Shown here piece by piece: positions 1-64,000 of a stretch of DNA of 64,000 nt. Position numbers and translations under genes: made by a program. Under the pieces are notes generated by a model. The model did no database searches, had not been told where the DNA came from, and saw only the letters and a program-made list of their open reading frames with translations. Every line of letters begins with the position of its first letter. Positions within the stretch are counted from its first letter, which is position 1. The DNA comes from Peribacillus simplex (GTDB taxonomy: Bacteria > Bacillota > Bacilli > Bacillales > DSM-1321), in the NCBI RefSeq assembly GCF_001578185.1, contig NZ_CP011008.1, positions 4,678,001 to 4,742,000 of the forward strand. The letters run 5' to 3'.

Positions 1-383
1 AAATAGACGTCCTCCACATTCTCTTCGATCGCCTTGGCACTTAAGCCATCGGAAATGATGATTTGGACCGTTGGGCCCTTTATGCATTTGGCTTCGATCA
101 TTCGCTTTGCTTCGTCCGACAGCTTCCTGCCATAATCCGGACGCCGTAAATAGACTTCCTTATCATCGGCCTTCGTTCTCACCTTGAATAAATCCAAGCG
201 TTTCAATAGAGTTTCACTGACTTCACCATATACAGCATCAACGGCCGCCGCATGGTCAAAACGGAATTTCAGCCAGGAATCCGTTTTAGGACGTGTCCCC
301 GATCTGCCTATCCCTATCCGGGCAGGGGTTTTCGCTATCAAGGTGTCCAATTCTTCTTTATTATTCGGATCTTTCATTCCCAT
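1..383 (-). CDS. eutC: ethanolamine ammonia-lyase small subunit EutC (3' part beyond window)
   Basis: Light chain of the adenosylcobalamin-dependent ethanolamine ammonia-lyase, which splits ethanolamine into acetaldehyde and ammonia together with EutB. About 127 N-terminal residues are visible; the rest lies beyond base 1. The family signature GRSGTRPKT followed by FRFDHAAAVDAV is seen near residues 26-51, and RPDYGRKLSDEA near residue 83. The start is the ATG at 383, preceded by AGGAGTGG; it lies 12 bases after the eutB stop, so the two subunits are translationally linked. It is the last visible gene of the eut operon. Whether microcompartment or aldehyde dehydrogenase genes follow cannot be seen. 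Confidence 0.93.
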   Translation of the reverse strand, partial: MGMKDPNNKEELDTLIAKTPARIGIGRSGTRPKTDSWLKFRFDHAAAVDAVYGEVSETLLKRLDLFKVRTKADDKEVYLRRPDYGRKLSDEAKRMIEAKCIKGPTVQIIISDGLSAKAIEENVEDVY

Positions 384-394
384 ATCATCCACTC

Positions 395-1759
395 CTAATG
401 GTTAAATATAGTTGGATCACCGGCACGCTTCGTTAACTTGCCGTTTTCCAGAATCCCCATCTTCTCCAGCCAAGCTTCATATAATGGGGCTGGCCGCTTA
501 TCCATCGTTTGTCTCAATGTCGCTATATCATGATAACTCAAAGACTGATAGTTTAACATGCAGTCATCCCCCATCGGAGTTGCGATGATGAAATTCACAC
601 CAGCCGCCGTTAAAAGTACACCCAGGTCCTCGATATCATTCTGATCCGCCTTCATATGATTCGTATAGCAAATATCCACTCCCATCGGCAGACCATGCAT
701 TTTTCCCATGAAATGATCTTCCAACCCGGCGCGGATGACCTGCTTGCTGTTATATAGATATTCAGGTCCGATGAATCCGACGACCGTATTGACAATGTAC
801 GGATCAAAATAGCGGGCAAATCCATAGTTTCTGGCTTCAAGCGTCACCTGATCGATTCCGAAATGCGCTTCCGCCGATAACTCCGAGCCTTGCCCCGTTT
901 CAAAATAAAGATGCTGCGGACCTGTGCCGGTCCCATGAGCCTTTGCCACCTCGTTGGCTTCTTCGAGCAATTGAACGTCAATTCCAAAAGAACGATTGGC
1001 CGCTTCCGTTCCGGCTATGCTTTGAAAGATCATATCAGCAGGTGCACCCTGCTGTACTGCCTTCATTTGAGTGGTCACATGCGCAAGTACACAATTTTGG
1101 GTCGGGATATTCCACTTCTGGATTACGTCCTGTGTCGCATGAAGCAGCCGCTTTACGCTTTCGACTGAATCATCAACAGGGTTGATTCCAATGAGGGCAT
1201 CCCCGATTCCATAGGAGAGACCTTCTTTCAAAGATGCGAGCATGCCATCCACATTGTCAGTCGGGTGGTTAGGCTGAAGGCGCGAGGCAAGCGTTCCCTT
1301 GTATCCAATCGTACTATTATTCTTTGTGAGCACTTCGATTTTACTGGCAGCATGGATAAGGTCAAGGTTCGACATGATCTTGGCTGCCGCAGCAATCATT
1401 TCACTATTCAACCCCCTGCTTATTCGCTTTAAATCGTCACCTGTCGTTTCGTCACTCAAAATATATTCACGAAGCTCGGCAACGCTCCAATTCTTCACAG
1501 ATTGATAGATGGTTCCATTGATGAGACCATCTATGATCCGTGACACTTCATCCTCTTCCGGGGAGAGTAAGGGATAATTCCTAATGTCCGCCAAAGTCAA
1601 TTCGCTAAGCACAGCTTTCGCTGCAATCCGTTCTTGGACAGAATCCGCCGCAATTCCCGCAAGCCTATCTCCTGATTTCTCTTCATTCGCTTTGGCCAAG
1701 ACTTCTTTCAACGATTTGAATTGATGGATTTCCCCAAAGTATTGAGTAGATAATTTCAT
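395..1759 (-). CDS. eutB: ethanolamine ammonia-lyase large subunit EutB
   Basis: Catalytic heavy chain of ethanolamine ammonia-lyase, a TIM-barrel enzyme that holds substrate and adenosylcobalamin with EutC. The 454-residue length matches the family (about 453 in enterics). Visible family stretches are the N-terminal FKSLKEVLAKANEEKSGD, the central LQPNHPTDNVDGMLASL followed by GIGDALIGINPVDD, and the C-terminal MGDDCMLNYQSLSYHD. The gene is complete and without disruption. It sits 18 bases after eutA and 12 bases before eutC in a single minus-strand operon, so its expression should follow the EutVW/ANTAR control seen upstream. Confidence 0.97.
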   Translation of the reverse strand: MKLSTQYFGEIHQFKSLKEVLAKANEEKSGDRLAGIAADSVQERIAAKAVLSELTLADIRNYPLLSPEEDEVSRIIDGLINGTIYQSVKNWSVAELREYILSDETTGDDLKRISRGLNSEMIAAAAKIMSNLDLIHAASKIEVLTKNNSTIGYKGTLASRLQPNHPTDNVDGMLASLKEGLSYGIGDALIGINPVDDSVESVKRLLHATQDVIQKWNIPTQNCVLAHVTTQMKAVQQGAPADMIFQSIAGTEAANRSFGIDVQLLEEANEVAKAHGTGTGPQHLYFETGQGSELSAEAHFGIDQVTLEARNYGFARYFDPYIVNTVVGFIGPEYLYNSKQVIRAGLEDHFMGKMHGLPMGVDICYTNHMKADQNDIEDLGVLLTAAGVNFIIATPMGDDCMLNYQSLSYHDIATLRQTMDKRPAPLYEAWLEKMGILENGKLTKRAGDPTIFNH

Positions 1760-1777
1760 CGTATAATCCTCCGTTTC

Positions 1778-3184
1778 TTAGTTGTGGAAGGTCAGTGTTT
1801 TTACGACAACCGGAACGACCCCTGTCCGCAGCAGCCTTCCTATATCTAAATAATCCCCATGTTCCACTTGTGTCTGATCAATGCAGATGACCGGCAAATC
1901 TGGTCGGTTCGCTAGAAATGTTTGACCAAGCACCTTCCCATAATCACTGTCCATCACAATTATCAGAGGTTGCTGCTGATTCGGTTTTTGCATCAAAGCC
2001 TCGGTAAATTCGGCTGCGAGCTGCTGTATGTCCCGAAAAGATAGATAAGGTAAATTCGTTAAATAAAAGGCAAAATTCAGTCCTTCCTTTAGTGGATCGT
2101 ATATCGTTATCGCATCCTGAACCGATTGTGCCATTGTCCCGGTTCCATCATCCAGCACGCCTTGAAAATCGATGCGGTAGACTGGGATATTACGGACTGG
2201 CAGATGAGAATCATTCACCTCGATGGTAGCACCGCTGATTTCAGTTGTATGCGTGCCTGCTCCTAGAACAGTCGCCCGAACCGTTTCAACGGGCTGTTCC
2301 CACTCCCATGCAGCCAATACTTCATTTTCCTTTATAGAGGTTGCAAGCATCATGCCGATATCCTGAAAGCTTTTGTCTGCCCGTTCTTCATGATAGATGC
2401 AATCACTGACACCTCCCGAGAACATCAACACATCTATTCGTCCTGTCCAAGATGGCTCCTTCCCCACTAATAGAAGTTCATCTTCTTTTGTGAATGACCC
2501 AGCCAAAAACCTCGAAAGCACCTTAGACATTTCATTTGCGATGATTACCCCATCAACATTCAAAGGTGAATGCCCTTTTGATTTCAGCCATTTTCCTATT
2601 GAAGGAGCAACCTTCACCTTCGCTCCCTCCCATTCCACCAAACGGCCTCCTATATGCAGTGTGCAAGTTCCGCAAAGGATACCAGAACGGTATACGGCAA
2701 TATTCGCCGTTCCCCCGCCAATATCTATATTCGCTATAGTCTTTCCTGTCTCGATCGAATGTTGATAGGCACCAGATCCCTTTGCGGCAATGATTCCCTC
2801 CAAATCCGGACCGGCTGCCGCTACAAGGAATTCCCCTGCCGCTTTGGATAACCGGTATACCATTTCTTCTGCATTTTGTTTGGTTGCCGTTTCACCTGTG
2901 ATGATGACGGCCCCTGTTTGTATGTTTTCAATCGTGATCCCGGCTTGATGGTATTCACTTTCCACCATACTTTGAACAGCAGGTATATCAATTACCGTAT
3001 CGGATAAAAGCGGGGTCTTGAAAATGGGACTTCGATACAGAATTTTCTTATCGGTAATTTCTATTTTTGGCACCTGTCCGCCACCCGCCACATTCCTAAG
3101 CGAAAGCTCGCTGATAACAAGTTTCGTCGTACTAGTGCCAATATCGATTCCTGCACTGATGATTCGTTCCGCCTGTTCATTCAT
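1778..3184 (-). CDS. eutA: ethanolamine ammonia-lyase reactivating factor EutA
   Basis: ATP-dependent reactivase that removes damaged cobalamin from inactivated ethanolamine ammonia-lyase. It has the ASKHA (Hsp70/actin-like) fold: a phosphate-binding segment AGIDIGTSTTKLVI close to the N-terminus, a second one at NIDIGGGTANIAVY, and MFSGGVSDCIY further on. I place the start at the ATG at 3184 (MNEQAERI...), eight bases after GAGGTG; a GTG at 3193 would overlap that Shine-Dalgarno and is less likely. About 468 residues, close to the enteric protein (467). Eighteen bases separate it from both neighbours, eutH and eutB, consistent with one transcript. Confidence 0.95.
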   Translation of the reverse strand: MNEQAERIISAGIDIGTSTTKLVISELSLRNVAGGGQVPKIEITDKKILYRSPIFKTPLLSDTVIDIPAVQSMVESEYHQAGITIENIQTGAVIITGETATKQNAEEMVYRLSKAAGEFLVAAAGPDLEGIIAAKGSGAYQHSIETGKTIANIDIGGGTANIAVYRSGILCGTCTLHIGGRLVEWEGAKVKVAPSIGKWLKSKGHSPLNVDGVIIANEMSKVLSRFLAGSFTKEDELLLVGKEPSWTGRIDVLMFSGGVSDCIYHEERADKSFQDIGMMLATSIKENEVLAAWEWEQPVETVRATVLGAGTHTTEISGATIEVNDSHLPVRNIPVYRIDFQGVLDDGTGTMAQSVQDAITIYDPLKEGLNFAFYLTNLPYLSFRDIQQLAAEFTEALMQKPNQQQPLIIVMDSDYGKVLGQTFLANRPDLPVICIDQTQVEHGDYLDIGRLLRTGVVPVVVKTLTFHN

Positions 3185-3202
3185 TAAATTCACACCTCAG
3201 TT

Positions 3203-4474
3203 TTACACCACTTGGATTTCATCGCTATCTTCTTCCTGGTTATTCGTTTTATATTCATTTATGCCGATGACTCCCGCTGCACGATCTTTTTCCTCCAATT
3301 CCAAAGCTTTCGGAACGGACAGCCAGTAAGCAAGACCGATTCCAATAGCGCCGGCAGATAGCTTGCCTACTATGACGGGTAAAATTAAGGATGGCTGAAA
3401 GTTGGCAGTGAAAGATAAATGATCGCCTAATAGGAAAGCCGCACACACAGCGAAGGAAATGTTTATGACCTTATCCTTCGGAGGCATATCTTTAACAAGT
3501 TTGAACATCGCCAATATATTGGCTACCGTGGCTAAAATCCCTGCACTCCCCGCTTTGCTCAATCCGATTTTCCCGCCCATCACTTCAAGCGGCCTGCCTG
3601 CATATTTTTGAATCAAGTAAATCATTGGAAAAGCACCTGCCAGCATAATCCCGATATACCCTGCCGTTTCCAGGGCACGGAACTGGTCCGCCTTATCGGC
3701 CATGATGGGATGGAACCCCCAAGCACCAAATACATTGGAAAACAGTCCGGTGAAAATCTCCACGATTGAAAATACGAGTACAAGTTTAATCGCGGCATCC
3801 AATATTTTCCCAAACCACATGAACCCTTTGATCATCAAATCCGGCAGGAAATAAAGACCTAACGCAAGCAGCACCACAAAAATAAGAAGTGGAGAAAGAT
3901 TCAAGGCAATTTTCAAATAGCTCAACGCGAATTCGTGTGTAGAATTCGCATTCGTGGAAATCACTTCGCGAATTTTCGAATTCGTTGCCACCACTAGCAC
4001 GCTTGAGATAAAGGCTCCAATGGGAATCGTCAGGATCCCTGACATGACACCAAGTGCCATGTATTTATGATCACGCTTCTCTAGCATGGCAAGCCCCATT
4101 GGAATCGAGAATACAATCGTTGCTCCAGACATGAATCCGACAATCATCGCCATGATCCAGCCTTCATATGATTCCTGCAGCTCGGCCGCCAATTGATAAC
4201 CGCCCATATCCGTTGCCAAAATCGTTGTTGCAGCGAGTGCGGGATCTGCACCGATCGCTGCGAAGATCGGGCCGCATACTGTATCGATGAACCATGATAA
4301 ATAAGGGATCGAGGCCATGATTCCAGCTGCCGGGATAAATATATGGCCAACCGTATGCAAACCTTCCATGAACTGTTTGCCCAAGCCTTGCTCACTGTCT
4401 TTAATCGATGCCAATGCACCGACAACGGCACACACCATAATGATATAAATAACGAATTTACCTACCATCTCCAT
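3203..4474 (-). CDS. eutH: ethanolamine permease EutH
   Basis: Integral membrane protein of 423 residues with about eleven hydrophobic segments, matching the EutH family (around 408 in enterics), which imports protonated ethanolamine when it is scarce. Family stretches include MGGYQLAAELQES near residue 90, GFMSGATIVFSIPMGL, and AGSAGILATVANILAMF in the C-terminal half. The C-terminal tail is charged and cytoplasmic-looking (NNQEEDSDE). Start ATG at 4474 with AGGGGGA seven bases upstream. It is the first enzyme/transporter gene after the eutV leader, so transport, reactivation and cleavage are co-expressed. Confidence 0.93.
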   Translation of the reverse strand: MEMVGKFVIYIIMVCAVVGALASIKDSEQGLGKQFMEGLHTVGHIFIPAAGIMASIPYLSWFIDTVCGPIFAAIGADPALAATTILATDMGGYQLAAELQESYEGWIMAMIVGFMSGATIVFSIPMGLAMLEKRDHKYMALGVMSGILTIPIGAFISSVLVVATNSKIREVISTNANSTHEFALSYLKIALNLSPLLIFVVLLALGLYFLPDLMIKGFMWFGKILDAAIKLVLVFSIVEIFTGLFSNVFGAWGFHPIMADKADQFRALETAGYIGIMLAGAFPMIYLIQKYAGRPLEVMGGKIGLSKAGSAGILATVANILAMFKLVKDMPPKDKVINISFAVCAAFLLGDHLSFTANFQPSLILPVIVGKLSAGAIGIGLAYWLSVPKALELEEKDRAAGVIGINEYKTNNQEEDSDEIQVV

Positions 4475-4529
4475 ACATATTCCCCCTGAATTACGATTTG
4501 ATTTGGCCTATCGACTTTAAAAAAGGGTA

Positions 4530-4622
4530 TAAAAAAAGACGCCTCTTATAGCCCAAACTTTGGTTATTTCAGCAGAATTGCCTACCTACAACCAATTTGG
4601 TCCATCAAAGCGCCATTGCTTC
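4530..4622 (-). promoter_or_regulatory. ANTAR-type antitermination leader between eutV and eutH
   Basis: On the minus strand, overlapping the eutV stop, the RNA can form GAAGC-AATGGC-GCTTT (positions 4622-4607). The six-base loop has A at position 1 and G at position 4, which is the published hallmark of EutV/NasR-type ANTAR targets. About 50 bases later comes a run of seven Ts (from about 4538) preceded by AGGCGTC, which could pair with GGCGCTT from the 3' part of the first hairpin. A clean second AxxGxx hexaloop was not found, so the dual-hairpin model is only half supported by sequence. Confidence 0.62.
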
Positions 4623-5205
4623 ATCTATTTACTTGTTTTTGATCCTTTGTAACGATTAGTCGTGCCACTGTCTCCATGGAAAGCTGCTTATCCATGCTAA
4701 GCTTTCTCAATTTTTTGTAAGCGGTTTCTTCCGATACATTCTTCCTTTTCATGATAATTCCTTTTGCCTTTTCAATGACTTTACGATTTGCGAGCGTTTC
4801 ATCCAATTGGGCATTTCGTTCCTGATACTTTTTTGCATTGGCTGCTTGCAGTAAAGCTATCTCCACTGCGGGAATCAAATCCGCCTCCGTTATTGGCTTT
4901 ACAAGATATCCTACGATATTTGCCCGTTTCGCCTCGTCGATATATTCACGCTGGCTGAATGCAGTTAAAAGCAGGACCGGTATCTGAAAGGTATTGGAAA
5001 TCACCTCGCTAGCCTTAAGCCCATTCATTTTAGGCATTTTTATGTCCATCAAAACGAGATCCGGCTGCAGGGAATGTGCCAATTCAATCGCCTTCTCGCC
5101 GTCACGTGCATGTCCAACCACATCGAAGCCTGCATCCTTGAGCATAATCGTTATATCAAGGAGAACGATCGATTCATCTTCCACGACCAAAATCCTCTTG
5201 ACCAC
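4621..5205 (-). CDS. eutV: ANTAR-domain response regulator EutV
   Basis: RNA-binding response regulator that stops premature termination of eut transcripts once phosphorylated by EutW. An N-terminal receiver domain shows VVEDES, the phosphoacceptor aspartate in VLMDIKMP (about residue 54 from the chosen start) and the lysine in YLVKPI. A short coiled linker leads to a C-terminal ANTAR domain (VIEKAKGIIMKRKNVSEETAYKKLRKLS). The start is uncertain: GTG at 5205 follows AGGTGG at good spacing, while GTG at 5214 lies almost against the eutW stop. Either way the gene is translationally coupled to eutW. Its stop overlaps the first ANTAR hairpin of the leader it should act on. Confidence 0.93.
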   Translation of the reverse strand: MVKRILVVEDESIVLLDITIMLKDAGFDVVGHARDGEKAIELAHSLQPDLVLMDIKMPKMNGLKASEVISNTFQIPVLLLTAFSQREYIDEAKRANIVGYLVKPITEADLIPAVEIALLQAANAKKYQERNAQLDETLANRKVIEKAKGIIMKRKNVSEETAYKKLRKLSMDKQLSMETVARLIVTKDQKQVNR

Positions 5206-5214
5206 GTCTCCCAC

Positions 5215-6588
5215 CTACCTCTTGTATGGAAATCTTACAGAAGCCAGGGTACCACCTTTAATCTGGCGAATAGAAAACTCCCCTTCCAAATCATTTTCCA
5301 CTGTCATACGGATGATATCCAGTCCCAAAGAAGGTTTCACTGCCGGCGAATATCCGATGCCATCATCCTTAACTTGAATCTCCAATTCAGAACCATCCTT
5401 GTGAAAGCATACGGTAATCTTCCCATCCGTCCCTTCCATGAAAGCATGCTTCACACAATTATGAATGAGCTCATTCACCACCAGCGCGACGGAAATGCCG
5501 ATGTCGGAATCAATGGAATGAAGCTCCCCCGAATATTCAATGCTTATGACATTACGGGCATGATCCTCCGTACAAACAATCATATCTCCTATTTTCTTAA
5601 TGAGCTCCAATAAATCCACGTGGTCGACATGGCTGCTTGCCAAAATGATTTCATAAACCGACGATATGCTTAACACCCGGTTCAAACTGACCAATAAATG
5701 GGGCTTGCTTTCTTCAGGGGCCCCTATCCTCATTTGCAGCCGAAGTAAACTGGCAACAGTCTGCAAATTATTCTTCACCCTATGATGAATTTCACGAATG
5801 GCTACTGACTTGCTAATCAGCTCTCTCTCTTTATCCCGCAGTTCAGTCAGATCCCGGATGATGATGAACGTTTCATTGGCATTCTTGTTGCCTAAATGGA
5901 ACTTCCTTATTTGGAAAATCTTTTTACCAATGTTCAGTTCCATCATTAAAATCTCTTCTTTTGAAGCAAGAACATCGGCAAAGCCTGGAAAATAATTTAA
6001 AATGGAGTCCCCTAACACACAGTCGGTCAAACATATTTCCGTTACTAAATTAATGGCGGCGGGATTCGTATAGACAAGTCGGTTCTGGCTATTAATCAGG
6101 AAAATGGACTCTTCGATAAATTCGGGAACTAAGGAATTTTGTTGATCTTGCCTTCCAAACTGATTAAACGTTTCAGGTTCTTCTTGAATCACCTTCTCCA
6201 TGATCAAAACGGCTATGACCCGATTGCATTCCCCTTTGACCGGAACGACACTTTGCTCCACCATCGCTCCCTCTTGAGTCAATGCGCGATTCACGAACAT
6301 GTCCTTTCCGGTCCGCAATACATAAAATACTGCCGGCTCAAAAGCCTCATAGGCAAATTTCCCGACAACCGGATGATCATAAACCGATTTTACGGAATGT
6401 GCGCTTGCCTCTGCCACGACTATGGCATGCTTCCCTTCAAGCACCGGACAATCAATAAAGACATTCGCTTTATTCAAATTGGCTATCAACGATAAATTCG
6501 CAGACAAGTTTTCAAGAGTTTGAATATCCTTGTCCAGTAAGTGAGTATGCATCTCACATAATTCTCGGACAGCAGTTGTCCGTTCCAT
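5215..6588 (-). CDS. eutW: ethanolamine-sensing histidine kinase EutW
   Basis: Soluble sensor kinase, about 457 residues, without membrane segments. The N-terminal third resembles the GAF-like H_kinase_N domain found in such sensors; a PAS-like region follows around residues 160-265 (FIEESIFLINSQNRLVYTNPAA is part of it). The kinase core is of the HisKA_2 type with the phosphoacceptor in REIHHRVKNNLQTV, followed by an HATPase with NELIHNCVKHAF and DDGIGYSP. I prefer the ATG at 6588, eight bases after GGGG, over a TTG two codons earlier. Known relatives sense ethanolamine and phosphorylate EutV. Confidence 0.92.
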   Translation of the reverse strand: MERTTAVRELCEMHTHLLDKDIQTLENLSANLSLIANLNKANVFIDCPVLEGKHAIVVAEASAHSVKSVYDHPVVGKFAYEAFEPAVFYVLRTGKDMFVNRALTQEGAMVEQSVVPVKGECNRVIAVLIMEKVIQEEPETFNQFGRQDQQNSLVPEFIEESIFLINSQNRLVYTNPAAINLVTEICLTDCVLGDSILNYFPGFADVLASKEEILMMELNIGKKIFQIRKFHLGNKNANETFIIIRDLTELRDKERELISKSVAIREIHHRVKNNLQTVASLLRLQMRIGAPEESKPHLLVSLNRVLSISSVYEIILASSHVDHVDLLELIKKIGDMIVCTEDHARNVISIEYSGELHSIDSDIGISVALVVNELIHNCVKHAFMEGTDGKITVCFHKDGSELEIQVKDDGIGYSPAVKPSLGLDIIRMTVENDLEGEFSIRQIKGGTLASVRFPYKR

Positions 6589-6634
6589 AGGCAAAACCCC
6601 AATAAACGTTTATTCATGGATATTATTATTGATT

Positions 6635-6663
6635 ATTATAGTTATCGCCCTTATTTTTGTCAA
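6635..6663 (-). promoter_or_regulatory. consensus sigma-A promoter of the eut operon
   Basis: Minus strand TTGACA (6663-6658), a 17-base spacer and TATAAT (6640-6635): a perfect match to the vegetative consensus. It is about 47 bases upstream of the eutW start codon. Such a strong promoter fits an operon whose control is exerted later, at the ANTAR terminator, but regulation of this promoter is not visible. Confidence 0.8.
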
Positions 6664-6669
6664 TATTCG

Positions 6670-6919
6670 AAATATTCAAATGTTATGTATCCTAACATTA
6701 GATAACGATATTTAAATAGTATTCAATTTCATGGCCACCATTGCATTAGCAGGGGCGCCTGGCAAAAATGAATCCGCTTTTACCTGCCCTTGTTTTTTAT
6801 CCGGTTCCTCTTATCTGGCGCTTTTTTATCATCGCTCAAACAATTCAATGGAATGGTCAAATTCAAATGAAAGAAATACTAGAGCAACTTTCATCATTAC
6901 GTTGCTTTAATTGAATAAA
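6670..6919. other. intergenic, no feature recognised
   Basis: Between the eut promoter and the SDR remnant I see no start codon with a Shine-Dalgarno, no terminator and no repeat in either strand. The AT-rich part near 6670-6725 may be upstream promoter sequence. Confidence 0.4.
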
Positions 6920-7138
6920 TTAAACGCCAGTTACCCTACTCGTCTGACCCGTAACCCATTGGGTTTGTTTACTCACTAAAAATGAAACCACATTGGCAAT
7001 GTCATTCGTTTCACCTAAACGTCCGGAGGCATTCATTTTTTTCATCCCTTCAATTTACGGCCCTACATAAACAACTCTGTGTTAACCGGTCCTGGAGCAA
7101 TTGCATTGATCGAAGCCTTGTTGATAAGCGAAGAATGT
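6920..7138 (-). pseudogene. C-terminal remnant of a short-chain dehydrogenase/reductase
   Basis: Reading the minus strand from 7138, the frame gives SLINKASINAIAPGPVNTELFM followed by a stop codon, then, after a frame change, GMKKMNASGRLGETNDIANV and VSFLVSKQTQWVTGQ, ending at a stop at 6920. These are the usual last 65 residues of glucose-dehydrogenase-like SDR proteins (N-A-I-A-P-G-P-V-N-T, then G-R-x-G-E, then W-V-T-G-Q). No upstream catalytic YxxxK part is present. The fragment has at least one in-frame stop and one frameshift, so it is not functional. Confidence 0.8.
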
Positions 7139-7210
7139 CCCCTTCCATACTCATGATTTTCAACTCTTTTGGTTATAGTAAAGAAGAAAATAACGGAGGA
7201 GGTCCATTCC

Positions 7211-7330
7211 ATGAAAAGTTCAAAGGAATTTGTTGAGAGCATTCAAGAGCAGCAAAAAAAGGAAGAAGGCAATTTTCGCCGCCAAGGTAACGGCAACCCC
7301 GCGCAGAAATTACCGAATAAAAAACATTAA
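7211..7330 (+). CDS. small DUF4023-like protein (39 aa)
   Basis: A 39-residue hydrophilic peptide starting at ATG 7211 behind a very strong site (GGAGGAGG, seven bases before the ATG). It begins MKSSKEFVESIQEQQKKEE and ends in QGNGNPAQKLPNKKH. The FVExIxxxQ start and the GNPxxKLPNKKH end are what I recall of the DUF4023 family of very small Bacillus proteins; function unknown. It is followed at once by a rho-independent terminator, so it is probably monocistronic. It was found by reading the sequence because it is below usual gene-size cut-offs. Confidence 0.75.
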   Translation: MKSSKEFVESIQEQQKKEEGNFRRQGNGNPAQKLPNKKH

Positions 7331-7344
7331 TGAAGCCCATCACC

Positions 7345-7382
7345 AAAAAATCCCCGCCTTATATTAAGGCAGGGATTTTTTT
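7345..7382. terminator. bidirectional rho-independent terminator
   Basis: ATCCCCGCCTT-ATATT-AAGGCAGGGAT, with A and T runs on both sides, between the convergent ends of the small DUF4023-like gene and the TrkA-C-like membrane gene. Confidence 0.9.
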
Positions 7383-8077
7383 CATTCCGGTGTACTTTTT
7401 TTCTTCTTCATCACTTCGATTTCTTTTGAAAATGTGTCTTCTATCTCCTTTTTATTTCCATATAAAAAGAGGTTATCCCCTAATTTAATTTTATACTCAT
7501 ATAACTCTTTCCTGATTTTCACTTCTCCGCTTTCAATAAATAAAATATTGATGTCCGCACCATGTGGTATGACATCAAACACTTTGACATCAATGAATTC
7601 GGAGTCCTCATAAATATCAATCTCCATGACCACGTCTTCATCTTCTAAAAATAGGACCTCTTCTATCGGATGTTCCCATAATTCATAATGATTGTACATC
7701 TCACTGCGCATCTTATTCGATATTCTATTATTCAGGAACGGAGTTTTCACAAAAATGGCTAAAACCACCAATATTCCAATAATGATGCTTAACTCCATCA
7801 AACGAAGGTCATCTGTAAGCAATGTACTAATCGATGAAATGATGACAGCAAGTGAGAAGGCACCAAATAAAATTAAAAACATGCTTATTTTCCTTCGAAC
7901 GGGATGATCAATAATGGATTTTGACTCGTCAGTTGTAAAACCGGTACCTGTAAGCATGGAGATAACCTGAAATCTTGCTACAGTGCTTTTTAATCCAGTC
8001 AATTTCAGCAAGGTAACCGATATTTCAATAACAAGAACAATAATTATAAAATAAAGTAGCATAAACACTAAATTCAT
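7382..8077 (-). CDS. membrane protein with C-terminal TrkA-C-like domain
   Basis: About 231 residues. Two to four hydrophobic segments occupy the first 105 residues; between the first two lies SMLTGTGFTTDES, which resembles the pore-loop region of Trk/Ktr-type potassium transporters. The C-terminal half (residues 140-225) is acidic and looks like an RCK_C/TrkA-C ligand-binding domain (VIPHGADINILFIESGEV). It is shorter than a full transporter, so a regulatory or accessory role in ion handling is an inference. Start: ATG 8077 is chosen; a GTG at 8089 overlaps the GAGGAA site. Monocistronic by appearance. Confidence 0.7.
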   Translation of the reverse strand: MNLVFMLLYFIIIVLVIEISVTLLKLTGLKSTVARFQVISMLTGTGFTTDESKSIIDHPVRRKISMFLILFGAFSLAVIISSISTLLTDDLRLMELSIIIGILVVLAIFVKTPFLNNRISNKMRSEMYNHYELWEHPIEEVLFLEDEDVVMEIDIYEDSEFIDVKVFDVIPHGADINILFIESGEVKIRKELYEYKIKLGDNLFLYGNKKEIEDTFSKEIEVMKKKKSTPE

Positions 8078-8162
8078 CAAAATGATCACTTCCTCATCTA
8101 TGGTTTACCCCAATCCCGTCAAAGAAATCATTCACTTACTGCGAAGAACCGGCATGACAAAC

Positions 8163-8204
8163 AAAAAAAACACAGTAAGATCCAAATCTGAATCCTACTG
8201 CGTT
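8163..8204 (-). terminator. terminator of the yojN-yojO operon
   Basis: Minus strand hairpin ACGCAGTAGGAT...ATCTTACTGTGT followed by eight Ts, 60 bases after the yojO stop. Confidence 0.8.
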
Positions 8205-8264
8205 TATTAATTTATCAATCAGGAACTATCATAACTTCCAATTTCATTATTATTATGTTTCATA

Positions 8265-10181
8265 TCAAATGGTCTTCAGCAGTAGTTTTTTTAACAGCGG
8301 TGTAAATTGTTCGGGTAATTCAGCTACACTCGGAATCATTAACCGTTCTTTGCCATAGATGTTTTTCATCGTCATTTCTTCACTTTCATCTACGCTGCCA
8401 TCCGCTAAAAACAGGCCTATTACTTCTATTCCTTTTTTCCTTGCTTCTGATACGGCCAGATGTGTATCGACTATTCCATTTTGATCATAATCGGCAGCTG
8501 CCGGCTCACCATCGGAAAATACGAGCAAGAAACGGTTTTTTTCACGTCTCTTTTCCAATTCCATTGTGGCCACCCTTATACTGTATCCGTCCCGGTTGTC
8601 TTCCTCCGGTTCAAGCTGCATGATTTTCGCTCCTGAATTCAGATAAAAAGAATCGGAATGGGACTGGATTACATGGAAATAATTCGGCTGATATCCTTCT
8701 CTCACTTCATTTGCATCTTCCCAAAAACCTACGATTGAGTGGGGGATCCTTAATTTTTTCAGCACTTCATGAAACAGGACGACCCCCCGTTTCGTTTCAT
8801 CCATCTTGTTATGCATTGAAGCCGAGCAATCGATAAGCAATGTGAATACGGCATCCATTTCATTTGAATCCTGGTTCTTTTTATAAAAGACCCTTGGATT
8901 TTCTTCAAGTACAAGCGGCAGTAATTTTTTCGATAAACGACCAAAAACCAAATCTTTTCTTGGTGCATTCTTTTTATTTTCCAATGTCTTTTCAATTGTA
9001 CTGGAGAGTTTTCTCTTAAATGGTTCGATATCGGCAACAAACTCGCGATAGCGCTTCTCCTCAGTAAGTGTTGGTATTTTGGCTTCTTTGATTACCTGAA
9101 CGACGTCTTTATTTTCTTCACCAAATGGATGTTCACCGCTTTTGCCCATATTGGTTTGTTTCTTCTCCAGCGTTTCTTGCTGATTGTATTCCTTTTGTTG
9201 ACTTTCCCCTGATGAACCCTGGATCGAAGCCAGTGCTTGGTCGGCATCTTCCGCTTCACGCGCACCTCCGCCCATCAAACTTGTTTTCGTTCCTTGCTCC
9301 AATTCAAATTGAAGAAAGGTCGAATTATTCTCGCCGTTCTTATTCTCTCGATGCCAAGTCGAGAACTTTTCATCAATGAACTCACTTTTTTCTTCGTCTA
9401 CATCTTCTGTATCATCGTTCAACAGATCATCATTTCTAGTCAGTTCATCAAATAAGGTATTTGCTGTATACTTCTCCACATTTGCAATTGGGAAGATGAA
9501 ATATTCATTCATTGTATCCTTGTACTCATCGTTCACACGAAATACGATTTGCTCACAAATCCTCGTGATATCACTGGTGTTAGTGGCTTCAAAGACGGAA
9601 TGGATGAACGGTTTGATTTTCTCCAGTTCTTCCAGCTGCCGTACATTGGCCCTGGGGAAAATCGGGTCCGGCCTGTCGGATTGAAGCAGTAAATATATGA
9701 GGCAGTATAATTCATCCAGTGCAAAACTTCTTGTGACATTCGTTGCTAATTGGCTTTCGAAATATTGTTTAAGGTAAGCCCTCCTTACCGAAAACCATTT
9801 TTTCGTGCCTGGCCTTTCTTTCTTCACCAATTCTTCCAACCGCAAGTCTTCCAATATAGCGAATAATTGGGCTGCAAACTTCGGAAGCGAACTTTCCCCG
9901 ATGATGTCCTGGTACTCCTTCATGCTCCGGATTGTTGTATGATGCAGCGTGCCTATCGTTCTAAGAAGCACGTCCGTTTTCAGCCCTGCTTCCTTCACTT
10001 CCTTATTGCCATTTTCCCAAAAGTGGCTGGCAGTGACCTTATTCTCGATCAGATCAATGAAGGAGCCATAATTGTATTCGAATTCCAGCTCAGGAATGCC
10101 GGATAAAACAGTCGAGAGATCCTGAAGCTGTAAAAAAAGTGCCGTATCTATTATTGAATCATTGAACCGGATATACTTCAT
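8265..10181 (-). CDS. yojO: VWA-domain protein YojO (NorD/CobT-like)
   Basis: A 638-residue cytoplasmic protein, the VWA partner of the MoxR-type ATPase encoded just upstream. The C-terminal third carries a von Willebrand A domain with a MIDAS motif (FTLLIDCSASMHNKMD, and later FSDGEPAAADYD). The middle is highly charged and low in complexity. In this family (NorD, CobT and relatives) the VWA protein docks the ATPase onto a target so that a metal or cofactor can be inserted; the target of YojO is not known. Start ATG at 10181 after AGGAGA. The 15-base gap to yojN and the shared terminator show one operon. The symbol rests on recalled similarity in length and neighbour. Confidence 0.85.
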   Translation of the reverse strand: MKYIRFNDSIIDTALFLQLQDLSTVLSGIPELEFEYNYGSFIDLIENKVTASHFWENGNKEVKEAGLKTDVLLRTIGTLHHTTIRSMKEYQDIIGESSLPKFAAQLFAILEDLRLEELVKKERPGTKKWFSVRRAYLKQYFESQLATNVTRSFALDELYCLIYLLLQSDRPDPIFPRANVRQLEELEKIKPFIHSVFEATNTSDITRICEQIVFRVNDEYKDTMNEYFIFPIANVEKYTANTLFDELTRNDDLLNDDTEDVDEEKSEFIDEKFSTWHRENKNGENNSTFLQFELEQGTKTSLMGGGAREAEDADQALASIQGSSGESQQKEYNQQETLEKKQTNMGKSGEHPFGEENKDVVQVIKEAKIPTLTEEKRYREFVADIEPFKRKLSSTIEKTLENKKNAPRKDLVFGRLSKKLLPLVLEENPRVFYKKNQDSNEMDAVFTLLIDCSASMHNKMDETKRGVVLFHEVLKKLRIPHSIVGFWEDANEVREGYQPNYFHVIQSHSDSFYLNSGAKIMQLEPEEDNRDGYSIRVATMELEKRREKNRFLLVFSDGEPAAADYDQNGIVDTHLAVSEARKKGIEVIGLFLADGSVDESEEMTMKNIYGKERLMIPSVAELPEQFTPLLKKLLLKTI

Positions 10182-10196
10182 GAGGCATTCTCCTAG

Positions 10197-11063
10197 TTAG
10201 AATAATGTATCAGCCAAGTTCTTCACGAACTCACGCTCCCGTTCCTCGTCCAACTTATCCACAATGGAACGTAGGATCGCCCGTTTCGGCGGGATCAATA
10301 CACTCAGATCGCAAGCATCGAGCAAAGCCCTGATCGACGCCGCATCTTCAGCCACCTTCCCTTGATTCACGGCATTTATCAAATCACTCGACAGTTTAAC
10401 GAACAAATCAATACTTCTTGGGTCCTTCAGCTTTGTATTGGTTTCTATCAATTGCTTTAACTGCTCCCCTTCGATATAAGGAACTTCAATGATGACAAAC
10501 CTATTTTTTAGCGCTTCGTTCAGCGGCACTGTCCCGACATACCCTTCGTTGATTGCAGCAATCACATTAAAGCCCTCTTTTGCCGTTATCACTTCATTCG
10601 TGAACGGATTCGTTATCGTCCTTCTGTAATCAAGCACACCATTGATAAGCGGCAGAGTCTCCGGTTTTGCCATGTTGATTTCATCTATATATAAGAAGTG
10701 ACCGTGATTCATCGAATTGGTCACTGGTCCAGGTACGAATTCTATCACTTGTTTTTCCTCTTTGTAAGCCAGCGTCTTGAAGCCCAATAAGCTTTCTGCA
10801 TCCAAGTCGACTGAGCAGTTGACACTGAACATTGGCTGGTTGAATAGATTCGATAATGTCTCGGCAAACTTTGTCTTTCCAGCCCCTGTCGGACCCTTCA
10901 AAAGGATATTCTTCCCCATGCTCAAGGCCGTAATGGCATCTATCATCAACTCCATCTCGGGAGGCAGATATCCGCCGCTCCTTATCAATTCCTCAAATTG
11001 AGCAGGATTCTTTTTGCTTGCTTGTAATATATTTGCGATTTCTATTGGTAATCGATTAATCAT
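10197..11063 (-). CDS. yojN: MoxR-family AAA+ ATPase YojN (NorQ/CbbQ-like)
   Basis: AAA+ ATPase of 288 residues from the ATG at 11063 (MINRLPIEI...), preceded by GTAGGA. Walker A is GPTGAGKTKFAE, Walker B is GHFLYIDEINMA, and the arginine-finger region includes LNEALKNRFVIIEVPY, as in NorQ/CbbQ/MoxR proteins. Upstream in-frame residues have no good initiation site and are unlikely to be translated. It works with the VWA protein YojO in a chaperone-like remodelling pair; the substrate is unknown and no nitric oxide reductase or Rubisco gene is nearby, so the old annotation as a NO-reductase activator is not supported by context. Confidence 0.87.
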   Translation of the reverse strand: MINRLPIEIANILQASKKNPAQFEELIRSGGYLPPEMELMIDAITALSMGKNILLKGPTGAGKTKFAETLSNLFNQPMFSVNCSVDLDAESLLGFKTLAYKEEKQVIEFVPGPVTNSMNHGHFLYIDEINMAKPETLPLINGVLDYRRTITNPFTNEVITAKEGFNVIAAINEGYVGTVPLNEALKNRFVIIEVPYIEGEQLKQLIETNTKLKDPRSIDLFVKLSSDLINAVNQGKVAEDAASIRALLDACDLSVLIPPKRAILRSIVDKLDEEREREFVKNLADTLF

Positions 11064-11153
11064 TTTGTTCCTACACCCCTTTCTGAACATTTTAAGGCTC
11101 TTTCCCATTAAAAACAAACACTAAGGAAAAGAGCTGTCATCAAGACAGCTCCA

Positions 11154-11297
11154 GTCTGTAGAAAAAACGTTCAGCTGAATGGAAAGGGTGTGCGCGACTT
11201 CTGCGGGAAAAGCGCGTCAAAGGGAGACCACAGGTGCAAAGGCACGGAGGGCGGACCTCCCGCGGAAAGCGAGTGCCCTACGTTCCAATCAACAGAC
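11154..11297. mobile_element. GC-rich Bacillaceae interspersed repeat, variant 1 (MITE-like)
   Basis: A 144-base GC-rich block without coding potential. Its ends form an imperfect inverted repeat (GTCTGTAGA... and ...TCAACAGAC). The interior (GCGACTTCTGCGGG, GGGAGACCACAGGTG, CCCGCGGAAAGCGAG) shares the order and wording of the element at 27217-27435. I recognise both as forms of a repeat scattered through Bacillaceae genomes; whether it is a mobile element or a structured RNA is not settled. No target duplication is obvious here. Confidence 0.65.
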
Positions 11298-11301
11298 CCT
11301 C

Positions 11302-11347
11302 AAAAAAACGGTAGGCAAACTCAATTATTATCGAGTTTGCCTACCGT
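11302..11347 (-). terminator. brnQ terminator
   Basis: Perfect 15-bp stem ACGGTAGGCAAACTC / GAGTTTGCCTACCGT followed by seven Ts on the minus strand, about 70 bases after the brnQ stop. Confidence 0.92.
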
Positions 11348-11416
11348 CTGAATAGCTGTCATCAAGACAGCACCTTTCATGATTTCAAGTTCATTCTCAT
11401 ATAGTTAATGAAGACC

Positions 11417-12748
11417 TTAATAGGCTTCCTCAGGGTCCCTTTTCATCAGGCTTATCATATAGCCCAATAAACCGCCGATTATAGCAGGAATCACCCACCC
11501 TACCCCTACACTATATAGTGGAAGGTATTGTTTGAAAAGGTCCGAAACAGTTTCCATTTTAATCCCTGATGCCATTAATCCATCCATTATGCTGATGATG
11601 GCCGTTAATAACAAGCTTACTAAGTAAACCTCCGATTTCCCTTTGAAAAAGGAATGGAAGAACGTTAGCACAATCAAAACGATCGCCACGGGGTAAAGCA
11701 CCGTTAACACAGGCACCGTAATGGAAATGAGCTTGGTCAAACCTACATTGGCAACAGCCGCACTAAAAACGGAGAAGATGACGACAAATGATTTATACGA
11801 AATAAAAGGCAGTATTTTATTGAAGTACGTAGAACAAGCCGTTATCAACCCAATGCTTGTAGTTAGGCATGCTGCGATAACAATCAATCCCAACAACACT
11901 GCACCGGCCGGTCCGAAAAAATGATGTGAGGCTTGAGCCAAAACGTCTCCGCCATTATCCAGGTGACCCAGTTTTTCCACACTTGTCGCCCCGACATAAG
12001 TCAAGGCCGTATAAACGATCACCAATAAGGAAGCGGCTATTAAGCCGGCTTTTATGCAGAAGCCTAGCACTTCTTTTCTTGAAGTGATTCCCTTTTCTTT
12101 GATTACATTAATGATAATGATTCCAAAAGCAAATCCAGCCAATGTATCCATTGTCAAATATCCTTCTTTAAATCCCTTAAAGAAAGAATTATCTGAATAA
12201 TTTGCCAATGGTGACTGGATTTCACCCATTGGGTTAATAATTGCGACCACAATGAGGATCCCGATGAAAATCAATAATAACGGTGTTAATATTTTTCCGA
12301 CAACATCCAGCATTTTTGATGGATTGATCGATAATAAACAGGCAATTCCAAAGTATATGATCGTGAATACCAGCAATGGTAAAAAACCGACGTCATTGGA
12401 AAGGAAAGGTTTAATCCCTATTTCGTAAGATACACTCCCCGTTCTCGGAAGAGCGAAAAGCGGTCCCAATGATAAATAAAGAACGACCGTGAAAATGATG
12501 CCGAACATCGGGTGTGCCCTGCTTGCAAGCGATTGGACATCATTTTTGCCTGAAAAACCAAATGCCAATATTGTAATGAATGGCAATCCAACCCCAGTAA
12601 TGATGAATCCTAAACTAGCCGACCATAAATTGGTCCCAGCGGATTGACCGAGCATGGCAGGGAAAATTAAGTTTCCTGCACCAAAAAATAAAGCGAAAAG
12701 CATTAATCCTGTAACAATAACAAAAGAAAGTGGTGCTTTCTGTGACAT
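11417..12748 (-). CDS. brnQ: branched-chain amino acid transporter, BrnQ/BraB family
   Basis: A 443-residue membrane protein with about twelve hydrophobic segments, of the LIVCS family that imports leucine, isoleucine and valine with sodium or protons. The N-terminal GLMLFALFFGAGNLIFP and SLGPLFALPRTGSVSYEIG segments are family signatures. Start ATG at 12748, five bases after GGAGGCC. Single-gene unit with its own strong terminator. Family members in Bacillus are often repressed by CodY; I see only weak CodY-like matches upstream and do not claim a site. Confidence 0.93.
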   Translation of the reverse strand: MSQKAPLSFVIVTGLMLFALFFGAGNLIFPAMLGQSAGTNLWSASLGFIITGVGLPFITILAFGFSGKNDVQSLASRAHPMFGIIFTVVLYLSLGPLFALPRTGSVSYEIGIKPFLSNDVGFLPLLVFTIIYFGIACLLSINPSKMLDVVGKILTPLLLIFIGILIVVAIINPMGEIQSPLANYSDNSFFKGFKEGYLTMDTLAGFAFGIIIINVIKEKGITSRKEVLGFCIKAGLIAASLLVIVYTALTYVGATSVEKLGHLDNGGDVLAQASHHFFGPAGAVLLGLIVIAACLTTSIGLITACSTYFNKILPFISYKSFVVIFSVFSAAVANVGLTKLISITVPVLTVLYPVAIVLIVLTFFHSFFKGKSEVYLVSLLLTAIISIMDGLMASGIKMETVSDLFKQYLPLYSVGVGWVIPAIIGGLLGYMISLMKRDPEEAY

Positions 12749-13110
12749 AATGAGGCCTCCATTGTTTTAATTCTCTTAAACGAAGAAAAGAGTTGTCCAT
12801 CAATTTCCGATAAAGGTTAAATGAACTTCTGTCTATTCTACTTATCTGTTAACATGTACTTACATGAAACTATGAATTATACATAACTCTCCTAACTATA
12901 AAATCCGATGGAACGTTTGTCAAAACTATTTCATTAATTATTCGGAAAAATCTTTCTTTTCTTACTTCTTTTTATGAAAATGAGTGAGGCAATTAGATTC
13001 AGCAGAAAATTTGAGTAAAAAGTACTGCAATTTATTTTGCGAATAAAATGTTTTAATATTCAGATATTTATTAATTCTATATAAATATCTATATAAATAC
13101 AAGAAAAAAG
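12749..13110. other. divergent intergenic region brnQ / maa
   Basis: AT-rich stretch of about 370 bases between divergent genes. It must hold both promoters, but no pair of consensus hexamers stands out. Two AT-rich CodY-like sequences (around 12937-12951 and 12999-13013) each differ from the consensus at four positions, too many to call. No riboswitch or T-box signature. Confidence 0.5.
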
Positions 13111-13121
13111 GAGAAGGAAAT

Positions 13122-13688
13122 ATGATTACTGAAAAAGAAAAGATGGTGAACGGGGAACCTTATATGGCTGCTGATCCGGAATTAATAAGGGATAGGGAAA
13201 ATGCGAGAAAGTTAACCCGGTTATACAATCAGACAACCGAAAACGAAGGGGATGAACGAACCTCACTGCTGAAACAGCTTTTCGGTTCCATTGGAACAAA
13301 TATATATATTGAACCCACTTTTCGCTGTGACTATGGATATAACATTACTGTCGGTGAAAACTTTTATGCCAATTTCGATTGTGTCATTTTGGATGTTTGT
13401 GAGGTGAAATTTGGCAGGGACTGCATGTTGGCTCCCGGGGTGCATATCTATACTGCCACACATCCGCTGGATCCCTTCGAACGCTGTTCTGGAGTGGAAT
13501 ATGGAAAGCCGGTTACGATAGGGGATCATGTATGGATTGGCGGAAGGGCAATCATCAATCCTGGCGTTACAATTGGGGGTCATTCCGTCGTCGCTTCAGG
13601 GGCCGTCGTAACAAAAGATGTTCCTGGTGGCGTTGTTGTCGCTGGAAACCCAGCGAAGGTCATCAAGCAAATTGAAGGAATTGAATAG
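13122..13688 (+). CDS. maa: maltose/galactoside O-acetyltransferase family protein
   Basis: A 188-residue left-handed beta-helix acetyltransferase that moves acetyl from acetyl-CoA onto a sugar hydroxyl. N-terminal Mac domain ([14 protein letters not shown]), then hexapeptide repeats, with the catalytic-type segment [11 protein letters not shown] and the C-terminal [19 protein letters not shown] and [10 protein letters not shown]. Length and motif order fit Maa/LacA. Start ATG 13122 with AAGGAGAAGG upstream. It stands alone; the sugar acceptor cannot be inferred, and detoxification of non-metabolised sugars is the usual proposal for the family. Confidence 0.9.
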
Positions 13689-13731
13689 CAGAGCTCACTC
13701 GACCCTGAGTGGCCCTGCCTCCAATTGTCCA

Positions 13732-14376
13732 TTAAATATTCCTCAATGCTTCCGCAATCACAGTATCCCCAGAGATTAAATCGAAAGAACGCTTGTAGGT
13801 ATTTTCCTCGGTCAATGACGCAAAAATCGTTCGAGCCACATCTTCCCGTGAAATCGAACCCCTTTCCAATTCTTCAGCGGCAGTCACTTTGCCCGTTCCC
13901 GGTTCGTTCACCAGTCCGCCAGGCCGAATGATGGTAAATATTAAATCGCTATGTAACAATGCCCTATCCGAATAGTGCTTGGCCACATAATACGGTTTGA
14001 TGGCTTCATTCCAGTTTTCGCGATTATTGGCCTGAAAAGCACTCACCATGATGAATCGGTCGATTCCCAAATTTTCTGCCGCTTCAATCGTTTTAACAGC
14101 ACCATCCAGATCAATCAAAAGCGTTTGATCAGCTCCGGTGCTTCCTCCGGATCCCGCTGTAAATACGATGGCATCACAGCCTTTTGCCGCATTCGCAATC
14201 TCATCCACTGAGCCCGTTAAGCTGACGACTGCAGATTCGATTCCATTTTTCTCAAAATGTTGCCTTTGTTCTTCTTTACGAATCATTGCCCTTACACTAT
14301 GATCCGGGCTATCTTTTAATAGATCTACCAGGTGTTTACCGATCTGCCCATTTGCCCCAACTACGAATACTTTCAT
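13732..14376 (-). CDS. yhfK: atypical SDR / NAD(P)-binding protein YhfK
   Basis: Protein of 214 residues with a Rossmann nucleotide-binding site at the N-terminus (KVFVVGANGQIGKHL), a GCDAIVFTAGSGGSTGADQTL segment and IIRPGGLVNEPGTG, which I recognise as B. subtilis YhfK. It belongs to the atypical SDR (NmrA-like) proteins; substrate unknown. The start is ATG 14376 with GGGAG eight bases upstream; an ATG at 14391 overlaps that site. It converges with maa and has no clear partner gene. Confidence 0.88.
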   Translation of the reverse strand: MKVFVVGANGQIGKHLVDLLKDSPDHSVRAMIRKEEQRQHFEKNGIESAVVSLTGSVDEIANAAKGCDAIVFTAGSGGSTGADQTLLIDLDGAVKTIEAAENLGIDRFIMVSAFQANNRENWNEAIKPYYVAKHYSDRALLHSDLIFTIIRPGGLVNEPGTGKVTAAEELERGSISREDVARTIFASLTEENTYKRSFDLISGDTVIAEALRNI

Positions 14377-14475
14377 AAAGTCAGCTCCCATAATGGTTAG
14401 TTTGGTTACAGTTCAAATTATTTCATGTACACAGCTCATTTTCAAACAATCAGCCCGTCATACATTGGAAAAAGT

Positions 14476-14504
14476 TTGGCAACCACCCATATATATTTTA
14501 TAAT
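14476..14504 (+). promoter_or_regulatory. sigma-A promoter of the CD3324-family leader transcript
   Basis: TTGGCA (14476-14481), 17-base spacer, TATAAT (14499-14504). Predicted transcription start near 14511, about 36 bases before the small leader ORF. One mismatch from consensus in total. Confidence 0.72.
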
Positions 14505-14546
14505 AATGACAATACGTGTTCTTTAGGGACATAAAGGGGAGGTGTA

Positions 14547-14642
14547 ATGATGGCAATAAGAATATTAATGCCACCTTCTGCAGCGTCTCATGCAAAGCCT
14601 AGTATTGGAGGCGATACTTTGCATGGGGTTAAATTAAGCTAA
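14547..14642 (+). CDS. 31-codon leader ORF / candidate small protein
   Basis: Starts at one of two adjacent ATGs (14547 or 14550) behind GGGGAGGTG and reads MMAIRILMPPSAASHAKPSI and then GGDTLHGVKLS. It has a near-consensus promoter 43 bases upstream, so transcription and initiation signals are both strong. I do not recognise the peptide. The coding sequence contains an inverted repeat (TGCAAAG at 14591, CTTTGCA at 14617). Its first arm can also pair with GGCTTTGCA at 14676, downstream of the stop, so translation of the ORF may decide which RNA structure forms before the CD3324-family gene. It could be a regulatory leader peptide or a real small protein. Confidence 0.55.
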   Translation: MMAIRILMPPSAASHAKPSIGGDTLHGVKLS

Positions 14643-14717
14643 ACTTAATCGCCCGACTTATCATTTCTAATATTTGGCTTTGCACCTTATTTCATTCTTA
14701 AAAAAGAATAAGGGGCT
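14591..14717 (+). promoter_or_regulatory. mutually exclusive hairpins upstream of the CD3324-family gene
   Basis: Arm 1 TGCAAAGCC (14591-14599) is a perfect 9-base complement of arm 3 GGCTTTGCA (14676-14684); seven of its bases also complement arm 2 CTTTGCA (14617-14623), extended by GTAT/ATAC. A further small hairpin ATTCTT-AAAA-AAGAAT lies directly before the AGGGG site of the next gene. The arrangement looks like an attenuator, but this is inference. Confidence 0.45.
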
Positions 14718-14724
14718 GGCAGAA

Positions 14725-14988
14725 ATGAAATATGTAAAAGCGACGGCCGTTTTGCCTGAAAAGCTGATCGTTGAAATTCAAAAGTATGTGCAAGGTGAAA
14801 CCATATATATCCCTAAACCTGAAAAGGCCCATCACAAATGGGGAACCCGTTCGGGATCAAGGGAACTGATCGATGACCGAAATGCCACTATAAAATATGC
14901 ATTCAAAGACGGTCATAGCATCCATCAATTAGCCGAGGAATATTTTCTATCCGCGGAAACCATCAAGAAAATCGTTTATTCCAAATAG
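14725..14988 (+). CDS. CD3324-family helix-turn-helix protein
   Basis: An 87-residue basic protein from ATG 14725 (MKYVKATAVLPEKLIVEIQ), with AGGGG ten bases upstream. It shows the CD3324/Mor-like pattern YVQGETIYIPKPE, then KWGTRSGSRELIDDRNATI, then a C-terminal helix-turn-helix (HSIHQLAEEYFLSAETIKKIVYSK). Such proteins are small putative transcription regulators; their targets are unknown. It is read from the same transcript as the 31-codon leader ORF. An in-frame extension upstream to 14674 lacks an initiation site. Confidence 0.82.
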   Translation: MKYVKATAVLPEKLIVEIQKYVQGETIYIPKPEKAHHKWGTRSGSRELIDDRNATIKYAFKDGHSIHQLAEEYFLSAETIKKIVYSK

Positions 14989-14999
14989 GATTGCATGTG

Positions 15000-15028
15000 A
15001 GCACTGATAATGATATCAGTGCTATTTG
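15000..15028 (+). terminator. hairpin after the CD3324-family gene
   Basis: Ten-base-pair stem AGCACTGATA-ATGA-TATCAGTGCT, with only a weak T-rich tail, 12 bases after the stop. Confidence 0.6.
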
Positions 15029-15146
15029 TATGCCGAGTATGTTTCTTAGTCGTTTTCCCCCTTTTAAAGCAGATATGTTTTCTGTAAAGTAAAGAGAAAC
15101 GGTATCATGTGACAAGTATCGCGCAACAGAAACAGGAGTGAAGAAA

Positions 15147-15782
15147 ATGGAACCTTTTATCAGAAGCGAGCAGTATAACTTCATTAAATCACAAACACAG
15201 ATTCTCATAAATGGACACGCGACCGCCAACGATAAGGATGTGATCCACACCCTGAAAACAGTCGCAAAAGAACGAGTATTAAGCTTATTCAATGACTTGA
15301 GCGAAGAGCAAAAACAACTGCTGGATCCAGTGGATACCATTAAAGATCCCGCACAAGCCGAAGTCTTTCTCTTACAGGTAAAGCCATTTGTGATCCCATT
15401 TAAAGAAGTAACCGAAAAAACGATAAAAAAATTATTTCCTAAGGCAAAGAAATTAAAAGCGCCTTTGTTGGAAAACATGGATTTGAGAGAGATTTCATAT
15501 TTGGGATGGGATGATGGCGGATCCGGAAAGAAATTCATCATTGCACACCATCATAATAAACTCACAGGATTGCACGGAACCATTAAACCAACCAACAAAA
15601 AAGGAATCTGTGCCATTTGCAGTCGCTTTGAAGAAATAGGGATGTTCATGTCCGAAACAAAAGGAACCGTCCAAGGGACATTCATAAAAAAAGGGAATTA
15701 TATTTGCCTGGATAGTATGAAATGCAACCAGAACATAACCACTTTAGATAAAATGAATGATTTCATCGAGCGCTTGAAATAG
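15147..15782 (+). CDS. FusB/FusC-family elongation factor G-binding protein
   Basis: A 211-residue protein with an N-terminal helical domain and a C-terminal treble-clef zinc finger whose ligands are visible as ICAIC and, 38 residues on, YICLDSMKC. This is the layout of FusB/FusC proteins, which bind EF-G on the ribosome and release it from fusidic acid-stalled complexes. Chromosomal Bacillus homologues are common, and a housekeeping ribosome-clearing role is as likely as resistance. Start ATG 15147, six bases after AGGAGTG. A strong terminator follows, and then the first 21-bp tandem array. Confidence 0.88.
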   Translation: MEPFIRSEQYNFIKSQTQILINGHATANDKDVIHTLKTVAKERVLSLFNDLSEEQKQLLDPVDTIKDPAQAEVFLLQVKPFVIPFKEVTEKTIKKLFPKAKKLKAPLLENMDLREISYLGWDDGGSGKKFIIAHHHNKLTGLHGTIKPTNKKGICAICSRFEEIGMFMSETKGTVQGTFIKKGNYICLDSMKCNQNITTLDKMNDFIERLK

Positions 15783-15786
15783 TACG

Positions 15787-15822
15787 AAAAAGCAATCCTT
15801 TAATGGTGAAGGATTGCTTTTT
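15787..15822. terminator. bidirectional terminator after the FusB-type gene
   Basis: AAAAAGCAATCCTT-TAATGGTG-AAGGATTGCTTTTT, five bases after the stop codon. Confidence 0.93.
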
Positions 15823-15825
15823 CGA

Positions 15826-16101
15826 GTTTGGGCGTTTACTCGTGAGTTTCGGCGTTTTACTCGTGAATTTCGGCGTTTTACTCGTGAATTTCGGCGTTTT
15901 ACTCGTGAGTTTCGGCCATTTACTCGTGAATTTCGGCGTTTTACTCGTGAGTTTCGGCCATTTACTCGTGAGTTTCGGCGTTTTACTCGTGAGTTTCGGC
16001 CATTTACTCGTGAGTTTCGGCCATTTACTCGTGAGTTTCGGCCATTTACTCGTGAGTTTCGGCCATTTACTCGTGAGTTTCGGCGTTTTACTCGTGAATT
16101 C
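15826..16101 (+). repeat. 21-bp phased tandem repeat array 1 (13 copies)
   Basis: ACTCGTGA occurs 13 times at exactly 21-base spacing from 15838 to 16090, without any slip. The consensus unit is ACTCGTGARTTTCGGC plus a five-base joint that is either GTTTT-like or CATTT-like. All copies point the same way. Positions inside the unit vary only as A/G after CGTGA and in the joint. There are no unique spacers, so this is not a CRISPR. The six possible reading frames give seven-residue repeats, an artefact of the period. The array begins right after the FusB-type terminator and ends about 30 bases before the IS element. Confidence 0.95.
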
Positions 16102-16188
16102 CACTTTTCCCACAATAAAAAAAAGAAGCACCATATGGGAGGCTGCTGAAAAACTCACGTTTTTCTAACTAGTACGGTAAATCAAACT

Positions 16189-16238
16189 AAAAAAAAGACA
16201 ATTCTCATTCGACACTTGAATGGAAATCGTCTTTTTTT
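16189..16238. terminator. terminator inside the IS, after the transposase
   Basis: AAAAAAAGAC...GTCTTTTTTT with inner ATTC/GAAT pairing; suits both strands. Confidence 0.8.
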
Positions 16239-16257
16239 GCTTCTGTGTGTCACTTTT

Positions 16258-17709
16258 TTAGGCCATTAATTTCAATATTCTTTTCAAGTTAACGGTGAAA
16301 ATAGCCATTGCTCCTTGTAATTCCATGCCAAGTAGACCCGAGGATTTTGCAACATCATACCCGTGTCTGTGTTTCAATTCACTGTTTTTCGCTTCTATTT
16401 TATAACGTTCTTTTGATTTTTCTTTAAAATACTCACTTTCCTGGAATGTAGCCTGTTCTGTATGTTCATTGGATTTAATACTGACAGAATAGGTCTTGCT
16501 TTTCGCTCCTTCTTTATAACAGCCCTCTTTTAAGGGACAAATCTTACACTTTTCTATATCGAAGTAATAGGTATCTGTTTGATTCGTCGCTACATCTTTT
16601 TTGCCCTGGCGAGCTTTCCTGATAGCCAAATGCCCAGCCTTACAAACGTACATTCCTGCATCCTTATTAAATTGAAATTCCTCTTCCTTCTTCCGGAATC
16701 CCTGTGTAACAGAAGGATTCAATTTTGCGACTAGTTTAATGTTATTTTCTTCACTGTATTCAATATTTCCCTTCTCTGAGTAAGCTGTATCGCCAATCAC
16801 GGTCTCAATCACCATACCGGCAGCCGTGCTCTTTTCAATTAATGCCTTTAATTCTTTACCGTCCGTTTTTTCACCTGTAGTGATAGTCGCAGCTGTAATG
16901 ATTCGTTCCTCACTCATCGCAATATGTGTTTTGTATCCAAAGAAAGAAGAGTCAGCACTCTTGTGGCCAATCTTGGCATCTTGGTCTTTGGAGATCCTTA
17001 ACTGTTCGATATCATCGGATACCGTTTCCTTTAATAGATTTAACTGCTCTTTTACCTTTGGATATTGGGTGATACGCTCTTCTGTTTCCACTACCTCGAT
17101 GAGCTTCTGGCAATAAGTAATTTCATCCTGCAATACATCAGTAGTGGTTTTGGATGGGAATTTATTTTTCATCTCTTCATCTATCGAATAGATTACTTTT
17201 CTTAATCCTTTAGATTGGTCCATCAATATTTCTTTTGGAGTCTTATGATTGTATCTGGCTTTCGTGTGGGTGGCATCCACAATAATCGTTTTGTTTTTAA
17301 TGATTTCCTTTTCAATCGCAATCTCAACGGTTTTATGAATGAGCATATCCAAAAGGTTTATGTCTTTTAAACGGAGCTTTCGAAATTTCGTTAAGGAGCT
17401 AGGGTCAATAACTGGATCTTCTGGAGCAATGCCGAGGAAATATTTAAAGGACATGTCATACCTGGAACGCTCAACTATATCCACATCTGATAGGTCATGA
17501 ATGGTCTTGAGCAGCAAATATTTAAACATACGTATTGGATCGACAGCATTCCTACCGTTATGAAGACAGTAGTTGTCCCTCAATTCTTCCAACACAAAAG
17601 AAAAGTCAATAAGTTCATTGATCTTGCGTAACATGTTATCCTTTGGAACCACTACATCATAAATGGCCATATATGGACTAAAAACCATAGACGTTTGTTT
17701 TTGAATCAT
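16258..17709 (-). CDS. IS1182-family transposase
   Basis: About 483 residues from ATG 17709 (MIQKQTSMVFSPYMAIYDVV), with GGGTG upstream; longer in-frame extensions run into the terminal repeat. The N-terminal DUF772-like domain (NAVDPIRMFKYLLLKTIHDLS, YFLGI) precedes a DDE catalytic core with aspartates in TIIVDATHTKARYN and VIGDTAYSEKGN and the glutamate in IEAKNSELKHRHGYD. A cysteine cluster (CKICPLKEGC) is in the C-terminal part. No frameshift or internal stop. Codon use is more AT-rich than the adjacent glt genes, as expected for a mobile element. Confidence 0.93.
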   Translation of the reverse strand: MIQKQTSMVFSPYMAIYDVVVPKDNMLRKINELIDFSFVLEELRDNYCLHNGRNAVDPIRMFKYLLLKTIHDLSDVDIVERSRYDMSFKYFLGIAPEDPVIDPSSLTKFRKLRLKDINLLDMLIHKTVEIAIEKEIIKNKTIIVDATHTKARYNHKTPKEILMDQSKGLRKVIYSIDEEMKNKFPSKTTTDVLQDEITYCQKLIEVVETEERITQYPKVKEQLNLLKETVSDDIEQLRISKDQDAKIGHKSADSSFFGYKTHIAMSEERIITAATITTGEKTDGKELKALIEKSTAAGMVIETVIGDTAYSEKGNIEYSEENNIKLVAKLNPSVTQGFRKKEEEFQFNKDAGMYVCKAGHLAIRKARQGKKDVATNQTDTYYFDIEKCKICPLKEGCYKEGAKSKTYSVSIKSNEHTEQATFQESEYFKEKSKERYKIEAKNSELKHRHGYDVAKSSGLLGMELQGAMAIFTVNLKRILKLMA

Positions 17710-17850
17710 CGTAATCACCCACATAAATTTATTACCTTTGATTATAAAACAAAAAAAGGTAGATTTCCTCAGAATAAACTGAGAAAATCTACCTCTATTG
17801 GCCCGAAGGGACTTTTTCAGTGCCCTCCCATATGGCACTTCTTTTTTCTA

Positions 17851-19332
17851 TTAAGGCAATACCGTTGCGCCCATCAGGTAGCGGTCCACTTCACGTGCTA
17901 CTTCACGGCCTTCATTGATCGCCCAAACGATGAGGCTTTGCCCTCTTCTTGCATCTCCGGCGGCGAAAACGCCTTCGACATTCGTTCTGTATTCGCCATA
18001 GACGGCATCAATTTTTTGATTGACTGTTTCAACGCCAAATTGAGTTAAAAGCGGCTGTTCAGTCCCTTCAAATCCGATTGCAATGAAAACGAATTGTGCA
18101 GGCCATACTTTTTCAGTTCCCGGAACTTCCCTGAAAATGTATATTCCATTATCGCCTTTGATTTTTTCCATGGAGATTGTGTGCAGTTCTTTAACATTGC
18201 CATTTTCATCGGCTACGATTTTCTTTGTTTGGATTGAATATTGACGCGGATCTTCACCAAATTTCGCTTCCGCTTCTTCATATGCATATTCAAGGGAAAA
18301 TACATTCGGGTAGGCAGGCCACATATTATCTGATGTACGGGCCGTCGGAAGGATTGGATGCTTCCCGAATTGTACGACGCTCTTACATTCCTGGCGAAGG
18401 GCCGTCGCGACACAGTCAGCTCCTGTATCCCCGCCGCCGATGACGATGACGTCCTTCCCCTTAGTGTCTAAAAACTTGCCGTCTTCAAAATTGGAGTCCA
18501 ATAGGCTTTTAGTCGATGTAGTCAAGTAATCCATTGCAAGGTGAATGCCTGATGCCCCGCGACCTTCAATTTCCAGGTCACGCTGCTTTTGGGCACCTGT
18601 GCATAGGATGACTGCATCGTATTGATTTTGCAGTTCTTCGGCTGAAATATCTTTTCCCACTTCTGTATTGGTAATGAAATCGATGCCTTCCTGGGTCAAT
18701 AATTTGATTCGGCGTGCAACGACATCCTTTTCAAGTTTCATGTTCGGGATGCCGTATGTCAACAGCCCTCCTGCACGGTCTGAGCGCTCATAAACCGTGA
18801 CCGAATGACCTGCTTGATTCAACTGGTCGGCACTCGCCAATCCTGCCGGGCCTGAACCGATGATGGCAATTTTCTTGCCAGTCCTGCTTTCAGGGATGCG
18901 AGGTGTAATCCAGCCATTTTCAAATCCTTTGTCGATGATGGTCCGTTCAATGTTCTTGATGGTAACGGCAGGATCGCTTATCGCTACCGTACAAGACCCT
19001 TCACAAGGGGCAGGGCAGACGCGCCCGGTGAATTCAGGAAAATTATTCGTTTTCGATAAACGGTCCAATGCTTCTTTCCATCTGCCGCGGTACACCAAAT
19101 CATTCCACTCCGGGATCAGATTATGAATCGGACAGCCTGTTGTGACCCGGTTCAATTCCATGCCCATATGGCAGAAAGGGGTGGCGCAGTCCATACACCG
19201 CGCTCCCTGTGTACTTAACTTTTCATCAGAGAAAGGAGCTGTATATTCTCTCCAGTCGCTTAAACGAGTGAGAGGATTCCGGTCTTTTGGTTTTTCTCGC
19301 GGGTAATCCATAAATCCTGTTGCTTTTCCCAT
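17851..19332 (-). CDS. gltD: glutamate synthase (NADPH) small subunit
   Basis: Beta subunit of glutamate synthase (called gltB in B. subtilis): a flavoprotein that takes electrons from NADPH and passes them to the large subunit. 493 residues. The N-terminal cysteines [14 protein letters not shown] and CPAPCEGSC bind the Fe-S clusters; the FAD site is [15 protein letters not shown] (about residue 155) and the NADPH site [12 protein letters not shown] (about residue 295). Start ATG 19332 with AAGGGGAGAG. It follows the large subunit by 16 bases in one operon. The IS1182 element ends 16 bases after the stop and probably split the operon's terminator. Confidence 0.96.
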
Positions 19333-19348
19333 CTTTCTCTCCCCTTCC

Positions 19349-22300
19349 TTACTGCATCACAGCTTGTTTAGTGGTTTTTTTATCTTGAACGGCATTTGCT
19401 TGAAATGCACTCATGATCGCTTCTTCATCAGTTAGCCCTGCACGCTTCTGCTCATTGATGCTTTTGATCATCCGTTTGTAATCTTTCGGAATGACTTTTA
19501 CGAATTTCTTAGCGAAATCCGCCCAGTTCTCCAGTACATACGATGCTTTTGCACTTTCTGTATAATGAACGTGGCTGTAAAGCATTTCTTTTACCTCGTT
19601 TGCATCATCCATATCATCAAGCGTCTCGAATTCTATCATTTCACCATTGCATAATGCCTTGAATTCTTCTGCATCATCAGCAAGTACATAAGCGATGCCG
19701 CCTGACATGCCTGCCGCAAAGTTTTTGCCGACGTCGCCCAGAATGACCACGCGTCCGCCTGTCATATACTCACAGCCATGGTCCCCAATTCCTTCAACGA
19801 CGACGTTGACTCCACTGTTCCGTACCGCAAATCGTTCTCCCGCACGGCCATTAATGTAGGCCTCGCCGCTTGTTCCGCCGTATAAGGCGATATTTCCGGC
19901 AATTACATTGTCCCCGGCCTCAATCTGATTGCCTGCAGGTGCCGTGACAATGATCTTTCCGCCAGATAAGCCTTTCCCAACGTAGTCATTGACATCACCT
20001 GTCAAATACATCGACATCCCTTTTGGAATGAACGCACCGAAGCTCTGGCCTGCCGATCCCGTAAAACGAAGTGTGATGGTATCTTCTGGCAAGCCGAATT
20101 CCCCATAACGTTTGGATACTTCACTGCCGACAATCGTTCCGACCACACGGTTCACGTTTGTAATCGGGAAGCTGACATCCACCTGGGTTTGATCTTTTAA
20201 AGCAGGCTGCACCACAGGTAAAATCTCACGGATATCCAAGGATTCTTCGATTTTATGGTTTTGAGGAAGTTGATACGTACGTATTCCCTCCGGTTGAAAA
20301 AGAAGTGTCGTCAAGTCCAGATGCTTCGCTTTCCAATGGTTTTGTGCCCGCTCGCTCACTTGTAAAACATCAGTGCGGCCGACCATTTCCTCTAGTGTTC
20401 TAAAACCAAGCTCAGCCATCGTTTCCCGGACTTCCTCAGCGATGAAGCGCATGAAATTCACGACATGCTCCGGATCTCCAGTGAATTTGCTGCGAAGCTC
20501 AGGGTTTTGAGTAGCTACCCCCACTGGACATGTATCCAAATGGCAAGCACGCATCATGACACAGCCAAGGACCACAAGCGGTGCCGTAGCAAAACCGAAC
20601 TCCTCCGCACCAAGGATGGCTGCCATGACCACATCGCGCCCCGTCATTAACTTTCCGTCCGTTTCAAGGACGACACGGCTGCGCAGGCCATTCAGCATCA
20701 ATGTTTGGTGTGCTTCGGCAAGGCCCAGCTCCCAAGGAAGACCGGTATGTTTGATACTTGTTTTTGGTGAAGCGCCAGTTCCGCCATCATACCCGCTGAT
20801 AACGATAACATCCGCGGCTCCTTTGGCCACACCGGCTGCAATCGTGCCTACGCCTGCTTTTGATACAAGCTTGACGCTGATCCTGGCATCACGATTCGCA
20901 TTTTTCAAATCATGGATCAGCTGTGCCAGATCTTCAATCGAATAGATATCATGATGCGGAGGCGGTGAAATCAGGCCGACACCTGGTGTGGAACCACGGA
21001 CCTCTGCGACCCAAGGATATACTTTGTTACCCGGCAGCTGGCCGCCTTCACCTGGCTTTGCACCTTGCGCCATTTTAATTTGAAGTTCATCGGCATTTAC
21101 AAGGTAATGGCTTTTCACTCCAAAACGACCGGACGCAATTTGTTTAATCCCGCTGCGGCGATTATCACCGTTTTCATCAACTTGGTAACGGCTAGGGTGT
21201 TCCCCGCCTTCACCGCTATTGCTTTTTCCGCCTAAACGGTTCATTGCAATCGCAAGTGTTTCATGTGCTTCCTGACTCAATGAACCGAATGACATAGCGC
21301 CCGTTTTGAATCGGCTGACGATGGATTCCACGGATTCCACTTCATCTATTGAAATGCTTTGGCGCTTTTGATCGAACGAAAATAAATTCCGTAAAAAACC
21401 AAGTCTCTCTTCATTCGCCAAGTTTGAATATTGCTTAAATAAATTATAATCGCCTTTCCGGCAGGCCCATTGCAGTGTATGGATCGTTTTAGGATTGAAA
21501 GCATGATGTTCCCCTGTTTTTCTCCATTGAAAATCACTGCCGCTTTCAAGAGTTTGATCATACGAATCAGCTGCAGCCTTCCTATGGCGAATCAACGCTT
21601 CTTCCGCTATCGTTTCCAAATCGATCCCACTAAGCTGCGATGCCGTACCGCTGAAATAACGTTCGATTACATCAGCACCGATTCCGACCGCTTCGAAAAT
21701 TTGTGCGCCGCGATAACTTTGAATCGTGGAAATGCCCATTTTCGACATCACCTTTACGATGCCTTCTGTCAACGATCGTACATACTTCCTTACCGTTTCT
21801 TCGTAGCTGATGGCTAAACTGCCTTCCAATACAGCCTGCTTATATGTTTCATAAGCAAGGTACGGGTAAATCGCATCCACTCCATACCCGATCAGGGATG
21901 CGTAATGATGGACTTCCCTTACTTCCCCCGATTCAACGATAATGCTCACTTTCGTACGGTTCCCATGACGGATCAGCTCTTGATGAAGGGAGCTTGCAGC
22001 CAGCAGGGAAGGAATCGCAGCCTTTTCTTTGCCCATATCCTTGTCAGATAATATCAAGAGGCTGACACCATCAGCGATCGCTTGTTCCGCTTCACGGCAG
22101 ATGCGATCGAGTCCATTCTCTAAATCTTCTGAAAATAAGGTGTGAATGACTTTGCTTCTGAATTCCGGAAAGGCATTTTCTTTCAACTGCTGCATTTGAC
22201 CTGGCGTCAATACAGGTGAATCCAATTGAATGCGGCGGCTGTTCGTTTCATCCGGTTTCAGCAAATCTCCTTCCGCACCTAGAAATGTCATCGTTGACGT

Positions 22301-23899
22301 GACGATCTGTTCACGAAGCGAATCGATTGGCGGGTTGGTAACTTGGGCAAAGGATTGCTTGAAATAGTTGAAGAGCGATTGCGGGCGATCGGATAAGACC
22401 GCTAACGGAATGTCATTCCCCATGCTGCCCAGTGGATCTTTGCCTTCGTTAATGACCGGCAGTAGATATTTTTGGACATCTTCATACGTGTATCCAAACG
22501 CTTTTTGCCTGAATAACAAATCACTCAATGGCTCCCCTTCAAGCACAGGTTCTTCGTCACGTAATTGAACAAGCTGTTCGTCCAGCCATTGCTGGTATGG
22601 ATTTTCCTGAGCCATTTCCGACTTGATCTCTTCATCGGAAACAATACGGCCTTCCTCTAAATCTATTAAAAGCATTCTGCCTGGGCTTAAACGATCTTTA
22701 TATAATACATTCTCCGGCTCCACATCGATCACGCCGACTTCGGAGGAGAAAATGATGTAATCATCTTTTGTCACATAATACCTTGCCGGCCTTAAACCAT
22801 TTCGATCAAGGATGGCCCCGATTTGCTTGCCATTCGTAAAGGATATGGCCGTCGGACCATCCCATGGCTCCATGAGCATGCTATGATATTCATAAAATGC
22901 CTTCTTTTCCTTCGTCATATGTGGGTTTTCGGTCCACGGTTCTGGAATGAGCATCATGGCCGCGTGTGCCGGCTTACGCCCTGCAAGCACGAAGAATTCA
23001 AGTGCATTATCAAGAATCGAGGAATCACTGCCGTCTATATCCAAAATAGGCAGGACCTTTTGCAGGTCATCCCCGAATGCTTCTGAAACAAACTGCTGCT
23101 CACGTGCTTTCATCCAATTCACATTACCTCTAAGCGTATTGATTTCGCCATTATGGATCAGGTAACGGTTTGGATGTGCCCGTTCCCAACTAGGAAAAGT
23201 ATTCGTGCTGAAGCGTGAATGCACTAAAGCGAAAGCAGAAATGAAATCCTCCTGTTGAAGGTCAAGATAAAAAGCATCCACCTGCTCTGGTGTCAACAAT
23301 CCTTTGTATACGATCGTAGCACTTGAAAGGCTGGCAAAATAAAAACGATTGCCGCGTTCACGAGCCCAGTTTTCAGCTTGTTTTCTGATAATGAACAATT
23401 TACGCTCAAAAGCTAAATCATCTGTCAGCCCAACGCTTGCCCCGATGAATACTTGGCGGATCGTCGGACATGTCTCCTTGCCGACCTCCCCGATTTTCGT
23501 TGCATCAACAGGAACCGTTCTCCAGCCTAATAGCGTTTGGCCCTCTTGTTCGATAAATGCATTCAAACGAGCTTCTATTTCATTCCGTTCATCATCGTTG
23601 TTAGAGAAAAAGAGCATGCCTACTCCATAGCGTCCTTTTGCCGGCAAGTTCATCTCTGGGCATGCCAGCCTGAAATATCTATCAGGAATCTGCACCATTA
23701 ATCCTGCACCATCTCCTGTAAGGGGATCGCTGCCTTGTCCGCCGCGATGATCTAATTGGCACAGCATTTTCAGTCCTTGTTTGACGATGTCATGTGTAGC
23801 AAGCCCTTTTAAATGAGCATATAACCCGATCCCACATGCATCATGTTCAAATTCAGGATGGTAGAGCCCTTGTGCTTTTGGTATTTGATTGTATGTCAT
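19349..23899 (-). CDS. gltB: glutamate synthase (NADPH) large subunit
   Basis: Alpha subunit of glutamate synthase (gltA in B. subtilis), which makes two glutamates from glutamine and 2-oxoglutarate. About 1516 residues from ATG 23899 (MTYNQIPKAQGLY), seven bases after GGGGGCG. After a 21-residue propeptide comes the class II glutaminase nucleophile in HDACGIGLYAHL. The FMN/synthase domain shows GGKSNSGEGGEHPSR and ISGYDGGTGASPKTS, and the Fe-S cysteines lie in CHLDTCPVG. The C-terminal beta-helix has GGRVVILGDVGKNFAAGMSGG. Intact. Divergent from its activator gene gltC, with two dyads between them. Confidence 0.97.
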   Translation of the reverse strand: MTYNQIPKAQGLYHPEFEHDACGIGLYAHLKGLATHDIVKQGLKMLCQLDHRGGQGSDPLTGDGAGLMVQIPDRYFRLACPEMNLPAKGRYGVGMLFFSNNDDERNEIEARLNAFIEQEGQTLLGWRTVPVDATKIGEVGKETCPTIRQVFIGASVGLTDDLAFERKLFIIRKQAENWARERGNRFYFASLSSATIVYKGLLTPEQVDAFYLDLQQEDFISAFALVHSRFSTNTFPSWERAHPNRYLIHNGEINTLRGNVNWMKAREQQFVSEAFGDDLQKVLPILDIDGSDSSILDNALEFFVLAGRKPAHAAMMLIPEPWTENPHMTKEKKAFYEYHSMLMEPWDGPTAISFTNGKQIGAILDRNGLRPARYYVTKDDYIIFSSEVGVIDVEPENVLYKDRLSPGRMLLIDLEEGRIVSDEEIKSEMAQENPYQQWLDEQLVQLRDEEPVLEGEPLSDLLFRQKAFGYTYEDVQKYLLPVINEGKDPLGSMGNDIPLAVLSDRPQSLFNYFKQSFAQVTNPPIDSLREQIVTSTMTFLGAEGDLLKPDETNSRRIQLDSPVLTPGQMQQLKENAFPEFRSKVIHTLFSEDLENGLDRICREAEQAIADGVSLLILSDKDMGKEKAAIPSLLAASSLHQELIRHGNRTKVSIIVESGEVREVHHYASLIGYGVDAIYPYLAYETYKQAVLEGSLAISYEETVRKYVRSLTEGIVKVMSKMGISTIQSYRGAQIFEAVGIGADVIERYFSGTASQLSGIDLETIAEEALIRHRKAAADSYDQTLESGSDFQWRKTGEHHAFNPKTIHTLQWACRKGDYNLFKQYSNLANEERLGFLRNLFSFDQKRQSISIDEVESVESIVSRFKTGAMSFGSLSQEAHETLAIAMNRLGGKSNSGEGGEHPSRYQVDENGDNRRSGIKQIASGRFGVKSHYLVNADELQIKMAQGAKPGEGGQLPGNKVYPWVAEVRGSTPGVGLISPPPHHDIYSIEDLAQLIHDLKNANRDARISVKLVSKAGVGTIAAGVAKGAADVIVISGYDGGTGASPKTSIKHTGLPWELGLAEAHQTLMLNGLRSRVVLETDGKLMTGRDVVMAAILGAEEFGFATAPLVVLGCVMMRACHLDTCPVGVATQNPELRSKFTGDPEHVVNFMRFIAEEVRETMAELGFRTLEEMVGRTDVLQVSERAQNHWKAKHLDLTTLLFQPEGIRTYQLPQNHKIEESLDIREILPVVQPALKDQTQVDVSFPITNVNRVVGTIVGSEVSKRYGEFGLPEDTITLRFTGSAGQSFGAFIPKGMSMYLTGDVNDYVGKGLSGGKIIVTAPAGNQIEAGDNVIAGNIALYGGTSGEAYINGRAGERFAVRNSGVNVVVEGIGDHGCEYMTGGRVVILGDVGKNFAAGMSGGIAYVLADDAEEFKALCNGEMIEFETLDDMDDANEVKEMLYSHVHYTESAKASYVLENWADFAKKFVKVIPKDYKRMIKSINEQKRAGLTDEEAIMSAFQANAVQDKKTTKQAVMQ

Positions 23900-23982
23900 A
23901 TTAATCGCCCCCATCGTATTCTTACACCGGTATGTCACTTACATTTTATTCTAGGTTTTCAAATCGATATAAACAATATATA

Positions 23983-24012
23983 ATTCTAATAGAATCTATC
24001 TCAATTTGAGAT
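23983..24012. promoter_or_regulatory. GltC-type operator dyads
   Basis: Two palindromes in the gltB-gltC intergenic region: ATTCTAATAGAAT (23983-23995) and ATCTCAATTTGAGAT (23998-24012). The second has the ATCTC-N5-GAGAT form reported for the GltC box of B. subtilis. They lie just upstream of the gltC Shine-Dalgarno, fitting autorepression of gltC and activation of the synthase operon. Confidence 0.7.
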
Positions 24013-24033
24013 GAATGATAGGAGGATGAATAA

Positions 24034-24936
24034 ATGGAACTACGACAATTACGTTATTTCGTTGAAGTTGCCGAGAGAGAACACGTCTCTGAAGCCGCAG
24101 TGCACCTGCATATTGCACAATCAGCAGTCAGCCGGCAAATCTCCAAATTGGAAGATGAGCTTGGCGTTCTTTTATTTGAAAAAACCGGCCGAAATATTCA
24201 GTTAACTCCAATTGGTAAAATATTTCTATTTCATGCAAAAACAGCTATACAAGCGATAGAATATGCCAAATATCAAATTGAGGAATTTTTGGACCCTGAA
24301 CACGGAACCATTAAAATCGGGTTCCCGACCAGCCTCTCCACCCATTTGCTGCCTACCGTCATTTCCGCTTTTAAAGATGAGCAGCCGAATATCGGGTTCC
24401 ACTTAAGACAGGGATCTTATTCCTCTTTAAAGGAAGCCGTCAAAAATCGCGAAATCGGATTAGCCTTTCTTGGACCAATCCCGATAAACGATCCAGATAT
24501 CGAAGGTCATATCCTGTTCACGGAAAACATTTCCGCTTTGCTGCCCATAACCCACCCATTGGCGGAAAGGAAGAGTCTGCGCCTAAGTGATTTACGAAAT
24601 GATCCATTCGTTTTGTTTCCCAAAGGATACATCCTTCACAGTATCGCTATCGAAGCATGCAAAGCAGCCGGTTTCGCACCGAACATCACCTCGGAAGGTG
24701 AAGACATGGATTCCATAAAAGGGCTCGTATCAGCCGGAATTGGGGTCAGTCTGCTCCCTGACAGCACCTTTTATGAAGTCACTCCAAGACTGACTGTCAA
24801 AATCCCGATCGACACCCCTGAAGTCAAACGGACTGTTGGCATCATCACACCAAAAAACAGGGAATTGGCACCATCGGAAGAACTTTTCTACCAATTTGCC
24901 AAAAAGTTTTTCTCTGTTCTCGAGCAATACCAATAA
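24034..24936 (+). CDS. gltC: LysR-family regulator GltC
   Basis: LysR-type activator of the glutamate synthase operon; in B. subtilis it responds to 2-oxoglutarate (activation) and glutamate (inhibition). 300 residues. The N-terminal winged helix reads MELRQLRYFVEVAEREHVSE and AVSRQISKLEDELGVLLFEK; the rest is a substrate-binding-protein-like effector domain (ISAGIGVSLLPDSTF-like segment near residue 235). Start ATG 24034 behind AGGAGG. Divergent orientation and the dyads in the intergenic region match the known gltC-gltAB layout. Confidence 0.95.
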   Translation: MELRQLRYFVEVAEREHVSEAAVHLHIAQSAVSRQISKLEDELGVLLFEKTGRNIQLTPIGKIFLFHAKTAIQAIEYAKYQIEEFLDPEHGTIKIGFPTSLSTHLLPTVISAFKDEQPNIGFHLRQGSYSSLKEAVKNREIGLAFLGPIPINDPDIEGHILFTENISALLPITHPLAERKSLRLSDLRNDPFVLFPKGYILHSIAIEACKAAGFAPNITSEGEDMDSIKGLVSAGIGVSLLPDSTFYEVTPRLTVKIPIDTPEVKRTVGIITPKNRELAPSEELFYQFAKKFFSVLEQYQ

Positions 24937-25166
24937 ATCATGGTTTTAGAATGTTCCATTCATCTTTCATGCATTCAGCCCCATCAGCATTAATACGGTA
25001 AAGCCGCCCCTCTTTCCGGAAAAAGCGTATGGAAGCCAGGGGCGCAATCCTTTTAAACTATGAATGTGAGCGAAGGGCCTTTTCCATAAATGATTTCATT
25101 AGACAACTTACCCATAGCCAACTGTTCGAATAACGTATCAAGATTATTTGTACAGGAGGAATTGAT

Positions 25167-25640
25167 ATGAAGCCCACCCATTCACATCTTGCTTGGCATG
25201 AAACACTGGAACTTCATGAATTGGTCGCAGCCCAGTCCATTACCCTTATTAAATTGAAAAAAGCCTATCCGACAATACAGGACCCCATTCTAAAAACGAT
25301 TTACAGGCAAACCATTATGGAATTGCTGCAATTTTACCCATTGACACCTAAGACGGACCTGGATGGCGATGTATTAAGGGATGAAGCATCTGCCGCTACT
25401 GCCGGAGAATTGCTGGGGCTTGCCAAAACATCCATCAAAAATTATGCAGGTGCCATTTCTGAAACAGCCACCCCTTCCCTTCGAAAGGTATTTATTAAAC
25501 ATTTAAACGGAGCCATCGATATCCATTTCAAGATTTTCAACTACCTTTATGAAAGAAATCTCTATCCTGCTTACAACTTAAACCAATTGCTTCAAAATGA
25601 CGTGGATGTTGCCAATAATGCTCTTTCACAGCCATTCTAA
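25167..25640 (+). CDS. CotF-like spore coat protein
   Basis: A 157-residue helical protein of the coat F family: HSHLAWHETLELHELVAAQS at the N-terminus, AGELLGLAKTSIKNYAGAISE in the middle and NLYPAYNLNQLLQNDV at the end. Relatives are incorporated in the Bacillus spore coat late in sporulation. Start ATG 25167 with CAGGAGG. No sigma-K or sigma-G promoter could be assigned with confidence. A stem-loop follows the stop. Confidence 0.83.
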   Translation: MKPTHSHLAWHETLELHELVAAQSITLIKLKKAYPTIQDPILKTIYRQTIMELLQFYPLTPKTDLDGDVLRDEASAATAGELLGLAKTSIKNYAGAISETATPSLRKVFIKHLNGAIDIHFKIFNYLYERNLYPAYNLNQLLQNDVDVANNALSQPF

Positions 25641-25648
25641 ATGCAAAA

Positions 25649-25677
25649 GAGGTAAGCGCACCGATCGCTTGCCTTTT
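25649..25677 (+). terminator. terminator of the coat gene
   Basis: GGTAAGCG-CACCGAT-CGCTTGCC followed by TTTT. Confidence 0.85.
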
Positions 25678-25756
25678 ACCCCGTTCCGACTCTTAAATGT
25701 TATAATATTTAATAATTGGGTTTAATTGGATTAATTTTATCAAGGGGGTGAAATAC

Positions 25757-26356
25757 ATGAAAAAGATCATATTATCCATCATCATATTCCTGCTCTCATT
25801 TTCTTTAGCCGCCTGTAAGGCTGATGATCCAAAACCCGAGAATACCCTTTCAGTTCCTGAGTTATCAGCAAGGGAAAAAGCCATCCTTGAGAATACAAGT
25901 GAACATTTCTTTCTTGTCGATTTCAATGTTGATGATACATATAAGAAGATGGCCGTCTGGGTCGAAAAATATGAATTTGGTAAACTTGTCGCACCTGAAA
26001 TGGGACGCATGACAACTGCCGTCAAAGATAATGGGACAATCATCTTTACGACTTCCAAAACGGTTGATGGCCAAAATCTATCGATGTTCAACATCAGCAT
26101 TCAAAACGACGATGGTACGGATACAGCCACTTATCCTGAAACCATTGCTGAAAAGGGTTCCAGCGTTTGGGGCAGTCCTAGTAAATTCAATATAAACAAC
26201 ACAAAAAAGCTTGCGTTGGCGAGTATTTGTTATTCAAGCCGAGATGAAGGAATACATACACTTTCCAATGGTTTTTTCAATGACATGGATCGTCATATGG
26301 AAGAGTTAAAGGAATACGATGTCGTCTACCTTCTGAGAAGTGAATTTACTAAATGA
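25757..26356 (+). CDS. secreted lipoprotein of unknown function
   Basis: About 199 residues from ATG 25757 ([13 protein letters not shown]), six bases after GGGGGTG. A lipoprotein signal peptide ends at the lipobox LAAC, so the cysteine near residue 20 should be lipidated and the protein anchored outside the cytoplasmic membrane. The mature part is hydrophilic without a family I recognise (ARAKAIL-like helix, then [11 protein letters not shown]). A single gene with its own terminator. Confidence 0.75.
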
Positions 26357-26364
26357 GCTTACAA

Positions 26365-26412
26365 GTGCAGGAGACAAGTTGAATCGAACTTGCCCTGCAC
26401 AGTTTGTTTTTC
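26365..26412 (+). terminator. terminator of the lipoprotein gene
   Basis: GTGCAGG...AAGTT-GAATCG-AACTT...CCTGCAC followed by a T-rich stretch. Confidence 0.82.
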
Positions 26413-26602
26413 ATTCAAATTAAACGCAAAACTAAATTAAACGAATTAAAGAGAACACGATGAAATTTCCAATTGAGTTCTATAATGATTACTGTTGACT
26501 ATTACTCTAGGTATTACTTTTGGTTTTACACTTCAAATCAGTGGAAAGCTATTATTTTTTAAATATGAAATATGAAAAGGATTGATTAACAAAATGCATT
26601 TT

Positions 26603-27171
26603 TACTAATACATGATAAAAATAAAAATCTAAAGAGTGTAGAAGATAAGTTTATAGATGCTATCTTTTATCAAATTTCGAATTATCTGACTTATATCATC
26701 AAGACGTACTAAGCTACAGTGAAGATCTTTTAGGGATGAAACATCAGTGCTCTTATCATGTACATACTTTAAAAGTAGAAGAAGAGTTTGTTTTTGATTT
26801 TCCTTTTGACATATTGACTATTCGAAATTATGTACAAGAAATCTTAATAAAATTAAATATCAAAGAACAACTTCCTACCTTTCAAGAAGCTGACTTTGAT
26901 TACTTATCTCAAGATTAAAAAACAAATGAACAAAAACTATGTAAAAATCATTTTATGTTTATCTCTCTATTAATCATAGCTATATTTTCTTCAATAGGAC
27001 TGACGAACATCAAAAATGGACACTTTAAACCTGATGAAAGAAACAATCAAACAGAGTGGGGATCATCTATAGCTAATGAAACACATATATCAGGATATAA
27101 AGAATGGATTAAACAATGAAGATGGGTACAGTTATGAAGGGGAAATTGGGTTTATAGGTGAAATTAAATAA
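26603..27171 (+). pseudogene. decayed gene(s) of unknown family
   Basis: Protein-like fragments lie in changing frames: NLKSVEDKFIDAIFYQISNY (about 26630), then LSDLYHQDVLSYSEDLLGMK and a continuous piece up to FQEADFDYLSQD ending at 26918, then, in the same frame after that stop, FMFISLLIIAIFSSIGLT and GYKEWIKQ, and finally, after another shift, NNEDGYSYEGEIGFIGEIK to 27171. The order cytoplasmic segment, membrane segment, tail suggests one or two former genes. The stretch is clearly more AT-rich than its neighbours. The only continuous open frame (26736-26918, 60 codons) has no good ribosome site. Family not recognised. Confidence 0.5.
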
Positions 27172-27216
27172 CTCTAAGTGACAATCTATATTCACTTGTC
27201 CCTTTTCTTAATGAAA

Positions 27217-27435
27217 GGCTCGTTTCGTAAAGATTGTTGTTTTTAAAACGAAACTATTTAAGGTTGATTGGAGCGGAAGTGCGAGACTCCTGCGGGAGCA
27301 GCGGGACAGGTGAGACCCCACAGGCGTTTACGCCGAGGAGGCTCACCGCCCGCACCAAGGAAAGCGAGCTTCTGGAGGGGAAATCAACCACAACTCACTA
27401 CCTGGTAAATAGCAACATAGTATGTGAAAACAGCC
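27217..27435. mobile_element. GC-rich Bacillaceae repeat, variant 2, as a MITE with 8-bp target duplication
   Basis: A 219-base non-coding element that begins GGCTCGTTTCG and ends GAAAACAGCC (imperfect terminal inverted repeats). It is flanked on both sides by the identical octamer TAATGAAA (27209-27216 and 27436-27443). The interior holds the GC-rich core GAGACTCCTGCGGGAGCAGC, a GGTTGATT/AATCAACC inverted pair and AGGAAAGCGAG. I recognise the core as the repeat common in Bacillaceae intergenic regions. Ends starting GGCT and an 8-bp AT-rich duplication are reminiscent of ISL3-family insertion; that link is inference. Confidence 0.8.
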
Positions 27436-27475
27436 TAATGAAAAAATCAACATTAAGCTTTAAAGGGCCATATAC

Positions 27476-27512
27476 AAAAAAGGCCGTTTAACATGTAAGT
27501 TAAACGGCCTTT
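27476..27512. terminator. terminator of the large subtilase gene
   Basis: AGGCCGTTTAAC-TTACAT-GTTAAACGGCCT with T run on the minus strand; 12 bases after the stop. Confidence 0.92.
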
Positions 27513-27523
27513 ACCTCTAATTA

Positions 27524-30500
27524 TTATTTAGATTTTTTAACCGTTACTTTTGCTGCTTTTCCTGTATTGCCAGCTTTATCTTTTGCTGAGACGTATAATG
27601 CAGAACCTGCTTTTTTCTTGCTGATTTTAACAGAGAATTTTCCATTTTTATCGGCTTTTGCCGTTCCGATGTTTTTATCATTGTACTTCACGGTTACGGT
27701 TGAACCGATTTCCGCTTTACCTGTTACTTTTGTTGCTTTGTCGTTTACTTCATTCACTTTCGGTGCACCTGGAGCGGTTTTATCTTTAACCGTTACTTTT
27801 GCTGCTTTTCCTGTATTGCCCGCTTTGTCTTTTGCAGAGGCATATAATACGGACCCTGCTTTTTTCTTGCTGATTTTAATGGAGAAGTTCCCCTTTTTAT
27901 CAGCTGTTGCCGTTCCGATGTTTTTATTGTTGTGCTTCACGGTTACGATTGAACCGATTTCCGCTTTACCTGTTACTGAGGTAGCTTTATCGCTTACTTC
28001 ATTCACTTTTGGCGCACCTGGAGCTGTTTTATCGAGAACAGTCACGGTTGCCGCCTTGCTTTCACGTTTTGCTAAGTCTGTAGCTGTGACTGAAAGTTTA
28101 GTGCCAGCCTTTTGCTTGCTGATTTTCACTTTGAAATTCCCTTTGCTGTCCGTGTTACCTGAACCAATCACTTTTTTTGCGCTATTTTTAATCGTGATTT
28201 TCATGTCCGCTTGTGATTGACCCATTACATACGTATCTTTGTCACTTAGAGCTTTAACAGTTGGCTTGTTAGGGGTTGCACCCTTATTCACGAATACTTT
28301 GATTGAAGATACGGCTAGTTTGGAAGAATCAGAGATATTCACAGTAAGCTGCTGCTCAGCTTTTTGGACCGGAATAGTAACGGTGAACGCTCCGTTAGCT
28401 GCAGCCGTTGCTTTACCGAGCGTTTTCTTCCCGTTTTTCACTTCGATTACCGAACCTTTTTTAGCTGAACCAGTCAGTTTTGTTTGCGTATCCATTACAA
28501 GGTTGACTTTTGCTTGTAAATCCACTGCACTAAGTGCACTATATGCATTCAGTCTACCAAATCCTGATACTAAATCTTTTCCGACAGGCAGTTCTTCTTC
28601 TGGTATTATGATTTCTCCATCTTCTGGTTCATAGTCCTCATAAGGGTCTACATTATCTTCTTCTTCAAAAGCAACATATTCCGATGTCTCATGAAGGATT
28701 TCCCTTACCTCATTCACTTTCAACCCAGGGTTTCCGGATAATAACAAGGCTGTAGCTGCCGCAACATGGGGAGTTGCCATTGATGTACCGTCCATGTAGG
28801 TAACATTTCCATTAGGTACAAGGCTCGGGATGCCTGTCCCTGGAGCGACCATGTCCAATTTCGATCCATAATTGGAATAATCGGATACTAAATCAAGGGC
28901 ATTGGTTGCACCGACGGATATGGCGTATTTAGATGATGCAGGATAAGATAGACCCTCCATCCCATCATTACCGCTTGCTACGACAACCATTACATTCTTG
29001 GCAGCGGCATGTTTCAAGGCATATTCAATCGTTCTGCTATATTCTCCGCCCAAGCTAAGGTTTATGACCTTTGCTCCATGATCCACGGCATATTTAATGC
29101 CTAATGCAACTTTCTCCATGTCTCCAGATCCTGAAGAATCCAAGACCTTTACAGGCATGATTTTAGCTACTGGATTGATTCCTTGCATCGAGTACCCATT
29201 ATCCGCTTTGGCAGCGATAATTCCGGATACATGTGTACCATGACCATTGTCATCAACGGCATTTTCTTTCTTATCGATGAAATTCTTACCTAAGTCCATG
29301 CGAACCGTATCTTTCAAATCCGCCAGTGAATCATCGACACCCGTGTCGACAACCGCTACTAATGTATCCTTTAAATTACGTTTCTTAATAAGGTTCTGCA
29401 GTTTTTCGTTATCGATGTCCGCTCCCTTTATGCCATCTTCACCACCGGCGTTATTTAAAGACCATTGATACGGTGACTGAATATCGGCTGAAAGTGCTTT
29501 GTACGTTTTTACCGCTTCGATATATTCCACTTCTGGAAGTTTCTCGATATTCGATAGAGCTGCTGTGCTCATTTTAGCTTGATTGTTTAACTCTACAACG
29601 TACATATCATCATACAGTACCTCTTGTTGCTTAGGTGCCGCCGATAATGTTCCATATCCTTTTCCTTTTACCTTGGATTGGACTGAACTTAATGACTTCC
29701 CAGGTTTAAGTTTGACAATATATTTGTTCTTTATATTCTTCGAAGCTGGAAGTTCAATTCCTGCTTTGCTTGCGATATCGACGATTCTCTCACCTGCAAG
29801 CTTATCAAGGTTGATTTTCTTTGCTATGCTGTTCATTTCTTTTTTCAATCCAGCTGGAGCGACGTCTGCTGTCTTATTGAATAATGCTTTAATCGCTTCT
29901 TGCTGCTTGTTGCTAATGACTGCCGTACTGCTTGCTCCATTCTCATTAAGATCCTCAATAAGCGGCTTAATGACGACTAAGTGATTATAGACAGCTTCCC
30001 TGGCCGTTTTATTACCAGCCAGATGAATGGCCAGGAATGGGGAAGCCTTATAGTATAAAGAGGAAAGGGAGCGCCCCTCAGATGACTTCGTGAGAACTTC
30101 ATCTCTAAACACGCGGAGTGTTTTCAACATGGATTCTCCCGTTTTCTTATCTTTTACACTTAGTTCAACTGAACACGATTCCATCTCTTCATCCCCAGAA
30201 GATGGCGGCAATGTCACTGAATGCGCATTGATGGAGTATTCAGCTTCATTTTTAGCATCCGGGATGGGATTTCCCTCATCATCCGTATCGCCGAAATATT
30301 CAACTTTAACGTAATATGTGCCTCCCCAAGCATATGGGAAATCGACTACAGCTTTTTCATCAGGATAAGAAGAGACAAGATAATTGCTCTCATCTTTTTC
30401 TGCTTTTTCTTTATCTTGATATACGGAAATATTCAAGACTTTGTCCGAATTGACTTCGAACTCAGCATGGGAGAATTTTTGTATATCTTCTTTTGTAGGG

Positions 30501-30688
30501 GTGATTTGATACCATTGAACATCCGGTTTTTCAAACTTCCCGTCCAAATTGTCTCCATTTTTAATCGTTTTAACATTTTCAATAGGTGTTGCAGTTGCAG
30601 CTTGAGAATTTAGTGGAACCATCAAGCTGATAATCAGTGCAAAAATAAGTACAAACGCCGTAAATCGACTCACATTCTTAAATTTCAC
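27524..30688 (-). CDS. secreted S8 (subtilisin-like) protease with Ig-like repeats
   Basis: A 1054-residue exported subtilase. Signal peptide up to about residue 30 (FVLIFALIISLMVPLNSQAA). Then a PPC-like domain (YYVKVEYFGD), a propeptide/inhibitor-like segment (NKYIVKLKPGKSLSSVQ), and the peptidase domain with the triad aspartate in LVAVVDTGVDD, histidine in NGHGTHVSGI and serine in DGTSMATPHVAA. An acidic insert follows (DPYEDYEPEDGE). The C-terminal 320 residues are four Ig-like modules; the last two are near-identical 82-residue copies (KTAPGAPKVNEV ... KAAKVTVK), also visible as a 246-base DNA repeat. Start GTG 30688 after GGAGGGG. Likely scavenging or cell-wall associated. Confidence 0.9.
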   Translation of the reverse strand: MKFKNVSRFTAFVLIFALIISLMVPLNSQAATATPIENVKTIKNGDNLDGKFEKPDVQWYQITPTKEDIQKFSHAEFEVNSDKVLNISVYQDKEKAEKDESNYLVSSYPDEKAVVDFPYAWGGTYYVKVEYFGDTDDEGNPIPDAKNEAEYSINAHSVTLPPSSGDEEMESCSVELSVKDKKTGESMLKTLRVFRDEVLTKSSEGRSLSSLYYKASPFLAIHLAGNKTAREAVYNHLVVIKPLIEDLNENGASSTAVISNKQQEAIKALFNKTADVAPAGLKKEMNSIAKKINLDKLAGERIVDIASKAGIELPASKNIKNKYIVKLKPGKSLSSVQSKVKGKGYGTLSAAPKQQEVLYDDMYVVELNNQAKMSTAALSNIEKLPEVEYIEAVKTYKALSADIQSPYQWSLNNAGGEDGIKGADIDNEKLQNLIKKRNLKDTLVAVVDTGVDDSLADLKDTVRMDLGKNFIDKKENAVDDNGHGTHVSGIIAAKADNGYSMQGINPVAKIMPVKVLDSSGSGDMEKVALGIKYAVDHGAKVINLSLGGEYSRTIEYALKHAAAKNVMVVVASGNDGMEGLSYPASSKYAISVGATNALDLVSDYSNYGSKLDMVAPGTGIPSLVPNGNVTYMDGTSMATPHVAAATALLLSGNPGLKVNEVREILHETSEYVAFEEEDNVDPYEDYEPEDGEIIIPEEELPVGKDLVSGFGRLNAYSALSAVDLQAKVNLVMDTQTKLTGSAKKGSVIEVKNGKKTLGKATAAANGAFTVTIPVQKAEQQLTVNISDSSKLAVSSIKVFVNKGATPNKPTVKALSDKDTYVMGQSQADMKITIKNSAKKVIGSGNTDSKGNFKVKISKQKAGTKLSVTATDLAKRESKAATVTVLDKTAPGAPKVNEVSDKATSVTGKAEIGSIVTVKHNNKNIGTATADKKGNFSIKISKKKAGSVLYASAKDKAGNTGKAAKVTVKDKTAPGAPKVNEVNDKATKVTGKAEIGSTVTVKYNDKNIGTAKADKNGKFSVKISKKKAGSALYVSAKDKAGNTGKAAKVTVKKSK

Positions 30689-30704
30689 AGTTTCCCCTCC
30701 AATA

Positions 30705-30970
30705 ATTGGTTAAAAAATAACAGTACTATACCAAACTATCACACTGTAAAATTTTATCAACCAATTTTTTACCTTTTTTATGGCAAATACTTGATATATT
30801 GGGCCTTCAAGCCGAAAAATGATTCTCATGTACCAATTTAAGCAAGATATTTAAGTTCCAATGCATCTCCTTCCGCTTATTAATTCCAAATTTGATAGAC
30901 TCATCGCAAATAGATTTATATCGGGGGAATTCCTAACCATGACCTAATTCCTATGTTCAGCCGATGCCCA
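30705..30970. other. intergenic upstream of the subtilase
   Basis: About 270 AT-rich bases between the protease start and the leuS terminator. I see no gene, repeat or known leader; the protease promoter must be here but no clear hexamer pair was found. Confidence 0.4.
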
Positions 30971-30973
30971 CGC

Positions 30974-31016
30974 AAAAAAAAAGCTGTCCCAGCATTAAAA
31001 CATGCGGAACAGCCCT
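30974..31016 (-). terminator. leuS terminator
   Basis: Minus strand GGGCTGTTCCGCAT-GTTTTA-ATGCTGGGACAGC followed by a run of Ts. Confidence 0.9.
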
Positions 31017-31028
31017 CAATCGATTTAG

Positions 31029-33443
31029 TTAGTTTGCGACGATATTGACTAATTTGCCTGGTACGGCAATAACTTTGCGGATGGTTTTCCCATCGATTTG
31101 TTCTTTGATGGAGTTATCCCCCATTGCAATTTCTTCCAGTTTTTCTTTTGTAGTGTCAGTCGGCACCATTAATTTCGCTTTGACTTTTCCATTGATTTGG
31201 ATGACGATTTCGACTTCGTTATCCACTAACTTCGCTTCGTCGAACGCAGGCCATGTTCCGTATGTGATGCTCTCGGAGTGACCTAGTTTTGACCAAAGCT
31301 CCTCGGCGATATGCGGTGCAACTGGTGCAAGCAATTTGACGAAGCCTTCGATATATACCTTAGGAAGCGAATCCGCTTTATAGGCATCATTAATGAATAC
31401 CATCAATTGTGAAATCGCCGTATTGAATTTCAATTCTTCATAGTTCTCGGTCACTTTTTTAACCGTTTGATGATAGACTTTTTCAAGCTTGCCCGTGTCA
31501 TCCGTTTCGGTCACCTTATCTGTGATCGTATTGTCTTCGTTGACCAATAAACGCCAGATACGGTCAAGGAATCTGCGGGATCCGTCCAATCCGTTTGTAG
31601 ACCAGGCAATCGAAGCATCCAATGGTCCCATGAACATTTCGTACATTCGAAGTGTATCGGCACCATGGCTTTCAACGATATCATCCGGGTTCACGACATT
31701 CCCTTTGGATTTACTCATTTTTTCATTATTCTCGCCAAGGATCATTCCTTGGTTAAATAGGTTTTGGAAAGGTTCCTTCGTTGGCACGACACCGATATCG
31801 TACAGGAATTTATGCCAGAAACGAGCGTAAAGCAAGTGAAGCACCGCATGCTCAGCGCCGCCAATATAAATGTCGACCGGCATCCATTCTTTTAATTTTT
31901 CAGGATCTGCAAGTGCCTCCTTGTTGTCCGGATCGATATAACGAAGGAAGTACCAGCTGCTGCCTGCCCATTGTGGCATGGTGTTTGTCTCACGGCGCCC
32001 TTTTCGTCCGTTTTCATCCGTTACGTTCACCCATTCCGTAATGTTTGCAAGAGGTGATTCGCCTGTACCTGAAGGCTTGATGTCTGTCGCTTTCGGTAAA
32101 ATCAATGGAAGTTCTTCTTCCTTCACTGCAGACATCGTGCCGTCTTCCCAATGTATGATTGGAATCGGTTCACCCCAGTAACGCTGACGGCTGAATAACC
32201 AGTCGCGAAGACGGTATGTTATTTTCTTCGTACCGATTTCTTTTTCTTCCAGCCATTTGATCATGGTTGAAATGCCTTCTTCTTTATTCAAGCCATCAAG
32301 GAATTCCGAATTCACATGAAGTCCATCGCCTGTATACGCTGCACTTGTCACATCTCCGCCAGCTACGACTTCCTTGATCGGCAATTCGAACTTGACTGCA
32401 AATTCATAATCACGCTCATCATGTGCAGGAACGGCCATGATCGCACCTGTTCCGTAGCTGATCAACACGTAATCAGCAATCCAGATCGGCATTTTTTCGC
32501 CGTTTACCGGATTAATGGCATAAGCCCCCGTAAACACGCCTGACTTATCCTTTGCCAAGTCTGTTCTTTCCAGGTCGCTTTTATGTTTCACTTCATCTAA
32601 ATATGCGTCAACTGCTTTCCTTTGATCAGCCGTCGTAATTTTATCGACAAATGGATGTTCAGGTGCCAATACGGCATATGTTGCACCGAATAACGTATCT
32701 GGACGAGTCGTGAACACCGTGAATGTATCATCAAAGCCATCGATATTGAATGTAACCTCCGCGCCCTCGGAACGGCCAATCCAGTTACGTTGCATATCCT
32801 TGATGTTTTCCGGCCAATCGACATCATTCAAATCGTCGATTAAGCGGTCCGCATAAGCCGTGATTCGAAGCATCCACTGTTTCATAGGGCGGCGCTCAAC
32901 CGGATGGCCCCCACGCTCACTTTTTCCATCGATGACTTCTTCGTTCGCCAATACCGTGCCAAGGGCTGGACACCAGTTAACGGCCACTTCATCAATATAT
33001 GCAAGGCCCTTTTCATATAATTTCAAGAAGATCCATTGCGTCCATTTGTAATAGTCAGGGTCTGTCGTGTTAATTTCACGATCCCAGTCATAAGAAAAAC
33101 CAAGGGCTTTGATTTGGCGGCGGAACGTGTTGATGTTGTGCTCCGTGAATTCAGCTGGATCATTTCCCGTATCGATCGCATATTGCTCTGCCGGAAGTCC
33201 AAAAGCGTCCCAGCCGATCGGATGCAAAACATTATACCCCTGCGCCCGTTTCATCCGTGCCAGGATGTCGCTTGCCGTATAACCTTCCGGGTGACCCACA
33301 TGAAGACCGGCCCCTGAAGGATATGGGAACATATCCAGCGCGTAGAATTTGCGTTTGCCGCTTTCTTCACCCGTTTTGAATGTCTTGTTGCCTTCCCAAT
33401 ACTGCTGCCATTTCGTTTCTATGCTTCTATGGTCAAAACTCAT
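31029..33443 (-). CDS. leuS: leucyl-tRNA synthetase
   Basis: Class I aminoacyl-tRNA synthetase that charges tRNA-Leu. 804 residues, the usual bacterial length. HIGH motif as HVGHPEG near residue 48; CP1 editing domain with [12 protein letters not shown] around residue 245; KMSKS motif in [14 protein letters not shown] near residue 575; C-terminal anticodon-binding region with a beta tail ([14 protein letters not shown]). Start ATG 33443 with GGAGG. Expression is controlled by the T-box leader directly upstream. Confidence 0.98.
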
Positions 33444-33477
33444 ATTATTTCCTCCTAATTTCCGTATAAAAAAACAA

Positions 33478-33783
33478 TAAAAAACCCCTCATCCCAAAAT
33501 AGGGACGAGAGGATTATGTATATCTTCCCGCGGTACCACCCACATTGGCGATAGCTAAAATCCGCCCAGCTTAAAACATCATCCGTAACATGGATTAAAA
33601 CGCCAGGCATTACTTTTTACCTTCACACCTGGAACTCCAAGGCGAGTTCACGACCATCCCAGGTTGACTTGCACCACCCGTCAACTCTCTTTACTGAAAT
33701 AAAATCGCTACTGTTCCTCATCATAGTCTTTATGAGAATATTTGATTATATTACATTCTAGTCAATTTTACCGATAATTGCAA
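33478..33783 (-). promoter_or_regulatory. leuS promoter and T-box leader (tRNA-Leu sensing)
   Basis: Minus strand: a promoter TTGCAA-17-TAGAAT (33783-33755), then a 200-base leader with the T-box bulge sequence GGGTGGTACCGCGGG (33541-33527), the site that pairs with the acceptor end of uncharged tRNA. The stem I specifier region reads GTGAACTCGCC, giving CTC (33646-33644), a leucine codon. The leader ends in a terminator CTCTCGTCCCTATTTTGGGATGAG plus T run (around 33512-33476) that the antiterminator would displace. Confidence 0.93.
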
Positions 33784-33847
33784 TAGCCGTACATAAACAT
33801 TATCGACAGGTTTTTCATTATATATGCGAATTCAAGGAAAAACGTGC

Positions 33848-33882
33848 AAAAAAAAGGGAGCTATGCATCCATAGCTCCCTTG
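33848..33882 (-). terminator. ytzC terminator
   Basis: AAGGGAGCTATG-GATG-CATAGCTCCCTT followed by Ts on the minus strand. Confidence 0.92.
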
Positions 33883-33887
33883 CTCCT

Positions 33888-34151
33888 TTAATGTCGCAGT
33901 AATATCATTTCATTTTTCAATTCATTCAATTGCTGCCGCATCCGCGAAAGCATATCCCGTTGTTGGGCATTCGAACTGGCATACAATCGTTCCATATCAG
34001 TCAAAGCCTCTTCGATATACCTTTGCGAATTTTGAAATTGTTCATCATCATAATGCTCCTGCCGAGAGGCCTCGTTAAATTCAAACTCTGCAAAATGGAG
34101 AGCCCCTTCACATTGCTCTAAAAAATGATCGACGGATTGTCTGGTTGCCAT
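33888..34151 (-). CDS. ytzC: YtzC, DUF2524 family
   Basis: An 87-residue highly helical, coiled-coil-prone protein beginning MATRQSVDHFLEQCEGALHF and ending MRQQLNELKNEMILLRH; I recognise it as B. subtilis YtzC (DUF2524). No known function. Start ATG 34151, with AAGGAGAGGG upstream; an in-frame extension to 34214 lacks an initiation site. It lies between leuS and a SUKH-type gene, in the same general place as in B. subtilis. Confidence 0.82.
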   Translation of the reverse strand: MATRQSVDHFLEQCEGALHFAEFEFNEASRQEHYDDEQFQNSQRYIEEALTDMERLYASSNAQQRDMLSRMRQQLNELKNEMILLRH

Positions 34152-34246
34152 TTCAAACCCTCTCCTTCGCGTCTCATTTGGATGACTCAGTATCATCTTG
34201 TTTAGTTTGAGCAAATAACGAGCGGATTATCATTTTTTTTGAGGAA

Positions 34247-34753
34247 TCATCCTTTATCCCAAAACTTCTCCCCTTGATGGGAAATAAACCGCTCGATCCA
34301 TTCGGCAAAGCCCATATGGAGTTTCTCGCCTTCTTCAAAATCATCGATATGGCCTTTTACCATTAAATAATCCTTATCACCTTTTGCGACGGCCTCCCCA
34401 TCGATCACGATATTATCTTGATAAATGCAGGCCACTTTAAAGCATCCTTCGTAAGAACTTTCATATGTGTAATTAACAATATCATCCAGGCTATACAAAT
34501 CATTTCCCTGACCAGATTCTACGCTATCGAACAGACGGCATCCATTCGTTATTTTCAAAAACTCTTTATAATCATCGGGCAGAAGCAATCCGGTTTTCTT
34601 TTCAAAGGAATGAATTTGTTCATCCGAAGCAGGTGAATTGAAGGTGCAAGTGGCTTTGTATATGAACCCATCCTCATTTACTTCAATGACCTGATTATTT
34701 TCGGCTAATTTCTTTTTCATTTGATTAATCGCTTCTTCAACTTGACCGGTCAT
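34247..34753 (-). CDS. SMI1/KNR4 (SUKH) family protein
   Basis: About 168 residues. The SMI1/KNR4 fold is indicated by SDEQIHSFEKKTGLLLPDDYKEFLKITNGCRLF (two adjacent helices then the NG turn) and the C-terminal FAEWIERFI. Proteins of this superfamily are often immunity proteins of polymorphic toxin systems, but stand-alone housekeeping members are frequent in Bacillus, and no toxin gene is near. The start is uncertain: ATG 34753 follows GGGAG at nine bases; ATG 34759 is also possible, and ATG 34783 has no ribosome site. Confidence 0.75.
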   Translation of the reverse strand: MTGQVEEAINQMKKKLAENNQVIEVNEDGFIYKATCTFNSPASDEQIHSFEKKTGLLLPDDYKEFLKITNGCRLFDSVESGQGNDLYSLDDIVNYTYESSYEGCFKVACIYQDNIVIDGEAVAKGDKDYLMVKGHIDDFEEGEKLHMGFAEWIERFISHQGEKFWDKG

Positions 34754-34924
34754 GTCCATCAGCTCCCGATTGGATATAGTCATTCACTAGAGATACTAGA
34801 AAAAGCAGCTAATTGTTTAGCCTTCAAGTATACAGTATACGCTTATTTTTCAAAAAAAGACCTAGCTGCCCGAATGTTGTATAATATATGTTGCGCTTTA
34901 TTTTTTACTTAGGAGGTTGCTGAT

Positions 34925-35893
34925 TTGAATCAAGCAAACCCGTTTATATATGCAACGGATAACAAACGATATCATACATGGAATTACCACTTGAGAAATC
35001 ATTTTGGACATAAGGTTTTTAAAGTTGCCCTTGATGGCGGTTTTGACTGTCCGAACCGTGATGGGACAGTCGCACATGGAGGCTGTACCTTCTGCAGTGC
35101 CTCAGGCTCGGGTGACTTTGCGGGCAGCAGGGTTGAACCGCTCGACGTCCAGTTCAAGCAAATCAGCGAACGTATGCATCATAAATGGAAAGACGGTAAG
35201 TATATGGCCTATTTCCAAGCGTTCACGAATACGCATGCACCTGTGGCAGAGCTTCGCGAGAAATATGAAAGTGTATTGACCCAGGAAGGTGTCGTCGGAC
35301 TCTCCATTGCAACGCGTCCGGATTGCCTTCCGGATGATGTAGTCGAGTATTTAGCGGAATTGAACGAACGCACTTATCTATGGGTTGAACTTGGTCTTCA
35401 AACGGTTCATGAAAAGACCGCGACGATGATCAACCGTGCCCATGACTTCGATTGCTACAAAGAAGGGGTCGATAAACTGCGCAAACACGGCATCAGCGTA
35501 TGCTCCCATATCATCAATGGCCTTCCTCAGGAAGATTACGACATGATGATGGAAACAGCCCGGGAAGTCGCCAAACTTGATGTGCAGGGCATAAAGATCC
35601 ATTTACTTCATCTATTAAAAGGGACCCCTATGGTCAAACAATATGAAAAAGGCCTGCTTGAATTCCTTGACCGTGACGATTATGTCAGCCTGGTATGTGA
35701 TCAACTGGAAATAATCCCTCCGGAAATGATCGTTCACCGCATAACGGGAGACGGCCCAATCGATTTGATGATCGGGCCAATGTGGAGCGTCAATAAATGG
35801 GATGTGTTGAATGCCATTGATGCCGAATTGCAACGCCGCAACAGCTGGCAGGGGAAAAATCATCATACGGAGGTACAATCAGATGAAGCTTGA
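34925..35893 (+). CDS. ytqA: TIGR01212-family radical SAM protein YtqA (MnmL)
   Basis: Radical SAM enzyme of 322 residues. The cluster cysteines are in DGGFDCPNRDG and GGCTFCSASGSGDF, that is C-x14-C-x2-C, characteristic of this Elp3-like family. In B. subtilis YtqA (MnmL) has been linked to the alternate route of mnm5s2U34 tRNA modification, and the adjacent ytqB encodes the methyltransferase step, which the pairing here supports. The start is TTG 34925 with AGGAGG upstream; no ATG fits. The stop overlaps the ytqB start by 11 bases, so the genes are translationally coupled. Confidence 0.88.
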   Translation: MNQANPFIYATDNKRYHTWNYHLRNHFGHKVFKVALDGGFDCPNRDGTVAHGGCTFCSASGSGDFAGSRVEPLDVQFKQISERMHHKWKDGKYMAYFQAFTNTHAPVAELREKYESVLTQEGVVGLSIATRPDCLPDDVVEYLAELNERTYLWVELGLQTVHEKTATMINRAHDFDCYKEGVDKLRKHGISVCSHIINGLPQEDYDMMMETAREVAKLDVQGIKIHLLHLLKGTPMVKQYEKGLLEFLDRDDYVSLVCDQLEIIPPEMIVHRITGDGPIDLMIGPMWSVNKWDVLNAIDAELQRRNSWQGKNHHTEVQSDEA

Positions 35894-36455
35894 CCGAATT
35901 TTGCCATTCGCCAGGATCCTGCTTGAAAAAGCGGTCAAGCCCGGGGATATTACCATTGATGGCACGATGGGCAACGGTTTTGATACTGTCTTCCTGGCAG
36001 GACTAACCGGAGAAAACGGACATGTCTATAGTTTTGACATTCAGAAAGAAGCGCTCCAAATCACAGCGGCCAAACTGATGTCCGAGAATTTACAGGAACA
36101 CTGCACCCTCATTCATGATGGGCATGAACAACTCAGCAAATACATCAGAAAAGAACATTCCGGAAAGATCACAGGTGCCATATTCAACCTAGGCTACCTT
36201 CCTGGCGGTGACAAATCAATCATCACCCAAGCAGATACGACGATATCAGCTATTGAACAGCTGTTCGAGATGCTTGCACCTGAAGGCATCATCATCCTCG
36301 TCATTTACCATGGACATCCAGGAGGATCGGCTGAACGGGATGCATTGATGGATTATGTACAGGACTTCCCTCAACAAAAAGCGCATATCCTGAAATACGG
36401 CTTCATCAACCAAGCCAACAATCCGCCATTCATTGTAGCGATTGAAAAGAGATGA
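35883..36455 (+). CDS. ytqB: tRNA wobble-uridine methyltransferase YtqB (MnmM)
   Basis: Class I SAM-dependent methyltransferase, 190 residues. SAM-binding motif ITIDGTMGNGFDTVFLAGL near residue 25; catalytic region with IFNLGYLPGGDKSI, and the C-terminal NQANNPPFIVAIEKR typical of this family. YtqB/MnmM makes the last methyl transfer to mnm5s2U in tRNAs of Gram-positive bacteria. Start ATG 35883 with GGAGG inside the end of ytqA. Followed by a clear terminator. Confidence 0.9.
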   Translation: MKLDRILPFARILLEKAVKPGDITIDGTMGNGFDTVFLAGLTGENGHVYSFDIQKEALQITAAKLMSENLQEHCTLIHDGHEQLSKYIRKEHSGKITGAIFNLGYLPGGDKSIITQADTTISAIEQLFEMLAPEGIIILVIYHGHPGGSAERDALMDYVQDFPQQKAHILKYGFINQANNPPFIVAIEKR

Positions 36456-36464
36456 TCGCTCCTG

Positions 36465-36494
36465 ACACCGTTCTTTCCCCGAACGGTGTTTTTT
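36465..36494 (+). terminator. ytqAB terminator
   Basis: ACACCGTTC-TTTCCCC-GAACGGTGT followed by TTTTT. Confidence 0.92.
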
Positions 36495-36612
36495 CATTTG
36501 AAGGAAATGGCTACTTCACAAATGATCGGCAGCAAATTCCAATCATAACTTTTTGAATTTTTCGTCTATAATAATTATAATTAAAGAAAATAGATAAGAG
36601 GGTGTAGAAAAA

Positions 36613-37008
36613 ATGGAACAGTTGCCTATTTCATTACTGACCGATATATTGACAGAAAGAATCAAAAGGGATTCGAGTGAAGAGTACGGGAATTTTGTCA
36701 GATCGCTTAATTCATTGACAGAAAAACAAAAAAACATGGAAGACCTCAAACAATTTGAAAATCATTTTGATAAGTTCCTGCCACAGCTCGATTTAGTGAT
36801 TTCCACACAAAACCATGAAGAAATCATGAATATGAAAGCGACGCTTTTAGATTTATTCGCTAATGACTTGAGTTTTAAATCCATCTATCTCCTATCCACC
36901 GCCTTATCCAATAAAAATGAACTAACACATTTGAGCCAATTTATGTATCCGGTTACTTTTTGGGCACCGGTCATCAAATCGTACGAATTGCTTACAAAAG
37001 CAGGTTGA
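36613..37008 (+). CDS. uncharacterised 131-residue protein
   Basis: A complete single gene with a ribosome site (AGAGGGTG) ten bases before ATG 36613 and its own terminator. The product is soluble and mostly helical (MEQLPISLLTDILTERIKRD, then LKQFENHFDKFLPQLD, then FKSIYLLSTALSNKN). No signal peptide, membrane segment or cofactor motif is evident, and I do not recognise the family. In B. subtilis this position between ytqB and ytpA is held by ytpB, an unrelated terpene synthase, so the gene may be lineage-specific. Confidence 0.65.
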   Translation: MEQLPISLLTDILTERIKRDSSEEYGNFVRSLNSLTEKQKNMEDLKQFENHFDKFLPQLDLVISTQNHEEIMNMKATLLDLFANDLSFKSIYLLSTALSNKNELTHLSQFMYPVTFWAPVIKSYELLTKAG

Positions 37009-37020
37009 TCCATTTCAAAT

Positions 37021-37058
37021 AAAAAAAGCTGCTGAATGTCTCACTTCAGCAGCTTTTT
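37021..37058. terminator. bidirectional terminator, hypothetical gene / ytpA
   Basis: AAAAAGCTGCTGAA-TGTCTCAC-TTCAGCAGCTTTTT. Confidence 0.93.
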
Positions 37059-37082
37059 CAATTATTCCGCATGATTTACCGA

Positions 37083-37886
37083 TCAAACGACATACCCTAA
37101 TATCTTTAAACGATTTTCAACAAAACTCAGCGCATATTGGAATACATCATCACGCTCCGGTTCGTTGAAGATTTCATGATAAAGCTTCGGCCATTCTTTA
37201 TATTGCTTTTCACTGGCCAGGTTATAATTAAACCACTCACGAACCGCCTTCTTATTCACGATTCGGTCATCTCCGCCCTGCATGACCAAAAGCGGCACAT
37301 CCTGAAATTCGGGAATCTCTTCAAAAGCATCCTTCATCGCCTGTGCAAGCTCGCGATACCAGCGAATCGAAACCTTCGTGATATATAATGTATCGTTTCT
37401 ATCGGATTCACGAATTTCCGCACTTCTCGTCGCCATTTCAGGTGTCAATCCGGAATCTACCCTTAACTGAGGCATCATGATGTTCAAACCATGCGAGATG
37501 GTTGTCAGGAACTTCCGCGGCTTCGTCACGAGGCCTAAACATGGAGAAGAAAGAATCACCCCTGCAATGTCCCATTCCTCTTCCTGAAGAAGGCGTATCG
37601 AAATCAAACCGCCCATGCTATGTCCAAGTAAAAAGACCGGCAACGAATATTCGTAAGCCTCTTCTATCCAGCTTTTCACTTCGTCTAAATATTCATCAAA
37701 GGAATCGATATGTCCCCGGTAGGCGCGAGTTGTCATACCCTGCCCAGGAAGGTCGCCCATGACGACATGGTATCCAGCTGAAAGCCACATTTGTGTTAGC
37801 CACTTATAACGGCCGTGATGTTCCATCGCCCCATGAATGATGACAATGACGCCTTTTGCGTCTCCTTCTGTCTCCCATTTCCACAT
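37083..37886 (-). CDS. ytpA: alpha/beta hydrolase YtpA (lysophospholipase-like)
   Basis: A 267-residue hydrolase of the monoacylglycerol lipase type. Nucleophile elbow FLLGHSMGGL (Ser near residue 95), acid in VMQGGDDRIVN and histidine in LYHEIFNE; the oxyanion-hole region is IIHGAMEHHGRY. B. subtilis YtpA is a phospholipase implicated in making the lysophospholipid antibiotic bacilysocin; the same activity here is an inference from family and position. Start ATG 37886, six bases after GGGGGA; an upstream GTG overlaps that site. Convergent with the hypothetical gene at 36613. Confidence 0.87.
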   Translation of the reverse strand: MWKWETEGDAKGVIVIIHGAMEHHGRYKWLTQMWLSAGYHVVMGDLPGQGMTTRAYRGHIDSFDEYLDEVKSWIEEAYEYSLPVFLLGHSMGGLISIRLLQEEEWDIAGVILSSPCLGLVTKPRKFLTTISHGLNIMMPQLRVDSGLTPEMATRSAEIRESDRNDTLYITKVSIRWYRELAQAMKDAFEEIPEFQDVPLLVMQGGDDRIVNKKAVREWFNYNLASEKQYKEWPKLYHEIFNEPERDDVFQYALSFVENRLKILGYVV

Positions 37887-38093
37887 TCGAAATCCCCCTT
37901 TCACTTTTCACTTGTTGTATACGATCCATGATAGTTAAAATAATATATATAAATTATAACCATATTCGTGATTTTCGCCAAAAAAGAAACCTAACAAGTT
38001 GTACATTTATATTATAAATAGCCAAGTGTATTTGCATACGGTATATTAAAATAATACATAAAAACATTCACTTCGGAAAGGAAATGATTGAAA

Positions 38094-38615
38094 ATGATTA
38101 TTTATCCGTTTAAAGGTAAAGAACCTGATATCGCTGAAAGCGCTTATATTGCTGAAAATGCTGTTGTGACAGGTGATGTGAAAATTGGTGAAGAATCGTC
38201 AATTTGGTTCAATTCCGTCATACGCGGCGATGTATCCCCAACCATCATTGGGAACAAAGTCAGTATACAGGATAACAGCGTTCTGCACCAAAGCCCAAAT
38301 AATCCATTGATCATCGAGGATGAAGTAACCATTGGCCATCAGGTCATTTTACATAGCTGTAAAATCCGAAAAGGAGCTTTGATCGGCATGGGCTCGATTG
38401 TGCTTGATGCAGCGGAAATCGGCGAAGGGGCTTTTATAGGTGCAGGCAGTCTCGTTCCCCAAGGCAAAGTCATTCCACCGAACATGTTGGCATTCGGACG
38501 CCCAGCTAAGGTCATTCGTGAAATCAACGAAGAAGACCGTCAGGATATGGAACGTATCGTACGCGAATATGCTGAAAAAGGGCAATACTACAAAACGGCA
38601 GAACGTATAAAATAA
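38094..38615 (+). CDS. ytoA: gamma-carbonic anhydrase family protein YtoA
   Basis: A 173-residue left-handed beta-helix protein of the gamma-carbonic anhydrase/YrdA family. Metal-ligand histidines appear in SVLHQSPNNP and GHQVILHSC, and the hexapeptide pattern runs from residue 10 to 145, ending with the usual FGRPAKVIREI. Activity of the Bacillus members is unproven. Start ATG 38094; a TTG two codons earlier is possible. No terminator follows before the 21-bp array, so its mRNA should extend through that array to the bidirectional metK terminator. Confidence 0.87.
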   Translation: MIIYPFKGKEPDIAESAYIAENAVVTGDVKIGEESSIWFNSVIRGDVSPTIIGNKVSIQDNSVLHQSPNNPLIIEDEVTIGHQVILHSCKIRKGALIGMGSIVLDAAEIGEGAFIGAGSLVPQGKVIPPNMLAFGRPAKVIREINEEDRQDMERIVREYAEKGQYYKTAERIK

Positions 38616-38654
38616 ACTGAATATAGCGGGAACTTATAGGTACGCACCAAACTT

Positions 38655-38945
38655 ACGAACTCACGAGTAAATGAACCAATCTCACGAGTATTCGCACTAA
38701 ACTCACGAGTAAATGAACCAAACTCACGAGTATTCGCACTAAACTCACGAGTAAACGAGCCAAACTCACGAGTATTCGCACTAAACTCACGAGTATTCGC
38801 CCAATCTCACGAGTAAACGAGCCAAATTCACGAGTATTCGCACTAATCTCACGAGTAAACGAGCCAACCTCACGAGTATTCGCACTAAACTCACGAGTAA
38901 ACGAGCCAAATTCACGAGTATTCGCACTAATCTCACGGGTATATG
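38655..38945 (-). repeat. 21-bp phased tandem repeat array 2 (14 copies)
   Basis: TCACGAGT (minus strand ACTCGTGA) starts at 38661 and recurs at 21-base steps through 38933, 14 copies in all. There is one 20-base step (38787 to 38807) and the last copy has one substitution. Two joint types, TATTCGCACTAA and TAAACGAGCCAA, mostly alternate, giving a 42-base higher-order period. The core is the same as in arrays 1 and 3. It lies between the convergent genes ytoA and metK, where B. subtilis, as I recall, has further genes such as asnB. Confidence 0.95.
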
Positions 38946-39007
38946 AACGTGAGTGGATTTCTATGGGATTTCTTGAATTACTCCCTCTGACGGCAAAATA
39001 TATCAAT

Positions 39008-39042
39008 AAAAAAAGGTGTCCGCTATAAGCGGGACACCTTTT
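39008..39042. terminator. bidirectional terminator ytoA / metK
   Basis: AAAAGGTGTCC-CGCTTATAGC-GGACACCTTTTT on the minus strand, also T-rich on the plus strand. Confidence 0.92.
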
Positions 39043-39052
39043 CATTTATTGA

Positions 39053-40243
39053 TTATGCTTGTGCTTTTAATGTTTCTGCTTTATCTGTGCGTTCCCATGG
39101 AAGATCGACATCTGTACGGCCAAAGTGTCCGTATGCAGCTGTTTGTTTGTAAATAGGGCGACGAAGATCAAGCATTTTGATGATACCGGCTGGACGAAGG
39201 TCGAAGTTAGCGCGAACTAGGTCAACAAGGACTTCTTCGCTAACAGTACCAGTTCCGAACGTATCAATCGAGATCGATACAGGCTCTGCCACACCAATTG
39301 CGTATGCCAATTGAACTTCCGCTTTGTCAGCAAGGCCAGCTGCCACGATGTTTTTCGCAACGTAACGAGCAGCATATGCCGCAGAACGGTCAACTTTAGT
39401 AGCATCCTTACCAGAGAATGCACCGCCGCCGTGACGAGCGTATCCGCCATACGTATCAACGATGATTTTACGTCCAGTAAGACCAGCATCCCCTTGAGGT
39501 CCACCAATTACGAAACGGCCAGTCGGGTTGATGAAGTACTTAGTTTCAGCATCGATCAATTCAGCTGGAACAACTGCTTTGATCACATGTTCTTTTAAAT
39601 CTGCTTGAATTTGTTCAAGCGTAATTTCTGCATCATGCTGTGTAGAGATAACGATCGTATCAACACGTACAGGACGGTTATTCTCATCATACTCCACAGT
39701 TACCTGTGTTTTACCATCAGGGCGTAAGTAAGCAAGCGTTTCATCTTTACGAACTTGAGCCAGGCGGAATGAAAGTTTATGTGCCAATGAGATCGGAAGC
39801 GGCATAAGCTCTTCAGTTTCATTACAGGCAAATCCGAACATAAGACCTTGGTCCCCTGCACCGATTGCATCGATTTCTTCCTCTGACATGTGTCCTTCAC
39901 GAGCTTCCAATGCTTTATCGACACCAGCTGCGATATCTGCAGACTGCTCATCAATTGAACTCAATACAGCACAAGTTTCAGCATCGAAACCGTATTTCGC
40001 ACGTGTGTAGCCAATTCCTGCAATCGTATCACGAACGATACGCGGAATATCCACGTAAGCGGATGTTGTAATTTCTCCAGCAACAAGTACAAGACCTGTT
40101 GTTACACTTGTTTCGCACGCAACACGTGCATTTGCATCCTTAGCAAGGATAGCATCTAAAATGGAATCTGAAATCTGATCACAAATCTTGTCCGGATGGC
40201 CCTCTGTAACAGATTCAGAAGTAAATAGACGTTTCTTTGACAT
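39053..40243 (-). CDS. metK: S-adenosylmethionine synthetase
   Basis: Makes S-adenosylmethionine from methionine and ATP. About 396 residues from ATG 40243 ([19 protein letters not shown]), seven bases after GGAGG; the in-frame stretch upstream is S-box leader and is not translated. Signature hexapeptide GAGDQG ([13 protein letters not shown]) and the P-loop-like [16 protein letters not shown] are present. Monocistronic and under SAM-riboswitch control. Confidence 0.98.
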
Positions 40244-40354
40244 CATATTTCCTCCTTGGAAGTTAGTATGTTGTAGGCATAAGCCTGATTTTTTACGGAA
40301 CTCGTTTCCCTCATTAGTTTCAACTATAGACACAGAATTACTTATTAAAAACAC

Positions 40355-40621
40355 AAAAACCTTCCCTGGCAAATGAGGAAAGGTTTAAAATTCTGTCTTC
40401 TATCCTTTCACTCTTATCGTTCAAGGGTTTTTTACCTTGCTCAGGTTAGCACCATCACCACTATTCCTTGAAGAACCATCGCTTTATTTTCGGCGATCGA
40501 TCTTGGAGTCAAGTTCAATATGGCAGGTTGCTGGGTTTCAAAGGGCCTGTCCCTCCACCAACTCGGGATAAGAGAATCCGTACAATTTAAGATATTATCG
40601 TATCTGGTTGGAATTTGTCAA
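40355..40621 (-). promoter_or_regulatory. SAM-I (S-box) riboswitch of metK, with promoter and terminator
   Basis: Minus strand promoter TTGACA-18-TAATAT (40621-40592). The aptamer runs from CTCTTATCCCGAG (40574) through GTGGAGGGACAGGCCC and GAAACCCAGCAACC, then GGTGCTAACCTGAGCAAGG, to the closing AACGATAAGAG (40411). The expression platform ends in a terminator AACCTTTCCTCATTTGCCAG and GGAAGGTT plus T run (about 40387-40352). All are hallmark S-box blocks, so SAM binding should switch metK off. Confidence 0.96.
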
Positions 40622-40903
40622 TGCTTTTCTAAAAAAGAACACTTCCCCCAGAATGGCGTTCACGTGAAAATACGTGTTGGTTCAACGTCTTTAAAGGGTT
40701 TCCAAACCGGGGCGAATAGAAATAATGAAAATTGCCATTAATAATAGAACATTGAGAACAAGAATTGGAAAGGCATCATGATTTACCATTCTAAATTAAG
40801 ATGCTTCCATGAAAGTATATGCGATCATCCTGACTCGGTTCCTTCCCATTTAAATTGATTAATGCGGCCAGTTGAAAATTATCACAAAAAAAAATAAATA
40901 GTA

Positions 40904-40931
40904 TAGACTATTTAAATGAATGTGTTATACT
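40904..40931 (+). promoter_or_regulatory. pckA promoter with CcpN-type operator
   Basis: TAGACT, 16-base spacer, TATACT (40926-40931). The overlapping 11-mer TGTGTTATACT (40921-40931) matches the CcpN consensus TRTGHYATAYW at every position. In B. subtilis CcpN represses pckA and gapB during glycolytic growth, so the same control is expected here. Confidence 0.75.
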
Positions 40932-40973
40932 AATTGTAATATAAAAACTTAAACAAAGGAAGGTACCTCATAT

Positions 40974-42560
40974 ATGAATTCTGTAGATGTTTCTAATGAG
41001 TTACACCAATTATTAACAGGAAACAATGTTCAAACTCAACTTTCAGTTCCTCAATTGGTTGAAAAGGTATTGAGCAGAAACGAAGGCGTTTTAACATCAA
41101 CTGGCGCAGTAAAAGCTGAAACCGGCAAATATACTGGTCGTTCACCTAAAGATAAATATATCGTGGAAGAAGCATCTGTTAAAGATAAAGTCGATTGGGG
41201 TTCAGTGAACCGGCCAATTTCCGAAGATGTGTTCAATAAACTATATAATAAAGTAGTTGACTACCTAAAAGCAAAAGAAGAGATTTTTGTTTTCAAAGGT
41301 TTCGCTGGTGCAGACGAATCATCACGCCTTCCTATCCAAGTTGTTAATGAATATGCTTGGCATAATCTTTTCGCCCATACTTTGTTCATCCGTCCAAACG
41401 AAGAGGAACTAAGAGGTCACGAATCAGAATTCACAATACTTTCGGCACCTAATTTCAAAGCAGATCCAGAAGTGGACGGAACTTCTTCTGAAACTTTCAT
41501 CATCGTTTCATTTGAACGCCGCACCATCCTTATCGGCGGAACGGAATATGCAGGTGAAATGAAAAAATCGATCTTCTCGATCATGAACTACTTACTTCCA
41601 GAGGCTGGAATCCTTCCAATGCATTGCTCTGCTAACGTAGGACGTGAAGGGGACGTCGCTTTATTCTTCGGACTGTCCGGTACAGGTAAAACAACGTTAT
41701 CCGCAGACACTAATCGTAAACTGATTGGCGATGACGAGCACGGCTGGTCTTCTAACGGTGTTTTCAACATCGAAGGCGGCTGCTATGCGAAAACGATCAA
41801 CCTTTCACGCGAAAAAGAACCACAAATTTTCGATGCGATCCGTTTCGGTGCCGTATTGGAAAACGTAGTTGTTGATCCTGAAACACGTGAAGCGAACTAT
41901 GATGATAGTTCATTAACAGAAAACACTCGTGCTGCATACCAAATGCAAGCGATCGATAACATCGTGAGCCCAAGTATCGCAGGACACCCAAATACAATCA
42001 TTTTCTTAACAGCTGATGCTTCAGGCGTACTGCCTCCAATCAGCAAGCTTTCCAAAGAACAGGCAATGTTCCATTTCCTAAGTGGGTACACAAGTAAATT
42101 GGCTGGTACTGAAAGAGGAGTAACTTCACCGGAAGCTACCTTTTCTACATGTTTCGGTTCACCATTCTTACCGCTTCCGGCTACACGCTATGCTGAAATG
42201 CTTGGAGATAAAATTGACGAGCACAACGCAAAGGTATACCTTGTCAACACTGGATGGACTGGCGGTGCATACGGAACTGGCAGCCGTATGAAACTTGCTT
42301 ACACTCGTGCGATGGTACAAGCGGCACTTGAAGGCGAATTAGCAAATATCGAGACAACCAAAGACGATATCTTTGGTTTGGATATTCCACTTCATGTTCC
42401 TGGTGTTCCTGACGAAGTGCTTCAGCCAATCAAGACTTGGGAAGATCCTGCTGCATATACACAAGCAGCTACAGCTCTTGCTGCCCAGTTCCGTGCAAAC
42501 TTTAAAAAATTCGGAAGCGTTCCAAGTGAAATCGAAGAACTTGGCGGCCCGACAGCATAA
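40974..42560 (+). CDS. pckA: phosphoenolpyruvate carboxykinase (ATP)
   Basis: Gluconeogenic enzyme that converts oxaloacetate and ATP to phosphoenolpyruvate, CO2 and ADP. 528 residues. Kinase-1a (P-loop) [13 protein letters not shown] near residue 238, kinase-2 region [20 protein letters not shown], and the substrate site [10 protein letters not shown] near residue 55. Start ATG 40974 with AAAGGAAGG. Single gene with terminator and a CcpN-type site at the promoter. It marks the left edge of the accessory block that runs to ytmB. Confidence 0.98.
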
Positions 42561-42573
42561 TAAATTGTACCCA

Positions 42574-42605
42574 AAAGGACCAAGCCCTTGCTTGGTCCTT
42601 TCTTT
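42574..42605 (+). terminator. pckA terminator
   Basis: AAAGGACCAAG-CCCTTG-CTTGGTCCTTT. Confidence 0.92.
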
Positions 42606-43038
42606 ATAAACTGACTAATCTGAGCAAAAAATCAACCATTACGATCTCACTGCTGTAAAAGCCACATTAGCCTGAAGCGCCAGGCAAACCAAATCTGCTC
42701 TTCACATGTCCGCATAGGAAGTCATATTTACAGAACATATAGTATTATCCAATCTATACTTTTGAATTAAAAACAGCCAAGAAACTGCCTCCTATGTTCC
42801 AGCTAGTGGCTATCATTCCATTTGTTCAGAAAGCCCGGGGAAAGGTCTCCTGAACCAATCCTATACATCCTGCTGGCCATATAATAAACGAGAAGTTCGT
42901 CATCCTTTTTCCATACTATAAAACCACTCCTCTTGCCCGCCCCACCTCCTCCTAACTAATATAGACTTCGCTGCAAATAAAAAATTACAGGTTCATCCTA
43001 TTATTATTTCAAATGATTTTTTAATATGTTGCAAAACT
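42606..43038. other. intergenic, one gene-like fragment on the minus strand
   Basis: About 430 bases. On the minus strand from about 42940 to 42803 an open stretch reads SGFIVWKKDDELLVYYMASR followed by MYRIGSGDLSPGFLNKWNDS, with protein-like composition but no start codon placed behind the nearby GGAGGAGG/AGAGGAG purine runs. It may be a remnant at the junction of the accessory block. No repeat or known RNA was seen. Confidence 0.3.
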
Positions 43039-43039
43039 T

Positions 43040-43069
43040 AAAGGGTGCTGACTGAGTCAACACCCTTTA
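43040..43069. terminator. terminator of the ManNAcA operon
   Basis: AAAGGGTG-TTGACTCAGTCAG-CACCCTTT, T-rich on both sides. Confidence 0.85.
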
Positions 43070-43116
43070 TTCTCTATCCTATCCATTTCCGGCCTTGCAG
43101 CAGAATCAGTTGTTTA

Positions 43117-44418
43117 TTAGATAATCATTTTGTTCCTTACTTCTTTCAAATGTTCTGTTTTATATTCGAATACATTGCCTAAGTTGACAATTTGGGTGTT
43201 ATGTTTATTTGCATCAATGCAATTTCGAGTATCCAAAATTATTTTATGAGCCATCTTATTCGAAACTTTGTCATAATCCATTTCTTTAAATTCATTATGA
43301 TCGGTTAAGACAAGAATCAGGTCGGCATCCTTTACAGCGTCCTCGACAGAAACGACTGGCATTTTTCCAGATTGGACATGTGGGTCATGTAGGGATACTT
43401 CCACCTGATCCATGCTCATCAAGATATTTACAACATCAATGGCCGGGCTTTCACGGATATCATCTACATTTCCTTTGTAGGCAAGTCCAAAAACCGCTAC
43501 CTTTGGTTTACGGATACCTTCAAGTAACATCCTGACACAATTGACGATATAATACGGCATAGAAACGTTCGTGTCACGGGCTAATTTGATGATTCTAGCT
43601 GTCTCAGGAGCTTTAGCGACAATGAAATAAGGATCGACCGCGAGACAATGTCCACCTACCCCTGGTCCTGGTTGATGAATATTTACACGTGGATGCTTAT
43701 TTGCCATTGATATGACATCCAATACATTGATATCCAATTGGAAGCAAACTTTAGCCAACTCATTCGCAAGAGCAATATTCACATCACGGAAGGTATTTTC
43801 CATCAACTTGGACATTTCAGCCGTTTTCGCATCCGTACGAATGATTTCCCCTTTAACGAAAGTTTCATAGACAAGGCTTCCTTTGTAGGAGCAGGCTTCT
43901 GTAATGCCGCCGACGATTCGGTTATTATGCACCAATTCTTCTAGTATTCTCCCAGGCAAGACACGTTCCGGACAATGTACGAGAAAGATATCTTTCCCGA
44001 TCGTTAGCCCTGACATCTCAATCAATGGCTTGATATGATCATCCATGCTCCTTGGTGCAATCGTCGATTCAATAATGATGACATTTCCCTTCTGAACAAA
44101 AGGAAGAATACTTGAAGTTGCTTGCATAACATAGGTAAGATCACACGATTGGTGTTGATCCTCATTGTTTGGAGTTGGGACCGCAATGATGAAAACATCC
44201 GCAGGCTCAGGGTTTAAGGCAGCACGAAATCTTTTGGCATCTAGCACTTCATTTAACACTTCTTCTAGTCCAGGTTCTTCAATATGGAGCTTTCCATTAT
44301 TCAATTTATTAATAACATCAGGATGGATATCCACGCCAACAACATCTACTCCATGTTTTGCGAACATTAAAGATGTTGGAAGTCCTATATAACCTAGTCC
44401 CATTGTACATAATTTCAT
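43117..44418 (-). CDS. wecC: UDP-N-acetyl-D-mannosamine dehydrogenase
   Basis: NAD-dependent enzyme that oxidises UDP-ManNAc to UDP-ManNAc uronate, the second step after the divergent epimerase gene. 433 residues from ATG 44418 with GAGGAG upstream. N-terminal Rossmann GLGYIGLPTSLMFAKHG, central catalytic cysteine in PGVGGHCLAVDPYF, and C-terminal GLAYKGNVDDIRESPA. The pairing with wecB and two glycosyltransferases points to an acidic surface polysaccharide. UDP-glucose dehydrogenase is the main alternative, but the HPRVNIHQPGPGVGGHC wording and the partner epimerase favour ManNAc. Confidence 0.88.
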   Translation of the reverse strand: MKLCTMGLGYIGLPTSLMFAKHGVDVVGVDIHPDVINKLNNGKLHIEEPGLEEVLNEVLDAKRFRAALNPEPADVFIIAVPTPNNEDQHQSCDLTYVMQATSSILPFVQKGNVIIIESTIAPRSMDDHIKPLIEMSGLTIGKDIFLVHCPERVLPGRILEELVHNNRIVGGITEACSYKGSLVYETFVKGEIIRTDAKTAEMSKLMENTFRDVNIALANELAKVCFQLDINVLDVISMANKHPRVNIHQPGPGVGGHCLAVDPYFIVAKAPETARIIKLARDTNVSMPYYIVNCVRMLLEGIRKPKVAVFGLAYKGNVDDIRESPAIDVVNILMSMDQVEVSLHDPHVQSGKMPVVSVEDAVKDADLILVLTDHNEFKEMDYDKVSNKMAHKIILDTRNCIDANKHNTQIVNLGNVFEYKTEHLKEVRNKMII

Positions 44419-44462
44419 AATAACCACTCCTCATCATATTTTCTTCTAGTATTCTAGTTTTG

Positions 44463-45779
44463 TTAAGCTGATTGATAGATTTGGATGAAGATTTCTTTCT
44501 CTTGCTTCCAATTGTATTTTAGGCGGGCTTTCAGACAGTTGCTGCTCATTTCCGCTCTTTTTTCTGGATGCTTTAATAAATAATTGACTCCGTCTGCAAT
44601 AGAACGGGGATCATGGGAGTCGACGCACATACCAACTTTCTCAGTGTCTACTACCTTTTGAATTTCTGGAAAGCTGCAGGCGATGACAGGAACTCCGCTC
44701 ATCATATATTCAAACAACTTATTGGAAGAAGCAGAATAATGATTAAAGCAGACATTATTCAATACCTGAAAACCTAAATATGCGTTTTTCGTATAATGAA
44801 GCAAATCATCAACAGGTACCTTCGGGATAAATTTCACCCGATGTTCGAGGCCCATTGCCTCTACCTTTTTTATTAATTCAGGCTTGATCTTTCCATCTCC
44901 AATGAAAACAAGCGTTCCAGCTTCCATCATCGGCACTGCCTCAACCACTTTCTCTAACCCCCTGCCCGTTTGAATGCCGCCTTGATATAACAATATCCGC
45001 TCGTCCTCTGGCAGCTTGAGCAACTCGTGTAAATCCACGACTGTACTTTCCTCAGGCAATGTAGGGATTGGGTAGTTATGGACCACTTTCGGATACAGAC
45101 CGTATAAGTCTTCATTATATTTAGCACGAGTATGATTTTCGGCAATCATTTCGTCGACAAATTTTAATAGAAACTTTTCCATTATCCCGTAAATCCGGCT
45201 ATTATAACCGGTTCTGCTCGTTTGAACTTCATGAGAATCATATATGAGCTTTTTACGTCTTAGAAATTTACTGCTGATCGCTCCCTGCATTAACGTATTC
45301 AAATCATTCGAATGATAAAAGTCATATTTCTTTTTACGTCCGTAATGAACCATTTGAAAAAAAATATAGCTTCTTGTCAAAAGATTCGGTAGTTTTGTTT
45401 TCGTAACAATTGTGGCGATTATTGCAAGAAGCGCCATAACACTCACCAATACGACAGTACTGATCCAGCCCGTAATCAGGTTCATGTTCAACAAGGTATT
45501 CCAAACCAATAAAGTGAGAACGGTCAATTCAAACATCTTACTTTTCACTTTTTTCACGATTCTAAGTACTCTATTAAGTCTATCCCAGCGATTATTCACT
45601 CGAATGACATTAAATCCATTTTTATGTTTCTCTTTTTTTTGTAATTCTTCATTTTTCCAGTTATGAATGGCAATTAAGTCGACTTCATAACCTTCTTCAG
45701 TAAGGGCAGTGCACTCCCTTAGAACCCGTGCATCGTTGGTAAAATGATTCCACACAAACATACATACCTTCTTCGCCAT
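44463..45779 (-). CDS. glycosyltransferase with an internal membrane hairpin
   Basis: A 438-residue glycosyltransferase of the GT4-like (GT-B) type. N-terminal MAKKVCMFVWNHFTNDARVL; the C-terminal nucleotide-sugar half has LLYQGGIQTGRGLEKVV, FIGDGKIKPELIKK, and NKLFEYMMSGVPVIACSFPE with the family glutamates. Unusually, two strongly hydrophobic segments lie between residues about 85 and 130 (ELTVLTLLVWNTLL, ISTVVLVSVMALLAIIATIV), inside the N-terminal half, suggesting direct membrane anchoring. Start ATG 45779 after GGAGG. Middle gene of the three-gene operon. Confidence 0.85.
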   Translation of the reverse strand: MAKKVCMFVWNHFTNDARVLRECTALTEEGYEVDLIAIHNWKNEELQKKEKHKNGFNVIRVNNRWDRLNRVLRIVKKVKSKMFELTVLTLLVWNTLLNMNLITGWISTVVLVSVMALLAIIATIVTKTKLPNLLTRSYIFFQMVHYGRKKKYDFYHSNDLNTLMQGAISSKFLRRKKLIYDSHEVQTSRTGYNSRIYGIMEKFLLKFVDEMIAENHTRAKYNEDLYGLYPKVVHNYPIPTLPEESTVVDLHELLKLPEDERILLYQGGIQTGRGLEKVVEAVPMMEAGTLVFIGDGKIKPELIKKVEAMGLEHRVKFIPKVPVDDLLHYTKNAYLGFQVLNNVCFNHYSASSNKLFEYMMSGVPVIACSFPEIQKVVDTEKVGMCVDSHDPRSIADGVNYLLKHPEKRAEMSSNCLKARLKYNWKQEKEIFIQIYQSA

Positions 45780-45807
45780 TTTTACCTCCACTTTTCCAGA
45801 TATGCCG

Positions 45808-47016
45808 TCAGCTAGATGCTTCCATCACGTTAATGAGCCCTTGAATATTTTTTGACCATAGAAAATTTTGTTTTGCATATCGATGGCCATTTTCACCCAG
45901 CTCTTCGCGAAGAGCCTTCTCAGAGGCCATTGTTAAAATATGTTGACTGATTTCATCAACCTTTCTACTATCTGCCACAATCCCGCATTGCGCCTCTGAA
46001 ATCATTTGCCTGGCGCGCCCGCCGACATCACCGACAATCGGTTTCCCTACACACATATAGTCGATTATTTTCCCAGGCAGCACCTTGTTAAAGACATCCT
46101 TCTCAACTAAGCTTACATACGCAATATGGGATGAGGATACTTCATTAAGAGTCACCCTCCTGTTCATCGCTTTGATGACCCTTATATTGGTCAACCCTTT
46201 AGAGGATATCTCGTCTTGGACTTCGGACATTCGATAGCCATATCCAATAATCGTGAACTCAATTTGTTTATGTTCCTTCAGTGTTTCAGCAACTGCTATT
46301 AACTTTTTAATATCTTGGGCAAGTCCGATATTACCCGTATAAACGACCTTGATCCTATTTTCCGAAATTGGCGGAAGCCTTTTTTTCAAGTTCAGCTCGT
46401 CTGCAGTAAGCGAATTGGGAATGAATTGGATATCATCATCTTTGACTCCTTTTGAAAGGATATAATCCCTAAATCCAGGACTATTGATGATAATTTGGTT
46501 AGAGTGTCGATATATTTTTCTTTCAAGGAAAAAAGCCATTTTCAAGATCCACCTATTCGTGAATACGCCTACTCCCTGCAATGATTCGGGCCATAAGTCT
46601 CTTACATCGGTTATTAGCTTTGCCTTCATCTTTTTCTTGGCAATCAATGCCGCAAATATCGGGAAAATAGGTGGGGTCGTGACAAACACATAGTCATATT
46701 TTTTTTCCAATCGAATGATTGTGTAAATGAAGAGCCACATCGCTTCCAAATAATGAAGCAAGCGTCTCCACATATTGCTTGTATACCTCTTCACTTTATC
46801 TGGTTGAATCCTGATGATATCTTTTTCCTCAATATCGACTTCATCCCAAAAATGGGAATCTTGATATAAACTTTGATGAGGATAACTCGGCTTCAAAGTG
46901 ATGACTGTAACCTCATAGCCGCTTCGCTTCAAATTGAGATATACATTCTTCATCCTGTTTCCTGCGCTCCCAATTTCAGGATAAAAGTTTTGCACAATCA
47001 TCAGGACACTTTTCAT
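45808..47016 (-). CDS. glycosyltransferase family 4 protein
   Basis: A 402-residue GT-B glycosyltransferase. N-terminal VLMIVQNFYPEIGSAGNRM and LITDVRDLWPESLQGVG, as in WbuB-like transferases; C-terminal VVYTGNIGLAQDIKKLI and LPGKIIDYMCVGKPIVGD with the EX7E-type region. A hydrophobic stretch near residues 90-100 (WLFIYTIIRLE) may touch the membrane. It should add a sugar, possibly ManNAcA, to a lipid-linked glycan. First gene of the minus-strand operon, 16 bases before the next, with a 13-bp perfect inverted repeat in its leader. Confidence 0.87.
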   Translation of the reverse strand: MKSVLMIVQNFYPEIGSAGNRMKNVYLNLKRSGYEVTVITLKPSYPHQSLYQDSHFWDEVDIEEKDIIRIQPDKVKRYTSNMWRRLLHYLEAMWLFIYTIIRLEKKYDYVFVTTPPIFPIFAALIAKKKMKAKLITDVRDLWPESLQGVGVFTNRWILKMAFFLERKIYRHSNQIIINSPGFRDYILSKGVKDDDIQFIPNSLTADELNLKKRLPPISENRIKVVYTGNIGLAQDIKKLIAVAETLKEHKQIEFTIIGYGYRMSEVQDEISSKGLTNIRVIKAMNRRVTLNEVSSSHIAYVSLVEKDVFNKVLPGKIIDYMCVGKPIVGDVGGRARQMISEAQCGIVADSRKVDEISQHILTMASEKALREELGENGHRYAKQNFLWSKNIQGLINVMEASS

Positions 47017-47036
47017 ATGAGCCTATCACCTCGATT

Positions 47037-47120
47037 CTTAATATCGTCCTGCTTTTTATTGTAAATGGACGATATTAAGCGGGAGTTAAAGAAATATAAA
47101 GTCCCTATTAAGTTTGTAAA
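47037..47120 (-). promoter_or_regulatory. promoter and long perfect inverted repeat before the glycosyltransferase operon
   Basis: Minus strand promoter TTTACA-16-TATATT (47120-47093). Right after the expected transcription start the leader contains CTTAATATCGTCC and, 17 bases later, GGACGATATTAAG, a perfect 13-bp inverted repeat (47079-47037), ending ten bases before the GAGGTG of the first gene. It has no T run and so is not a terminator for this operon. It may be an operator, an mRNA-stabilising or a translation-controlling hairpin. Confidence 0.6.
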
Positions 47121-47207
47121 TATTCTGTTAATTGTTGCGTTAATAAAATTTTTCTTAAGAACAACTCGTTATAATAGGGAGGAAATAAAGAAAGCGAGGA
47201 AATCATA

Positions 47208-48344
47208 ATGCCTAAAAATCGTTTAAAGGTCATGACTGTGTTTGGGACAAGACCGGAGGCCATTAAAATGGCACCTGTCGTATTGGAACTGAAAAAACAC
47301 CAGGAAGAAATCGAAACCATCGTAGTGGTCACCGCCCAGCATCGAGATATGCTTGATCAAGTCCTGCAATGTTTCAAAATAAGACCAGACTACGATTTGA
47401 ATATGATGAAAGAAAGACAAACATTAGAAGAGATCACAACTCGCGGTATTGGGGAACTGAGCGCTCTTATGAAAGAACTGCAACCAGATATCGTGCTCGT
47501 TCATGGAGATACAACGACGACTTTCATCGCCAGCTTAGCCGCTTTTTATAATAAAATTCAAATTGGCCATGTTGAGGCTGGTCTTCGGACGGGTAATAAG
47601 TATTCTCCATATCCTGAAGAAATGAATAGACAGCTGACAGGCGTCTTAGCTGACTTGCATTTTGCCCCAACAAATCAGGCAGCAGAGAATCTAATTTTGG
47701 AAAATAAAAAGAGTGATTCGATCCATATTACCGGCAATACGGCTATCGATGCTTTGAAAACCACAGTAAGGAAAGACTACGAACATCCAATTCTATCTGG
47801 CTTGAATGGAGATCGTATGTTATTGATGACAGCGCACAGACGAGAAAATATCGGTAAACCAATGGAAGAAATATTCCGTTCCGTCAAACGGCTGCTTGAA
47901 GATCACACGGATATCCAAGTTGTTTTCCCACTTCATAAAAACCCAGTCGTCCGTGAAATTGCTTACCGGATTTTTGGTAAAACGGAAAGACTTCACTTAA
48001 TAGAGCCGCTTGAGGTGCTTGATTTTCATAATTTTGCGGCGCACGCCCATCTAATAATGACAGATTCCGGAGGGGTACAAGAAGAAGCTCCCTCACTTGG
48101 TGTTCCTGTCCTTGTATTACGCGATACGACAGAACGGCCAGAAGGGATTGAGGCTGGCACCCTTCTATTGGCAGGAATTGAGGAAGAACGAATTTATCAA
48201 TTAGCCACAGACTTACTTACAAATGAAGAAACCTATAAAAAAATGGCGACAGCTTCCAACCCATATGGGGACGGGTTTGCTTCAAAGCGGATTGTTGAAA
48301 TCCTATTAAAGCATTGTGAATTGCAATCGCCCCTTCCATTATGA
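47208..48344 (+). CDS. wecB: UDP-N-acetylglucosamine 2-epimerase (non-hydrolysing)
   Basis: Interconverts UDP-GlcNAc and UDP-ManNAc. 378 residues, normal for the family. N-terminal VFGTRPEAIKMAPVVLEL, active-site regions VHGDTTTTFIASLAAFY, HVEAGLRTGNKYSPYPEE and ITGNTAIDAL, and the UDP-binding TDSGGVQEEAPSLGVPVL with RDTTERPEG. The chromosome probably carries another copy (mnaA) for teichoic acid linkage units, but that cannot be seen here. Divergent from wecC and its two glycosyltransferases; a TATAAT hexamer at 47170-47175 sits upstream. Start ATG 47208 behind CGAGGA. Confidence 0.93.
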   Translation: MPKNRLKVMTVFGTRPEAIKMAPVVLELKKHQEEIETIVVVTAQHRDMLDQVLQCFKIRPDYDLNMMKERQTLEEITTRGIGELSALMKELQPDIVLVHGDTTTTFIASLAAFYNKIQIGHVEAGLRTGNKYSPYPEEMNRQLTGVLADLHFAPTNQAAENLILENKKSDSIHITGNTAIDALKTTVRKDYEHPILSGLNGDRMLLMTAHRRENIGKPMEEIFRSVKRLLEDHTDIQVVFPLHKNPVVREIAYRIFGKTERLHLIEPLEVLDFHNFAAHAHLIMTDSGGVQEEAPSLGVPVLVLRDTTERPEGIEAGTLLLAGIEEERIYQLATDLLTNEETYKKMATASNPYGDGFASKRIVEILLKHCELQSPLPL

Positions 48345-48371
48345 AAATAGTTCATGAAAGTAAGATAACGG

Positions 48372-48404
48372 AAAACGCCTGCCACTTTAGCGGCAGGCGT
48401 TTTC
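48372..48404 (+). terminator. wecB terminator
   Basis: AAAACGCCTGCC-ACTTTAGC-GGCAGGCGTTTT. Confidence 0.93.
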
Positions 48405-48419
48405 TCATTGGTTTCGATT

Positions 48420-48612
48420 TTAAAACGGATCACTTCCACTTTCAGGTTCTAAAGCCAAGGTTACCGGTGCTTGTGCACCCTCCGAAATCTGTTCAGTCGC
48501 TGCATGTTGTTCTTCAGTAGCAGCACTCGTACCATTTGCCCGTTCTGCAGAGATAACCGCTATTACTTTTATTGAATGTGCTCCAGCAGTAACATCCTTA
48601 GAAAAGATGATT
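48420..48612 (-). pseudogene. C-terminal fragment of a methyl-accepting chemotaxis protein
   Basis: The minus strand reads SKDVTAGAHSIKVIAVISAE, then RANGTSAATEEQHAATEQIS, then EGAQAPVTLALEPESGSDPF and a stop at 48420. The AATEEQxAxxEQI wording is the end of the signalling domain of chemoreceptors, including a methylation-site-like EEQ. Nothing of the receptor upstream of it remains, so about 60 codons of a decayed gene are left at the edge of the accessory block. Confidence 0.75.
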
Positions 48613-48659
48613 TACTTTCCTTGTACTTTTAAATATTTCATCTTATTTAGAAACATAAG

Positions 48660-50117
48660 CTACTTCTTTATATTTTCTAAAGCTCTATAAGCATTTGCTT
48701 CTCCTGAACCAAATAAAGCATCTTGTCCTTTCTTTCCATAGTCAAGAGTTGTTTGCTTAATACGTGCTGTTACTTGGGCAGGTTTATACTCCGGATGAGC
48801 TGCCTTAATAACTCCTGCAATTCCAGCTACTTGAGGAGTGGCCATAGAAGTACCAGCACCAAACTCATATGAAGTACCTAAATAGGTAGGCCAAGTACTT
48901 AGGATTAAGTTACTTGGATCAGCCGCCGCAGGATCATTGGTTTCTGCATATTTAGGCCCATAATCTCCTCCAGGAGCTGCCACGTCAATAGCACTGTTTC
49001 CATAATTAGAATAGAAAGCAAGCTGCTGAGTTGACCATTTTGTGGTGGCAGACACATTAATAACTCCTGGCATTTGTGCTGGTACTACAGTTGCAGGCCC
49101 TTTCACGCTTACTCCATATGGTTCATACATTTTATTTAAAAATTCGTTTACTTCCTTCTTGTCATCTAAATTTAAACTTTCATTACCACTACCGGCTACT
49201 ACAGTTACTCCATTCTTTACTGCATATTGAATTGCTCTCTTCCAAAGTAACGTTTCAGCGACTGATTTATAACTTTCTCCCTCAATTGTCATTTTGGTAT
49301 TATTATAGAAACGAAGAGACATATTAATAACATCTACCTTGTCGTTTGTTGCTGCAATAATTCCATCTATAATCCAAGCTGGTAATCCAAGGGCTTGCTC
49401 TGAGTAAAGTACGCGATAGGATCGTATTCCTAAATCTGGTCCTACACCTTTTACTTTACCATTTGCTCCAATGATTCCGGCAACGTGTGTACCGTGCCCA
49501 TTGCGATCTTTTATATCAGTAGGATCACCTGTTTCAGATTCATCCATTCCAGCAGGAACAAGATTACGTCCACCTATTATATTACTCTTTAAGTCAGGAT
49601 GAGACTCATCAATTCCAGTATCAATCACTCCCACCACTGCTTTATGAGTAATACTACCATCTTTATTTTTATATCCGCCTGTTTCTAAATCATATGATTT
49701 CCCATCGTTGGTCACCCTTTGAATATCCCATTGGGAGTCCCAATAACTCTCTGAATTTTGCTGGCTGTTGATACTAGACTCATAGTTATAAGGGCTGACT
49801 GCTTTTTTGTCTAAGGTTAGGGGAATTTCTCTGTTAGCAGCTTCAATTGAGGAATTACCTTTTAGGTTTTTAAGAAAAGAAGGCTCGTCAGATTGAGCTT
49901 CTATTCCTCCAACTTCGGGAAGAACTTTAATAACTTTACCACCAGCTTTCCGTATTACCTCTTGATAATTCTCTGGTAATCCACTTTTAAAAGCTATTGC
50001 GTATGTGTCTTTCATCTCCTGATTTTGACTCTTAGCTTGGGTAGGAACACCACCAACGGACAATACCCCTGCTCCTACTGCAATCGAAAGTACCGTATGT
50101 AGAATTTTCTTTTTCAT
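48660..50117 (-). CDS. secreted S8 (subtilisin-like) serine protease
   Basis: A 485-residue exported subtilase. Signal peptide (LSIAVGAGVLSVGGVPTQA) and a propeptide up to about residue 110. The triad is visible in VVGVIDTGIDESHPDL (Asp), RNGHGTHVAGIIG (His) and GAGTSMATPQVAGIAG (Ser); the oxyanion asparagine is in VAGSGNES. It resembles lantibiotic-leader-type and B. cereus group subtilases, but no lantibiotic genes are near. Start ATG 50117 after AGGAGG. Codon use is more AT-rich than in the flanking core genes and gene remnants lie on both sides, suggesting acquisition by transfer. Confidence 0.9.
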   Translation of the reverse strand: MKKKILHTVLSIAVGAGVLSVGGVPTQAKSQNQEMKDTYAIAFKSGLPENYQEVIRKAGGKVIKVLPEVGGIEAQSDEPSFLKNLKGNSSIEAANREIPLTLDKKAVSPYNYESSINSQQNSESYWDSQWDIQRVTNDGKSYDLETGGYKNKDGSITHKAVVGVIDTGIDESHPDLKSNIIGGRNLVPAGMDESETGDPTDIKDRNGHGTHVAGIIGANGKVKGVGPDLGIRSYRVLYSEQALGLPAWIIDGIIAATNDKVDVINMSLRFYNNTKMTIEGESYKSVAETLLWKRAIQYAVKNGVTVVAGSGNESLNLDDKKEVNEFLNKMYEPYGVSVKGPATVVPAQMPGVINVSATTKWSTQQLAFYSNYGNSAIDVAAPGGDYGPKYAETNDPAAADPSNLILSTWPTYLGTSYEFGAGTSMATPQVAGIAGVIKAAHPEYKPAQVTARIKQTTLDYGKKGQDALFGSGEANAYRALENIKK

Positions 50118-50201
50118 ATGTCTCCTCCTATATATGGAAAATATTCATCATTTACTATCTTAATATACAACAACTTAAATTCCAAGTTTCCCTAATAAAT
50201 C

Positions 50202-50650
50202 TCATATTATTGAAATAAAGAATGAATATTTTTTAATAAATAAAAGAGCAGCGTCCCGTGATAAAGCTCGGAATACTCCTCTCATTATTATTTGTGATGA
50301 ACCAATATGTATCGTCATTAGTCCCAACGTTAAAAACATAAATATATTAAATGGAATGACAAAAATAGCTACTGTACGCAACTCCCCAAAGTGAATAAGT
50401 CGATATTGAATTTGATTTACCCTATTCCATTTTGATAAAGGTTCATCACTTCTTAAGGTGTTGCAAATAATTGACTGCCTATTGGATTCTCCAGCACACT
50501 TAAGAAAACAATTAGAATAAAGAAGATCCTGGCCAAGATCGACTCAATCGTTTTGCCCGCTGATATTTTAATTCCAATCCAACACCAAACATGATAGCTA
50601 ATAGTCCAAGCAAAAAAGACCACCAAATTGATGATCTTTTAGGAATTTCT
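50202..50650 (-). pseudogene. start-less open stretches, remnant of a membrane-protein gene
   Basis: Reading the minus strand, one frame stays open for about 110 codons from roughly 50541 to a stop at 50202 but has no suitable start. It includes NTLRSDEPLSKWNRVNQIQY, RLIHFGELRTVAIFVIP, NIFMFLTLGLMTIHIGSS and IIMRGVFRALSRDAALLFIK. Upstream (to about 50650) two other frames give hydrophobic pieces such as SIWWSFLLGLLAIMFGVGLE and ILARIFFILIVFLSVLENP. The composition is that of a membrane protein broken by frameshifts. I do not recognise the family. Confidence 0.4.
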
Positions 50651-50660
50651 AATTTTCAGC

Positions 50661-52028
50661 TTATCCTTTAATTAACCGGACATTTTTTCCGAATTTTGAA
50701 CCTGCCCTTTTCAAATAAAGGAGTACGGTTAAGAAAATGACCACCTCTGATAAAGGAATGGCCAGCCATGCAGCATTCGTCCCGAATATAAGCGGCAATG
50801 TCATCAGGAATATAAGCATGAAAATGAATTCACGCCCAATCGTGATCCAGGCTGCCATCTTCACTTGCCCTATGGATTGGAAATAGGTCATCATGACAAA
50901 GTTGACTCCCATTAGGATATAGCCGCTAAAGAAGATCCTAATCCCACTTGTTGCAAGTTCTTTAACATCACTTGAAAAATCACCGAATAAATTCACGATG
51001 GGAGAGGCCGCAACCTGTCCCAGGAGGGTAATGGATATTCCCGCACCCATTGCCGTGAAAATGGCAATGCGGACCGTTTCCCGCTTCCTCTTTTCATCTT
51101 TTGCACCATGATAATAACTTACAAGCGGCTGGATTGCCGATCCTATGCCGAGAAACATCAACAGCATGACACTATGGGCATAATTCACAATCGAAAATGC
51201 AGCTAATCCATCGGTGCCTGCAAGGCGGGAGAACGCATTATTATGAGCGATGGTAAAGACGGATACACCTATTTCCGCTAAAAAACTAGGAAAACCGATC
51301 ATCATCGTCATCATGAAAAGTGACCTTTCAAAACGGAACTTGACGAGACGAAGCGTATTCCTCTTTGTGAAGAAATGCAGGCTGAGAACCACTATCCCCA
51401 ACGCGGCTGCAATGATTGTCCCATATGCTGTCTCACGCACCCCTAATTCAAGTACGTAAAGGATAATGAAATTCAACACGAAATTCGAAATGGCTGTAAC
51501 GATAAGGGAGGCCATGGCCAAATTCGGATTGCCATTGTTCCTGACGAATATGCTTAAGGTGTTTTCCAACGTGAAAACAAAGCCCAGCATCAAGAATACA
51601 TTCATGTAGTCCGTTGCAAAGGGAGCGGTTGCCTCATTGGCTCCTAGTGCATAAACAAGCTGATGGTGAAAAGCGTAGGCAATCAGACCAATGATTACGG
51701 TGAATATCGTAATCAGGATGATGGAATGGGTGAAAATAAAACGTGCACGACCATAATCCCTTGCACCCATGCTTTGTGAGTAAAGTGTCGCGCCGCCTAC
51801 TCCGATCCAAATCGACATCGCTACGAAGATCGTATAGATGGGCCCTGCGATATTAACTCCTGCAAGGGCAACCGATCCAAGTTTATTGCCGACCATCACG
51901 CCATCGACAACAAAGTTCAATGCCATCAATACCATTCCGATCATAGAAGGAATCAGATAGCGAAGAAAGACCTTTCCCGTCGAATCCACCTCAAGTAGAT
52001 TTAGTTGTTGTTTTTCTCTTAATGACAT
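50661..52028 (-). CDS. MATE-family efflux transporter
   Basis: Multidrug/toxin extrusion transporter of 455 residues with about twelve membrane helices in two homologous halves (VGNKLGSVALAGVNIAGPIY in the first, LAGTDGLAAFSIVNYAHSVM in the second). Substrate unknown; exchange for sodium or protons is the family mechanism. Start ATG 52028 (MSLREKQQLNLLE) with AGGGGATGG upstream. It lies 25 bases after a TetR-family gene in one operon, so its expression is probably controlled by that repressor in response to an exported compound. Confidence 0.92.
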   Translation of the reverse strand: MSLREKQQLNLLEVDSTGKVFLRYLIPSMIGMVLMALNFVVDGVMVGNKLGSVALAGVNIAGPIYTIFVAMSIWIGVGGATLYSQSMGARDYGRARFIFTHSIILITIFTVIIGLIAYAFHHQLVYALGANEATAPFATDYMNVFLMLGFVFTLENTLSIFVRNNGNPNLAMASLIVTAISNFVLNFIILYVLELGVRETAYGTIIAAALGIVVLSLHFFTKRNTLRLVKFRFERSLFMMTMMIGFPSFLAEIGVSVFTIAHNNAFSRLAGTDGLAAFSIVNYAHSVMLLMFLGIGSAIQPLVSYYHGAKDEKRKRETVRIAIFTAMGAGISITLLGQVAASPIVNLFGDFSSDVKELATSGIRIFFSGYILMGVNFVMMTYFQSIGQVKMAAWITIGREFIFMLIFLMTLPLIFGTNAAWLAIPLSEVVIFLTVLLYLKRAGSKFGKNVRLIKG

Positions 52029-52053
52029 GTATACCATCCCCTGCTATTTTACC

Positions 52054-52632
52054 TTACCTTGAAATCCCTCTCCAAAAAATGGACCATGACGCCTCAAGTT
52101 TTTCTGCAACCCGCTCTGGATTATCGGCATAAACCAATTCGACCATGATGGCCACGATGATACCTGAATACGCCAATGTCAGGGTCCGCGCATCCCCTGT
52201 ACTTAAAGCCCCCTCTGATGTCCATGTTTGGAATATCTCTTCCATTAAGGCTTCCTGTTGAACCAGGAGATCATCAGTCTCCTTCTGAATTTCATTGTAT
52301 AGATGTGTTGGCGGAAAGAATCCCATGCGAAGCCAGAACTTTAAACTCTCCACCTCTTGGAACATCTTGATCATTTCTTCCAAGAATCCGTATAGCGTCT
52401 TTTCCGGATCGCTTTTGCGCATCATATTGAAATACTCTTTATAAAACGAAAGCTCCATTTCCTTGGCGTCCTTAAGGACAGATAAAAACAGGTCGTCCTT
52501 CCCTTTAAAGTGAGAATAAATGGATTGTTTCCTTATTCCGACATCTTCTGCAATTTGGGAAAGTGAAGTCCCCTCATAACCATGAATCGTAAAATATTTA
52601 AGTGCAGCCTTTTTTATTTCATCGCTTTTCAT
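52054..52632 (-). CDS. TetR/AcrR-family repressor
   Basis: A 192-residue regulator from ATG 52632 (MKSDEIKKAALKYFTIHG), nine bases after AAAGGTG. The N-terminal helix-turn-helix is LSQIAEDVGIRKQSIYSHFKG; the rest is an all-helical ligand-binding/dimerisation domain. It is the first gene of a two-gene operon with the MATE transporter. A near-palindromic ACGACCGTTCGT lies 65 bases upstream and is a plausible autoregulatory operator. Confidence 0.9.
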   Translation of the reverse strand: MKSDEIKKAALKYFTIHGYEGTSLSQIAEDVGIRKQSIYSHFKGKDDLFLSVLKDAKEMELSFYKEYFNMMRKSDPEKTLYGFLEEMIKMFQEVESLKFWLRMGFFPPTHLYNEIQKETDDLLVQQEALMEEIFQTWTSEGALSTGDARTLTLAYSGIIVAIMVELVYADNPERVAEKLEASWSIFWRGISR

Positions 52633-52696
52633 AATAACGTTCACCTTTCATTGCCAATTTTCTTTTTTGTATTTCTGATAAACCTATCATAACCTA

Positions 52697-52708
52697 ACGA
52701 ACGGTCGT
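52697..52708. promoter_or_regulatory. candidate TetR-family operator
   Basis: ACGAACGGTCGT is a 12-base palindrome with one mismatched pair, 65 bases upstream of the TetR start. Its spacing and form suit an AcrR/QacR-like operator; binding is inferred only from position. Confidence 0.4.
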
Positions 52709-52719
52709 CAGGAAAGTTT

Positions 52720-52975
52720 TTATAGAAATGCTCTGTTTAATTTTTACGCAATGTCGTTTTAAAACAGTTGCAGAATTTATCATATCCAAAATGGAAATAA
52801 CTATCACTAACGCTTGAAACAGGCTAAACTAATGTGTTTAATTATTTAGCTACTCAAAACAAGAAGCGTATTCGATTTATATTTCTTCTTAATTTGATTG
52901 AGCCAATAAACACTCCAATCATATCCCCAGTGAAAAAAGGAGGATAAGATCCGCCTGTCGAAATGATAGTCATAA
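52720..52975. other. divergent intergenic region, nothing further recognised
   Basis: AT-rich spacer between the divergent TetR and VOC-family genes. Apart from the operator-like palindrome at its left edge I see no repeat, RNA or small gene. Confidence 0.4.
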
Positions 52976-52992
52976 TAAAAAGGAGGATTCAT

Positions 52993-53400
52993 ATGAAAAA
53001 TCAGGTTACCCCCTATTTAATATTCGACAGAAAAGCAAAGGACGCATTAGCATTTTATGCAGAGGTATTCCAAGCAGAGATTACCGACCTGCAAACTTAC
53101 GGGGAAGCTGATTTCCCAACACCAGAAGAAGCGAACGACCTTGTTTTGCATGCCAAAATCAAAAAAGGCGATATGTTGATCATGGTATCCGATACGTTTC
53201 CAGGCAATCCCCTTGAAGTTGGGAATAATGTATCGTTAGTCCTCGAATGTGAAAGCGACTCGGAAATCCAGCATTTATATGATGCCATGTGCGAAAAAGG
53301 ATTATCCTTAATGGAACTGCAAGATACCTTCTGGGGGGCTAAGTATGGTAAGGTCAAGGATCAGTTTGGCGTTCAATGGGACTTGAATTTCACAAAATGA
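52993..53400 (+). CDS. VOC-family (PhnB/glyoxalase-like) protein
   Basis: A 135-residue protein of the vicinal-oxygen-chelate superfamily in the PhnB-like/3-demethylubiquinone-methyltransferase-like group. It shows TPYLIFDRKAKDALAFYAEVF at the N-terminus, MVSDTFPGNPL in the middle and WGAKYGKVKDQFGVQWDLN at the C-terminus. Members may bind small substrates or divalent metal; no specific activity can be given. Start ATG 52993 with GGAGG six bases upstream. Confidence 0.85.
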   Translation: MKNQVTPYLIFDRKAKDALAFYAEVFQAEITDLQTYGEADFPTPEEANDLVLHAKIKKGDMLIMVSDTFPGNPLEVGNNVSLVLECESDSEIQHLYDAMCEKGLSLMELQDTFWGAKYGKVKDQFGVQWDLNFTK

Positions 53401-53404
53401 ATGT

Positions 53405-53446
53405 AAAAATGGCCGAAAATACGACTTGTATCTCCGGCCATCTTTT
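53405..53446. terminator. bidirectional terminator VOC / TauE
   Basis: AAAATGGCCG...CGGCCATCTTTT with a 17-base loop, between convergent gene ends. Confidence 0.75.
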
Positions 53447-53449
53447 ATT

Positions 53450-54223
53450 TCAGCCAAACACATGAAAATAATTCAAGACATTTTTTCCAATCAGCAGAAT
53501 TGTGACGCAAATGAATAATAAACGCACATATGAAGCACCTTTCTTAATAGCGAAATTCGTTCCAACCAAGGCTCCTGCAACCATTGCAAGCCCCATCGGA
53601 ATTCCATAGGCAAAATTGACGGTCCCCATTGATAAGAAAATGATAAGTGCGGCTATATTGCTTCCAAAGTTCAATATTCTTGCATTCCCAGCTGCCTGGA
53701 CAAAATCAAACCCGATGATCAAAAATGAAAATAACAAAAAGGAACCTGTGCCTGGTCCAAGAAAACCATCATAAAAGCCAATGGCAAATATAATGACAAT
53801 CAAAAGAATCATTTTCTTCCGTTTCAGTCCTTTATACTTTGCATCTTTACCCCAATCCTTTTTTACCACCGTGTAAATCGCAACAATGACCAATAGGATC
53901 AAAATGAGGGGCTTTAAGATCTCTGCGGAAACGAAATGGACAACATATGCTCCTATTGCCGCTCCAGCCATAGTAATCGGAAACAGCTTGATGACGAATT
54001 TGAAATTGACTTTTCCAGCCCGAATGAATGAAATCGTACTCGTTAAAGAGCCCATTGTACCCGCCAGCTTATTGGTGGCAAGTGCCGCTGAAGGCGAAAT
54101 CCCCGTGAACAATAAAGCCGGAATCGAAATTAACCCGCCTCCGCCAACAACGGAATCAATGAATGCGGCAATAAAACCTGCCAGTATTAAAAATAGCAAA
54201 GTATAGAGATTGATATCCTCCAT
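53450..54223 (-). CDS. TauE/SafE-family sulfite exporter-like permease
   Basis: A 257-residue membrane protein with about eight hydrophobic segments. The two TauE/SafE repeats start at AGFIAAFIDSVVGGGGLISIP and at FYDGFLGPGTGSFLLF. The family exports sulfite, sulfoacetate or related organosulfur anions; the substrate here is not known and no sulfur gene is adjacent. Start ATG 54223 with AGGGGAA. It may share a transcript with the downstream convergent region only, since DUF523 upstream ends 33 bases before it. Confidence 0.88.
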   Translation of the reverse strand: MEDINLYTLLFLILAGFIAAFIDSVVGGGGLISIPALLFTGISPSAALATNKLAGTMGSLTSTISFIRAGKVNFKFVIKLFPITMAGAAIGAYVVHFVSAEILKPLILILLVIVAIYTVVKKDWGKDAKYKGLKRKKMILLIVIIFAIGFYDGFLGPGTGSFLLFSFLIIGFDFVQAAGNARILNFGSNIAALIIFLSMGTVNFAYGIPMGLAMVAGALVGTNFAIKKGASYVRLLFICVTILLIGKNVLNYFHVFG

Positions 54224-54256
54224 ATATTCCCCTTCTTTCGGCTAAAACGCCATTAC

Positions 54257-54721
54257 TCATTTTTCAACCAGATGGTCGAATAACCTTTCCTCTGAAGTCA
54301 CCGTAAACCCATGCCGTTTAAGCAAAGCCGCGGTCACTCCATTCCCTACCTTCTTGTTCCCCATGAAATCACCATTATAAATCGTCGCACTTCCACAGGA
54401 TGGACTATTTTCTTTTAATACGACAAGCGTCGCTCCGACTTCCTTGGCTTTCAATAATGTCAGATTGGCTCCTTTTATGTACCATTCCGTTACATCCCGG
54501 CCAGACTTTTCGATTATCTTCGCTTTTCCATCAAGGACATCCTCACCTTCACCGCCAATTATCTCAGCAGGTTCCCTAGGCGTCGAAAAACCTCCAAGCA
54601 ACTCAGGGCAAACCGATATAGCCTTTTTCTCCCTCATTAATTCCAGAATCCTATCATCCAGGCTGTGTGTACCGTTGTATCTCACCTCAAGACCTGCTAA
54701 ACAAGAACTCACCAAAATCAT
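54257..54721 (-). CDS. DUF523-family protein
   Basis: A 154-residue protein of the DUF523 (YbbK-like) family: N-terminal ILVSSCLAGLEVRYNG, VCPELLGGFSTPREPAEI and LVVLKENSPSCGSATIYNG. The conserved cysteines in SSCLAG, VCPE and SPSCG suggest a metal or cluster site, but the biochemical role is unproven. Start ATG 54721, with GGGGTG upstream; in-frame residues before it are not needed. It lies just upstream of the TauE gene in the same direction and may be cotranscribed. Confidence 0.87.
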   Translation of the reverse strand: MILVSSCLAGLEVRYNGTHSLDDRILELMREKKAISVCPELLGGFSTPREPAEIIGGEGEDVLDGKAKIIEKSGRDVTEWYIKGANLTLLKAKEVGATLVVLKENSPSCGSATIYNGDFMGNKKVGNGVTAALLKRHGFTVTSEERLFDHLVEK

Positions 54722-54885
54722 CAAATCACCCCAGCTCATGCTTTTTACACCATTTTACCATTCTTTTAGCATCTTCATTTCGAATATTGACCATCAACCA
54801 GAACTTTGCGGTGACGGAAGATAAGTCGTTGGTCGATTTATTAACGCGTAGGTCATTAATGCTGAATTCCGCCAACCAAATCAAC

Positions 54886-54927
54886 AAAAAAAGCGCTTGC
54901 AGCGAAGTGAATTCTCTGCAAGCACTT
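54886..54927 (-). terminator. ytmB terminator
   Basis: Minus strand AGTGCTTGCAG...CTGCAAGCGCTT followed by seven Ts. Confidence 0.9.
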
Positions 54928-54932
54928 ATCTA

Positions 54933-55175
54933 TTAGTTAGTCGAGTTCAATGATAGTAGTTGGTACGTAATGATGGTTTCTCCACTGGTCCATTCAACTT
55001 TTTGGATAACAGCTGTTCCGCTTGAATCAGATTGAATCGTTTTGCGGACATCGATTGGGATATCGATCGGGTATAACCGGTAACCTTCTTTCGACAGCCG
55101 AAAAATATTTTCTTCTTCACGGGTTTCTTTCCCTTTTGTAACGATCATGGTATTGAGTTCCATAGGCATGCCCAT
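54933..55175 (-). CDS. ytmB: YtmB, DUF2584 family
   Basis: An 80-residue protein beginning MGMPMELNTMIVTKGKETRE, typical of DUF2584 (B. subtilis YtmB). Mostly beta-strand by pattern, cytoplasmic, function unknown. Start ATG 55175 with GAGGAGG. It follows ytmA in the same direction and ends in a clear terminator. It marks the right edge of the accessory block, since in B. subtilis ytmB directly follows pckA. Confidence 0.87.
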   Translation of the reverse strand: MGMPMELNTMIVTKGKETREEENIFRLSKEGYRLYPIDIPIDVRKTIQSDSSGTAVIQKVEWTSGETIITYQLLSLNSTN

Positions 55176-55225
55176 GTGTATTTCCTCCTCTTGCAAATAT
55201 ACTTTGAATATACTTCATTCTATCA

Positions 55226-56014
55226 TCATTCGGTTTTGTTTTTCATCCAAGATGTTAAATCTTCGACAACTTTTCTGTTAACGGCCGGCGGGAAGAAATG
55301 TGTGAATTGAGGGAAATACCAGCTTTCGACCTCTTTGTCGTGCATTTTCAACCTTTTCTCCAACCTGTACGCGTGTTCAATGGCGACATTGTCATCTTTT
55401 TCACCATGAATGATCAGAACGGGCACATTCAAATCTTCAATTGCAAACAATGGTGTACGGTATTCATATTGTTCTGGGCATTTTTTTGGTGTTCCGCCGA
55501 TGACCCGCTTCATCATCCGACGCATATCGACACGCTCGACGTAGGTTAAAAACATATCCGATACACCACCCCATGTGACGATTGACGCTGCATTCCTGCA
55601 GTATATCCCCGTCCAAAGCGCCATGATGCCGCCACGGGAAAATCCGAGGATATGAATGTGATCCTTGTTCACTCGGGGGTGCTGTTCAAGAAGATTGAAT
55701 CCTGATATCGCGTCGAACCTATCTTCGCCTCCAAAATCCTCATCTCCCTCTCCGCCTTGATTTCCACGGTAAAAAGGGGCAAAAACGATGAAACCTTCCA
55801 CGGCATACTGCACAATCCTTGCTGGCCTCACCTTGCCGACATTTTTAATCCCCCCGCGTAAATATAAGAAGGCATCATGAATTTCGCCATCAACTGGTTC
55901 AGCTAGTAACCCCTTCACTTTCAGGCCTTGTGATATGTATGTAACTGAATAAAGATGGATTTGTGGATGCGGTGATGGAAACCGCCTTTTTGAAATAATC
56001 GTTCCGTTCTCCAA
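55226..56014 (-). CDS. ytmA: alpha/beta hydrolase YtmA (prolyl oligopeptidase-like)
   Basis: A 262-residue hydrolase of the S9/dienelactone hydrolase type. Nucleophile elbow ILGFSRGGIMALW (Ser near residue 125), acid in LIIHGEKDDNVAIEH and histidine in FPQFTHFFPP. It has no beta-propeller domain, so it is a short family member; substrate unknown. I choose TTG 56014 as start, six bases after AAGGAGAG; in-frame extension to 56104 runs into the promoter region. Next to ytmB and divergent from ytlA, as in B. subtilis. Confidence 0.87.
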   Translation of the reverse strand: MENGTIISKRRFPSPHPQIHLYSVTYISQGLKVKGLLAEPVDGEIHDAFLYLRGGIKNVGKVRPARIVQYAVEGFIVFAPFYRGNQGGEGDEDFGGEDRFDAISGFNLLEQHPRVNKDHIHILGFSRGGIMALWTGIYCRNAASIVTWGGVSDMFLTYVERVDMRRMMKRVIGGTPKKCPEQYEYRTPLFAIEDLNVPVLIIHGEKDDNVAIEHAYRLEKRLKMHDKEVESWYFPQFTHFFPPAVNRKVVEDLTSWMKNKTE

Positions 56015-56149
56015 TTTCCACTCTCCTTTCTCTTTAATCTTATTGTAAAACATCCGCTTGTTTTTATCCCCTGGGAGGCATTCACATTTTTTTCTTCCAT
56101 TCATACGATAATGTAGGCAAAATACCTATTTATCAAGGAGGAAGGAATT

Positions 56150-57151
56150 TTGAAAAAATGGTGTAAAGCAGGTGTCGTATTTATACTTCTGTGCATGCTG
56201 GTGATCCCGCTCGGAGCATGTGGCAACAAGGACAAGGAAACAACGAAGGTGAGGGTGGCCGAAGTGACCCGCTCCCTTTTCTATACACCGCAATATGTAG
56301 CGATCGAAAAGGGATTTTTTAAAGATGAGGGCCTAAGCATTGATTTGAAAACGACGGCAGGCGGCGACAAGACGATGACCACATTACTGTCCGATGGAGC
56401 GGATATTGCTCTAGTTGGGTCTGAAACATCGATCTACGTTCAAGCCCAGGGTTCTAATGACCCCGTCATCAACTTCGCTCAATTAACACAGACGGATGGA
56501 ACGTTTCTTGTTTCACGTGAAAAAATTGATAACTTCAGATGGGATATGCTGAAAAACTCTACATTCCTAGGCCAGCGAAAAGGCGGGATGCCGCAGATGG
56601 CCGGCGAGTTCGTATTGAAAAAACATAACATAGACCCGAAAAAAGATTTGAACCTCATCCAAAATATTGATTTTGCGAATGTCGCAACTGCCTTCGCTTC
56701 CGGAACCGGCGATTTTGTTCAACTGTTCGAACCAACTGCCAGTGTATTTGAAAAAGAAGGAAAAGGCTATATCGTCGCTTCTTTCGGCACCGAATCCGGG
56801 CATCTTCCCTATACGGTTTATATGGCTAAGGAAAGCTATTTGAAAGAAGACAAAGAGACTGTCGAAAAATTCACAAGGGCATTGAAGAAAGCACAGGATT
56901 GGGTTCAGGAAAATGATGCTTCGGAAGTCGCCAAAGTCATTCAGCCGTATTTTGAAGATACCAATATCGAGACCATGGAAACAGTTATCAACCGCTACAA
57001 AGAACAAGGTTCATTTGCCACCGACCCCATTCTTGATGAAGAAGAATGGAACAATCTGCAAAACATCATGGATGAAGCAGGCGAGCTGCCTTCACGTATA
57101 AGCCATGATGAGCTGGTCAATACCGATTTTGCTGAAGAGGTCATAAAATAG
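56150..57151 (+). CDS. ytlA: ABC transporter substrate-binding lipoprotein YtlA
   Basis: A 333-residue NMT1/THI5-like (SsuA/TauA-type) solute-binding protein. Lipoprotein signal with lipobox IPLGAC at residue about 24. FYTPQYVAIEKGFFKDEGL and the TLLSDGADIALVG segment are typical of the nitrate/sulfonate/thiamine-precursor binders. Start TTG 56150 with AAGGAGG. It leads the ytlA-ytlC-ytlD operon. The substrate is not established; similarity to both sulfonate and pyrimidine-precursor binders leaves it open. Confidence 0.9.
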   Translation: MKKWCKAGVVFILLCMLVIPLGACGNKDKETTKVRVAEVTRSLFYTPQYVAIEKGFFKDEGLSIDLKTTAGGDKTMTTLLSDGADIALVGSETSIYVQAQGSNDPVINFAQLTQTDGTFLVSREKIDNFRWDMLKNSTFLGQRKGGMPQMAGEFVLKKHNIDPKKDLNLIQNIDFANVATAFASGTGDFVQLFEPTASVFEKEGKGYIVASFGTESGHLPYTVYMAKESYLKEDKETVEKFTRALKKAQDWVQENDASEVAKVIQPYFEDTNIETMETVINRYKEQGSFATDPILDEEEWNNLQNIMDEAGELPSRISHDELVNTDFAEEVIK

Positions 57152-57178
57152 CATAACTAAAGGTAAGGAGGATGTCCG

Positions 57179-57949
57179 ATGAGCTTTTTAAAAATCCAAG
57201 ACATTCACCATACTTATTTTTCAAATCAGACGGCAGCGACCGCACTCGCGGACATTTCCCTCGACATTGAAAAAGGTGAATTCGTCTCTTTTCTAGGTCC
57301 GAGCGGCTGCGGAAAGACTACCCTGCTTTCCATCATCGCTGGACTATTTTCGCCCACCTCGGGAAAGATCCTGCTCGAAAACAAACCGCTGAAGGCCAAC
57401 AGTGCCCTTTCAATTGGCTATATGCTGCAGCAGGATTATCTATTTCCATGGAAGACGATAGAAGAAAATGTTTTATTAGGATTGAAACTGATTAAAAAAG
57501 ATGAAGGCCTTGAGAGAATAAAGACGCTGAAACTATTAAGTGACGTTGGATTGGGCGGCACCGGAAAATTATATCCGCGCGAACTCTCAGGCGGAATGAG
57601 GCAAAGGGCTGCACTGGCACGGACACTGGCGGTCGACCCAAAAATCCTTTTGCTTGATGAACCCTTCTCGGCCCTTGATTACCAAACGAAGTTGAAGCTG
57701 GAAGACCTTGTTTTTGAAACCCTGAAATCGTTCGGAAAGACAGCCGTGCTCGTCACCCATGATATCGGTGAAGCCATCGCAATGAGTGACCGCATCTATC
57801 TGTTTTCCGCGAACCCGGGAAGCGTGCACAAAACATTCGAGGTGCCCGATGAACTGCGTGAAATGACGCCTTTCCATGCCCGCAACCATCCACAGTATCC
57901 AATGCTATTCCAAACGATCTGGAAGGAGCTTGAGAGCCTTGAATATTGA
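57179..57949 (+). CDS. ytlC: ABC transporter ATP-binding protein YtlC
   Basis: Nucleotide-binding subunit, 256 residues, of the SsuB/TauB class. Walker [13 protein letters not shown] near residue 40, Q-loop [13 protein letters not shown], signature [13 protein letters not shown], Walker [13 protein letters not shown] and switch histidine [13 protein letters not shown]. Start ATG 57179 with AAGGAGG. 27 bases after ytlA; its end overlaps the ytlD start by 11 bases. Confidence 0.95.
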
Positions 57950-58730
57950 ACAGCTTCATAACCAATATAAAACCAAGTTAAAAAAGGAAAACAGGCTCAT
58001 TCGCTTTTATCAGATCCTGATTTTCATCGTTTTTTTCAGCAGTTGGGAACTTTTTTCCCGGATGGAATGGATAGATCCGCTCATCTTCAGCTCCCCAACC
58101 AAAGTGTGGCATCTTTTCATACAAAAATTGGGTGATGGAACACTGCTTTCCCATTCCGGAGTGACGTTATTCGAGACGGTTCTCGGTTTTATCATAGGGA
58201 CACTGCTTGGAACGATCCTGGCATCCCTGCTTTGGTGGTCGCCAAGATTATCAAAAACGCTTGACCCCTATCTCGTCATTTTAAATGCCATGCCGAAAGT
58301 GGCACTCGGCCCCATCATCATCGTAGCATTCGGCCCTGGCTTTCCATCCATCATCTCGATGGGAGCGATCATCTCCATCATCATCACCACCATCGTTGTC
58401 TACACCGCATTTCGCGAAGTGGACCCGAACTACCTAAAGGTACTCCAAACTTTTGGCGCCACAAGAACACAAGCCTTTCGGGAAGCCATATTACCCGCCT
58501 CCTTCCCAACGATCATCTCGACATTGAAAGTGAATGTCGGACTCTCCTGGGTCGGCGTCATCGTCGGGGAATTCCTTGTCTCTGCGAAAGGACTCGGTTA
58601 CCTAATCATTTATGGCTTTCAAGTCTTCAACTTCACCCTCGTCATGCTCGCCTTGATGATCATCGCCGTCTTTGCCACCATCATGTATCAACTTGTCGAA
58701 CTGCTTGAACGAAAATTAATCAAAGACTAA
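57939..58730 (+). CDS. ytlD: ABC transporter permease YtlD
   Basis: Membrane subunit of about 263 residues with six helices, of the binding-protein-dependent permease family. The EAA loop that docks the ATPase is [24 protein letters not shown]. The start is TTG 57939 (MNIEQLHNQ), nine bases after AAGGAGC, inside the end of ytlC, so the two subunits are translationally coupled. Followed by a short stem-loop and then array 3. Confidence 0.93.
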
Positions 58731-58734
58731 CCTA

Positions 58735-58760
58735 CTGCCGAAAACCCTCGGCAGTTTTTC
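58735..58760 (+). terminator. ytlACD terminator
   Basis: CTGCCGA-AAACCC-TCGGCAG followed by TTTTTC. Confidence 0.88.
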
Positions 58761-58771
58761 ATTTATGCTGG

Positions 58772-58865
58772 GATAACTCTGAGTTTGGGCAATTTATCGT
58801 GAGTTTAGGCAATTTACTCGTGAATTTGGGCGTTTTACTCGTGAGTTTGGGCACTTTACTCTTTT
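58772..58865 (+). repeat. 21-bp tandem repeat array 3 (four to five decayed copies)
   Basis: Units start at 58776, 58796, 58816, 58837 and 58858; the third and fourth carry the full core ACTCGTGA, the second lacks one base, the first is changed, and the last is cut after ACTC. Steps are 20, 20, 21 and 21 bases. The interior is GTTTGGGC rather than GTTTCGGC. It begins right after the ytlD terminator and reaches the stop codon of the convergent ytkD gene. Same family as arrays 1 and 2. Confidence 0.9.
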
Positions 58866-59327
58866 TTAGAGAGAATTACTGCTAACCAGCTTTGATATGC
58901 TCAACGGCACAATCTCATCTTTCATGATGAAACTAAACTCATCACCCAGTACAGCCGGCAATGCTTCCAAAAAGATCGGGCCGTCCGTTTCCAGGTAATC
59001 TTCTTTCTTTTTCACCTCACGCAAATTAGCATAGAATATCGATTTAACGATTGGCTTAACTGGATCATGTACTTTATATTGTCCCAGAAATTGAAGCTTC
59101 CCCACCAAGCCCCCTGTTTCTTCATACACTTCCCGTATGGCTGTTTCTTCGATCGACTCCCCTGCTTCCCGCTTACCTCCCGGGAACTCCAACCCCCGCT
59201 CTCTGTGTTTGGTCAATACCCACCTTCCCTTGTACCTGCTGAGTACAAAAACATGCCAAGACTCTCCAAAAACAGGATCCTCGGAGAATTCCACCTTGTA
59301 TCCGTTCGTATCAAAAAAACGTTTCAT
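58866..59327 (-). CDS. ytkD: Nudix hydrolase YtkD
   Basis: A 153-residue Nudix pyrophosphohydrolase, known in B. subtilis for hydrolysing (oxidised) nucleoside triphosphates and for RNA 5'-end processing. The Nudix box is complete: GGKREAGESIEETAIREVYE followed by ETGG. Start ATG 59327 with GAGAAGGGG. Its stop codon touches the end of array 3; there is no terminator between the gene and the array, so its 3' untranslated region probably contains the antisense of the array. Confidence 0.92.
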   Translation of the reverse strand: MKRFFDTNGYKVEFSEDPVFGESWHVFVLSRYKGRWVLTKHRERGLEFPGGKREAGESIEETAIREVYEETGGLVGKLQFLGQYKVHDPVKPIVKSIFYANLREVKKKEDYLETDGPIFLEALPAVLGDEFSFIMKDEIVPLSISKLVSSNSL

Positions 59328-59450
59328 TTTTCCCCTTCTCTCCATATAAGAAATAATGCTTTATTTCATTGGACTCGTCTTTCATTATATGGATAAAAAA
59401 AACCACAATCCAGCAAGAATCTCCATTACATCAAAAAAACGATGGCCCCC

Positions 59451-59801
59451 TCAATATTCAAGGCCATCGTCTGTTGGTTTTGCCTGTAAAATCCCCATAC
59501 TTTCTATATGCCGTCTTCCTTCTTCTGTTCCTAGTGCATAAATCATCTCATAAATTTTTTGGAGAGTGATATCCTGTTTATCATTTTCCCGGTCAAAATG
59601 ATATTGAAGGTATGGGACATGTGCCCTGTAAAAGTTTTCTTCCCCTATCGAATAATTATAATCAAATAACTCACGTAACTGGATGATTTCATTATCGGTC
59701 GCCTCGATCTCAAAATTCCATGGAGAACTTTCTCTATCCTGTGTTATCTGCCCGTTCGGAAGCCAAATGTAATACTTTTTCCTGTTTTCAGACACATTCA
59801 T
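59451..59801 (-). CDS. uncharacterised 116-residue protein
   Basis: A small acidic protein, YYIWLPNGQITQDRESSPWN at the N-terminus and LGTEEGRRHIESMGI near the C-terminus. No membrane segment, signal or recognised motif. The ATG at 59801 is close behind AGGGTGG, so the exact start is uncertain. It reads in the same direction as ytkD, 124 bases upstream. Codon use looks like that of its neighbours, so I take it as a real gene of unknown function. Confidence 0.62.
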   Translation of the reverse strand: MNVSENRKKYYIWLPNGQITQDRESSPWNFEIEATDNEIIQLRELFDYNYSIGEENFYRAHVPYLQYHFDRENDKQDITLQKIYEMIYALGTEEGRRHIESMGILQAKPTDDGLEY

Positions 59802-60036
59802 CCACCCTTTCCATAAATCCTACGCTTATTTTTTCACCTAATTCCCTACTTCATACAATGGAAAATTTTGTTTACAGAAGTACAAAGATGTTAAATAATA
59901 GATTAAAGTATCTTTCAAAGGGTAAAACATATAATAAGCCCAAGCATCCCTTCAGATTTTTATATGCACCCAGAGGTTTTTTTGATAACCTACATATAAA
60001 GAGATAACGATTTCTAATAAATGTGAGGTGAAAGTT

Positions 60037-60294
60037 TTGAAGTTAATTGAAGAATTATACAATATGTACCGTAATAAGATGACTGGTGATGAAGAAGATA
60101 TTGATATGCTTACTTTTGCGGTTCTGGAGCAATTGGACCGTAAGGAGATTTTCGAATTGCTTCAAGAGATGGATGATCAAGAACTAACCAATCTAATGGG
60201 CCTTTACATTATTGAAACGTTAAAAGGGAAGTTCGCTCAAAATAGCATGAACGACACGAAACCTACACACTTTCCGCCACGGAATATTCATTAA
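60037..60294 (+). CDS. small DUF6154-like protein
   Basis: An 85-residue acidic helical protein: LKLIEELYNMYRNKMTGDEE at the start, then LLQEMDDQELTNLMGLYIIE and LKGKFAQ. I recall this pattern from the DUF6154 family of Bacillus proteins without known function. The start is TTG 60037, six bases after GAGGTG; the in-frame GTG at 60028 overlaps that site. A single gene that converges with dps. Confidence 0.7.
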   Translation: MKLIEELYNMYRNKMTGDEEDIDMLTFAVLEQLDRKEIFELLQEMDDQELTNLMGLYIIETLKGKFAQNSMNDTKPTHFPPRNIH

Positions 60295-60360
60295 TACATA
60301 CCTGTCTGGTGTCCCTCCTTTGATGGATGCCTTTTTTATTGTTTTAATTTTTCCTCCATT

Positions 60361-60389
60361 AAAAAAAGCCCTACCGAAGTAGAGCTTTC
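60361..60389 (-). terminator. dps terminator
   Basis: Minus strand AGCTCTAC-TTCG-GTAGGGCT plus Ts; a UUCG tetraloop hairpin. Confidence 0.92.
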
Positions 60390-60397
60390 CCTAAACC

Positions 60398-60838
60398 TTA
60401 ATGTCCTAAATATGCACGCAGCATCCAAGCATGTTTGTTTAAGCTTTTCTTCATGCCTGTCAGCATATCGGCCGTAACCGGATCTTCTTCTTCGGCCACT
60501 TCGATAATTTCTAAGAACTCTCCGGAAAGCTTCTCAAAATCACTGATGACGCTTTGAACCATGTCTTCAGTATTTTCGTTACCTGTCGCTTCTTCGATCG
60601 TAGTCAAATCCAAGTACTCTTTAAGGGTAGCGACCGGTTTTTCCCCAATGGCCAATAGTCTTTCAGCCAATTCATCATAATTGGCTGTCACTTCTATATA
60701 TAGTTCTTCCAATTTTTGATGAAGTTCAAAGAAGTGCGGTCCATTCACGAACCAGTGGTAATTATGAATTTTCGTATAAAGAACACTGAAATTTGCAATT
60801 TCCTTATTCACTAATATTCCTAATTTTTTCTGAGCCAT
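60398..60838 (-). CDS. dps: Dps-family ferritin-like protein
   Basis: DNA-binding protein from starved cells / mini-ferritin, 146 residues. The ferroxidase site at the dimer interface is seen in KIHNYHWFVNGPHFFELHQK followed by LEELY and, further on, NYDELAERLLAIGEKP. It oxidises ferrous iron with peroxide and stores it in a 12-mer, protecting DNA. Start ATG 60838 with GGAGG. B. subtilis has dps at this place under sigma-B control; a sigma-B promoter was not assigned here. Confidence 0.93.
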   Translation of the reverse strand: MAQKKLGILVNKEIANFSVLYTKIHNYHWFVNGPHFFELHQKLEELYIEVTANYDELAERLLAIGEKPVATLKEYLDLTTIEEATGNENTEDMVQSVISDFEKLSGEFLEIIEVAEEEDPVTADMLTGMKKSLNKHAWMLRAYLGH

Positions 60839-60962
60839 AAATATCTACCTCCGTAAGTTGGTTATACCTTTATAATTCCCTCTATTCTAAAATTGAAACA
60901 TTATCCGCTCCGGTTCTTATGCTAAAATGAATCTAAATTGTGAACGTTAGGAGCTGTAAAGA

Positions 60963-61118
60963 ATGATTACGGTTTTAGTTATCTCCATTATTGTGATTCT
61001 TATTGTTTTGGCATTATCCGTCCTGACAATCGGAAAAGGTTACAGCTATAAGCATACAGTGGATCCCATTGACCCTTTGCCAGAGGATGAGGGGAAAAAG
61101 GAAGAACCCGAAAAATGA
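60963..61118 (+). CDS. ytzI: YtzI small membrane protein
   Basis: A 51-residue protein with one N-terminal membrane helix (ITVLVISIIVILIVLALSVL) and a charged tail KGYSYKHTVDPIDPLPEDE. It matches my recollection of YtzI, which sits at the same place in B. subtilis; function unknown. Start ATG 60963, with AGGAG 10 bases upstream. It is below usual size limits, but start, ribosome site and terminator are all clear. Confidence 0.8.
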   Translation: MITVLVISIIVILIVLALSVLTIGKGYSYKHTVDPIDPLPEDEGKKEEPEK

Positions 61119-61156
61119 AAAAAAGTTCCTGTCACAAACTGACAGGAACTTTTTTT
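61118..61156. terminator. bidirectional terminator ytzI / luxS
   Basis: AAAAGTTCCTGTCA-CAAAC-TGACAGGAACTTTT. Confidence 0.94.
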
Positions 61157-61157
61157 A

Positions 61158-61631
61158 TTAACCGAAAACTTTATGAAGGTCTTCTTTATCTTGAGCAAGC
61201 CAGAAATTCATTAATTTCTTTGCTCCTTCAAGATCATGTAATTTTGCTTGGCCGCATTGTTTTTCATTTGCAGCTGGAATTTCTGTAATTTGAACAGCAT
61301 CCTTGAATGTATCTTCAAGTACATCGATTATTTCCGTTACTGACGGTTCGCCGCTGACCACAAGGTAATATCCTGTTTGACATCCCATTGGCGAAATATC
61401 GATAATATCAAAATGATCGTAGCGCTCAGAATGCTTACGGATATTGAAAGCAAGCAAATGTTCCAATGTATGGATCGTATCCGGCTTCATCGCTTGTTTA
61501 TTAGGCTGGCAAAAACGGATATCAAATTTATTAACAACACCATCTGTTCCTACCTTATGGACACCGCAATGTCTAACATATGGGGCTTTAACAGCGTTAT
61601 GATCTAATTCAAAGCTTTCAACTGAAGGCAT
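61158..61631 (-). CDS. luxS: S-ribosylhomocysteine lyase LuxS
   Basis: Iron/zinc-dependent enzyme of the activated methyl cycle that splits S-ribosylhomocysteine to homocysteine and the autoinducer-2 precursor. 157 residues. The metal ligands are in HTLEHLLAF (two histidines) and [16 protein letters not shown] (cysteine); GCQTGYYL is also conserved. Start ATG 61631 with AAGGAGTG. Single gene with a shared bidirectional terminator. It completes the SAM recycling begun by metK in this window, though the two are not linked. Confidence 0.97.
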
Positions 61632-61821
61632 TTAATTCACTCCTTAATTGTATGTATCTCTATTCTACCTTGAATAACAATAAATTTCATCCATTAAAAA
61701 TAATTCTTATTAAATCCATCGGATTACCCATATACCCATTCCTTTTTTACCCTTATTGGAAATTCAGAAAATATGCTATAATTCAGGGTAGTGAATTTAC
61801 TCGAAAAGAGATGAAAGCATC

Positions 61822-62061
61822 GTGTTTAAAAAAATATTAATGGGAATCATCCGTTTTTACCAAGTTGCCATTTCACCATTAAAACCGCCTACTTGCCGTT
61901 TTTACCCAACTTGTTCCCATTATGGTTTGGAAGCGATCAACCGTTTTGGCCCTATAAAAGGAAGCTGGTTAGCCATCGTCCGGATTCTTAAATGTCATCC
62001 GTTTCATCCAGGAGGCATTGACCTTGTTCCAGAAAAAAAGAAAAAAGGTGAAGACCATTAG
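61822..62061 (+). CDS. ytjA: membrane protein insertion efficiency factor YidD
   Basis: A 79-residue YidD-family protein (YtjA in B. subtilis). Conserved core [20 protein letters not shown] and [12 protein letters not shown], with three conserved cysteines; an amphipathic N-terminal helix associates with the membrane near the YidC/Oxa1 insertase. Start GTG 61822 with a weak purine site. An extended -10 promoter TGCTATAAT (61774-61782 region) lies 40 bases upstream. Confidence 0.9.
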
Positions 62062-62108
62062 AAAAAAACCTTGCTTTCTTTTATAATCTTTTGTATTATA
62101 CAGAAGTC

Positions 62109-62164
62109 AAATCGTAATCATTTCGTTTTTATAGATGAAATTCAAATCGTAATCAATACGAAAT
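62109..62164. promoter_or_regulatory. two Zur boxes upstream of the zinc-binding lipoprotein gene
   Basis: AAATCGTAATCATTTCGTTT (from 62109, two mismatches from the Bacillus Zur consensus AAATCGTAATNATTACGATTT-type palindrome) and AAATCGTAATCAATACGAAA (from 62144, three mismatches). The sites are 35 bases apart and end 17 bases before the start codon, so Zur binding would repress the gene when zinc is sufficient. Confidence 0.82.
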
Positions 62165-62181
62165 ATAAGGAGCATTTCCAT

Positions 62182-63132
62182 ATGAAAAATCGAGCATTGC
62201 TCTCACTTTTCCTTGTTACTGTGCTGTTTTTGTCAGCCTGCGGCAACTCAAAGGGAGATTCCACTAAGGAAGCCAAGGATACCTTAGATATATATACGAC
62301 GGTGTACCCATTACAATACTTCACGGAAGCCATTGGCGGGGAGTATGTGAACGTCAAAACGGTTTATCCACCCGGAACGGATGAACACTCTTTTGAACCC
62401 TCTCAAAAGGATATTGTAAAAATGGCGGAGTCAGACCTGTTTTTCTATATTGGCTATAATCTTGAAGGCTTCGTGACGAAGGCTCAACCAATTTTAAGCA
62501 AAGAAGGCGTCAGAACAGTCGCAGTAGGCGAAACGGTTCATCTTGATGAAGGTGAGCATGCATACGAAGACGAAGACGAGCATGAACACGAAGACAGTCA
62601 TGACCATGGGGGCGTTAATCCCCATTTGTGGTTAGATCCCATCTATTCAATTGACATGGCTAAAACCATCAAGGACGAATTAACGAAGAAAATGCCTGAA
62701 CATGAAGACTATTTCAACAGCCACTTCAACGAGCTTTCCAAAAAACTGAAGGCACTTGATAAAAAACTCGCGACGACAATCGAGTCGGGCCGTACCAAAA
62801 AGATCATCGTTTCCCATTCCGCATATGGTTATTGGGAGGAACGCTACGGACTTGAACAGATTGGAGTTACAGGACTAACGTCTTCAAACGAACCCTCTCA
62901 AAAGGAACTTGCGAAAATCGTAACCATGGCCGATAAAGAAGACTTGAACTATGTCATCTTTGAGCAGAATATCAGTTCTAAACTAACAGAGATCATCCAA
63001 AAGGAAATGGGAGCGAAATCGCTTAAGCTCCATAACCTATCCGTGTTGACGGATAAAGATATCGAAGCGGGCGAAGATTACTTCAGTTTAATGGAAAATA
63101 ATATAAAGACACTGCAAACTGCGTTGCAATAG
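62182..63132 (+). CDS. adcA: zinc ABC transporter substrate-binding lipoprotein (AdcA/ZnuA)
   Basis: A 316-residue cluster A-I metal-binding lipoprotein. Signal peptide with lipobox LFLSACG (lipidated Cys near residue 20). Zinc ligands in GTDEHSFEPSQ, NPHLWLDP, SHSAYGYW and FEQNISS; between the first two lies the His/Asp/Glu-rich loop (EDEDEHEHEDSHDHGG) typical of zinc rather than manganese binders. Start ATG 62182 with AAGGAGC; the in-frame stretch upstream contains the Zur boxes and is not coding. Unlike many Bacillus loci, no ATPase or permease gene follows; these must be elsewhere. Confidence 0.92.
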   Translation: MKNRALLSLFLVTVLFLSACGNSKGDSTKEAKDTLDIYTTVYPLQYFTEAIGGEYVNVKTVYPPGTDEHSFEPSQKDIVKMAESDLFFYIGYNLEGFVTKAQPILSKEGVRTVAVGETVHLDEGEHAYEDEDEHEHEDSHDHGGVNPHLWLDPIYSIDMAKTIKDELTKKMPEHEDYFNSHFNELSKKLKALDKKLATTIESGRTKKIIVSHSAYGYWEERYGLEQIGVTGLTSSNEPSQKELAKIVTMADKEDLNYVIFEQNISSKLTEIIQKEMGAKSLKLHNLSVLTDKDIEAGEDYFSLMENNIKTLQTALQ

Positions 63133-63134
63133 TC

Positions 63135-63168
63135 AAAAAAGGCGGGTCCTGACGGGTCCGCCTTTTTT
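63135..63168 (+). terminator. adcA terminator
   Basis: AAAAAAGGCGG-GTCCTGACGGGT-CCGCCTTTTTT. Confidence 0.92.
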
Positions 63169-63177
63169 GTCCCCCAA

Positions 63178-63219
63178 TAAAAAAATGGACTCAAAAGTCG
63201 AAGCTCTTGAGCCCATTTT
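63178..63219 (-). terminator. terminator of the TRAP binding-protein gene
   Basis: Minus strand AAATGGGCTCAA...TTTTGAGTCCATTTTTTT, just after the stop. Confidence 0.88.
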
Positions 63220-63221
63220 CA

Positions 63222-64000
63222 TTATTCATTTAAATGCTTCTCGCGGATTTTTTCCATTTTCGTCATCAATTCCGTGCCAATCGTGGATTCGAATTCCGGA
63301 TAGATAACCGTCATTTCATCCATCCACTCTTTCTTTTCATCATCTGACAATGTATAGATGTCGATATTCGATTTTTGCTTGATTTCCAGAAGCTGTTTCT
63401 GATTCAATTCATTTGATTTGATCCATAACCATTTCGTCGTATCATCCATCGCACGTTTGATTTGCAGCTGAATATCCAACGGGAGATTGTCCCAAAACGG
63501 CTTGTTTATCATGACGACATACCCTAAATACCCGTGATCACTGATCGTTAAATATTTTTGCACCTCATATAATTTCTTGGAATAGATATTCGAGATCGTA
63601 TTTTCCTGGCTGTCCGTTTTATTGATTTCAAGGCTTTTAAACGTTTCATTAAACTCCAGCTCCGATGTTGTCGCCCCAAAATGCTTAAATTGGCTTGCCA
63701 GGACTGCACTTGGCATGATTCTAAAACTCTTTCCCGCAAAATCGCTTGGATGCCGTATCGGTTTATTGCTTGTAATCTGTTTATAGTTATTCGACCAAAA
63801 TGCGAGTCCCTCGATATCCATGGAATTCAGCTGCTTAAGCAGCTCTTCCCCCACTTCTCCATTCAAAGCTTCCTTTAGCGCAGTGTCCGTTGGAAAGACG
63901 TAGGGAAGGTCCAATAGCATCCATTTTTTTGATATATTCGTAATCTTAGATGTAGTTGGAGCAATCATCTGCACCTTGTTTTCTTGTAACGCATTAATTT
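63222..64000 (-). CDS. dctP: TRAP transporter substrate-binding protein DctP (5' part beyond window)
   Basis: C-terminal 258 or so residues of a DctP-type periplasmic-like binding protein of a tripartite TRAP transporter for C4-dicarboxylates or related acids. Visible family stretches: INALQENKVQMIAPTTSKI at the window edge, PIRHPSDFAGKSFRIMPS (the carboxylate-binding arginine region, with R in SFRIMPS), and SDHGYLGYVVMINKPFWDNLP. The frame remains open to base 64000, so the start lies outside. Substrate cannot be given; membrane subunits dctQ/dctM are not in view, and it ends in its own terminator. Confidence 0.88.
   Translation of the reverse strand, partial: INALQENKVQMIAPTTSKITNISKKWMLLDLPYVFPTDTALKEALNGEVGEELLKQLNSMDIEGLAFWSNNYKQITSNKPIRHPSDFAGKSFRIMPSAVLASQFKHFGATTSELEFNETFKSLEINKTDSQENTISNIYSKKLYEVQKYLTISDHGYLGYVVMINKPFWDNLPLDIQLQIKRAMDDTTKWLWIKSNELNQKQLLEIKQKSNIDIYTLSDDEKKEWMDEMTVIYPEFESTIGTELMTKMEKIREKHLNE

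Follow-up and report, generated by a model that had tools for sequence, protein, structure and literature searches.

A widespread leader with an upstream ORF and alternative helices in Bacilli: a putative translational attenuator before CD3324 and FusB-type genes

FusB releases EF-G that has been locked by fusidic acid. Translational attenuation has been reported for fusB of pUB101, with ribosomes stalled by fusidic acid (FA) as the inducer (PMC12493156, PMC12008383, PMC3352095; these and the other papers mentioned below are cited from excerpts). The first two of these reports run counter to the earlier note on the DNA discussed here, whose author had not seen its mechanism described. Another relevant example comes from phage Mu, whose Mor protein is described as taking over the -35 contact at Pm (PMC4390567). 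Parts of the arrangement that we describe have precedents in fusB attenuation and in the whiB7 relay, which come nearest, and in toiL, a uORF that responds to several drugs. For the leader family, the function of CD3324, the combined module and the regulation of FusB homologues, no report was found in the openly licensed PMC papers, where CD3324 turned up in two papers on nematodes that have no bearing on it.

The arrangement lies in the window, by which we mean the whole 64,000-nt stretch of Peribacillus simplex DNA that was analysed. Its features are as follows.

14476..14504, + strand: leader promoter, TTGGCA-17-TATAAT, 11/12 consensus matches, aligned in relatives
14550..14642, + strand: uORF, 30 codons counted from the conserved start
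Immediately 5' of the uORF, + strand: uORF Shine-Dalgarno, GGGGAGGTG
14582..14727, + strand: leader RNA element, match to model R1 (163.3 bits, 1.3e-44), ending at the CD3324 start codon
14587..14599, + strand: arm A, CTCATGCAAAGCC, within the uORF, partner B or C
14610..14615, + strand: 5' strand of P2, GGCGAT, partner 14648-14653
14617..14627, + strand: arm B, CTTTGCATGGG, partner arm A
14648..14653, + strand: 3' strand of P2, ATCGCC
14676..14684, + strand: arm C, GGCTTTGCA, pairs with A or lengthens hairpin D
14685..14713, + strand: hairpin D, CCTTATTT/GAATAAGG, containing the CD3324 Shine-Dalgarno
14725..14988, + strand: CD3324 family gene, 87 aa, Mor/HTH type (NF040785, 1.7e-33; PF08765 Mor, 25.2 bits)
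15000..15023, + strand: terminator-like hairpin 3' of CD3324, T run weak in the window
15027..15068, + strand: palindromic motif, proposed CD3324 binding site, sole strong copy in the genome
15085..15090, + strand: -10-like hexamer TAAAGT, 58 nt from the palindrome start
15147..15782, + strand: gene of a FusB-type EF-G-binding protein, 211 aa (PF07299, 1.3e-28; PF16571, 1.6e-7)

Much of the leader had been described in the earlier note, and most of that description holds. The near-consensus promoter is present; the consensus match alone is weak evidence, because a scan found 3 promoter-type sites and shuffled sequences average 2.9. The strong Shine-Dalgarno and the 31-codon ORF are there as well: an additional in-frame ATG at 14547 yields 31 codons (14547-14642), and the start conserved in relatives is the second ATG, at 14550. 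Within arm A, TGCAAAGCC (14591-14599) can indeed pair either with GGCTTTGCA (14676-14684), as a perfect 9-mer, or with CTTTGCA (14617-14623). The third hairpin (14685-14692 with 14706-14713) does stand at the ribosome site; rather than merely abutting it, as had been stated, the hairpin contains the CD3324 Shine-Dalgarno. The assignment of the regulator to the CD3324 family is borne out by its NF040785 match. Three things are added here to that description: the FusB-type gene, the promoter-like palindrome that precedes it, and how widespread the leader family is. The FusB-type gene starts 158 nt after the end of CD3324. Hairpins similar to the one at 15000-15023 occur in many relatives, where the T runs are often longer.

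The window holds other elements besides these. A tandem array at 15824-16097 (period 21, 13.1 copies, 92% matches, consensus GAGTTTCGGCGATTTACTCGT) accounts for long repetitive ORFs on both strands. A 526-aa ORF near the FusB-type gene (16258-17838, - strand) resembles an IS transposase. A T-box leader (33498-33733, - strand) and a SAM riboswitch (40411-40574, - strand) both score above the Rfam gathering scores.

The leader belongs to a conserved RNA family. A covariance model, R1, was built from 19 leaders and does not include the A:B helix. It has a single strong match in the window's genome, and matches occur in 153/397 genomes of the order (53/135 genera) and in 105/398 genomes of the class. 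Among 398 genomes drawn from the phylum there are 11 with matches, 10 within the class and one, a weak match, elsewhere (G900, 5e-4). The exact leader pattern is found at no fewer than 118 named loci. Among the matches listed, leader-bearing genera include Neobacillus, Metabacillus, Cytobacillus, Fictibacillus, Rossellomorea and Niallia; Paenibacillus, Cohnella, Brevibacillus and the Bacillus licheniformis group are also among them. The earlier note had staked its reading on the peptide or the pairings being kept in relatives that have CD3324, and the arms are kept: the same nucleotides lie upstream of CD3324 in 30/30 loci fetched (from 39 CD3324 matches in 61 genomes), with 2-nt indels that shift the ORF and leave the arms in place. 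When the window copy was compared with Rfam 15, no family was found at or above its gathering threshold. A match to rli62 (12.8 bits, with a gathering score of 83) and the other Rfam matches, all sub-threshold at E up to 10, were treated as chance.

A few individual loci are worth describing. A CD3324 locus outside the window's class (L438, genome G1019), which was located through its CD3324 protein, has by eye the same layout with compensating changes in the arms, and its uORF ends in HAES. Four leader copies (L059/L124, L170, L177, L181) are present in genome G060; three of them precede CD3324 and a phosphotransferase-type gene, and one directly precedes a FusB-type gene. In genome G144 the entire leader-CD3324-FusB unit is duplicated in tandem (L183). 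In a genome of the same genus as the window (L202, G019) the leader is followed 226 nt later by a FusB-type match, with no CD3324 match between them; it is possible that the activator has been lost there.

The pairings were evaluated in a structural alignment of 100 leaders taken from 135 non-redundant ones, out of 222 loci. A:B (11 bp), which was left out of the model behind the alignment, is 98.5% paired, with both-sided changes in 6/11 pairs. For P2 (GGCGAT/ATCGCC) the values are 98.2% and 6/6 pairs, for A:C (9 bp) 97.2% and 4/9 pairs, and the extension of D by C is 97.9% paired. None of five pairing measures is attained by any of 500 shuffles, which ignore kinship among the leaders, and pairing drops to 34-52% in control helices that were slid. 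Covariation of the arms, a check proposed in the earlier note, is in this way supported for A:B, A:C and D over 100 diverse leaders. The first 19 close relatives are not decisive for A:C, where 96/500 shuffles equal or exceed the count of doubly changed pairs, and for A:B they contain no doubly changed pair. A:B and P2 combine into an H-type pseudoknot. The helices A:B and A:C are mutually exclusive, and 94/100 sequences are able to form either. In 86/100 leaders AAGGR is still followed by a GC through which C can extend D. Alignment and folding computations taken together suggest a set of mutually exclusive helices, one of which would act on the ribosome site of the next gene.

In 213/221 loci a start codon with a Shine-Dalgarno-like sequence opens a frame that continues without a stop across arm A, and the same test succeeds in 7-14% of controls (120/1105 shuffled, 160/1110 forward, 75/1110 reverse). 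The leaders thus appear to contain a translatable uORF that overlaps a pairing arm. Its frame is not constant (182, 36 and 19 loci; one locus may count twice). Its stops lie anywhere between +3 and +75 relative to the anchor (among the 213 loci, at or before +15 in 50, from +18 to +30 in 6, at or beyond +33 in 157), and a 2-nt indel sets most of the window's genus apart from other loci. Since frames and stops differ, it is ribosome passage over arm A that is conserved, not a peptide. The uORF peptide looks conserved within the genus: similarity to it was found, at E up to 1, in 28/61 genomes and 3/26 genera. The proposal of a peptide-controlled switch is not supported: the frame and stops differ across loci, and we rejected a peptide function on this ground despite the similarity within the genus. 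The first proposal of the earlier note, translation-sensitive attenuation, is well supported by the sequences, in which the uORF crosses arm A and the alternative helices covary.

What follows the leader is nearly always CD3324, a FusB-type gene or both. The 156 order-level loci (119 and 24 from the R1 matches of the order, 13 from the same genus) were classified with CD3324 and FusB profiles derived from these loci, some of which end within reach of gene 2: CD3324 is followed by a FusB-type gene in 95, a FusB-type gene occurs without CD3324 in 35, CD3324 occurs without FusB in reach in 22, both are present as variants in 3, and there is neither in 1. The 66 class-level loci, which come from the R1 matches of the class and share species with the other sets, include 28 with CD3324 and then a FusB-type gene, 23 with a FusB-type gene and no CD3324, 13 with CD3324 and no FusB in reach, one variant with both and one with neither. 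Among the matches listed, all 118 named loci, a set that overlaps in species with the other two, match CD3324 or FusB in the sequence downstream (both in 71, FusB in 24, CD3324 in 19, variants in 4). In NCBI's annotation of one such locus, a CD3324 family protein comes first and a FusB/FusC family protein next.

The FusB-type protein of the window matches FusB/Far1 structures at 6.4e-36 and falls below the curated NCBIfam fus cut-offs. It is predicted to have an EF-G-binding N domain and a treble-clef C domain, and its role in resistance is putative. Where FusB is missing, 17 representatives of the second genes were scanned with Pfam, two of them (L215, L208) without a match. The others are look-alikes of a GNAT acetyltransferase, APH-fold phosphotransferases, an ANT(9)/AadA-like nucleotidyltransferase, another nucleotidyltransferase, a SpoU rRNA methylase, alpha/beta hydrolases, beta-lactamase-fold hydrolases, a histidine kinase and an MFS pump that is weakly similar to Tet(V), Tap and Mef(A). 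An NCBIfam scan of ten second-gene representatives gave none at a curated cut-off. That the second genes are resistance genes should be taken as a family resemblance and not as a fact.

The CD3324 protein of the window matches CD3324, Mor and HTH models only. It has a Mor domain by a marginal score (25.2 bits with PF08765, for a cut-off of 24.9) and is not of the WhiB type. The helices predicted at its C terminus are similar to those of several HTH proteins, Mu Mor being one of them: the VIA-align rows are tied, with DeoR at 6.5, HetR at 6.3 and Mor at 6.2 (Mu Mor 1rr7, Z 6.2, 48 residues). A Foldseek search with the CD3324 fold returned nothing at E up to 0.001, and a PDB sequence search nothing under E 0.96. 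Of 299 Bacillota genomes, 25 have an NF040785 match above its cut-off, as does the Bacillus subtilis control.

Between CD3324 and gene 2 there is a 42-nt motif, TTTATGnnnAGTTTGTTTCTnAATCATTTTCTnCATTT, with a dyad correlation of 0.59 vs 0.185 in the next register. Scored with a matrix trained on these very loci, it exceeds 14 in 129/156 CD3324 loci, and the shuffled maximum is 2.0. A -10-like hexamer stands exactly 58 nt from the motif start in 62/86 non-redundant sites (shuffled maximum 11, ties broken randomly). No motif above 14 is found in any of the 57 loci in which FusB comes directly after the leader, without CD3324. The motif precedes 119 FusB-type matches by no more than 400 nt, at a median distance of 100 nt. 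The motif-FusB spacing is still 80-130 nt where 836-2791 nt separate FusB from the leader (L104, L106, L116, L092, L094, L089, L168), and it is 139-195 nt in some loci where FusB is less displaced (L241, L230, L228, L052). CD3324 loci without FusB in reach have the motif in 27/34 cases and lack it in 7/34. The latter include ANT-like, nucleotidyltransferase-type (one or two) and histidine-kinase loci; coupling to these genes is doubtful, because the motif is absent there. The window's genome has one site at 1.5e-10, the next best being at 0.05, and we therefore rejected a CD3324 regulon in it. The simplest reading of the sequences is that CD3324 would activate gene 2.

We suggest, with a probability of roughly 0.6, that the leader is a uORF translational attenuator and serves as the sensor of a module consisting of the leader, CD3324 and one adjacent resistance-type gene. 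Such a leader would read ribosome movement over the short upstream ORF. Without drug, ribosomes would sweep arm A, or A:B would form; C would remain with D, and the next gene would be poorly translated. Once ribosomes on the uORF are slowed or stalled by an antibiotic, fusidic acid for example, A would pair with C, D would open and CD3324 would be produced. CD3324 would then bind the palindrome and switch on gene 2. Where the leader stands directly before FusB, the activator step would be dispensed with. We infer drug induction, the activator role of CD3324 and the polarity of the switch; the identity of the inducer is suggested by the fact that the regulated gene is FusB-type and that the pUB101 leader is reported to be opened by FA-stalled ribosomes. 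If the leader measures ribosome progress and not a peptide, it would report many ribosome-targeting drugs. There is a realistic chance that the module is a general relay. For the reading in which the module is a WhiB7-like relay of Bacillota whose pseudoknot leader gauges ribosome progress and makes CD3324, which in turn serves lineage-specific resistance-type genes, we would put the odds at even.

Other readings of the leader can be considered. It could be a riboswitch, a conserved RNA that binds a small molecule, with the uORF being incidental. In favour of this are the pseudoknot and the very high degree to which the sequence is conserved. However, a Shine-Dalgarno-led uORF runs across arm A in nearly all loci, and the conservation can be explained without a ligand, because arm A, which is least variable where both partners share it, has to fit two partners while P2 varies more. 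We regard a riboswitch as highly improbable. A different matter is the direction in which the switch works. If A:C stacked on D is the closed state, then the next gene would be released when a ribosome occupies A or the A:B pseudoknot forms. A:C directly adjoins D, so that stacking could lock D, and A:C prevails in naked RNA, with a mean pairing of 0.72 vs 0.27 for A:B in the 48 leaders that we folded. On the other hand, when these leaders were folded with a 31-nt ribosome mask, masking A made C close D further: the computed cost of opening the Shine-Dalgarno is highest with the ribosome on A (8.2 kcal/mol, compared with 6.3 in naked RNA). It is lowest (5.7-5.8 kcal/mol) with the ribosome upstream of A or on B, when A:C is free to form, and the GC that allows C to extend D is retained in most leaders. 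The cost varies by about 2.5 kcal/mol only across ribosome positions, and a gain of more than 1 kcal/mol over naked RNA is seen in at most 19/48 sequences at any position. Short uORFs (stop at or before +15, 50/213) are unable to place a ribosome on B alone. The computations lean towards A:C as the ON state, and we consider the opposite polarity less likely, though a serious rival.

The proposed output and the proposed inducer can be questioned in the same manner. Small HTH proteins frequently repress, and CD3324 might repress gene 2, the palindrome being a repressor site, or it might act elsewhere. But the palindrome lies at a fixed distance 5' of the -10, in the place of the -35, which may be compared with Mor at Pm, and action elsewhere is hard to reconcile with one strong site genome-wide; we take both variants to be improbable. 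The module could also be a housekeeping sensor that tunes EF-G release to cold, starvation or EF-G shortage and has nothing to do with antibiotics. It is chromosomal and widespread in soil genera possibly never exposed to fusidic acid, and a housekeeping role for FusB homologues has been raised (PMC12008383). Against this, the second genes of other loci look like drug-modifying or efflux proteins. A housekeeping sensor seems unlikely to us, though less so than repression.

If the relay reading is true, the module would flag unknown neighbour genes as likely ribosome-drug resistance genes, and such a sequence flag could reveal unrecognised intrinsic resistance genes in Bacilli. Apart from this, a widespread attenuator candidate now has its parts mapped, and the uncharacterised CD3324 family acquires a possible role with a defined candidate DNA site. 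How one uORF senses many drugs becomes a question that is testable on an RNA of ~150 nt.

The locus can be compared with other systems. It has in common with the pUB101 fusB leader of S. aureus a FusB-type gene, a uORF with a Shine-Dalgarno and alternative pairings near the fusB Shine-Dalgarno. The pUB101 leader differs in its sequence and arms, in having no CD3324 and in being plasmid-borne. R1 finds nothing up to E 10 in 2 kb around pUB101 fusB, a search that distant relatives can escape, as R1 is without A:B. The leaders of S. aureus fusB and of FusB-type genes in E. faecalis and L. monocytogenes (L245, L247, L248) have short ORFs and, by eye, possible hairpins; they have no R1 match. With Mu Mor, the module shares the Mor match of CD3324 in Pfam and a palindromic site, in the module a candidate one, in the -35 region. 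CD3324 is, however, shorter than Mor, its palindrome is longer and centred further upstream, and activation by it is putative. Before hflX, uORFC-6-1 is likewise a Bacillales leader with a covarying structure after the uORF start and a ribosome-rescue gene, but it has a conserved Arg-Leu-Arg peptide motif and serves another gene (PMC8632094). The main text of that paper has no match to EF-G or fusidic.

The last two examples concern drug sensing more directly. In E. coli, toiL of topAI is, like the leader proposed here, one uORF that responds to several classes of ribosome drugs by way of RNA structure around the ribosome site of the next gene; its host and its gene are different, and it works by Rho-dependent termination (PMC12121999). 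The whiB7/wblC genes of Actinobacteria have in common with the proposed module a uORF leader that senses translation drugs and stands before a transcription activator of resistance genes. The WhiB7 leader differs in using transcription attenuation, and the WhiB7 regulon comprises hundreds of genes (PMC7157823), whereas CD3324, which is of the HTH type and not related to WhiB7, has a single strong site in the window's genome.
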